DNA of 40,372 nt from Nitrospirales bacterium (GTDB lineage Bacteria > Nitrospirota > Nitrospiria > Nitrospirales > UBA8639), in assembly GCA_009377845.1 (NCBI GenBank), contig WHTE01000014.1:1-40372 (forward strand), written 5' to 3'. Within the stretch, counting starts at the first letter, position 1, and every line of letters begins with the position of its first letter. Position numbers and translations under genes: made by a program. Of the stretch, positions 1 through 40,372 are shown piece after piece. The notes under the pieces are model-generated. The model did no database searches, was not told where the DNA came from, and saw only the letters and a list, made by a program, of their open reading frames with translations.

Positions 1-1
1 C

Positions 2-685
2 ATGACAGCCCATGTGCTTCCTGAGCACGGGCAACAATGTCTGATGAGTGGTATGGATGAATGTCTTTCCAAGCCTGTTCATTTACACGGCTTCGAGAAG
101 GTGCTTCAGCGATGGGTAGGGTTCATTCCCTGTGCGACGGTTTCTCCCTCATCCCGGAGAGAAGACCGTGCTGACTGGTCTGACAGCAATCCGGCCTTCA
201 TCAAGAACACAGGTTCGGGCAACCATGTTGAGAAGCACTCCCAAGGCACGATTGTCTTAGAAGAGTATGACGTCTCCGCCGCTTTGCAAGCCCTGGAAGG
301 GGATGAAGCCTTGCTGTGTTCTCTGCTCAACATTTTTAACGAAACAACCCCGGGTCTTATCCAGGGGATGCAGAAATCGATTCAGATGATGGATCGCCAG
401 AATTTCCAAAGGCAGGCCCATCAAATGAAAGGTGCTCTGAGTGCTGTGCATGCCGGGCACGAAGCGAAATTGGCGGAACGACTTGAACAAATGGCTTCTT
501 TCGCATCTTTTTCACATCTTAATTCAGAGGTGACTGAGTTGGAGAATGTGATGCAAAAATTGTTCTGTGTGTTTCAAAGCCTGGTCTCTTTGCGCGAAGA
601 CAGGGATAGTCAACTTTCTCCGAAAACTTCTTGTCCTGAGGCGAGTGCTCAAGATGAAATGGCTCAAGTCAGGTTCAGGCCTTGA
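2..685 (+). CDS. C-terminal part of a receiver-Hpt (hybrid histidine kinase-type) protein, 5' truncated by the window edge
   Basis: Starts inside a receiver tail (MTAHVLPEHGQQCLMSGMDECLSKPVHLHGFEKVLQRW) followed by an Hpt helix with AHQMKG phosphoacceptor motif. Confidence 0.75.
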   Translation: MTAHVLPEHGQQCLMSGMDECLSKPVHLHGFEKVLQRWVGFIPCATVSPSSRREDRADWSDSNPAFIKNTGSGNHVEKHSQGTIVLEEYDVSAALQALEGDEALLCSLLNIFNETTPGLIQGMQKSIQMMDRQNFQRQAHQMKGALSAVHAGHEAKLAERLEQMASFASFSHLNSEVTELENVMQKLFCVFQSLVSLREDRDSQLSPKTSCPEASAQDEMAQVRFRP

Positions 686-718
686 GAGGATGAAATTTCT
701 TCTATCCGGGAATAAGTC

Positions 719-746
719 TTAAGTTTTCGATGAATCAGACCGATAC
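719..746 (+). promoter_or_regulatory. possible sigma28-type promoter upstream of the HTH gene
   Basis: TTAAGTTT (719-726), N12, ACCGATAC (739-746); resembles TAAAGTTT-N11-GCCGATAA with spacing one longer. Confidence 0.4.
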
Positions 747-785
747 CACCAGCATTAATGACCAAACTCTAACGAGGGTATTACA

Positions 786-1013
786 ATGAAAGACCTGCTG
801 ACCTTAAGTGAAGTTTCGACGTTCTTGAAAGTGCCAAAGTCGACGATCTACAAATTAGCAAGAGAACGCCGTCTTCCGGGGCATAAAGTCGGAAAGCACT
901 GGCGATTCGTTCGAGAAGAAATTGAAGCGTGGGTTCAAAATGCCGGAGGAGAGGCGGCGATGGCTGGTGCGGGGCCACAAAACGGGAGCCGTGACCGGTT
1001 TAGTTTGAATTAA
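786..1013 (+). CDS. helix-turn-helix excisionase/MerR-like DNA-binding protein
   Basis: LLTLSEVSTFLKVPKSTIYKLARERRLPGHKVGKHWRFVREEIEAWV is the classic excisionase-type HTH pattern. Confidence 0.85.
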   Translation: MKDLLTLSEVSTFLKVPKSTIYKLARERRLPGHKVGKHWRFVREEIEAWVQNAGGEAAMAGAGPQNGSRDRFSLN

Positions 1014-1579
1014 TCCCGTATCGGTGTCTACTCCTCCTCTCGCGAGAGGGCATCGATAAGGTGCAATGACTCACCTGCTCAGATTCTGAGGGCAAGATGC
1101 CCCGGAATGGGCAGCAACGCCGGTTCCTACTCCCTACCGGTTCTCACTCATTATTAAATGGTTGTCAGGACTTGCAATGGACTGGATCTTTCCTTCCTTC
1201 CCGGTTTCCCCTCCCATATTCTCCCTGTCATGCCTGTTCGGATTTTGACCCTTCTCCTGGCTGTCGGTCGTCATTGTCCCTATGGAATCCGGAAAAAATT
1301 GTCGTTTTCCCGGGAAGGACCGCCAGGGAAGGCCCTTTCGGTGTTTTCCTCCTATTTGAAAATCGAAAGCACACCAAACTGCATGGGCCTTGGCAGAACG
1401 TGGGCGGATGATCGGCTTTTTCCAACGACAGCTTAAGAATGCAAAAAAGTAAACCGAAACTCGAATATACGGCGTGTGTTCACCAAAATATGGACGTGTG
1501 CAGCTGAAAAGATTTCCCCTTTATCAGGAAGAATCGATTTTGCCTGGGGGACAAAGTCCTAAGGTGTAAGGAGTTCATC

Positions 1580-1978
1580 ATGATTGATACCGGTATTAAA
1601 GTGTTGGTGGTGGACGATATGTCCACCATGCGTCGGATTTTGAAAAATGTGTTACGGCAAATTGGCTTTTCGGACATCATCGAAGCCGAAAATGGGCAGG
1701 ACGCGCTGACGAAATTAAAAGCCGGAGGGTTTGGGTTGGTGGTCTCGGATTGGAATATGCCGGTGATGCAAGGCATTGAACTTCTGCGGGCCGTTCGAGG
1801 CGATGTGGAGTTGAAAACCCTTCCCTTTTTGATGGTGACTGCGGAAGCGCAAAAAGAGAATCTGATCGAGGCTGTCCAAGCCGGGGTCAGTAATTATGTC
1901 GTGAAACCTTTTACGGCAGAAGTTCTGCAAGGAAAATTAGAAAAAATATTTGCCAATGTTCAGCCGGCCAAAACGTGA
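1580..1978 (+). CDS. cheY: chemotaxis response regulator CheY
   Basis: Stand-alone receiver: [53 protein letters not shown]; adjacent to cheZ/cheA. Confidence 0.93.
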
Positions 1979-2018
1979 TTTAGGCAAATAGTCCCTTCCA
2001 GACACAAAGGAGACCCAT

Positions 2019-2660
2019 ATGCTTGTGGATCGCAGGATAGAGACCGAGGTGACAAGCGACGCCGAGATGCCTGAGGAGGCTTTGCATGCGGATCGTTCGA
2101 TCAATGCGGAAATGGAGGAATTGACCAAGTATGTCGAAGTGATCACAAAAGCTATTCGGGAAATGGAATGCCCGGTGACGTCCACCTCCGATCAACTTCC
2201 TCAGGCCACCTCGCATTTGAACGATCTCGCAAAGATGACGGAAGATGGCACCCATCAGGTTCTCAGCCTGACGGAAGAACTTGAACGGAACCGAGGGGTG
2301 ATGCGACACAAGTTAGAACAATTGCGGGCGAATGTTGCTGGAAGAGCCGTGAAGGATATTGATGCGATTTTGGAAATGGTGAAAGCGGATGAAGGGCGTC
2401 TCATGAATATCCATGTCGCGCTGTCATTCCAGGATCTCGTGGCGCAACGGGTGGCCAAGCTTGTCAGCATTTTAAATGAGATCCAGCATAAACTGTTGAA
2501 GCTGGTAGTGATTTTCGGGATTCAACAGAAGAAAGACGGAGGCGGGTCCAAAGGTGAGGGGCGAGGCTATGAAATGCTGCGCCAGTTGGAAACGTCCAAA
2601 ACCACTGCGCTTCAACAAGATCTCGTGGATGACATCATGTCGGAATTCGGGTTTTCATAA
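2019..2660 (+). CDS. cheZ: protein phosphatase CheZ
   Basis: MLNIHVALSFQDLVAQRV-like CheZ core (MNIHVALSFQDLVAQRVAKLVSILNEIQHKLL) and C-terminal DDIMSEFGF CheY-binding tail. Confidence 0.9.
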   Translation: MLVDRRIETEVTSDAEMPEEALHADRSINAEMEELTKYVEVITKAIREMECPVTSTSDQLPQATSHLNDLAKMTEDGTHQVLSLTEELERNRGVMRHKLEQLRANVAGRAVKDIDAILEMVKADEGRLMNIHVALSFQDLVAQRVAKLVSILNEIQHKLLKLVVIFGIQQKKDGGGSKGEGRGYEMLRQLETSKTTALQQDLVDDIMSEFGFS

Positions 2661-2735
2661 AGGCAGAGACACGAGAGAACGAGGTTATGTGGTGTGGCGA
2701 GGGGAAAAGGTCTACGAGCCTGCAACAGGTGATCT

Positions 2736-4649
2736 ATGAGTGAGGAAATGAAAGAAATACTCAACGATTTTTTGGCGGAAAGCTCCGAAATGTTGGAAGC
2801 GCTTGACCAACATTTCGTGAAACTGGAAACGGAGCCTTCGAATACCGAATTGTTAAACGAGATTTTTCGGTGCATGCACAGCATGAAAGGATCGGCAGGA
2901 TTTCTGGGGTTTAGCCATTTGGTGGAAGTCGCGCATCAAGCTGAGAGTTTGTTGAATAAACTCCGACAGGGAGAGATGTCGGTTTCTCCTTTCATTATCG
3001 ACATTATTTTGGAAGCCGTGGATGCGGTGAAAATGCTCCAGTCCGACATTCGGGAAACTGGTGAAGATTCTCATGTCGAGACACATTTAATTGTCAATAA
3101 ATTGGCTTTAACGATGGATAGCGCAGATGACCTGAAGCTTTCGATTCCATCCCCCAGGAAGGAGGTGACGGAAGCTGCTCCCTCCGATCGTCCCCGGTCT
3201 TCGGTGGAGATACCATCTTCTTCTGTGGCTGTCGCCATCGAACACTCTTCCGTTCATCCCCTTCCGGATCATCCGCCGGTTGAGGAACCCGCAATGAGCG
3301 GAGAAACGGCTGAACTGCCGGAACCGACGGCTCTTTCAGAGGGGTCATCAGGATTATCCGAAGTGTTGAATAAAATGAAAGAAGCTGCGTCACGAACCGT
3401 TCAGGCCGCCAGTTCCCCGGCCGGTAAACCGTCGGGAGGAAAAGAGGAAGACCAAACGGTCCGGGTGGAAACCAAACGGTTAGACCATGTGATGAATCTG
3501 GTGGGAGAACTGGTCTTGGGTCGCAACCGGCTCATGAAGCTGGGGTTTGGACTTGAGGAGCAATATGAGACGAATCCACTCGTCCGGGAGTTAGGGGTCA
3601 CCCTGGCGCAACTCAATCTAGTGACCTCCGATTTGCAATTGGCCGTGATGAAGACCCGGATGGTCCCCATTCGCAAGGTGTTTTCACGATTTCCCAGGTT
3701 GGTTCGGGATTTAGCCAGCAAATTGGGCAAACAAGTGCGTTTGGAGTTAGTGGGAGAAGATACCGAAGTCGACAAATCCGTGGCGGATGAATTAAGTGAC
3801 CCGTTGGTCCACCTGGTTCGGAACTCCATGGACCATGGATTAGAAACGGCAGCCGAGCGACACCTAAACGGCAAAGGTCCGGAGGGGTATGTACGATTAT
3901 CGGCGAACCAGGAAGGCAACAGTATTGTGATTCGTGTAGAAGATAATGGCCGTGGGTTACAAGTCGAAAAAATTGGCGAAAAAGCCGTGGCCAAAGGCCT
4001 GATAGATCAAGCCGACCTGGATGCCATGAGTCATCGGGATATCATGAATTTAATTTTTCTTCCAGGATTTAGTACGGCGGAACAAGTGAGCGATGTGTCC
4101 GGGCGTGGAGTGGGCATGGATGTGGTTCGCACCAATATCAGTCGAATGAATGGGAGCTTGGAATTAGATTCGGAACCCGGCCAAGGGAGTCGGGTGACGA
4201 TCAAGCTCCCATTGACCGTGGCCATTATTCAAGCCCTGATGGTGGAGGTGGAATGTGCCACATTTGCCATCCCGTTGGCCTCAGTGGTTGAGGCGGTCAA
4301 AGTGACCAAAGATGAAATTAAAAGTGTGAATGGGCAGGCGGTGCTGAATCTTCGCGAACGAATCCTTCCTCTCCTGGATCTGGGTGAGACGTTTCAAATT
4401 CCGAATGGTCGGTCTGGTGATGAATGCTATGTGGTAGTCGTGACGATAGGGGAACAACAGTTTGGAATCGTGGTGGATCGACTGCGTGCGCAAGAAGAAG
4501 TCGTCATTAAGTCTTTGGGTGAGTTTTTGGCCGATGTGAAAGCCGTGGCGGGGGCAACCATTACGGGAGATGGCAAGGTGGTGTTGATTCTGGATATGGC
4601 TGATTTAGTGCGGGAAGTGCATACCGCGACCTATACCGGTCTGCGCTAA
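2736..4649 (+). CDS. cheA: chemotaxis histidine kinase CheA
   Basis: P1 Hpt (FRCMHSMKGSAGFLGF), P3 (RLDHVMNLVGELVLGRNRL), HATPase (HLVRNSMDHGLE, VEDNGRGL, GRGVGMDVVRTNI), CheW-like P5. Confidence 0.96.
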   Translation: MSEEMKEILNDFLAESSEMLEALDQHFVKLETEPSNTELLNEIFRCMHSMKGSAGFLGFSHLVEVAHQAESLLNKLRQGEMSVSPFIIDIILEAVDAVKMLQSDIRETGEDSHVETHLIVNKLALTMDSADDLKLSIPSPRKEVTEAAPSDRPRSSVEIPSSSVAVAIEHSSVHPLPDHPPVEEPAMSGETAELPEPTALSEGSSGLSEVLNKMKEAASRTVQAASSPAGKPSGGKEEDQTVRVETKRLDHVMNLVGELVLGRNRLMKLGFGLEEQYETNPLVRELGVTLAQLNLVTSDLQLAVMKTRMVPIRKVFSRFPRLVRDLASKLGKQVRLELVGEDTEVDKSVADELSDPLVHLVRNSMDHGLETAAERHLNGKGPEGYVRLSANQEGNSIVIRVEDNGRGLQVEKIGEKAVAKGLIDQADLDAMSHRDIMNLIFLPGFSTAEQVSDVSGRGVGMDVVRTNISRMNGSLELDSEPGQGSRVTIKLPLTVAIIQALMVEVECATFAIPLASVVEAVKVTKDEIKSVNGQAVLNLRERILPLLDLGETFQIPNGRSGDECYVVVVTIGEQQFGIVVDRLRAQEEVVIKSLGEFLADVKAVAGATITGDGKVVLILDMADLVREVHTATYTGLR

Positions 4650-4771
4650 CTCGACGATGGTCCGGTTGGAATGACGGATCACGTGTTCCACGAAGACAGA
4701 CGGGGAAGTGGTTGAATGTGTCAAGAAGGATGACCTGCACTACGTCTGATGAGTTGACGACTGAGGAGAGC

Positions 4772-5743
4772 ATGATGGCGAAATGGATGGCGGAAATTGA
4801 TCAACGGACCCGACTGGCCGGGGCCAATAAAATGGAACTGTTGATGTTTCATTTGGGGACGGAGGAGATCTACGGCATTAATGTGTTTAAGATTCGTGAA
4901 GTTATGAAGGTCCCACCCGTGGTAAAAATCCCTGACTCCGATCCCCGAATCCTGGGCTTGGTGAACCTCCGGGGAGAAAACATTGCCTTAGTCGATTTGA
5001 AACATGCCATTGGACTCGGGCCTTTGGATCCTGCTGGAGCCAAACTCATCATTGCGGAATATAACGATAACAAACAAGGATTTCTGGTGGCCGGGGTCGA
5101 TCGGATCATTCGTATGTCGTGGGAACGAATTAAAATTCCTCCACCGATGTTGCAATCCAGCCGGCAAGGGGCTGTCACGGCTATCACCAAATTGGAGGAT
5201 GGCCGGATGGTGCTGATTCTGGATGTGGAAAAGGTTTTGGCAGAACTGCACCCACGAAGTGAAGAAGAAATCCTGGTTGGCATTGAATTGGTCAAGGAAT
5301 TGGCCGGCAAACGTGTCTTGGTAGCCGATGACTCGATTGTGGCCAGAAAACAAATTATCAAAACGTTGGAACGTTTAGGGATGAAATATGAAGAAACGCA
5401 GACGGGAAAAGAGGCACTCACCCGGTTGCGGCAGTATGCGGATTTGGGTGACAAAACGGAACGCACCATTTTCGATTTTGTTGTCGGTGTAATTACGGAC
5501 ATTGAAATGCCGGAAATGGACGGGTTTTCTCTGACCAAACATATCCGTGAAGATTCCCGATTGCAGGGGCTTCCGATCTTAATGCATTCCTCCTTGTCCG
5601 GACGGTGCAATGTGGATAAAGGCAAGATCCTGGGTGTGACGGATTATGTGACGAAGTTTCATCCAACGGAACTTCGTGACAAATTGATTGAACATCTCGG
5701 TCGACCTCATGCGGAGCCGTGCGGAAGTCAGAGTAGGCATTGA
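4772..5743 (+). CDS. cheV: chemotaxis coupling protein CheV (CheW-receiver fusion)
   Basis: CheW domain (EEIYGINVFKIREVMK..VNLRGENIALVDL) followed by receiver (VLVADDSIVARKQI..ITDIEMPEMDGFSL). ORF opens at 4712; ATG 4772 after GAGGAGAG is the more likely start. Confidence 0.92.
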   Translation: MMAKWMAEIDQRTRLAGANKMELLMFHLGTEEIYGINVFKIREVMKVPPVVKIPDSDPRILGLVNLRGENIALVDLKHAIGLGPLDPAGAKLIIAEYNDNKQGFLVAGVDRIIRMSWERIKIPPPMLQSSRQGAVTAITKLEDGRMVLILDVEKVLAELHPRSEEEILVGIELVKELAGKRVLVADDSIVARKQIIKTLERLGMKYEETQTGKEALTRLRQYADLGDKTERTIFDFVVGVITDIEMPEMDGFSLTKHIREDSRLQGLPILMHSSLSGRCNVDKGKILGVTDYVTKFHPTELRDKLIEHLGRPHAEPCGSQSRH

Positions 5744-5812
5744 CCAGGGGCGCGTGAAAAGAGCGTACCGCCATGAATCGAAACACATGAAAAGAACAAC
5801 AAGAGGATATCA

Positions 5813-7918
5813 ATGATGAAGCCTGTCTGGAATGTGGGTATTACGACAAAATTAGTCTGGATTCTGGTGTTTTTTTCTCTGATTCCGCTCAGTGTTCAAG
5901 TGTATTCGTTGTTTCAGACTGCAGAGGTCCTGAAAGAAGAGGTCGGGGTCCAATACCAGGCGGTGGCAGAAGGGATTGCCGAAAAAATCCATCTTCATCT
6001 GGCGGAGCGCTATGCCGATGCTCAAATCCTTAGTCGGGTTCGGATGCCAGGCGATCAGGAGCTGTGGGGTCAATCTGGGAGCTATTCGAAAGATTTTGCC
6101 AAAATGTTGAATGCCTATGTCCAGGCATCGGGAGTGTATTCTCTGGTCCAAGTGGTGGATCTGGAAGGTCATCTTATCGCCGTCAACGACCGCGATGCCG
6201 AAGGGAGGCCTCTTCGGACGGAATGGCTTTACGAAAAAAGTTTTCGGTCGGCCCCGTGGTTTTTGGCTCTTCAACAGTATGATCAGCGCGCTTCCCCCAC
6301 AGAGCCATCCTCAAACAGACATTTGAACCAGGAGGTCTTTGTTGAAAGCCTGATGGTTGATCGGGATGTGAAAGAACTCTTTCCCCAAGAAAGTGGTCTG
6401 ACGGTCGGGCTATCCGTTCCTCTTTATGATCGTGGGCAAGTCGTGGGGTATGGGAGCCATCGCATGAAGTTCTCCAAGATAGAACATATTTTCCAAGAGG
6501 CCTACCAACACTTGAAAAAATCTGGATTTTCTCATGCCGAACTCATTCTGCAGGATGGACAAGGCATGACGCTCATGGAATATGCCCCTGCTGTCCATCA
6601 GACCGAGGAGGTGATCCACGATTTGGATAATGTGTTGTTTAAAACGAATCTGGCCCAGTTGGGACTTGAAGCGGCACAATCCGCGGTTCAGGGCAAATCC
6701 GGATACGCCAGGAATTTCCATCCCGGAAAACAGGCGAATCAAGTTATCGGATATAGCCACATGCCAGGCGGAGCTGGATCGTTGGGAATGCCTTGGTCCG
6801 TGTTGGTGCATGTTCCAGAGGAAGAAGCCTTCAGTCATGTCCGACACCTGACGAATAAAACTCTGTTGGAGATGCTGACGGGTCTTCTCGTAGTGGTTCC
6901 TATTGGAATGTTTATGGGAAGAAAAGTTGTGAGCCGGTTGAAACCCTTTTGGGAAGTGGCGGAGAAAGCATCGAAGGGGGATTTAACCCACCGGGTTCCG
7001 GTGAGGACCCAAGACGAACTGGGACAAATGGGATTGGCTCTGAATAATTTATTAGATCAATTAAGTCGCATGCTTTTGCAAACTCGTGCTGTCGCGCAGT
7101 CCTTGTCCCAGGCGTCAGCCCAATTGTCTTCTGTGGGCCATCAAGTCGTTCAGGCCAGCCAATCTCAAGTCCACCAAGCCACCCAGGTGGCGGTTGCCGT
7201 CGAGGAAATGTCATCTACTGCTGAAGATATGGCTCGCCACACGCAGGCCTTGGCTGCTACAGCCACGGGGGTCAATGATTCGGCCGTCCGTGGTGGGGAA
7301 ATTGTGGTCTCTTCAATTCACGGGATGGAATCGGTTTCCAACCGCATGCAGGAATCAGCCGGTCGGATTCAGAATTTAGGGCAACGCTCCAAGGAAATCG
7401 GGGACATTATCGGGGTGATTGAAGATATTGCGGAACAGACTAATCTCTTAGCTCTCAACGCGGCGATTGAGGCTGCACGGGCAGGGGATCAGGGACGCGG
7501 GTTTGCCGTGGTGGCGGATGAGGTGCGGAAACTGGCCGAGCGGACGGGGAAGGCGACAAAAGAAATTGCGACGGTGATTGAGTCCGTACAGGCAGGAACT
7601 CATGAAGCGGTCCGTTCGATGGAAGCTGGAACCCAAGAAGCCCATACCGGTATGGCTCTTGTGCGAGAAGCCGGGATTCGATTGACCGAAATTGTGACAG
7701 GTGTTCAACGAGTGGTGGATATGATTCAACATTTTGCCGGATCGACGAAACAACAGTCAGAGGTCTCCGGGCAAATTTCATCGAGTATTCAACAGGTGGC
7801 CCAACTCAGTCAGAACAATGAAAGTCATATTCAGGGGGTGGCGACGGCGACCAAGCGATTTACGGCATTGGCGGCCGATCTTCAAACATCACTCAGTCGC
7901 TTTACATTAAAAGGGTAA
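5813..7918 (+). CDS. methyl-accepting chemotaxis protein with N-terminal periplasmic, probably Cache-type, sensor
   Basis: N-terminal TM, long extracytoplasmic region, HAMP, then MCP signalling hairpin ([47 protein letters not shown]). Confidence 0.95.
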
Positions 7919-7961
7919 AGCCGTCCTGTGTCCGAGACATTTTTTCAGTGAAGGAAAGCGC

Positions 7962-9638
7962 ATGCGGCACTTAAGAATTGGACCTAAATTCGTCTTGTTT
8001 CTGGGAACGTTGGCCGCAGGATTGATCGTCTGCGGCTTGTGGGTGATGTACCAACAAGAAGAGGCCAGGCTGCGGACGCTTTTGGAGGAAGAAGGAACGA
8101 TTATTCAATACCAAATTGAAGTCACGCGAGCCTATATTGCCAAAAATTATGTGGGGAAATTAAAACAATCTTCCATGGGGCCTCACCTGCATGTTTCTCG
8201 TGATCATGAACAAGATCCCGATGCCATTCCTTTTCCCGCCACCGCCACGCAGGAAATTGGAAAAGAATTGGGCCGGTTGGGGGTGTATCAGGCCAGGCTC
8301 GTCAGTGATCAGCCGATGAATCCTGCCAATGCCCCGCGGGACATCTTTGAAAAAAAGGCGATTGAACTGATTAAGAATGGGGCGGAGAGTGTGAGCGAGA
8401 TTCAGACGATCAACGGGGTGCACATCTTTCGAAGGGCGAGCGCGGATGTGGCTTCCGTGGATGCGTGCGTGAGTTGCCATGTGGGAAAAAACCTGGGAGA
8501 GGTGATCGGCTTGTTGTCTCTTTCAATTCCGATGACACAGGCCAAAGAGGCGATGGCCAGGTCGGTGCTCAATTCCGCGATGTGGATGATCGGGATCATC
8601 CTCATCTGCTTGGGTGCAGTGTACTGGTTAATTCATCGGCTTGTGCTGAAACCCCTTCATGCTTTAACGGCCATCTCCCGCGATATTGCGCAAGGTGAAG
8701 GCGACCTGACAAAACGGGTGCCAATGGGAACTGGTTCGGATGAAATCGTGGAATTAAGTCGCTACCTCAATTCGTTTATTGGAAAAATGCAGGCTGCATT
8801 GTCGTTAGTCAATGATGCGACGAATCGACTGGCTTTTTCCACGGTTCAGTTATCCACGACGGCGGATGGGGTCGTTCGAGCAGCGGAAGGGCAGGATGCT
8901 CGTGTGATTCAGTCGGCCTCGGCGGTTGAGGAAATGACGATGACAGCGGGCGAAGTGGCAAGAAATTCCACGGAAGCCGCACGGATTGCTCAGGAAACCG
9001 CGGAAACGGCGCGATGCGGGCAGGAAGTGATGACCCAAACCGTGATCGGCATGCAACAGGTTTCCCAAGCGGTGGTGCAGGCCGCCGACATTATTACGAC
9101 ACTCGGGCGGTCCTCGGACCAAATCGGAGAAATCGTTCGGGTGATCGAAGATATTGCAGACCAAACCAATTTACTGGCTCTCAATGCCGCCATTGAGGCC
9201 GCCCGAGCCGGGGAGCAAGGGCGAGGATTCGCCGTGGTGGCCGATGAGGTGCGGAAGTTGGCGGAGCGCACCACCAAGGCCACCAAAGAAATCGGGGATA
9301 TGATTCGGCAAATTCAGCAAGATACAAGAAGTGCGGTTGCGTCCATGGATCAAGGGACAAACCGGGTAGGCCATGGGGTGGAGTTAGCCAATAAGACCGG
9401 AGAGGCCTTGTCGAACATTCATTCAATGATCAATGCCACGGCAGGGATGATCCAGCAAATTGCCAATGCGGCCGAAGAGCAATCCACGGCCACGCGACAA
9501 ATTGCCAGCGATTTAGAGTCCATGACTCAAACGACCCGCCAGACAACCAGCGGGATCTCCAAATCAGCCAAGGCGTGCCATGATTTAAGCTTGTTGGCCG
9601 GGGATCTTCAGAAATTGGTCGGATCGTTTAAGGTGTAA
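7962..9638 (+). CDS. methyl-accepting chemotaxis protein with CxxCH (probable haem c) sensor domain
   Basis: N-terminal sensor with [25 protein letters not shown] (Tll0287/DUF3365-like), HAMP, then MCP hairpin ([42 protein letters not shown]). Confidence 0.94.
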
Positions 9639-9674
9639 ATCAAGGTTCAGTATGTCCGGGAGGGCTATACATTC

Positions 9675-9968
9675 CTACAGTGTCAGAGGAGGATTCTGGT
9701 CGATCTGACCTTTGGAGTCGGGTGGATGGTCGGATGAGGACGATGGGGAGAGTGGTAACTTCTTCTTGGCCACAACTTGTTCCAACATGGTGACCGAGTC
9801 CTTGAGCAAATCCGCGGCACAGGTCAAGGTGACATGCAATTGTTTCCAGGCGTCATCCCAACGCCCTTCATGTTGAAGGTCCTGAAATCGTCGATGTTGT
9901 TCTTGGAGTATGGCTTTTTTGGCATCGAGCATTAACCGATCGGCTTGTGAGCTGGCTGGTCTGTTCAT
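9675..9968 (-). CDS. small hypothetical protein
   Basis: 97-aa minus-strand ORF filling the gap between MCP and cheB; AAAGGA upstream of its ATG; helical composition. Confidence 0.55.
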   Translation of the reverse strand: MNRPASSQADRLMLDAKKAILQEQHRRFQDLQHEGRWDDAWKQLHVTLTCAADLLKDSVTMLEQVVAKKKLPLSPSSSSDHPPDSKGQIDQNPPLTL

Positions 9969-10049
9969 ACAAAGAATCCTTTATCGCGATGCAAGATGAT
10001 GAAGTGATGATGTCGTTCACCCTATCAGAGCGGTTGTTGGAGCCTCAAG

Positions 10050-11366
10050 GTGTCAATGATTGGCGTTGGCAGAGAATGGGTGAAATTCGATGAGATTGGT
10101 ACGAGTTCTGAGCGTCCTCCAATGGATACCAATCCCTTCCGATGGAAACCAATGAAAACGAACAGCCCTCCAATTCGGGTATTGGTCGTGGACGATTCTG
10201 CCTTTATCAGAAACACGCTTTCCACGATGCTCATGAAATTCCCGGATGTGCAGGTGGTGGGGACCGCAAAAAATGGAATGGAAGCGATTGAGCAGGTCAA
10301 GCGAAGTCAGCCGGATGTCATGACTTTGGATGTTGACATGCCTGGCATGAATGGTTTGGCCGTGCTGGATTATGTCATGGCCCACTGTCCGCTTCCGGTC
10401 ATTATGATCAGCGCTTTGACCAATGAAGGGGCCGGGGTGACGCTTCAAGCTCTTGAACGGGGTGCTGTTGACTTTATTCCTAAAGATGTCGGCCAAAAAC
10501 ATTTTGACATTGACTGGATTGAGGGACAGTTACATGACAAAGTGCGGGAGGCGTATCAGGCTCAACTTGGGGTGCACCAGGCCCGACATACAGGAGTGAA
10601 CAACATTTCATCGGTCTCGGTCTCCCATCCTCAGAAGAAGGGTGAAACGAGAGCCGCCATACGGCGGCCCGACATATCTTGGGAGGGTGTGAATCGAGCC
10701 GCCACACAGCAAACACATGATATGTTCCCCCTTGTGGTGATTGGATCATCCACCGGAGGGCCAAATCTGCTGAAACAACTCGTGCGGGATTTACCAGTTC
10801 CCTTTCCGGCCTCGCTCATCATTATTCAGCATATGCCAAAATTTTTCACAAAAGTGTTTTCGGAAAATTTGAATGCCGTTGCTCCGTTTCCTATACGAGA
10901 AGCGCGCAATGGGGATCGGCTCGAACCCGGGGTGGGCCTCGTGGCTCCGGGTGATCAGCATTTGTTCATTGACCGTCAGGCTAATGGACGAGCGGCGATC
11001 AAAATTTCGACTGAGTCGGTACACCTGCCTTACCGGCCATCGGTTGATTGTGCCATGGCCTCGGCGGCAGAACATTTTGGTTCATCCGTCATCGGTGTGG
11101 TGGTGTCCGGTATGGGGAATGATGGTGTGGTGGGCTGTCAAAAAATTAAGGAGCACGGGGGAACCGTGCTTGTCCAGAATGAAGCGACCGCCTTGTTGTA
11201 TGGGATGCCACGGGCGGTGGTGGAGGCAGGCTGGGCCGATGCAGTGGTTTCAGATGTGCAGCTGGTTGAGTGCATGGTTCAGGCTGTTGAGGCTATTTTG
11301 GAGGAGAGGGCGTTGGCGATTCCTGTGGGGCTTAGGCCATCAAAAGTTCGGAACGGGTCAGGCTAG
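10050..11366 (+). CDS. cheB: protein-glutamate methylesterase/glutaminase CheB
   Basis: Receiver (VLVVDDSAFIRNTLSTML..TLDVDMPGMNGL) and methylesterase (VIGSSTGGPNLLKQLVRDLP..IIIQHMP..VSGMGNDG). Start uncertain: GTG 10050 or internal ATG 10122/10152. Confidence 0.93.
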   Translation: MSMIGVGREWVKFDEIGTSSERPPMDTNPFRWKPMKTNSPPIRVLVVDDSAFIRNTLSTMLMKFPDVQVVGTAKNGMEAIEQVKRSQPDVMTLDVDMPGMNGLAVLDYVMAHCPLPVIMISALTNEGAGVTLQALERGAVDFIPKDVGQKHFDIDWIEGQLHDKVREAYQAQLGVHQARHTGVNNISSVSVSHPQKKGETRAAIRRPDISWEGVNRAATQQTHDMFPLVVIGSSTGGPNLLKQLVRDLPVPFPASLIIIQHMPKFFTKVFSENLNAVAPFPIREARNGDRLEPGVGLVAPGDQHLFIDRQANGRAAIKISTESVHLPYRPSVDCAMASAAEHFGSSVIGVVVSGMGNDGVVGCQKIKEHGGTVLVQNEATALLYGMPRAVVEAGWADAVVSDVQLVECMVQAVEAILEERALAIPVGLRPSKVRNGSG

Positions 11367-11400
11367 GGACTTTTCCAGAGTTTGGAGAGGGACACATCTC

Positions 11401-11889
11401 ATGTTGAGTACTGTGACGAAGAGGCTATCTCATGATGATATCGAGGAAGGCGTTGGAGTTGTGCTCCAACTGGTGAGTTTTCAGTTGGGGCACGAGATAT
11501 TTGCAATCGATATCCTGGGCGTTCAAGAGATAATTCGTCTGGCTGAAATTACCCATGTACCGAATGCTCCCCATTATGTGGAAGGGGTGGTGAATCTGCG
11601 TGGAAAAGTCATCCCCATTATCAATCTTCGAGCCCGTTTCGGTCTGTCTGCTACGGAACCCACCAAGGAGACTCGCATCGTGGTGGTGGAGGTGGCTCAT
11701 GTGATATTAGGATTTATCGTGGATTCGGTGGAAGAAGTCTTGCGACTTCCGGAAGAATGTATTGAACCCATGCCCCCTACAGGCCGGGGAGGAGTTGATG
11801 AATGTCATCGAGGGGTGGGACGGGTGAATGGGCGCTTGGTCATGTTGCTGGACCTTGAACTCTTGTTTGGTATTCGGACATCCCGTTAA
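11401..11889 (+). CDS. cheW: chemotaxis coupling protein CheW
   Basis: LVSFQLGHEIFAIDILGVQEIIRL..YVEGVVNLRGKVIPIINLRARFGL. The longer ORF from 10873 overlaps cheB and is not the true start. Confidence 0.92.
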   Translation: MLSTVTKRLSHDDIEEGVGVVLQLVSFQLGHEIFAIDILGVQEIIRLAEITHVPNAPHYVEGVVNLRGKVIPIINLRARFGLSATEPTKETRIVVVEVAHVILGFIVDSVEEVLRLPEECIEPMPPTGRGGVDECHRGVGRVNGRLVMLLDLELLFGIRTSR

Positions 11890-11904
11890 GGAGAGCGGTT
11901 TGTT

Positions 11905-12666
11905 ATGGATATTTTGTCAATCCTTGGCATCGTGTTGTCCATTGTGGCCATTGTTGGCGGGCAATACTTAGAGGGCGGCCATCTCAGTTCGATTATGCAA
12001 TTCACCGCCTTTCTCATTGTGATGGGTGGTACCCTCGGAGCGGTCATGCTCAATTATCCGATGCCGATTTTTATGAAGGCATTGAGTAGCATCGGCATGG
12101 TCTTTGGCAATGTGCATGTGGATATGAAGGGTATCATTTCAAAAATAGTGGAACTCTCCAATATCAGTCGAAAGCAGGGCTTGCTGGCATTGGAAGGCCA
12201 GATGAAGACAATTCAGGATCCCCTCATGGCCAAGGGCGTTCAATTGGTCGTTGACGGAACGGAGCCGCCGAAAATTCGCGAAATTCTCGAGGTGGAAGTC
12301 GGAATTTTTGAAGAGGAGTATCTGTTAGCGGGAAAAGTCTACGAATCGTTAGGAGGTTATGCGCCTACGGTTGGGATTATTGGTGCGGTCCTTGGATTAA
12401 TCCATGTCATGGAAAATTTAGCCGATCCGTCTAAACTGGGGAGTGGCATCGCCGTGGCGTTTGTGGCCACGGTCTATGGAGTGGGCTCCGCCAATTTGTT
12501 TTTCCTGCCTATGGGAGGAAAAATTAAAATGAAAGCCAAGGAATTGGTGATGGGAAAGCTCATGGTGATTGAAGGGCTCATTTCCGTCGCCCAAGGAGAG
12601 AATCCTCGAATGATTGAAGAGAAGTTAAGTGGGTTTCTGCCCACGTCGGAGAAAAAGAAAAAATAA
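11905..12666 (+). CDS. motA: flagellar motor stator protein MotA
   Basis: MDILSILGIVLSIVAIVGGQYLEGGHLSSI..GGTLGAVMLNYP..GGYAPTVGIIGAVLGLIHVMENL. Confidence 0.94.
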   Translation: MDILSILGIVLSIVAIVGGQYLEGGHLSSIMQFTAFLIVMGGTLGAVMLNYPMPIFMKALSSIGMVFGNVHVDMKGIISKIVELSNISRKQGLLALEGQMKTIQDPLMAKGVQLVVDGTEPPKIREILEVEVGIFEEEYLLAGKVYESLGGYAPTVGIIGAVLGLIHVMENLADPSKLGSGIAVAFVATVYGVGSANLFFLPMGGKIKMKAKELVMGKLMVIEGLISVAQGENPRMIEEKLSGFLPTSEKKKK

Positions 12667-12702
12667 ACAAGTGGCGGACGGACTGTTGGTGCGAGTGATT
12701 GT

Positions 12703-13443
12703 GTGAAGAAAAAGCACGAGGAGCATGAAAATCACGAACGGTGGTTAGTCTCGTATGCGGACTTTATTACCTTGCTGTTTGCATTTTTTGTGGTGATGTA
12801 TTCGGTTTCTTCAATCAATGAAGGAAAATTCCGCGTCCTCAGCGATTCTCTGGTGAGCTCTTTTACCAACAATAAACCCGTGGGGGAGCTATCTCTCGTC
12901 AATCTTCCCATTCAAAAGAGTACACCGATTCAAGTGAAAGAAGAGCAAAAATCAACCGATAATACTCGGTCCTTCTTAAAAGTCGCCAATGCCATTACCG
13001 CAGCCAAGGTCCCTCAAGGCGTGAAGATCACCTCGACGGAACGTGGGTTGAATATTCGGATCAAAGATGAGGCCTTGTTTCGTAGTGGGAGTGCCAGCAT
13101 TAATCCACAAATCCAAGAATTCATCGATTTAATTGCCAGCCTGGTCAAAGATTTGCCAAATCTCATTGCGGTCGAAGGGCATACGGACAATCAGCCTATC
13201 CGATCCGCTGTCTTTCCATCGAATTGGGATCTTTCAACCACCAGGGCCAATGCCTTGATCCGGTATTTGATCGAACAGCATCAATTAGCTGCTCACCGAT
13301 TTTCCTCAACCGGTTATGCAGGCACTCGCCCCGTTGAATCCAACGATACTTTGGACGGACAAGCTTCTAACCGCCGGGTAGAACTCATCGTGCTTCGGGA
13401 CACGAGTCCTAAAACTTCACCATCACACCCCTTCCTCCCCTAA
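12703..13443 (+). CDS. motB: flagellar motor stator protein MotB
   Basis: HERWLVSYADFITLLFAFFVVMYSVSSIN plug/TM plus OmpA-like (VEGHTDNQPI..WDLSTTRANAL..NRRVELIV); GTG start. Confidence 0.94.
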   Translation: MKKKHEEHENHERWLVSYADFITLLFAFFVVMYSVSSINEGKFRVLSDSLVSSFTNNKPVGELSLVNLPIQKSTPIQVKEEQKSTDNTRSFLKVANAITAAKVPQGVKITSTERGLNIRIKDEALFRSGSASINPQIQEFIDLIASLVKDLPNLIAVEGHTDNQPIRSAVFPSNWDLSTTRANALIRYLIEQHQLAAHRFSSTGYAGTRPVESNDTLDGQASNRRVELIVLRDTSPKTSPSHPFLP

Positions 13444-13722
13444 AATCCGTTCCACAACCCGAGTTAAAAAAATCCGGAAAACGATTAAACCGATTCCTGC
13501 CATTCGCTAGGCAGGATCAGGTCTATTGGGAAAGTTATGCCGGTATCGTCGGGTCCCCCTGCGAGGGGAATACCGGTTCCCTGTTCAAGGCAAGAAAAAT
13601 CCGATAGACAACACATGCCTCAAACTTCGCACTATTTGGGATTTTGAGAGGCGAAAGAATGAAAACGTTGTAAAAACGGCCTTGTGTTAGCCATTCCCTT
13701 TGGGGAACACGCAGGCGGCCTT

Positions 13723-13739
13723 TTGGCACATGCGTTGCA
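13723..13739 (+). promoter_or_regulatory. sigma54 (-24/-12) promoter for the flgF operon
   Basis: TTGGCACATGCGTTGCA matches YTGGCACRNNNNTTGCW with the required 12-nt GG-to-GC spacing, 35 bp before the flgF start codon. Confidence 0.75.
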
Positions 13740-13773
13740 GAATTCCTCCTCTATCCACGTCAAGGAGGAAAAA

Positions 13774-14493
13774 ATGAACCGAGGCATCTATCCGCCCTTA
13801 GCCGGGGCGATTACGCTTGAACACCGCATGGAAGTCCTCTCCCATAATATTGGGAATGTGCATACGACGGGCTTTAAAAAGGACAAGCCGATCTTCGCCA
13901 CCATTCTGGGGCAAACCCCAGGGCCCTCGGTAGCTGGAATAGATTTGTTCCCCCTGATGGATGCACTTCCTCCAGATCGTTCGCAAGGAGTTTTACATCA
14001 CACAGGGGAACCATTAGACGTGGGATTGGAAGGCGAAGGGTTTTTGGTCGCGCAAACTCCTGATGGATTGCGGTATTACCGCGGTGGGAAATTACATCGG
14101 AATGCTGACGGAAATTTAGTGGCCCATACCGGTGATCCCCTCATGGGGAAGAAGGGACCCATTCAACTGCCGGGTGGTGAGGTCGTGATTGGCAATGATG
14201 GAACGATTCGGGTCAATAATAAGATCATCGACACACTGCGGTTGGACAAAATCTCCAATGGTCAAGAAACGGCAAAGGTGGGCGATTTGTTCTGGACCGT
14301 TCCGGATCAGGTTGTTCCGGATACGCATACCACCGTGCATCAGGGCATGTTGGAGCAATCCAATGTTAATCCTTCCCTCGATATGGTTGAACTGATCAAA
14401 GTGATACGAGAGTACGAACAAATGCAAAAAGCCATTAAAGCGATGGATGAACTGGCGGCCCAGGCCATTCAAGCCGGCCGGGTGCAGACGTAA
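13774..14493 (+). CDS. flgF: flagellar basal-body rod protein FlgF
   Basis: MNRGIYPPLAGAITLEHRMEVLSHNIGNVHTTGFKKD rod-protein N-terminus and SNVNPSLDMVELIKVIREYEQMQKAIKAMDE C-terminus; AAGGAGG before ATG 13774 (ORF opens at 13684). Confidence 0.88.
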   Translation: MNRGIYPPLAGAITLEHRMEVLSHNIGNVHTTGFKKDKPIFATILGQTPGPSVAGIDLFPLMDALPPDRSQGVLHHTGEPLDVGLEGEGFLVAQTPDGLRYYRGGKLHRNADGNLVAHTGDPLMGKKGPIQLPGGEVVIGNDGTIRVNNKIIDTLRLDKISNGQETAKVGDLFWTVPDQVVPDTHTTVHQGMLEQSNVNPSLDMVELIKVIREYEQMQKAIKAMDELAAQAIQAGRVQT

Positions 14494-14523
14494 GAGAGAG
14501 AAGTGAGGAGTAAGAAGTGAAAA

Positions 14524-14604
14524 TAAGGGGTAAAACGGGATGTGTAAAGGGTAAGAGTAACCACCTCTCCCTTCACATTTCACGAAAAATCGCTTCACCC
14601 CTTA
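14524..14604. repeat. imperfect inverted repeat of G/A-rich units, flgF-flgG intergenic
   Basis: Left arm TAAGGGGTAAAACG..AAAGGGTAAGAG, right arm CCTCTCCCTTCAC..CACCCCTTACG. Confidence 0.5.
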
Positions 14605-14691
14605 CGCTTTAGGAAAGAAGAATCTCCTGACTTTGGATAGCGTAACCGATCGTGAAAATTATGATGCCTCTATAAAGGGAGACGAATAACG

Positions 14692-15483
14692 ATGATTCGA
14701 GCGATGCATACCGCTTCTACGGGCATGTTCGCCCAACAACTCAATATCGATACGATTGCGAACAATCTCGCCAACGTGAATACGACAGGGTTTAAACGAA
14801 GTCGAGCGGAATTTGCCGATCTCCTGTATCAAATTTCCCGTTTACCGGGAGCCAGTGCCTCGAATGTCGGGGTGTTTCCAGTCGGTATGCAGATCGGGTT
14901 AGGCGTAAGGCCCGTTACCGTGGCCAAGGAATATGTGCAAGGAAGCCTCAAGCAAACTTTTAATGAATTAGATTTAGCCATTGAAGGGGTTGGTTTTTTC
15001 CAAGTCACGCGTCCGGATGGGACCACCATGTATACCCGGGCCGGATCCTTTAAACGCGATAGTACTGGCAATGTCGTGACGGGAGATGGCGATCAGCTTA
15101 TTCCAAGCATTACGATTCCCTCTGGCGCACTCAAAGTCGATATTGGTCAAGATGGCACGGTTTCGGCGCTGTTGCCCGGAGTGTCCCAGGCCACTCAGGT
15201 GGGGCAAATTCAATTGGTGCGATTCGATAATCCTTCCGGCTTGATTTCACAAGGCAATAATTTGTTTTCAGAGAGCACTTCCTCGGGGCCTGCTCAACAG
15301 GGGACGCCAGGGTTTTCCACAGGGTTTGGGAATATTCAGCAAGGATTCCTCGAAATATCGAATGTGAATATTGCGGATGAAATGGTCAATATGATTATTG
15401 CCCAACGGGCCTATGAATTAAATGCCAAAGCCATCCAGGCATCAGACGATATGATGCAGGTGGTGAACACGTTGCGACGGTAG
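14692..15483 (+). CDS. flgG: flagellar distal rod protein FlgG
   Basis: MIRAMHTASTGMFAQQLNIDTIANNLANVNTTGFKRSRAEFADLLYQ and SNVNIADEMVNMIIAQRAYELNAKAIQASDDMMQ. Confidence 0.96.
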   Translation: MIRAMHTASTGMFAQQLNIDTIANNLANVNTTGFKRSRAEFADLLYQISRLPGASASNVGVFPVGMQIGLGVRPVTVAKEYVQGSLKQTFNELDLAIEGVGFFQVTRPDGTTMYTRAGSFKRDSTGNVVTGDGDQLIPSITIPSGALKVDIGQDGTVSALLPGVSQATQVGQIQLVRFDNPSGLISQGNNLFSESTSSGPAQQGTPGFSTGFGNIQQGFLEISNVNIADEMVNMIIAQRAYELNAKAIQASDDMMQVVNTLRR

Positions 15484-15487
15484 ATCA

Positions 15488-16243
15488 ATGAAGACGTTCA
15501 TCTTGTTGATTGGACTTCTGTTGGGCGGGAATGTGTGGGGGGTAGTCGAGGGGACTGCCCGGGCAGAAGAGCCTGTCTCGTCCACACGTGTGCGTCCGGA
15601 CATGCAATCGGTGCGTGCTGGAGATTTTGAGCGGATAATCTTGGCAGAGCTGACGCGCCGGTATGGACGCCCGCATCATCAGGTGTCGTTGCGGGTGTTG
15701 TTCCCCAGTCAATTGGTTGAGGTTCCCAGGGGGAACCTCCATCTTGAGGTCGAAGAATGGTCAGGGGGCGGAAGGACCGGACGCCGCGCGTTTCGAGTCG
15801 GTGTCTTTGTGAATCAGCAATTTATTAAAACGGTGAATGTCGTGGGGGAAGTGAAGGCTCAAGCCGAAGTGGCGACTCCGATCCGCTGGTTGAAGCCGAA
15901 AGATCTGGTGGCGGGCGAGGATCTGGCCCCGATGATGGTGGATGTGCCTTCCCTGACGCATGATTTTATTTTGGATCTTGAGGAGGCAATCGGCAAACAA
16001 GTGTTGCGTCCGTTGCCTCCGAGACAACCGATTCGGAAAATCATGTTGGATCACCCACCGGTCATTCATAAGGGGGATCGGGTCATGATTGAGGTCCGGA
16101 GTGGTGGCCTTCTGGTTCAGACCGTGGGACTAGCCAAAGCTGCCGGTAAAGCAGGGGAAACGATTCCGGTCCAAAACCAGGCATCGGGTCGGGACGTATT
16201 AGGGACCGTCATGGCTGCCGGGCTGGTAGAGGTCGGATTTTGA
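15488..16243 (+). CDS. flgA: P-ring assembly chaperone FlgA
   Basis: Signal peptide, SAF-like C-terminal region (GDRVMIEVRSGGLLVQTVGLAKAAGKAGETIPVQNQASGRDVLGTVMAAGLVEV), upstream of flgH. Confidence 0.9.
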   Translation: MKTFILLIGLLLGGNVWGVVEGTARAEEPVSSTRVRPDMQSVRAGDFERIILAELTRRYGRPHHQVSLRVLFPSQLVEVPRGNLHLEVEEWSGGGRTGRRAFRVGVFVNQQFIKTVNVVGEVKAQAEVATPIRWLKPKDLVAGEDLAPMMVDVPSLTHDFILDLEEAIGKQVLRPLPPRQPIRKIMLDHPPVIHKGDRVMIEVRSGGLLVQTVGLAKAAGKAGETIPVQNQASGRDVLGTVMAAGLVEVGF

Positions 16244-16941
16244 AAACACCAAGGTTGACGATGAGGCTCGTGGTGTGGGTAGTCGCCCTGCTGGTAATCG
16301 TGAGTAGCTGGACGAGCTGTGCCAAACCCAAGACGATGACGCAGGTCGAAGCCGAGCCAATTATCCCTGAAAAGGATCAGCCATCTTCACTAGGCTCCTT
16401 GTGGGAACCGGGGAACGGGCGGGCGTTCATGTTTGAGGATCGACGAGCCAGTCGGATCGGGGACATCGTCGTTGTACAAATCGTGGAACAACACAAGGGT
16501 TCCAAGAAAGCCAACACGAAAGCGGATCGAGAAGCAAGCCTTTCAGCCGGAGTAGGCGGGGGACTTTTCGGGCTTAGCAGTCTTACGCAGAAATTTGCTG
16601 AATATTTTAATATTGATGCCAGTACCAAAAATGAATTTGAGGGAGACGGGTCGACCAGCCGGGAAGATACCTTAACCGGCACCATTGCCGCCAAAGTGAT
16701 CGAAGTGTTTCCCAACGGCGACCTCCGGATTCAGGGCAAACGGGAAGTGACGGTTAATAGCGAGAAACAAACGATGACGATTAAAGGCATTGTCCGCCGC
16801 ATCGACTTGGATACGCAGAACACGGTCTTGTCGACCGCAGTCGCCGATGCACAAATTGCCTATACCGGTTTAGGAGTTGTGGACGATGTCCAGAGACCTG
16901 GGTGGGCTACCCGAATTTTTGATTGGATTACGCCGTTTTAG
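16240..16941 (+). CDS. flgH: flagellar L-ring lipoprotein FlgH
   Basis: Lipoprotein signal (..SSWTSCAK), SLWEPGNGRAFMFEDRRASRIGDIVVVQIVEQ, IKGIVRRIDLDTQNTVLSTAVADAQIAYTGLG. Confidence 0.94.
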   Translation: MKTPRLTMRLVVWVVALLVIVSSWTSCAKPKTMTQVEAEPIIPEKDQPSSLGSLWEPGNGRAFMFEDRRASRIGDIVVVQIVEQHKGSKKANTKADREASLSAGVGGGLFGLSSLTQKFAEYFNIDASTKNEFEGDGSTSREDTLTGTIAAKVIEVFPNGDLRIQGKREVTVNSEKQTMTIKGIVRRIDLDTQNTVLSTAVADAQIAYTGLGVVDDVQRPGWATRIFDWITPF

Positions 16942-16990
16942 GTTTTTGGACTAGGTCTGTTTCCCATCTTTGATGTAACAGGAGATTTCC

Positions 16991-18199
16991 GTGATCCGTC
17001 GATCTTTCTTGATGAATAGGAGAAAAATTTCAAGCAAAACCGTGCGACCATGGCTTCCTCGATGGGGCGTGGTATTGGTCTGGATCAGTGGCTGGCTCAT
17101 GGTCAGTGCCGGGGCTCTCACCGCACCGGTGGAAATTCAGGCGGCTCGTATTAAAGATATCGCCTCTGTTGAAGGAGTTCGAGACAACCAATTGATCGGG
17201 TATGGATTGGTGGTCGGGTTGGACCAGACCGGAGATTCGGTCGTGGGTGGTCAATTTACCGCCCAAGCCATTATTTCGATGTTAAATACCATGGGGATCA
17301 ATCTCAAAATTGATCCCATTCAATTGTTAACTCGAAATACCGCGTCGGTGATGGTGACCGCCAAACTGCCACCGTTTGCCCGTCCGGGTATGAAATTGGA
17401 TGTGCAGGTCTCTTCCATGGCCAATGCCAAAAGTTTAAAAGGGGGAACGCTCTTGTTGACACCTCTCAAAGCGGCCAATCAACAGGTGTATGCGGTCGCG
17501 CAAGGGCCGATTTCCACGTCAGGATTCGAGGCGGGAGATGGCGGGACCTCAGTGGTTAAAAACCAGCAATCCGGGGGGATTATCCCTGGTGGAGCTCTTG
17601 TCGAGCGAGCCGTGGATTTGGATATTACATCATGGGAGAAATTTTCCTTGACGATGCATCAGGCTGATTTCATCACCGCCTTGCGGGTGTCCGAAGCTAT
17701 TAATGCCCATCTTGGCGATGGGGTGGCGTCGGCAGTCAGTTCCGGACAGATCCGAGTAGGGGTTCCCGAACGGTTCCAGGGCAAAATTGTCCAAATGATC
17801 GCCGCGGTGGAAGGGTTGGACGTGCATGTGGATGTCCGGGCGAAGGTCGTCGTGAACGAACGAACGGGAACGATTGTCATGGGTGAACATGTCCGGCTGG
17901 CCAGCATGGCGATTTCGCATGGAAGCCTGACGATCAAAATTAAGACCCGGTTCGATGTGTCCCAACCAGAAGCTCCAGGACTCATTGGATCGGCCGCAGG
18001 GACCACGGTGGTGACTCCCAGCGTAGATACGGAAGCGGAAGAGGAGAAAAAGCGAGTTATTCAGGTCGATGGATCCGTGACCCTTGGGGACTTGGTCAAG
18101 GCCTTGAATTCGGTCGGGGTGACGCCTCGTGATCTGGTCGCCGTGCTGACGGCGGCTAAAGCGGCAGGGGCTCTCCAGGCCGACTTGGAGTTGATCTAA
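16991..18199 (+). CDS. flgI: flagellar P-ring protein FlgI
   Basis: ARIKDIASVEGVRDNQLIGYGLVVGLDQTGDS..MLNTMGINL..NTASVMVTAKLPPFARPG; start may lie downstream. Confidence 0.95.
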   Translation: MIRRSFLMNRRKISSKTVRPWLPRWGVVLVWISGWLMVSAGALTAPVEIQAARIKDIASVEGVRDNQLIGYGLVVGLDQTGDSVVGGQFTAQAIISMLNTMGINLKIDPIQLLTRNTASVMVTAKLPPFARPGMKLDVQVSSMANAKSLKGGTLLLTPLKAANQQVYAVAQGPISTSGFEAGDGGTSVVKNQQSGGIIPGGALVERAVDLDITSWEKFSLTMHQADFITALRVSEAINAHLGDGVASAVSSGQIRVGVPERFQGKIVQMIAAVEGLDVHVDVRAKVVVNERTGTIVMGEHVRLASMAISHGSLTIKIKTRFDVSQPEAPGLIGSAAGTTVVTPSVDTEAEEEKKRVIQVDGSVTLGDLVKALNSVGVTPRDLVAVLTAAKAAGALQADLELI

Positions 18200-18470
18200 C
18201 AGGGTCTTAAGAAACATGCCCTGGGTCTTTCCGAAGGGTCCGCCGTGCCTGCGCTGACCTTTAGCAGGCAGGCCAGTGGCGTTTCATGGTCAGTAAAAAG
18301 TCAATAGTGAGGGGGAAGACGTGATACGGAAAGCGTGGAGTAAACACCAGGATTTCCCCGATCGGACATTGGACGACCAGTGCGTGACGGCAAGAGCCTA
18401 CAATCAGCTTGTTCTCTTGAGCCAACGGCGACGGATCTGTGTCCAGGTCGAAACGCCTCAGGGCTTAGCA

Positions 18471-18497
18471 AGATCCTTCGTTTCCCTCAGGATGACA
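18471..18497. repeat. short interspersed-repeat-like sequence
   Basis: AGATCCTTCGTTTCCCTCAGGATGACA, internal ATCCT/AGGAT hairpin; similar to AAGATCCTTCGCTTCGCTCAGGATGACA-type repeats I recall from many bacterial intergenic regions. Confidence 0.4.
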
Positions 18498-18559
18498 TGC
18501 CTCCCAGGACGTGTGCTGTTCGTTAAAAGCCCGGAATTCATCAGAAGAGGGGGAAAATC

Positions 18560-18687
18560 GTGAGGGGTGAGGAGAAAAGAGTCATTCAGCAGTTTACTCC
18601 ATGCATTTTTTCATCATATTCCTTGCCCCTGACCCCTTACGTTTCATCCCTCACGAAGAACGTTTCTCCTGATGCCTCACTCCTCAC
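18560..18687. repeat. imperfect inverted repeat of GTGAGGRGTGAGG units, flgI-flgJ intergenic
   Basis: Left arm GTGAGGGGTGAGGAGAAA at 18560; right arm 18662-18687 is the complement of GTGAGGAGTGAGGcatcaggAGAAACG; a third unit (complement GTGAGGGATGAAACGTAAGGGGTC) at 18631-18655. Confidence 0.6.
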
Positions 18688-18909
18688 AATTCCGTGCGGC
18701 CTTGCCCATGGAACGGCACGTCTTGGCGTGCCGGGGCTGGACGGGTCAGACGGCGGGACGTTTTGATCGCCCTGTCGATTGCGGCTGTGACCGTCGTCCA
18801 CATGACAGTCCGGGGCAATTCTGAGAAATGTAAGTTTTTCCGTAGCCTGCGAAGACCGGATAAGAAGAGCCGCTTTGGCGATGACTGTGTGACTGAAAGG
18901 GTGCATTAC

Positions 18910-19266
18910 ATGATTCATGGCATTTCTCCATTGGAAATCAGGGGTCTCTCCCAGAGTGCGTCAAACGGCAAGGTGGATCAGGTGGAACAATCGGCCCGCC
19001 TGGAGGAATTGTTGCGGGCCAGTCAGGAATTCGAATCCTATTTCCTGTCGTATTTGATGAAGGTGATGCGAGAGACTGTCCACAAGGGGGCGTTGACTGC
19101 GAATCGCATGGGGGACATGTTTGATTCCTTTTATGACGAAGAAATTGGCAAACGGGCGGCCCAAGCGGGAGGAATTGGCTTTTCTGCCTACGTGTTGGAC
19201 ACGGTTGCCCGGAATGAAGACCTCACCCGTCCTCCCACATCAGATCCGCCTTCTATGAAATCCTAA
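18910..19266 (+). CDS. flgJ: flagellar rod-binding protein FlgJ (rod-binding domain only)
   Basis: LEELLRASQEFESYFLSYLMKVMRETVHKGALTANRMGDMFDSFYDEEIGKRAAQAGGIGFS; no muramidase domain. The ORF's start at 18694 reads through non-protein-like sequence. Confidence 0.85.
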   Translation: MIHGISPLEIRGLSQSASNGKVDQVEQSARLEELLRASQEFESYFLSYLMKVMRETVHKGALTANRMGDMFDSFYDEEIGKRAAQAGGIGFSAYVLDTVARNEDLTRPPTSDPPSMKS

Positions 19267-19275
19267 GAGGTTTTG

Positions 19276-19303
19276 TAAAGTTTCATGGTGTTACCTCCGA
19301 TAA
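19276..19303 (+). promoter_or_regulatory. sigma28 (FliA) promoter for flgM-flgN-flgK-flgL
   Basis: TAAAGTTT (exact -35 consensus) N12 TCCGATAA (7/8 of GCCGATAA). Confidence 0.75.
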
Positions 19304-19327
19304 ATATCAGGAAGGAGGCATGATGCC

Positions 19328-19645
19328 ATGACGATACAGGGCCTTGATCCCAGTGGAGAACTGGGGAGACTGTTTTTTCAAGTTCAATCCAAAAATATTC
19401 ATGCGCAGGAACCAACCCCATTACAGACTACTCCACGTCATTCATCTGTTGACGCGGTGGATCTTTCCGTTTTGGCGCAGGAAATACGGGACTATTCTTC
19501 TCGTGCGTCCCAGTTTCCTGAGCTCAGAATGGATAAAATTCAGCGTATTCAGCAGGGCCTGGAGTCAGGGGCTGAATTGGCGACATCAGGTCAGTTGGCG
19601 GAGGCCATTACCCGGGAGACGATTCTTAACTCGTTGGGTTCATAA
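19328..19645 (+). CDS. flgM: anti-sigma28 factor FlgM
   Basis: VDAVDLSVLAQEIRDYSSRASQFPELRMDKIQRIQQGLESGAELATSGQLAEAITRETI; upstream of flgN/flgK. Confidence 0.85.
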   Translation: MTIQGLDPSGELGRLFFQVQSKNIHAQEPTPLQTTPRHSSVDAVDLSVLAQEIRDYSSRASQFPELRMDKIQRIQQGLESGAELATSGQLAEAITRETILNSLGS

Positions 19646-19678
19646 TCATTCGCTGTTCATGAAGGGAATGGCTGTTCG

Positions 19679-20176
19679 ATGAATCATCCCCAATCAGCGT
19701 CGTGGGAGCGACTTCTGGTCATGTTGACCGAGGCCCAATCGTTGTTTCAGCGCTATGTTGGTTTGCTTGCTCATGAAGAGCGCACCCTACGCATCATGGA
19801 TCGGCAAGGACTGACCGAGGTGAACAACCAAAAAGAACAAGTTTTGGATGCGATGTGCCGATTAGAACAGCAGGTTGAGAGAGAGCTTCAACAGCTTGTC
19901 GGATCTCACATCCACGAGTCTGTTAGGAGTTGGTTGAAGAAGGCTCAGGATCCACGCGCGCAATCGGCGCATGGCATGCTGATTGAACTTCTTCGATTGG
20001 CGCGCACCATACAGGACCAAGGCAAAAAGAATGAAACCTTGATTCGTCGAATCCAGCACAGCGTCCGTGAGGCGATGCATTTCATCTATACAGGGTTGGG
20101 AACGGGTCCGGTGTATCAGGAATCCGGGACATTAAATTTTCCTTCGGTTCCAAGTTCGGTCCATCTCCAGGGATAG
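19679..20176 (+). CDS. flgN: flagellar export chaperone FlgN
   Basis: Helical 165-aa protein between flgM and flgK with EERTLRIMDRQGLTEVNNQKEQVLDAMCRLEQQ. Confidence 0.8.
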   Translation: MNHPQSASWERLLVMLTEAQSLFQRYVGLLAHEERTLRIMDRQGLTEVNNQKEQVLDAMCRLEQQVERELQQLVGSHIHESVRSWLKKAQDPRAQSAHGMLIELLRLARTIQDQGKKNETLIRRIQHSVREAMHFIYTGLGTGPVYQESGTLNFPSVPSSVHLQG

Positions 20177-20183
20177 GAGACCT

Positions 20184-21830
20184 ATGGCGGGCATCAGCCA
20201 CATCTTTAATATCGCCCGCTCCGGGATTCAGGCCCACCAACAGGGTCTGGCGACCACTGCCCATAACATTACCAATATCGATACCAAGGGCTATTCCCGG
20301 CAGGAAGTCGTTCTTGAATCCAAACGGCCAGCCGAAGGGACAATTGGGAGCGGGGTGCAGGTTGGTGCGATTCGCCGGACCGTCGATACTTTTCTGGAGA
20401 ACCAATTGACTGCCGTTAATGAAGACCTGGGATTTATTACCGCCAGGAATAATTTCCTGGTTCAAACCGACGGGATTTTTTCGGAAACGGAACACTCCGG
20501 CGTGTCTCATAGTGTCACGGAGTTCTTTAACGCCTTGCGAGATGTCGCCACAAACCCGGAAAGTGCCATTCAACGCTCCGTGCTTCTGGCAAAAGCCGGA
20601 TCTCTTTCAGATGCGTTTGTGACCCAAGCGCAAGCCTTGAATCAGATACGGGTAGATGCCGATGGGGAAATCAATCGTCATGTTGAGACCATTAACGGGT
20701 TAGCGGTACGGATTGCGTCGTTGAATGATGAAATTTTTAAAGCGGAATCCAGTGGACGTGAAGCGCCGGATTTACGGGACCAACGAGGGGTCCTCATGAA
20801 TGAATTGGCGGAGTTAGTCGATATTGAGCAGGTGACCCTGAGGGATGGCATTGGAATCAATGTCGGTGGGCAACTGTTAGTAGCTGGCAATCATGCGAAT
20901 GCGCTGTCGACTCAACCGGACCCGGACAACCCCCCGCTGAATAATGTGACGTTCGTGCGCAGTGACGGGAGTGAGTTTTCAATTTCCGATAAAATTCATG
21001 GAGGGAAAATCGGCGGATTACTCCTCCTGCGGGATGGGAATATTGTGGCATTCCAAGACCGGGTCGATCGATTGGCCGCCGTCCTGGTCAATGAGTTTAA
21101 TCAACAGCATCAGTCTGGATATGCGTTGGATGGCACCACGAATAATGCGTTTTTTTCCGCGCTAGCTCCCCCAGCCCCTCTGGCTAGTGACCGGAATACC
21201 GGGAGCGTCATTGGCAGCTCGGTGACTATTGCGGATCCTACCCTTGTGACTTTTCAGAATTATGAAGTGCAGTTTACGGGGGCCTCGGCTTATTCCGTGG
21301 TGAATACGGAAACAGGAGCGGCCGTGACGTCCGGTGCGTATACCTCCGGATCGCCCATCAGTTTTGACGGGTTGGATGTCGTGATCACCGGCACGCCGGC
21401 GGCAGGAGATTTGTTGTATGTGAATGCTCAAAAAGGCGCGGCCCAACAATTTGGGGTGGCACTGTCCACGACCGACAAGATCGCGGCGGCTTCCACGGCG
21501 GCAGGGATCCCAGGAGATAACACCAATGCGTTGGCTCTGGTGGCCATTCATACGAATCGGCAGGGTGATCTTGGGAATGTGACTCTCAATGATTACCACA
21601 CGATTACGATTGGGGATGTCGGGAGTGCCACCCGGGAATCGAACTTGGCGTTAATGAGTAAAAACCTTGAGGCCGATCAATTGACGGCCTTGCGAGAAGG
21701 TGTCTCTGGTGTGTCATTGGATGAGGAATTGACCAATCTGCTCAGTTTTCAGCGATCATTCGAAGCCTCCGCCCGGATGATTACGGTCGCTGATGAATTG
21801 ATGCAGACCATCTTGGCGATGGGTCGGTAA
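20184..21830 (+). CDS. flgK: flagellar hook-associated protein FlgK
   Basis: IFNIARSGIQAHQQGLATTAHNITNIDTKGYSRQEVVLES..GVQVGAIRRTVDTFLENQL..VSLDEELTNLLSFQRSFEASARMITVADELMQTIL. Confidence 0.96.
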   Translation: MAGISHIFNIARSGIQAHQQGLATTAHNITNIDTKGYSRQEVVLESKRPAEGTIGSGVQVGAIRRTVDTFLENQLTAVNEDLGFITARNNFLVQTDGIFSETEHSGVSHSVTEFFNALRDVATNPESAIQRSVLLAKAGSLSDAFVTQAQALNQIRVDADGEINRHVETINGLAVRIASLNDEIFKAESSGREAPDLRDQRGVLMNELAELVDIEQVTLRDGIGINVGGQLLVAGNHANALSTQPDPDNPPLNNVTFVRSDGSEFSISDKIHGGKIGGLLLLRDGNIVAFQDRVDRLAAVLVNEFNQQHQSGYALDGTTNNAFFSALAPPAPLASDRNTGSVIGSSVTIADPTLVTFQNYEVQFTGASAYSVVNTETGAAVTSGAYTSGSPISFDGLDVVITGTPAAGDLLYVNAQKGAAQQFGVALSTTDKIAAASTAAGIPGDNTNALALVAIHTNRQGDLGNVTLNDYHTITIGDVGSATRESNLALMSKNLEADQLTALREGVSGVSLDEELTNLLSFQRSFEASARMITVADELMQTILAMGR

Positions 21831-21893
21831 CGGTGTTGAGACTGGTGGGATTGATGAAAGAGCGAGGTAAGTGGACTACAAGAGGGCAAGCCT

Positions 21894-23045
21894 ATGCGTG
21901 TGACTGATCGCCAACAAGTTGATGCCCTGATCACGGCCATTCGAGGTCTTCGAGGAAATATTTTTGATCGCAATGAGCAAATTGCTTCAGGAAAGCGTGT
22001 GAATCGTCCTTCGGATGATCCTGCGGCAGCCGAACGGATCAATCAATTTCGGAATGTCTTGCGGACGACCGAACGACGCTTGGCTACCGTGAATGAGGGG
22101 GTGGGGCGGCTCAATTTATCCGATAGCGTCCTGGAGACTGCCGGGAACACGTTACAGCGGGCCAAGGAATTGGCCATTCAGATGCGAAACGATACCAATA
22201 CTGCCGTGGAACGCCGGAATGCGGCTCAAGAAGTTCAACAACTTATGTTGAGTTTGGCCGGTATTGCGAATACCCAACTCAACGGTCGATTTCTGTTTGC
22301 GGGCAGTCAGACTCACACAGAACCGTTTGTGTTGGGATCGGCAACGGGATCTGCCGGCACGGTCAATGCGGGAAGCGCGGCCATTGCCGTCTCGGTCGCG
22401 ACAGCCACGGACTTACAACCGGATTCGTATCAAATCCAATTTACGTCTTCGACACAATTCGATGTGCTGAATCTCACGACCAATCAAGTTGTGTCATCAG
22501 GGAATACCTATGTGTCCGGGACCGCGTTCTCGTTTGATGGATTGGATGTGACCCTGACTGATGGGGGTGGACCGCCTATCGCTGGAGATCAATTTTTTGT
22601 CCGGGTCGGGTATGTCTATCAAGGGGATGGAGCTGCGATCGATGTGGAAATTGGTGATGGCCGGACGGTGGAGACCAATGTGACAGGAAGCCAGGTGTTT
22701 TCCGGGCCAACAGTCGATCTGTTTCAAAACCTTCAGAACTTTCACCAGGCCTTGGTGATCAATGATGTTGAGGGAATCCAAGCGGCCATCGGGCAATTTG
22801 ATCAATCCTTATCACAGGTCACGGATGCCAGGGCCAATATCGGTGCCCTGGTCAATCGTCTGGATACGATCAAGGACGGCTTAGACTTGTTGAGCGTGAA
22901 TACCCAAACTCTCCGGTCGAATTTCGAGGATGCCGATTTCGCTCAAGTGGCTTCTGATTTAGCCACCTTGCAAAATACTCTTGAAGCCTCTATGGCCACT
23001 CTCGCGCGACAATTTGAGACGAATTTGTTGAATTTTATCCGGTAG
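21894..23045 (+). CDS. flgL: flagellar hook-associated protein FlgL
   Basis: EQIASGKRVNRPSDDPAAAERINQFRNVLRTTERRLATVNEGVGRLNLSDSVLETAGNTLQRAKELAIQMRN; after flgK. Confidence 0.94.
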   Translation: MRVTDRQQVDALITAIRGLRGNIFDRNEQIASGKRVNRPSDDPAAAERINQFRNVLRTTERRLATVNEGVGRLNLSDSVLETAGNTLQRAKELAIQMRNDTNTAVERRNAAQEVQQLMLSLAGIANTQLNGRFLFAGSQTHTEPFVLGSATGSAGTVNAGSAAIAVSVATATDLQPDSYQIQFTSSTQFDVLNLTTNQVVSSGNTYVSGTAFSFDGLDVTLTDGGGPPIAGDQFFVRVGYVYQGDGAAIDVEIGDGRTVETNVTGSQVFSGPTVDLFQNLQNFHQALVINDVEGIQAAIGQFDQSLSQVTDARANIGALVNRLDTIKDGLDLLSVNTQTLRSNFEDADFAQVASDLATLQNTLEASMATLARQFETNLLNFIR

Positions 23046-23116
23046 GAAGTTAGGCCATTCCTTTATCATTCGACGATACGAGTTCTCAGCACCAACCAAT
23101 TCCTCACGAGACACCG

Positions 23117-24088
23117 ATGCGAATTCTTGTTGTTGATGATGATCCCCTCACCCTTCATATGGTGGTGTATCGATTGCGTCAGTGGGGGCATGATGTCATT
23201 TCTTGTACCGATGGGGATACCGCGTGGAAAGTGCTAGAAAGGGGACCCGTGCCAAATGTGGCAATTCTGGATTGGATGATGCCGGGTATCGACGGCCCGG
23301 AACTCTGTCAGAGAGTCCGTGGACGCAGCGATTGGCCTTATATGTATATTGTCATGTTGACGGGGCGGAATAATTCAGAGGATCTTATCGCCGGACTGGA
23401 CGCGGGAGCGGATGATTATCTCACAAAGCCCTTTCATTTAGGCGAATTGGACGCCCGTTTACGAGCGGGAAAGCGCATCGTCGACTTGCAAAATGAACTG
23501 ATTTCAGCTCGAGAAACACTTCGCATTCAGGCTATGCAGGATCCCTTGACCCAAATCCTCAATCATGGCGCCATTATGGATACGCTGTTGCGGGAAATCG
23601 ATCGCGCCTATCGTGAGCACCAACCCTTGAGTCTTATTCTGGCTGACTTGGATGGATTTAAGAATGTGAACGATTCGTATGGGCATGTGGTGGGTGACCG
23701 AGTCCTCGTTGAGGTGGCCCGACGGATGCGTCATTGTTTGCGGTCGTATGATGCCATCGGCAGGTATGGCGGTGAAGAATTTCTCATGGTGTTGCCCAAT
23801 AGTGAGGCCACACAAGCGGTTCGGCTGGCTGAACGCATTCGAGTGGCGGTTTCCCAGGAACCTTTTCGATTCCGAAATTTGGATTTAACCGTGACGGTTA
23901 GTCAGGGAGTAACCACCTGGACCGAACCCTATCCCATTCCGATTGAACGACTGATCCAGTCCGCGGACGGTGCGTTGTATTTAGTAAAAAATAGCGGACG
24001 GAATGGCGTGGAGTACGCGCGCTTTGACGTGCATGCGGAAGACGCCTATTCGCCCATCACGACTTTGCCAACAACGTCCAAGCAATAA
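23117..24088 (+). CDS. response regulator with GGDEF domain (diguanylate cyclase)
   Basis: Receiver (RILVVDDDPLTLHMVVYRL..LDWMMPGIDG..LTKPFHLGEL) + GGDEF (ILADLDGFKNVNDSYGHVVGDRVL..IGRYGGEEFLMVLP). Confidence 0.95.
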   Translation: MRILVVDDDPLTLHMVVYRLRQWGHDVISCTDGDTAWKVLERGPVPNVAILDWMMPGIDGPELCQRVRGRSDWPYMYIVMLTGRNNSEDLIAGLDAGADDYLTKPFHLGELDARLRAGKRIVDLQNELISARETLRIQAMQDPLTQILNHGAIMDTLLREIDRAYREHQPLSLILADLDGFKNVNDSYGHVVGDRVLVEVARRMRHCLRSYDAIGRYGGEEFLMVLPNSEATQAVRLAERIRVAVSQEPFRFRNLDLTVTVSQGVTTWTEPYPIPIERLIQSADGALYLVKNSGRNGVEYARFDVHAEDAYSPITTLPTTSKQ

Positions 24089-24090
24089 GT

Positions 24091-26445
24091 ATGGCGTCCA
24101 TTCTTGTCATTAACGATGATCCGGTTCAACTCCATCTCCTCGCGAGTTTACTCGAGCAGGAATATTTTGAGGTGATTCGATTTGTCTGCTCCGAAAAAGC
24201 CTGGCGGTGGCTTCAAGAAGGACATGTGCCGGATGCGATTGTGCTCGATCTCCATATGCCGGGGATCAGTGGATGGCGCTTTTGTGAGTTGCTTCATTCC
24301 CATTTTGGGTCAGGGAAGCAGGTGCCTCCTGTCCTTGCTGTTTCCGCCACGTATACCGGAGTCGATGCTCAAAATATCTTGAGGGATATGGGGGCTTCGG
24401 CATTTCTTTCACTCCCTGCGGAGCCAAAGCACTTTCGCCAACAGGTTCGCCGTCTTGTGGAATGTCCCCCCCCTCCTCAGGGCCCTCATATCTGGATGGT
24501 TTCGTCGAATGAGTCGGAAATTCAACGGATTCACCATGTGTTTGCGGAGCGCGGTTGGCAGGTCGTGGGATGGCAGAGTGGTGAACAGGTTCAAGCTGCG
24601 TCGAATCCTGTGTCTCCCGATATTGTGATTATTGAAGACCCCCTGCCAGATAGGGTGAGTGAAGACTTTGCGGTCTGGTGCAAACGACAATTTCCTCACA
24701 CGATGTGTATCGTACTTGGGGTCGATCCCACTCAACGAAGAACTTTTTCCGATGCGATATACGTGGATGCGTATATGCCGAAGGGGTGTGACCCTCTGAA
24801 TCTCATTTCGTTGTGTGAAAAAGGGCGATGGGAACGTGCTCTCTCTCGAGTGGAACATTTGCTAGATGTTCGGACGGATGATCTAAAGGAATCTGAAGCC
24901 CAATTTAAAGGGCTGTTCGAAACTCTTCCCGATGTCTTGGTGATTTATGATCATCAGGGAATGATGACGCACGTCAATGCCGTCGGAGCCCAGCAGTTGG
25001 GCTTTTCCCCGGATGCGTTGGAGGGGAAGGCCCTTTCCCTGATCCGACCTGAGGTATTGGTTGAACGATCGATCACCACGATGACAGGAGCCGGTGGCGG
25101 AGTCCCGAAATGGGAGGAAACTGTTCTCCGTAAGAAAAACGGTACTGTTCTTCCGGTAGAGATGATGGAACGGGTGGTCCGCTTTCAAGGGCAACGCCAG
25201 ACCCTCTTGGTTGCTCGCGATTTGACGGCCCGGAAGAACATGGAACATGAGAATGCGACGCTTGAACAGCAGCTGCGGCAAGTGCAAAAAATGGAAGCTA
25301 TCGGTCGATTAGCCTCCGGCGTGGCCCACGATATGAACAATATTTTGACGGCGATCTTGGCTCATGCCAGTTTAGTCAAGGTGCGGGCTGAGGCCGGTCA
25401 TCCCTTGTGGATGGCAGGGGATGTGATTGAAAAAGCCGTTCGCCGTGGGAAAGAACTGACCTCCCAACTCTTGGGGTTTGCCCGGCAGGGCAAGCATCAT
25501 CATGTCGCCGTGGATATTCATGAGGTGATTCAGGAAGTGATCGGGTTGCTCGGAAGGACGATCAATAAAACAATCGTTTTTCAAGCGGATCTGTCGGCCG
25601 CGAAGCCCTGTGTGGTCGGAGATCCCAGTCAATTATATCAGATTCTGATGAATTTAGCCGCGAATGCCTGTGATGCGATGGGGGACAGTGGGGAACTCAT
25701 TGTGCAGACCGCTAATGAATGTGTCACTCCTGAACAAGCCTCGCATGTGCCGGGACTGCACGCCGGAGACTATGTGCTGATTCGGGTCACCGATACCGGC
25801 TCGGGAATTCCACCAGAAATTCAAGGGCAAATTTTCGAGCCGTTTTTCACGACGAAGGAGCAAGGGCAGGGGACTGGGATGGGATTGGCTATGGTGTATG
25901 GCATCGTGAAAAATCATCGTGGGTATATTGGGGTGACCAGTTCCCTTGGGGGTGGTACGACGATGTGTGTTTATCTTCCTTCTGCACCGTATGTGGCACC
26001 CAAGTCAAAATCTGTGCCGACGAATGAGCCTTCTCACGGATCAGGACATATTTTGGTTGTCGATGATGAGAAAGATGTTGCGGAGGCGGCTCAGGCCATT
26101 CTGGAGTATTTGGGTTACCATGTGACTGTGGTGTTGAATGGGAAGGAGGCGGTGAACTTCTGCCAAGATTCAGATATTCCCGTGGATGTCGTCCTGTTGG
26201 ACATGGTGATGACCGACATGTCGGGGGCGGAATGTTTTGCGCAATTACGAGCGATTCGACCAGATGTCAAAGTGATCCTGTGTACCGGCTATGATCGAAA
26301 CCATGCTGTACAAGATCTCCTCAACCAAGGCGTGGCCGGTTTTATTCAAAAACCCTATGACTTAGACGAATTGGCACAAGTCTGCACCCTCGTCATGAAA
26401 GACGGGATGCAGGTTGAGACCTGTTTAACTGGAGCGTCGTCCTAG
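24091..26445 (+). CDS. hybrid sensor histidine kinase (REC, degenerate REC, PAS, HisKA, HATPase, REC)
   Basis: ILVINDDPVQLHLL..LDLHMPGISG; PAS (FETLPDVLVIYDHQGMMTHVN); GRLASGVAHDMNNILTAILAHA; DTGSGIPPEIQGQIFEPFFTTKEQGQGTGMGLAMVYGIVKNH; C-terminal ILVVDDEKDV..LLDMVMTDMSG. Confidence 0.94.
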   Translation: MASILVINDDPVQLHLLASLLEQEYFEVIRFVCSEKAWRWLQEGHVPDAIVLDLHMPGISGWRFCELLHSHFGSGKQVPPVLAVSATYTGVDAQNILRDMGASAFLSLPAEPKHFRQQVRRLVECPPPPQGPHIWMVSSNESEIQRIHHVFAERGWQVVGWQSGEQVQAASNPVSPDIVIIEDPLPDRVSEDFAVWCKRQFPHTMCIVLGVDPTQRRTFSDAIYVDAYMPKGCDPLNLISLCEKGRWERALSRVEHLLDVRTDDLKESEAQFKGLFETLPDVLVIYDHQGMMTHVNAVGAQQLGFSPDALEGKALSLIRPEVLVERSITTMTGAGGGVPKWEETVLRKKNGTVLPVEMMERVVRFQGQRQTLLVARDLTARKNMEHENATLEQQLRQVQKMEAIGRLASGVAHDMNNILTAILAHASLVKVRAEAGHPLWMAGDVIEKAVRRGKELTSQLLGFARQGKHHHVAVDIHEVIQEVIGLLGRTINKTIVFQADLSAAKPCVVGDPSQLYQILMNLAANACDAMGDSGELIVQTANECVTPEQASHVPGLHAGDYVLIRVTDTGSGIPPEIQGQIFEPFFTTKEQGQGTGMGLAMVYGIVKNHRGYIGVTSSLGGGTTMCVYLPSAPYVAPKSKSVPTNEPSHGSGHILVVDDEKDVAEAAQAILEYLGYHVTVVLNGKEAVNFCQDSDIPVDVVLLDMVMTDMSGAECFAQLRAIRPDVKVILCTGYDRNHAVQDLLNQGVAGFIQKPYDLDELAQVCTLVMKDGMQVETCLTGASS

Positions 26446-26534
26446 CCAAATGAGCCTTTTGAGACATGACTCGGAGGCTTTGCAAGTCGCCAGGATGAGG
26501 AGGGCCCATTGAATATTTTGGAGAAGATGCCATT

Positions 26535-27011
26535 ATGAAGATTCAGACCAGTCGATTTGGAATACTGGATGTGTCGGACGAAACGCTGTTGATCTTTCCT
26601 TCTGGACTTGTGGGGTTTCCTGCTTTTCGACGGTTTGTGGTGCTTGACGCAGCAGAGGATTCCGACTATCAATGGCTCCAGTCGGTCGATGAGCCAAGCT
26701 TGGCGGTTGTGATTGTGGACGTGCATCTTTTGCAACCGGAATTTCGCATAGATGTCCCCGATGAAGGATTGGCGGAACTGGACATGACCCAAACAGATCC
26801 AATCTCAATCATGGCTGTGGTGACGATCCCTTCCGGGGAGCCAAATCAAGCCACCGCGAATCTTCGTGCCCCCCTGGTTGTGAATTTACGAACGCGAAAG
26901 GGAAAGCAAATGATTCTCCATGAATCGATTCCCTTACGATATCCCTTACTTCCGGCTCCTGCTGAGTCCAAATCCGACCATGAAGTTGTGAGAGAGCCGG
27001 CATCGGTTTAA
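26535..27011 (+). CDS. fliW: flagellar assembly factor FliW
   Basis: MKIQTSRFGILDVSDETLLIFPSGLVGFPAFRRFVVLD..WLQSVDEPSLAVVIVDVHL..VVTIPSGEPNQATANLRAPLVVNLRTRKGKQ. Confidence 0.94.
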   Translation: MKIQTSRFGILDVSDETLLIFPSGLVGFPAFRRFVVLDAAEDSDYQWLQSVDEPSLAVVIVDVHLLQPEFRIDVPDEGLAELDMTQTDPISIMAVVTIPSGEPNQATANLRAPLVVNLRTRKGKQMILHESIPLRYPLLPAPAESKSDHEVVREPASV

Positions 27012-27120
27012 TAGATACGAACACATCATTTACAAGACAGGACAATCAGAGCGTGATCCATTTATAACGGAAGAGATTTTCTCCACTAACGGGTTTCACA
27101 AAAAAGCCAAGGAAGGCACC

Positions 27121-27372
27121 ATGCTCATACTCACCAGAAAGATCGATGAAGCCATTCGATTGGGAGAAGATATCCGTATTGTTCTCGTCCAAATTAAAGG
27201 AGGCCAGGTTCGCCTCGGAATTGAATGCCCTCCCCATGTTCGCGTCCTTCGTGAAGAATTGTACGAAGCCGTCCGCCGAGAAAACCTCAATGCCTTGTCA
27301 GCAGATCCTGCACACATTCAAGCTCTTCCTAAAGGGATAAAATCGTCATCAAAGCAGATCGAATCAAAATAG
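27121..27372 (+). CDS. csrA: carbon storage regulator / translational repressor CsrA
   Basis: MLILTRKIDEAIRLGEDIRIVLVQIKGGQVRLGIECPPHVRVLREELYEAV. Confidence 0.96.
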   Translation: MLILTRKIDEAIRLGEDIRIVLVQIKGGQVRLGIECPPHVRVLREELYEAVRRENLNALSADPAHIQALPKGIKSSSKQIESK

Positions 27373-27395
27373 ACGAGAATTTATACCTCCTTAGG

Positions 27396-28461
27396 TTCTA
27401 ACTCCAAGTGCAACACTTTAGGCCATAGTCGGCTAAGGTGTTGCCATGCCAAAGAACTCGTATACACACATGAGTTTCGAAGAACGTGAGACCTTGAGCC
27501 TGGGCCTGTCTCAGGTGCAGTCGCTGAGAACGATGGCGGCAATTTTGGGGCGATCGCCCAGCAGCATGAGCCGCGAGTGTGCCCGCAACACCACCCGGGG
27601 GCACCCGTATCGTGCCTGTACGGCGCACAGCTTGGCCGCTGTCCGGAGTCGTCGCCCACGGCGGCCGCGCAAACTGCTGGATCCCTGGTTGTGGCGCTAT
27701 GTCCGAACAGGCTTGACCCGTTGGGTGCTCGCCTGAACAGATTGCTGGACGGCTCCGTCGCGAGTATCCTGACGACATGCGGAAACGCCTGTCGGCCGAA
27801 ACCATCTATGTGGCACTGTACGTGCTGCCGCGCGGAACCCTGCGTAGCGAACGGTTGACCGCGCTGCGTCAGGCGCGCAAAGTGCGCCGGCCTCGAGCGC
27901 GGGGCAGAGACCGACGTGGTCAGATTCCCAATATGACGCCCATTGCTGAGCGTCCCGCGGAGGTCGCGGGACGTACCGTGCCGGGCCACTGGGAGGGTGA
28001 CTTGATTAAGGGAGCTCGAAATGGGTCGGCTATCGGGAGCCTTGTAGAGCGCACGTCGCGCCTGGTGATCCTGGCACGGCTTGATGGGACCGATGCGGGG
28101 AGTGCCCGACAGGGATTTACCAGAAAGTTTCAGCATGTGCCGGCCCCGCTGCGCCAAACTTTGACCTATGATCGGGGGAAAGAGATGGCCGAACACGAGC
28201 GCTTGGCGCGACGACTCGCCATCCGGGTGTTCTTTGCCGATCCACATAGCCCGTGGCAACGGGGGACAAACGAGAACACGAATGGGCTGCTCCGCCAGTA
28301 TTTGCCGAAAGGCACCGACTTGTCGGGGTACACTCAGCGCGAACTCAATACCATCGCCCATCGGTTGAATACCCGACCCAGAAAATGTCTCAAGTGGGCC
28401 ACGCCTCTGGAGGTATTTACGCAACTGCGTCATCATTCACCTGTTGCACTTGGAACTTGAA
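27396..28461 (+). mobile_element. IS30-family insertion sequence
   Basis: Terminal inverted repeats with perfect 13-bp core TCCAAGTGCAACA (27403-27415) / TGTTGCACTTGGA (28442-28454) flanking an IS30-type transposase; exact outer boundaries approximate, no clear target duplication. Confidence 0.85.
27446..28460 (+). pseudogene. IS30-family transposase, frameshifted
   Basis: N-terminal ORF 27446-27736 and C-terminal ORF 27777-28460 are in different frames; the frame of the second continues upstream as VGCSPEQIAGRLRREYPDDMRKRLSAETIY, so one extra base near 27712-27730 splits one transposase. DDE region: VPGHWEGDLIKG, TYDRGKEMAEHE, FFADPHSPWQRGTNENTNGLLRQYLPKG. Confidence 0.85.
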
Positions 28462-28847
28462 ACCGCCCTCTTTAAAATATCTTCTTCTGGCTTTCTTGCT
28501 TAAAAATTAGGTACCGGGTGAAGTAGAGTCCGGTTCGCATTCAGTCGTTTTCTCACTCCCATAGGACGATAATTTCCTATTCAAAGGGAAAATTTTACCT
28601 CGTTTTTCTATCTCCTAATGCCGGCGAAGATGCGTTAAGCCCTCCAAAGGTCATTTGGTCAAGGTGGTTTCTGCGATGTAATGGCATAAAACTTGAAACT
28701 CTCACCACAGGAATGCAAAATTTTGTGGAGTGATGGAAAACTCCATAAGTGGATTGGCGCCGATGGACTTTACACCAATGGAGTTCACCTAAGAGAAAAT
28801 GGGTTTGAAAGTATTGGTCCATAAATATCAGGAGTAGAAGTCCACCT

Positions 28848-31800
28848 ATGAAGCCATACCTCCAATCCAATGGCTATGTTTTCAATCAAGATGACGGGCT
28901 GTGGCAACGTCCCGAGTATGAAGGCATCAATTACACTGATGGCGAGGAAATTGAAAACCGATTGAAATCCATTGTTTCCGGCGCGAGCGATGTCAGCGTT
29001 ATGTCCATCGAGTTGGCAGAATTCTGCACCGATTGGCCATCCCTGTACCATTTGTCCCGGAAACGCGTCAATCTGTTGCGGCCATTCGAGGAGCGATTAC
29101 AAGGGAAAAGTGTCCTTGAAGTCGGTGCCGGTTGTGGTGCCCTCACCCGTTATCTCGGTGAATTAGGTGCGGAAGTGGTGGCACTGGAAGGGAGCCTCCG
29201 TCGGGCATCCATTGTGGCATCGCGTTGCCGTGGCCTTCGCAACATTATGGTTGTTGGTGAGGTTGTTCATCATTTTAATCCGGGACCTCAGTTTGATGTC
29301 GTCACCCTTATAGGCGTTTTAGAGTATGCCAGAAAATTCTTCCCTGGCGATGGAGCAGATCCTGTTGATGCCATGTTGGGCTATATAAAAGAACTTCTCA
29401 AGCCCGGCGGCACCTTGATTATCGCTATCGAAAACCAGCTAGGGTTGAAATATTTTGCTGGGTTTCCGGAAGACCATGTTGGCAAATCCATGTTTGGCAT
29501 CGAAGAACACTATAGCCAAGATGGCGTTGTTACTTTTGGACGCAGAGAGCTTGCCAGGCGAGTCGGTAAGGCCGGCCTAACAGAACAGGAGTGGTGGTAT
29601 CCCTTTCCAGATTACAAGCTACCGAGCGTGATGGTGTCGAACATCGGTACCTTGCCTCCAGACGGTATTGATCTAACACCGGTCCTCCGTAGTGCGTGCA
29701 TCAACGATCCGCAATATCCACCACATATTCATTTTAACCAGGAAAGAGCCTTGCGCCCAATAATTCGCAATGGTCTTTTGGGAGAGGTAGCAAATTCTTT
29801 TGTATTACTTGCAACAGACATGGCTTGTAGGGAAAAACCGAATATTCCCCTCGCCGTGCATTTCGCAACGGAGAGGCGACCGGAATTTGCCAAGAAGGTC
29901 GTCTTTACTCAGGCGGATCACTGTGCCGGTTATACCTCTCAAGTGGCGCTGTACCCCACCCCAAAGCCAAACGGGAATTCGTTGATTACTCAGCGGCTTG
30001 TCGATCAAGCCTTTGTGAAAGGCGAACTTTGGCAAGATCGTCTCATACAAATCATGACTAGCCCAGGATGGACTGTAACGCAAATAGAAGAATGGTTGAA
30101 GGTCTGGTTGGAGGCGTTCTGCGACGTTGTGGGAATCAATAAGTCATGCGATATGACCAAGAAAAAAATATCAGGACAATATCTCGATCTTATTCCGCGC
30201 AATATGATCATGGATGAGAATGGCGTGCCCATATTTATTGACCAGGAGTGGGTGCTTGGTGAAGAACTCGAGGTTGGCTATGTCGTTTTTCGTGCTCTCT
30301 TTTCTTCATTTTATGCTATAGGCGGGACAGCGAAGACGGGGGAAAGGACCCTTCCTTCGATTCTTTGCCTTATCAGGGAAATTGGACAAGGATTGGGGTT
30401 TTCGTTTTCCGACCATGAGATCAAACGTTATCACAATTTGGAGTGTGACTTTCAGCAGCTTGTGGTAGGAAAATCTAGACTTAGTTACGAAGTGATGGCC
30501 GCAAGACAGTTCCGTGTATCCAATACTCTGTCGGCTCATAATGGTCATGGTGCTGAAGCTCATGGACAGATCGTTGTACTTACACAAGCATTATTGGAGC
30601 GGGAGAAGCAGATTGCGGTTCTTACGCATGCGGTAAAGGATCTAGACGGGCAGTTCATCCGCCTCAATCGCGTCTTGTCTGAGAAGGAACTCGCTAAAAA
30701 GCCATTGCTGTCAATTATTGGCTCTGATGGGAGGAATTGTTCATCAGGAGCAAACCCTCAGCAACTTCCACACATTGTGGCGATTGTTAACGATCCAATT
30801 TGCAGCCAAATCCGAATACTTCAGGCACTCACTGCGGGGGCAAAGAAATCCTGGCTAGGAGGGACGGTAAAAATCGAGGGAGCGGAAGGGAGTCATCCTG
30901 CGCAATTACCAAGTGGACATGGAACGGTATGGATCGTTCAGCGGACTTGTCGGATTGATATCTCTGAAATGAGTATCGCCCGTTCGACTGACACCCGGTT
31001 AGTGCATGATATCGATGATTTGCTCTGGAAAATTCCGGAAGATAATCAGAATTATCAAGTTGTCAAAAAATGGCTTGTAGACCATATGATGAGATTGCTT
31101 GAATTGGCGGATTGCGTGACGACCTCTACGATCCCCCTGCAAGTGGCTTTGGAAAGGTTAGGAATTAAGGCCACTGTCCTGCCGAATTGTTTGGTCGCTG
31201 AAGAGTGGAAGAATTTAGATCCTCATCGAAGGGTGGGCTCCAGGCCCCGTGTCGGTTGGGCTGGTCAAATAGGAGTACACCGTTCCGACCTCCATTTTCT
31301 TAATTCTGTTTTCGAGGATTTAAGCGGTGAGGTTGAGTGGGTATTTTTAGGGGAAGTGCCGGAAGGTCTACGTCGGACTGGGATCAAATCCGCTGTACAT
31401 CCTATGGTGCCGTTATGTGATTTCCCAAAGAAATTGGCCAGTTTGAACCTTGATCTGGCTTTGGCTCCGTTAGCGTTGAATGAATTTAATGAGGCAAAAA
31501 GCGATCTTCGTCTATTGCAGTATGGCGTGTTAGGGTACCCAGTCATTGCTACTGATATTTATCCTCATCAGATCGCTCCGGTCACGCGTGTGCCCAATAA
31601 TCCTCAAGCTTGGGCTCGAGCTATTCGGGAACATCTTTATAATCGGGATTGTTCTGAGAAAAAGGGACAAATGTTACGGGAGTGGGTTCTAGAACATCGA
31701 ATGTTGGATTGCTGGTTACCTCAGTTTCGTGATGCGTGGGTGGGAGAAACTGTAAAAATAAGTGATCCCTCAATTTTGACTGGAACGGGGAACACCGAAT

Positions 31801-33494
31801 CTCGATCATCTACGACTTCATATATTCCTAATGTCAAAACAAGATATGAGTGCTCCATTATTATTCCGATTTTCAATAAAGTGGAGCTCACACGTCAGTG
31901 CCTGACCCGATTGGCCGAGGTGACGGACGGATGTTCATATGAAGTCATTGTTGTGGACAATGCTTCCACAGATGGGACCAAAGACTTCCTGGCAAATCTG
32001 GGTGGGGACATCCATGTCATTTCAAATCTGGAAAACTTTGGTTTTGCCAAGGCGTGTAACCAAGGAGCTGCCGCGGCCAAAGGGCGGTTCCTGGTCTTTT
32101 TAAATAACGACACGATTCCGAAGCCAGGATGGTTACAGGCTTTGGTAAATGAGGTTGAGTCCCATCAAGATGTCGCTATTGTCGGAAGTAAGCTGCTCTA
32201 TCCGGATGAAACGATTCAACATGCCGGAGTGGTCTTTTCTAAGAATTGTTTGACTCCTTACCATATTTTTAAGGGGGCTCCTGGCGATCTTCCGGCGGCC
32301 AATGTTCGTCGGGAATTTCAGGCGGTGACGGCAGCCTGTTTCCTGATTGGCAGACAGGACTTTGAGACTATTGGGGGATTTGATGAGGGATTCCGTAACG
32401 GATTTGAAGATGTTGACCTGTGTTTGAAAATCCGGGAACGGGGGCGAAAAGTCATCTACCAACCCAAGAGCGTGTTGTATCATCTTGAGCATCAAACGCC
32501 CGGGCGCAAAGATCCGGAGGCGGAACGCCATAACGGAAATCTCCTGATGAGTCGTTGGGCTTCAAAGATTGTGGTGGATGAAGACTTGTATACCGTTCCG
32601 GAGGGCTATGCCAATCGTTATTATTTTCGGGATGGATGGCTTCGGCAGTCGCTCGAACCCTTCCAGAGTGATGTGGAAAGGACGAAGTGGAAACGAGTCC
32701 AGCGGGTGCAAGAGCTATTATTAAGTCGGCGATATGCCACAACCCAGGGCTTAAAAGGCCAGGACGACCGTGAATTGCATACTCTCCTTTCCGATGATTT
32801 GGAATGGCCGGAAGACAGTGAAGTCCTCAGATGGGCGGCCAAACTTTGCAATTCGTTACAGTTATTCGATGGGGAGCGGGCATTTTGGAAACGAACATTG
32901 AGTTTTGGAGAAGATCGAGAGACACGGGAACAGCTGGCGAAACTGGCACTCAATGTGAAGGATCTGTCTGAGGCAACTCAACATGTCCAAACTCTCCTTC
33001 GCTCTGATCCCAACGATGGCTCAGGTCATTGGTTGCAAGGAATCTTGTTGATGCAAACCCAACAATGTGCAGAAGCGACCATGTCTTTTCGTCGAGCCAT
33101 CCGATGTGGCCATGACCCTCGAAATGCCGGCATCGGATTGGGAATGGCGTGTATGGGAATGGGAGATGTTGAAGAAGCCTGGAGGGTTTTCGAGCAGGTC
33201 GTGGTAGATCATCCAGACGATGCCGAAGCGATGAATTGGTTGATCCAGTCGGGAACTTCGTTACAACGATGGGAAGGCTTAGGTCAACGGCTTTCACGTT
33301 ATGTCGAACGAAATCCTGCAGACTGCGATATGCACTTTGCCCTGGCCGGCGTGGAATTTCGTGCGGGTCGCATGGATTCGGCCAAGCATCAGTTTGAGAT
33401 GTTGAGCCTCTTGAAGCCCGGCTATGAGGGATTAACAGATTTAGAGGTTCTGTTGCAGACGGCCCCTGTTGACGTTCCTGCGCTCACGACATAA
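28848..33494 (+). CDS. multidomain methyltransferase / kinase-like / coiled-coil / GT4-like / GT2 glycosyltransferase / TPR protein
   Basis: SAM motif VLEVGAGCGALTRYLGE (codon ~89); LDLIPRNMIM..FIDQEW kinase-like catalytic motifs (codons ~446-468); heptad region QIVVLTQALLEREKQIAVLTHAVKDL; GT4-like LVHDIDDLLW..GWAGQIGVHRSD..DLALAPL; GT2 YECSIIIPIFNKVELTRQCL..VVDNASTDGT..FLNNDTIPKPGW; TPR-like tail. Confidence 0.88.
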   Translation: MKPYLQSNGYVFNQDDGLWQRPEYEGINYTDGEEIENRLKSIVSGASDVSVMSIELAEFCTDWPSLYHLSRKRVNLLRPFEERLQGKSVLEVGAGCGALTRYLGELGAEVVALEGSLRRASIVASRCRGLRNIMVVGEVVHHFNPGPQFDVVTLIGVLEYARKFFPGDGADPVDAMLGYIKELLKPGGTLIIAIENQLGLKYFAGFPEDHVGKSMFGIEEHYSQDGVVTFGRRELARRVGKAGLTEQEWWYPFPDYKLPSVMVSNIGTLPPDGIDLTPVLRSACINDPQYPPHIHFNQERALRPIIRNGLLGEVANSFVLLATDMACREKPNIPLAVHFATERRPEFAKKVVFTQADHCAGYTSQVALYPTPKPNGNSLITQRLVDQAFVKGELWQDRLIQIMTSPGWTVTQIEEWLKVWLEAFCDVVGINKSCDMTKKKISGQYLDLIPRNMIMDENGVPIFIDQEWVLGEELEVGYVVFRALFSSFYAIGGTAKTGERTLPSILCLIREIGQGLGFSFSDHEIKRYHNLECDFQQLVVGKSRLSYEVMAARQFRVSNTLSAHNGHGAEAHGQIVVLTQALLEREKQIAVLTHAVKDLDGQFIRLNRVLSEKELAKKPLLSIIGSDGRNCSSGANPQQLPHIVAIVNDPICSQIRILQALTAGAKKSWLGGTVKIEGAEGSHPAQLPSGHGTVWIVQRTCRIDISEMSIARSTDTRLVHDIDDLLWKIPEDNQNYQVVKKWLVDHMMRLLELADCVTTSTIPLQVALERLGIKATVLPNCLVAEEWKNLDPHRRVGSRPRVGWAGQIGVHRSDLHFLNSVFEDLSGEVEWVFLGEVPEGLRRTGIKSAVHPMVPLCDFPKKLASLNLDLALAPLALNEFNEAKSDLRLLQYGVLGYPVIATDIYPHQIAPVTRVPNNPQAWARAIREHLYNRDCSEKKGQMLREWVLEHRMLDCWLPQFRDAWVGETVKISDPSILTGTGNTESRSSTTSYIPNVKTRYECSIIIPIFNKVELTRQCLTRLAEVTDGCSYEVIVVDNASTDGTKDFLANLGGDIHVISNLENFGFAKACNQGAAAAKGRFLVFLNNDTIPKPGWLQALVNEVESHQDVAIVGSKLLYPDETIQHAGVVFSKNCLTPYHIFKGAPGDLPAANVRREFQAVTAACFLIGRQDFETIGGFDEGFRNGFEDVDLCLKIRERGRKVIYQPKSVLYHLEHQTPGRKDPEAERHNGNLLMSRWASKIVVDEDLYTVPEGYANRYYFRDGWLRQSLEPFQSDVERTKWKRVQRVQELLLSRRYATTQGLKGQDDRELHTLLSDDLEWPEDSEVLRWAAKLCNSLQLFDGERAFWKRTLSFGEDRETREQLAKLALNVKDLSEATQHVQTLLRSDPNDGSGHWLQGILLMQTQQCAEATMSFRRAIRCGHDPRNAGIGLGMACMGMGDVEEAWRVFEQVVVDHPDDAEAMNWLIQSGTSLQRWEGLGQRLSRYVERNPADCDMHFALAGVEFRAGRMDSAKHQFEMLSLLKPGYEGLTDLEVLLQTAPVDVPALTT

Positions 33495-33527
33495 AAAGAG
33501 GAATATATTGCCTAGTCGAGTCAGTCT

Positions 33528-34763
33528 ATGTCCCGAGCTCTCTTGATTCAATTAGCTCGGCTGGGTGATCTGGTCCAATCCCTTCCCGTTTTGACCTCTC
33601 TGCACTCCGTCCATCCCGAACAGGCACTCGATCTCCTTTGCCCTTCTCCATTGGTTTCGCTTGGGGAGCTTTTCCCTTGTGTGGACAGGGTTTACCCCTG
33701 GAAGGGAGAAAAATGGCATGAATTGGCTACAACGAAGAAGACGAATTGTGACCAACGGCTTGTCCAAGCCAAACGTTATTTGTCCGAGTGTGCCTTCCCA
33801 ACGTATTCGTTGGCCTATAATTTGAATAACCATCCTCGTGGAATTCTTGCCGCCCATTTATTGAGTGATCGGGTCGTAGGCCCTGGCGAGAATGGGCCAT
33901 TGAAACCGACGCTTCCGGCCTGGGCCGGGTATTTACGTCAGATCGCTCAAGACCGAGGGAAGAACCGTGTGCATTTAACGGATGCCTTTTGCGGGTTGTG
34001 TCAGGTTCTCCCGCCATCGGACATTCCATACTTGAAGGCCCCAGAGGTGCAATTGCCCCTTGAACTGGAACGGATTGTGAATGGTCAATCATCGATGATC
34101 GTTGGGATTGTTCTTGGTGCGGGAGACGCCGACCGTCGAATTCCCCTTTCTGTGTGGCAAGATTTGATTGTCGCATGTGCTGAACGGATCCCTCAGTGTT
34201 ATCTATTCATAATCGGAGGGGAGGGAGAACGAGAAGCTGCATTGGCCTTAGAACATAACCTTCCCGCCAAATATGTGAATCGGGTGGTGAATGGTTGTGG
34301 CAGGACCTCGTTGCCCCAACTTGTCGGTATCCTGAATCGGTGTAGGTGGGTGGTTGGATCGGATACGGGACCGTTGCACCTCGGTGCGATGTGCGGTGCA
34401 CGTGTGATCGGCTGGTATTTCTCCCGGGCCCGTGTCCATGAAACCGGTCCCTACGGGATTGGCCATTATGTGTGGCAACACGAGAGCGGTCAACCTCGGG
34501 AGAGTCGGGATGATCATGGAGCAAGAACTGAACGATCATCCTCTGACCATTGGCCTATCATGGAAACGGTCAATTTGATGCGAGAGGAACAGGTGGATTC
34601 AATAAAAGCCGAGTGGGATCTCTGGACCAGCCATCGAGATGAGTGGGGGGCGTTTTATACCCGTGATGACAAACCCGATGAGGCTGTTCTGCGGCGAAAA
34701 GATACGTGGGCAGCGTTATCTCAGTTGACAAATCGGGATTTTCAGATGGAAATATCCAGGTAG
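33528..34763 (+). CDS. glycosyltransferase family 9 (heptosyltransferase-like)
   Basis: ALLIQLARLGDLVQSLPVLTSLHSVHPEQALDLLC..GRTSLPQLVGILNRCRWVVGSDTGPLHLGAMCGARVIGWYF. Confidence 0.88.
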   Translation: MSRALLIQLARLGDLVQSLPVLTSLHSVHPEQALDLLCPSPLVSLGELFPCVDRVYPWKGEKWHELATTKKTNCDQRLVQAKRYLSECAFPTYSLAYNLNNHPRGILAAHLLSDRVVGPGENGPLKPTLPAWAGYLRQIAQDRGKNRVHLTDAFCGLCQVLPPSDIPYLKAPEVQLPLELERIVNGQSSMIVGIVLGAGDADRRIPLSVWQDLIVACAERIPQCYLFIIGGEGEREAALALEHNLPAKYVNRVVNGCGRTSLPQLVGILNRCRWVVGSDTGPLHLGAMCGARVIGWYFSRARVHETGPYGIGHYVWQHESGQPRESRDDHGARTERSSSDHWPIMETVNLMREEQVDSIKAEWDLWTSHRDEWGAFYTRDDKPDEAVLRRKDTWAALSQLTNRDFQMEISR

Positions 34764-34797
34764 ACGGGAATGCTCCCACTATTCTAAAGACAAAGGT

Positions 34798-36651
34798 ATG
34801 TGTTTCCTGGGAAATCACCAAGAGACAAATAAGGTGAGTGTGTTGAAACAGAATGTCAGTCTTCTTCGCCGTCAGAATCAGGCTTTAGCCGCTCAGATTC
34901 TGCAGGTACCAGGAGGAACCCTCGCGATCCAACCAGCCAAATCTGGAATGCCCACGGCGCTCGTCAACTCCCGGTACATCCATAGTGCTATGATCCTGTT
35001 CCGCGAAGCTGAACGCTGGGCTGAACAACGCATCAAAGACTGTCAAACGGGAGAAACCATTGTCGTGCTTGGAGTGGGACTGCTCTACCACGTGCAAGCC
35101 TTGCGTCAGAAGTTGTCCCAAGACCACGTCATCATGGTTGTGGTGCCGGATCTTTCCGAGTTTGCGGATTGTGTATCCGCTCGGTCATTGGAAGGGTGGG
35201 GTGAACGGGTGATGTGGGTGGCGGGTTCCATAGTTGATATGGTTGCCCGGGTGATACAGCAAGCCAAGCGGGTGCGAATCCTGAGTTACGAACCTGCCGT
35301 CATGGTTCATCATGATACCTATGAACACTTTACCCTGCAGCTTCGGGATCGTCTCGCTCAACAATTAAGCGGGACCCTTCATATCATGGTGGTCGGTCCC
35401 ATTTATGGCGGGTCGCTGCCGGTCGCGCGATATGTCGTGAACGCCCTGGAAGCCCTTGGGCATCGTGTGAGTTGGGTAGATCATAGTCCGCATGAAGCGG
35501 GGTATCGGAATTTAGAAACGATACGTGATACGCGATTGCGACTCACGGTCCAACAACGATTGAGTGACACGCTGGGGGTGATTAGTCTTGCTCACGTCGC
35601 CGAAGACCCTCCGGATCTTGTCTTAGCATTGTCACAGGCTCCGTTGTCGATGGCCGTGTTGGAGCAAATGCGTCGAAAAAAGGTGTTAACGGCCATGTGG
35701 TTTGTGGAAAATTTCCGTCATTTAACCTATTGGCAGCAGATGGTGACGGGCTATGACTTTTGGTTTGTGATGCAACAAGAATCATGTTTGGATGCCTTCA
35801 GGAAAGCCGGAGCTTCGCATGTGTCGTATCTTCCGTTAGCCGCTGACCCGGCCATTCATCAGCCCATGACATTAACTCCCCAAGAACGCTACGAGTTCGG
35901 TGCCGAGGTGGGTTTTCTGGGAGCAGGCTATCGGAACCGACGACAAATCCTGCCGTCATTGGTCGGTCATGGGTGGACATTTAAACTATGGGGCAATGAA
36001 TGGGATAACCCGGGGGCGTTAGTGACGGTTCTTCAGAGAGGGGGAGCGCGCATTGATACCCCCACTAGTGTGAAAATTTTTAATGCCACTTCGATCAATA
36101 TTAATTTGCATTCCTATACGGGAGAAGGATTCGATCCGGAAGGAGATGGGGTGAATCCCCGGACATTTGAGTTGGCCAGTTGCGGAGCGTTTCAAGTGGT
36201 CGATGCTCGCACCCTGCTTCCGGCTCTTTTTGATGAATCGATGATGGCGGTGATTAAAAGGCCGGATGAGCTTCTATCATCCGTACAAACCTTTTTGCAC
36301 GAACCAGCTAGGCGATTGGCCATGGCTGAATCATCCCGGAAGCGGGTGTTGGAGGCGCATACGTACGAGCATCGGATGAAAACCCTTTTAGGTGCAGTGG
36401 GCTTGGCGTGTCCGGACCGGTTAGGGGCCATTCTCCAAGGAGAACGTCATGGTGAATCGTTGATCTCCCGGAGTGGTGCATGCCCGGAATTGATTCCTAT
36501 GCTTCAGCAATTTCCTTCAACCGACCGTGTGGAGTTAGTAGATGTGGCGAAAACCATTCGGCAGAAGGGGCCTGAAGCCAAGTTGAACCGTGAGGAATTA
36601 CTGATTCTGATGATGGATGAATACCGCCAGGAAAAACGAGATTTTCTTTAA
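34798..36651 (+). CDS. CgeB-like (DUF3880-type) glycosyltransferase with Maf-like N-terminal domain
   Basis: C-terminal FLGAGYRNRRQILPSL..WKLWGN-like (FKLWGNEWDNP)..INLHSYTGEGFDPEGDGVNPRTFELASCGAFQVVD; N-terminal REAERWAEQRI..ETIVVLGVGLLYHVQALRQ. Start may be GTG 34834. Confidence 0.82.
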   Translation: MCFLGNHQETNKVSVLKQNVSLLRRQNQALAAQILQVPGGTLAIQPAKSGMPTALVNSRYIHSAMILFREAERWAEQRIKDCQTGETIVVLGVGLLYHVQALRQKLSQDHVIMVVVPDLSEFADCVSARSLEGWGERVMWVAGSIVDMVARVIQQAKRVRILSYEPAVMVHHDTYEHFTLQLRDRLAQQLSGTLHIMVVGPIYGGSLPVARYVVNALEALGHRVSWVDHSPHEAGYRNLETIRDTRLRLTVQQRLSDTLGVISLAHVAEDPPDLVLALSQAPLSMAVLEQMRRKKVLTAMWFVENFRHLTYWQQMVTGYDFWFVMQQESCLDAFRKAGASHVSYLPLAADPAIHQPMTLTPQERYEFGAEVGFLGAGYRNRRQILPSLVGHGWTFKLWGNEWDNPGALVTVLQRGGARIDTPTSVKIFNATSININLHSYTGEGFDPEGDGVNPRTFELASCGAFQVVDARTLLPALFDESMMAVIKRPDELLSSVQTFLHEPARRLAMAESSRKRVLEAHTYEHRMKTLLGAVGLACPDRLGAILQGERHGESLISRSGACPELIPMLQQFPSTDRVELVDVAKTIRQKGPEAKLNREELLILMMDEYRQEKRDFL

Positions 36652-36690
36652 ACCCGTGATTCCCCATCTTTTCCATAACGCCAATCCTGT

Positions 36691-38346
36691 ATGAATAAAC
36701 AAGTCCTTATCATCAACATTACCCGAATGGGCGATTTGATTCAGATGGTCCCCCTGCTTTCGCGGTTGGAGGAAGAATGGCCCGGTGTGGCCATTGATCT
36801 GATCGTCGATAAGGAATTCGCCCATGTCGCCGGCCTTATTCCCGGGATTCGACAGGTCTTGATGTTTGACTTTCAGCTGTTGATGGATGAAAGCCGGGTG
36901 CGAGCGCGGGATGTGGTCTCTCTCTACCAGGATCTTGCTCGGTGGGCTCAACCATTGCTCCAGGTTGGGTACGATCGTGTGGTGAACCTTACGTTTAATC
37001 GCCGCAGTGCGTTTCTGGTGAAATATTTTGGATGTCCGGATGAACGAGGAATGACCACGGCCCAGGATGGGAGTTTCATGGTGAAAAATCCCTGGATGAG
37101 GTATTTCGTGGATTTTCACGTGTATCGACAATTGAATCGGTTCAATATTGTCGATCTCTTTGCTCTTGGTGGTAGCGGCCCAGGGTCCTTTCATCCCATT
37201 CGCTTATATGTGTCTCCCGACATGCAAAAATGGGCACGGACCTTTTTGGGGCAATCTGGGAGACCCGATGTATGGATTGGAATCCAAGTAGGAGCCAGTG
37301 ATCCCATGAAGGCGTGGCGTCCCGAATATTTTGGACAAGTGATGGCGCGCCTCAGCCAACAACGGCAGGTGGGGTTTGTGCTGATTGGAACGAAGAAAGA
37401 AGAGGCGGATGTCAAACAAGCCATGCAGTGTTATCGGCAGGCGGGAGGACTGGGAATACTTTGCGAAGCGGTTGGACAAACCACTGTGCCGCAACTGGTG
37501 GCCCTGCTTGAACAATGTCAGTTGATGGTGACGAATGACACGGGGCCCATGCACATGGCCGTGGGCGTGAATACCCCGGTTCTTAATGTGTCTGTGGGCC
37601 ATGTGGATTTTTGGGAAACAGGACCTTTTGGGCCGGGGCATTGGGTGGTTCAGCCTGATATTATTTGTGGGCCATGTGGATTCGATAAGGTGTGCCCTCA
37701 CCATGCATGCAAAGATCAAATCGTCCCTCAAGAGGTGGCTGAGCTCTGTTTGCATCTCTTGGGTGCTTGTCCCTTTCCATCATTTTCCTCCAAGGTTCGG
37801 GTCTATGAGGGTGGAGTCAACGAGGATCAGCTAGGGACCTTTTTAATCAGAGCCGGATCTGAAGAGCCACGTCTTGCATGGTATGCGGAGTATTGGCGCC
37901 AATATTGGTATAAATCCTTTACCAGTTGCCCTAGCCGGGTCCCTTTTCCTTTAACGTCTCCACCTGATTTTCCAGAGTGCGAGCAGATGTGGCGTCGTTT
38001 GGCTTCTCAGCTCGATCAGCTCTGTATTCAAGTAGACACGGTATTGGACCTGTGTCGTCAAAGGCCTATTCCGGTTGACACGTTGAAGGCGCGACAGCAC
38101 CAATTAACAGTTGACACATTCACCATGCAACAGATCGCCCGCCCGTCGTTGGCCTTTGGCCCTTTAGCGATGGCTTTTTTCCGGGATACCTTTAGTTTGG
38201 AAGCCGCGACCGTAGGCGGCATGGCCGAGGAATATGCTCGGGCCTATCATGTGTTTCGCACCCGAGTGGCTGAAAATTATACACGGTTGGACGAGATGTT
38301 TTCTCATGATCCAAGGAGGGTTCTGTATGTACGTGCAATTGGATGA
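36691..38346 (+). CDS. glycosyltransferase family 9 with long helical C-terminal extension
   Basis: VLIINITRMGDLIQMVPLLSRLEEEWPGVAIDLIVDKEFAHVA..GQTTVPQLVALLEQCQLMVTNDTGPMHMAVGVNTPVLNVSVG..ICGPCGFDKVCPHHACKDQI. Confidence 0.88.
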   Translation: MNKQVLIINITRMGDLIQMVPLLSRLEEEWPGVAIDLIVDKEFAHVAGLIPGIRQVLMFDFQLLMDESRVRARDVVSLYQDLARWAQPLLQVGYDRVVNLTFNRRSAFLVKYFGCPDERGMTTAQDGSFMVKNPWMRYFVDFHVYRQLNRFNIVDLFALGGSGPGSFHPIRLYVSPDMQKWARTFLGQSGRPDVWIGIQVGASDPMKAWRPEYFGQVMARLSQQRQVGFVLIGTKKEEADVKQAMQCYRQAGGLGILCEAVGQTTVPQLVALLEQCQLMVTNDTGPMHMAVGVNTPVLNVSVGHVDFWETGPFGPGHWVVQPDIICGPCGFDKVCPHHACKDQIVPQEVAELCLHLLGACPFPSFSSKVRVYEGGVNEDQLGTFLIRAGSEEPRLAWYAEYWRQYWYKSFTSCPSRVPFPLTSPPDFPECEQMWRRLASQLDQLCIQVDTVLDLCRQRPIPVDTLKARQHQLTVDTFTMQQIARPSLAFGPLAMAFFRDTFSLEAATVGGMAEEYARAYHVFRTRVAENYTRLDEMFSHDPRRVLYVRAIG

Positions 38347-38875
38347 AGAAATCTGGGAAGTGAATGATAGTGTTCGGCTAGGGGAGATTCTGGCCAATTT
38401 AAGTGACCGGGCCCAGGCCAAAGGGTGTTTGGTGACGGAATTGACGGTTGGTAATCGTAAGATGACGGATCGGGAGTTAGTTCCTCCCACTCTGGCCCAA
38501 GTGGCGAGCTCGTTTGGATCCATCGCAGCCGTGAGCAAGCGATTAGAAACCATCGTCCAGTATTCTGAAGAAACGGGAAGGAAGTTCGCACAACAGCTAC
38601 GTCTTCAAGGGCAGAAATTTGTCGATGACCTCCGGAAAGGCCATGGAATCTTTCGTCAGTTAGACCAATGGTTCGGCCAAATGGCGGATTACCTTGAGTG
38701 GCTGCAGATCCATGAATCTGTGGGGCCTAAGAAGTCTGAGGTCGCTCAAGATCTGTCATGTTGGGTCAAAGAATTAATGAATGCTCGAGAAAACGAAGAT
38801 GAGATTCGAATCGCTGACATGCTGGAGTATGAAGTGCTCCCTCGTCTTTCTCGAAATAGCACCTCTCCCATGTGA
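38327..38875 (+). CDS. hypothetical helical protein between glycosyltransferases and flagellin
   Basis: MYVQLDEEIWEVNDSVRLGEILANLSDRAQAKG..; AAGGAGGG before ATG 38327; overlaps the preceding gene by 20 nt, implying translational coupling. Confidence 0.75.
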   Translation: MYVQLDEEIWEVNDSVRLGEILANLSDRAQAKGCLVTELTVGNRKMTDRELVPPTLAQVASSFGSIAAVSKRLETIVQYSEETGRKFAQQLRLQGQKFVDDLRKGHGIFRQLDQWFGQMADYLEWLQIHESVGPKKSEVAQDLSCWVKELMNARENEDEIRIADMLEYEVLPRLSRNSTSPM

Positions 38876-38964
38876 CGGCAAGCTTCATATGGTCGCACAA
38901 TTCCATGTCATGAGTTGAATGAATCCCTTTCCGGAAAAATCTGTGACTTGCGTCAATCCGCCTC

Positions 38965-38991
38965 TCAAGTTTTCCTCCTGGTGGTCGATAC
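38965..38991 (+). promoter_or_regulatory. sigma28 (FliA) promoter for flagellin
   Basis: TCAAGTTT-N11-GTCGATAC; 7/8 and 6/8 matches to TAAAGTTT-N11-GCCGATAA with exact spacing. Confidence 0.65.
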
Positions 38992-39065
38992 ATACGGCAG
39001 AAGTGGAAATTGGTTCACTTCACAACTCTCAAGGAGGCCAATCGGCTTACCTTATTTAAACTCTT

Positions 39066-39089
39066 CCTCAAGGGACGGATCCTTTGAGG
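39066..39089 (+). promoter_or_regulatory. hairpin in flagellin 5' UTR with GGA in loop (possible CsrA site)
   Basis: CCTCAAGG-GACGGAT-CCTTTGAGG (8 bp, one bulge), 22 nt before the flagellin ATG; second GGA in the Shine-Dalgarno AAGGAGGAATG. Confidence 0.45.
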
Positions 39090-39111
39090 CACAGCCATCA
39101 AGGAGGAATGT

Positions 39112-39940
39112 ATGGCACTTATCGTTAACAACAACATCGCGTCAATCAACGCCCAACGCAACTTAGGCCGTGTCCACTGCACAATTGGAAGGGTCGGTCG
39201 CCCGTCTTTCTTCGGGTTTGCGAATTACCCGGGCGGCGGATGATGCGGCGGGTTTAGGAATTTCCGAAACTTTACGAGCTCAAATTCGTAGTATTAATCA
39301 AGCGGTTCGAAATTCAAATGATGGCATTAGTTTGTTGCAGATTGCAGACGGTGGCGCGGAAGGCATTGGTAATCTGTTAGGTCGGCTTCGGGAACTTGCC
39401 GAGCAATCAGCCAGTGGAATTCTTGGCTCCAATGAGCGGTCCTTCCTGGATCAGGAATTTCTGGCCCTTCGTTCTGAAATCGATCGAATCTCCTCCGTGA
39501 CCGAATTTAACGGGGTGAAACTGTTAAGCGGAACTGGAAATGACGCCTTGAGTATCCAAATCGGTTTCCGGAGCTCAGCGAATGACACCCTATCCCTGTC
39601 CCTCAAAGATTTGAACACGGGTACGTTATCCCTAAGCAGTGTCAATGTGTCGACTTCTGGCAATGCATTAAGTGCACTCTCCAACATCGATAGTGCCATT
39701 AGCGCAGTGGCGTCTGCTCGAGCGAATGTCGGGTCCTTGCAAAACCGGCTTGATGCGGCTGTTCAAAATCTGCAAGTTGCCGGTGAAAATATCACCGCTG
39801 CTGAATCACGAATTCGTGATGCTGATATTGCCTTTGAGACGGCGAAATTCGTCCGGAACCAAATTTTGGTTCAGGCCGGTACGTCAATTTTGGCCCAAGC
39901 CAATACGTTGCCGCAGCAGGCCCTTGCCTTACTGCAGTAA
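39112..39940 (+). CDS. flagellin, with an apparent frameshift near codon 20
   Basis: MALIVNNNIASINAQRNLGR (ATG 39112, RBS AAGGAGG) then, in another frame, STAQLEGSVARLSSGLRITRAADDAAGLGISETLRAQIRSINQ..ESRIRDADIAFETAKFVRNQILVQAGTSILAQANTLPQQALALLQ. First frame stops at TGA 39241-39243. Confidence 0.88.
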
Positions 39941-39950
39941 GCAGGTATCA

Positions 39951-39985
39951 GGAGAAACCGGGTGTAAGACCCGGTTTCTCCTTTT
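39951..39985 (+). terminator. rho-independent terminator after flagellin
   Basis: Perfect 13-bp stem GGAGAAACCGGGT-GTAAG-ACCCGGTTTCTCC followed by TTTT. Confidence 0.9.
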
Positions 39986-40007
39986 ATGAAAGAGGGGGTA
40001 ACCCAAT

Positions 40008-40372
40008 ATGATTTCAACACTTTCTGAAAGCACTCATTTCATCACCGTCTCGGTTGGAAATGAGATTCGTGTGCGGGATAGTTATAAACACGTAACGGGA
40101 GATGTTCAGCGTACATCGGAAAAAAAAACACCCGGTTTTAGCACTGACTTCTCTGAGGAAAAAAAAGTAGATCAAACTTTTAATAAAGAACAAATTCAAG
40201 CGACCGTGGCTCGTCTTCAAGAAGCCTTGAAACATGTTGATCCCCGAATAGAAATATCTCTGGAAAAGGATATTAATCGGGTGATTTTTCGTGTCGTGGA
40301 TAAAGAATCAGGTGAGCTTATCCGACAAATACCTCCAGAGAAGGTGGTAGAACTTGACCGGTTTCTTTCCGG
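40008..40372 (+). CDS. flaG: FlaG family protein, 3' truncated by window end
   Basis: Open frame from ATG 40008 to the window end (absent from the ORF track): ..ARLQEALKHVDPRIEISLEKDINRVIFRVVDKESGELIRQIPPEKVVELDRFLS, a FlaG signature. Confidence 0.85.
   Translation, partial: MISTLSESTHFITVSVGNEIRVRDSYKHVTGDVQRTSEKKTPGFSTDFSEEKKVDQTFNKEQIQATVARLQEALKHVDPRIEISLEKDINRVIFRVVDKESGELIRQIPPEKVVELDRFLS

Follow-up and report, generated by a model that had tools for sequence, protein, structure and literature searches.

The closest characterized counterpart of the protein considered here is ORF6 of K. pneumoniae O7, which lies with the Wzm/Wzt exporter and caps the O-antigen (PMC11231755). ORF6 comprises a methyltransferase, an unannotated kinase, an Ig-like CBM, a coil, and two GT2 modules, and some of its orthologues are described as ending after the coil (PMC11231755), the form that the C. 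braakii homologue takes. The kinase is unlike known kinases in sequence and is described by its authors as quite different from that of WbdD. Addition of phosphate and methyl-phosphate to rhamnose has been shown in vitro, and the D441A substitution abolishes kinase activity (PMC11231755). Flagellin glycosylation offers two further points of comparison: the TPR domain of Caulobacter FlmG binds flagellin (PMC7591256), and phosphate and methyl groups are found on the flagellin glycans of P. aeruginosa PAO1 and of C. difficile (PMC11833859).

Architecture of a giant fusion protein

The window, a stretch of 40,372 nucleotides from a Nitrospirales bacterium, carries a giant fusion gene (28848-33494) that lies, like the modules and island genes described below, on the forward strand. 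The reading frame is unbroken from an ATG at 28848, preceded by AGGAG, to a stop ending at 33494, and specifies 1548 amino acids in the order class I methyltransferase, divergent kinase, short coiled coil, GT-B (GT4-like) glycosyltransferase, GT2 glycosyltransferase, and TPR. The named relatives are uncultured Nitrospirales and Nitrospira genomes. Three other genomes of the same genus (one of them in 7 contigs and 99% complete) encode full-length 1548-residue orthologues with 76-78% identity and the same domain order, and the fusion is therefore no assembly error. A sequence-only reading had described a methyltransferase, kinase, and coil fused to two glycosyltransferases and TPRs, and had allowed that the gene might split into separate ORFs in relatives; Pfam, a heptad test, and the orthologues bear out the fusion, with no such split among the three.

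The methyltransferase occupies residues 1-260 (28848-29627), with Pfam methyltransferase matches at residues 76-245 (E 8e-10). The SAM motif I expected near codon 89 is present as VLEVGAGCG (residues 89-97), and Y29, Y67, G93, G95, E114, and Y160 are invariant within the methyltransferase-kinase family. The kinase-like motif, LDLIPRN...FIDQEW (30186-30242), lies at the predicted codons, with D447 (30186-30188), N452 (30201-30203), and D465 (30240-30242) as the putative catalytic residues; D447, P450, N452, D465, E467, and W468 are invariant in all 14 family members. No Pfam family covers residues 250-570, and a profile of the kinase region matched no solved kinase in the PDB by sequence (WbdD did not appear even with E allowed to reach 10). 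Compared profile to profile with APH-family proteins of relatives, the kinase region, like the methyltransferase and GT4 controls, yielded no signal. A fold search with a model of residues 1-640 was swamped by methyltransferases, and an AlphaFold2 model of the kinase only (pLDDT 73.8) was therefore built. Every one of the 50 listed fold matches to this model has a kinase fold or is a complex chain headed by such an entry (RIO, Eph, Src, APH, Mph), each individually weak (E 0.026-0.32, the best being 0.026). The model thus lends weak support to a kinase fold for residues 270-560 (29655-30527); of the kinase or APH fold anticipated for codons 250-560, the structural matches offer this much, whereas the profile-profile comparison with the APH family came back empty.

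A short coiled coil of about 48 residues follows (residues 569-616; 30552-30695), forming a helix over that span in the AlphaFold2 model. The heptad region anticipated at codons ~573-620 is real: at residues 569-610, 10 of the 12 a/d positions are hydrophobic, a pattern that only about 0.001 of shuffles equal. The GT-B (GT4-like) module (residues 641-995; 30768-31832), expected at ~640-950, is less clear-cut. It contains a conserved GT-B-like motif (FNEAKSD.R.LQYG.LGYPV), but its PF13692 match (E 0.0018) falls below the Pfam cut-off, and its profile matched no GT-B structure by sequence among solved structures. The GT2 module (residues 998-1245; 31839-32582) and the TPR tail (residues about 1290-1548; 32715-33491) were both confirmed by Pfam, the former through PF00535 at residues 1003-1218 (E 2e-28) and the latter through PF13432 (E 8e-10).

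Relation to capping enzymes and to flagellin glycosylation systems

By reported residue positions, the methyltransferase residues Y28, Y66, G91, G93, E112, and Y158 of ORF6-O7 correspond to Y29, Y67, G93, G95, E114, and Y160 of the window protein. The kinase residue D441 corresponds to D447, six residues further on, a match made through D443 of the P. asturiensis homologue, which carries Y28, Y66, G91, G93, E112, and Y158 and thus follows almost the ORF6 numbering. All seven ORF6-O7 residues (positions from PMC11231755) therefore map to family-invariant residues of the window protein with small, steady offsets of +1, +2, and +6. This correspondence, which is stronger evidence than the fold matches, argues that the N-terminal 560 residues are of the K. 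pneumoniae O7 ORF6-N methyltransferase-kinase type. The two proteins also share a sequence-divergent kinase after an N-terminal methyltransferase, a coil after the kinase, and C-terminal glycosyltransferases, all on one chain. Unlike ORF6-O7, the window protein leaves no space for a CBM, possesses a GT4-like module and a TPR tail, and is encoded close to flagellin rather than beside Wzm/Wzt, in a genome with no Wzt_C match; the O-antigen exporter setting of ORF6-O7 does occur in the relatives G253, G208, and G379.

WbdD of E. coli O9a has the same methyltransferase-kinase-coil order, and the spacing of its D351, N356, and D369 equals that of D447, N452, and D465. WbdD W355 is replaced by R451 in the window protein; homologues have R, Q, F, or S there. 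Unlike the window protein, WbdD is exporter-linked and the O9a polymerase is a separate protein. Membership in the WbdD family was considered and rejected, as no PDB sequence match was obtained and WbdD is absent among the 50 listed fold matches. The earlier label of a WbdD-type protein is apt for domain order and for a likely function in sugar capping; for family, the nearest characterized relative is of the ORF6-N type.

FlmG likewise combines TPR and glycosyltransferase in one protein that acts on flagellin, but is 596 residues long with an N-terminal TPR domain and neither methyltransferase nor kinase. The phosphate- and methyl-bearing flagellin glycans of P. aeruginosa (PA1088-PA1091, where PA1091 has a GT2 fused to another activity) and C. 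difficile (Type A) are made differently: a CDP-threonine route has been proposed, and no corresponding gene set was recognized among the island ORFs.

The flagellin island and the two genomic contexts of the module

By gene order, the island is bounded on the left by csrA (27121-27372), itself preceded by fliW (26535-27011). At its head lies a 16-base sigma54-like site, TGGCATAAAACTTGAA (28682-28697). An identical site precedes the giant gene in G298, G191, and G310; in G253 and G305 it likewise heads the island, with other genes coming after it. This makes six genomes with the window included, and the window's own genome encodes sigma54. Against an expectation of 0.26, the window holds three occurrences of the motif TGGCAY-N5-TTGMW, at 28682-28697, 13724-13739, and 19972-19987. 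Downstream of the giant gene follow, in conserved order, a GT9-family glycosyltransferase (33528-34763; PF01075, E 1.7e-12), a GT-B glycosyltransferase (34798-36651; PF13524/DUF3880, E 3e-31), a second GT9-family glycosyltransferase (36691-38346; E 8e-21), a conserved small ORF of no assigned family (38330-38875), and, directly after it, the flagellin gene (39112-39940), recognized by Flagellin_N matching and comparison with relatives. Glycosyltransferases in conserved order with flagellin, a feature of flagellin glycosylation islands, are present across genera.

Two local peculiarities were observed. The flagellin frame is interrupted after ~19 codons by one extra base relative to relatives near 39165-39170, a frame shift that an assembly error may explain. 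The genome has a single further Flagellin_N match, at 21966-22313, which looks like FlgL from its place in the cluster. An IS30-like element with a broken transposase frame lies between csrA and the giant gene (about 27393-28464). G298, G191, and G310 show no such element there, and the window's own genome yielded no other full copy.

Giant genes at the flagellar locus, behind the conserved sigma54-like site, encode proteins of 1422-3496 residues in which modules are reshuffled and duplicated. Within the genus they span 1548-3496 residues and all retain a GT2-TPR module pair, to which GT4, GT2, and methyltransferase-kinase modules are variably added, lost, or repeated. Comparison of the G253 and G297 proteins with that of the window reveals a jump in identity near residue 1000, from ~30-50% to ~80%, as expected of module exchange.

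Searches of Nitrospirales genomes place the methyltransferase-kinase module in both flagellar and exporter loci. It lies upstream of the GT9, GT-B, and GT9 genes in the window, G298, G310, G191, G300, G301, G302, G440, G177, and a second copy in G208; the small ORF and flagellin follow wherever the available sequence extends far enough. In G253, G208, and G379 it comes directly after a Wzt with a Wzt_C domain, and in G305 it adjoins a Wzt_C gene, the arrangement to be expected if an exporter reads the cap. Plasmid-borne homologues from P. asturiensis (42% identity) and C. braakii (37.6% identity over 97%, terminating past the coil) also follow Wzm/Wzt. In a tree of 16 sequences, whose root is unknown and in which two long branches were flagged, 10 flagellar and 6 exporter-linked members split at support 100/99. 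Context changes on this tree are the minimum possible, a value reached in 0 of 500 label shuffles. A DNA search of E. coli genomes with the C. braakii homologue found no match at the sensitivity used. Partial homologues of the methyltransferase-kinase region (33-36% identity) occur in MT836085.1 and MT839147.1, fragments that are labelled as phage, carry no annotation, and come from human faecal samples.

Predicted role and alternatives

Encoded next to flagellin in such an island, the giant enzyme probably builds and caps the sugars of the flagellum, a prediction drawn from sequence. We consider it somewhat better than an even chance that the protein is a multi-module cytoplasmic enzyme of flagellin O-glycan assembly, with a methyl-phosphate cap added by its ORF6-N-type module. 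The TPR tail would hold flagellin, and sugars would be added to it by the GT2 and GT4-like modules, with the island's separately encoded GT9, GT-B, and GT9 enzymes assisting. The kinase, through D447, would then phosphorylate the terminal sugar, and the methyltransferase would methylate that phosphate and so end the glycan. Catalytic activity and a methyl-phosphate product are predicted from family identity with the ORF6-O7 type. Flagellin is the presumed target because of gene order, the split on the tree, and the lack of Wzt_C, which also favour the link to flagellin proposed earlier; the TPR tail is a candidate flagellin binder by the precedent of FlmG (PMC7591256).

It is unlikely that the module instead acts in trans to cap a polysaccharide of the envelope, whether O-antigen or exopolysaccharide, its proximity to flagellin being incidental. 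The closest homologues outside the flagellar clade do adjoin Wzm/Wzt exporters, and the characterized relative caps O-antigen (PMC11231755). Against this, no Wzt_C match was found in the window's own genome, which is only ~93% complete and so could have lost an exporter from the assembly, nor in G300 or G301. G191 has a single kinase-module match, the flagellar one, and the order with flagellin is conserved across genera with a clean split of context on the tree. The gene after the Wzt_C exporter in G191 and G298 encodes a different protein, of 1093 residues and with a PWTGER-type stretch (L128 10695-13976 and L129 5360-8641), possibly another kind of terminator. We regard as quite improbable the suggestion that the kinase-like domain is some other phosphotransferase, or has a different substrate such as a free sugar or a protein, with the methyltransferase modifying a sugar hydroxyl. 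The lack of detectable sequence kinship with known kinases and the flagellin glycans known to carry other phospho-groups (PMC11833859) would suit it, but D447, N452, and D465 are invariant with WbdD-like spacing, and ORF6-O7 D441A is without kinase activity (PMC11231755).

The sequence-only reading further suggested that the protein may build, cap, and measure a glycan on one chain. Building and capping stand as likely activities. Measuring, as in a true WbdD-type builder and ruler whose coil sets glycan chain length, has the WbdD domain order and the position of the coil after the kinase in its favour; nevertheless the coil is short, and the flagellar homologues in G300, G301, G302, G440, and G177 have none between kinase and GT2. 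A ruler role is therefore unsupported as a general feature, and for the window protein we judge it highly improbable.

On the preferred reading of a flagellin glycan enzyme, the capping module would be at home in the flagellin island, and the giant genes there would be reassorted from such modules. More tentatively, and at slightly less than an even chance, Nitrospirales flagellins may carry methyl-phosphate-capped glycans, each made by one multi-module enzyme and with modules passing from lineage to lineage; the cap would come from a module of the O-antigen-terminator kind, with no exporter to read it. Full-text searches of the literature collection used here turned up no description of a flagellin glycan capped with methyl-phosphate. 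If this reading is true, protein glycosylation would make use of a capping activity familiar from O-antigen export, without an exporter reading the cap. Because the number and order of modules differ among the giant genes of close relatives, those at this position would provide a natural series in which the effect of module order on glycan structure could be tested.
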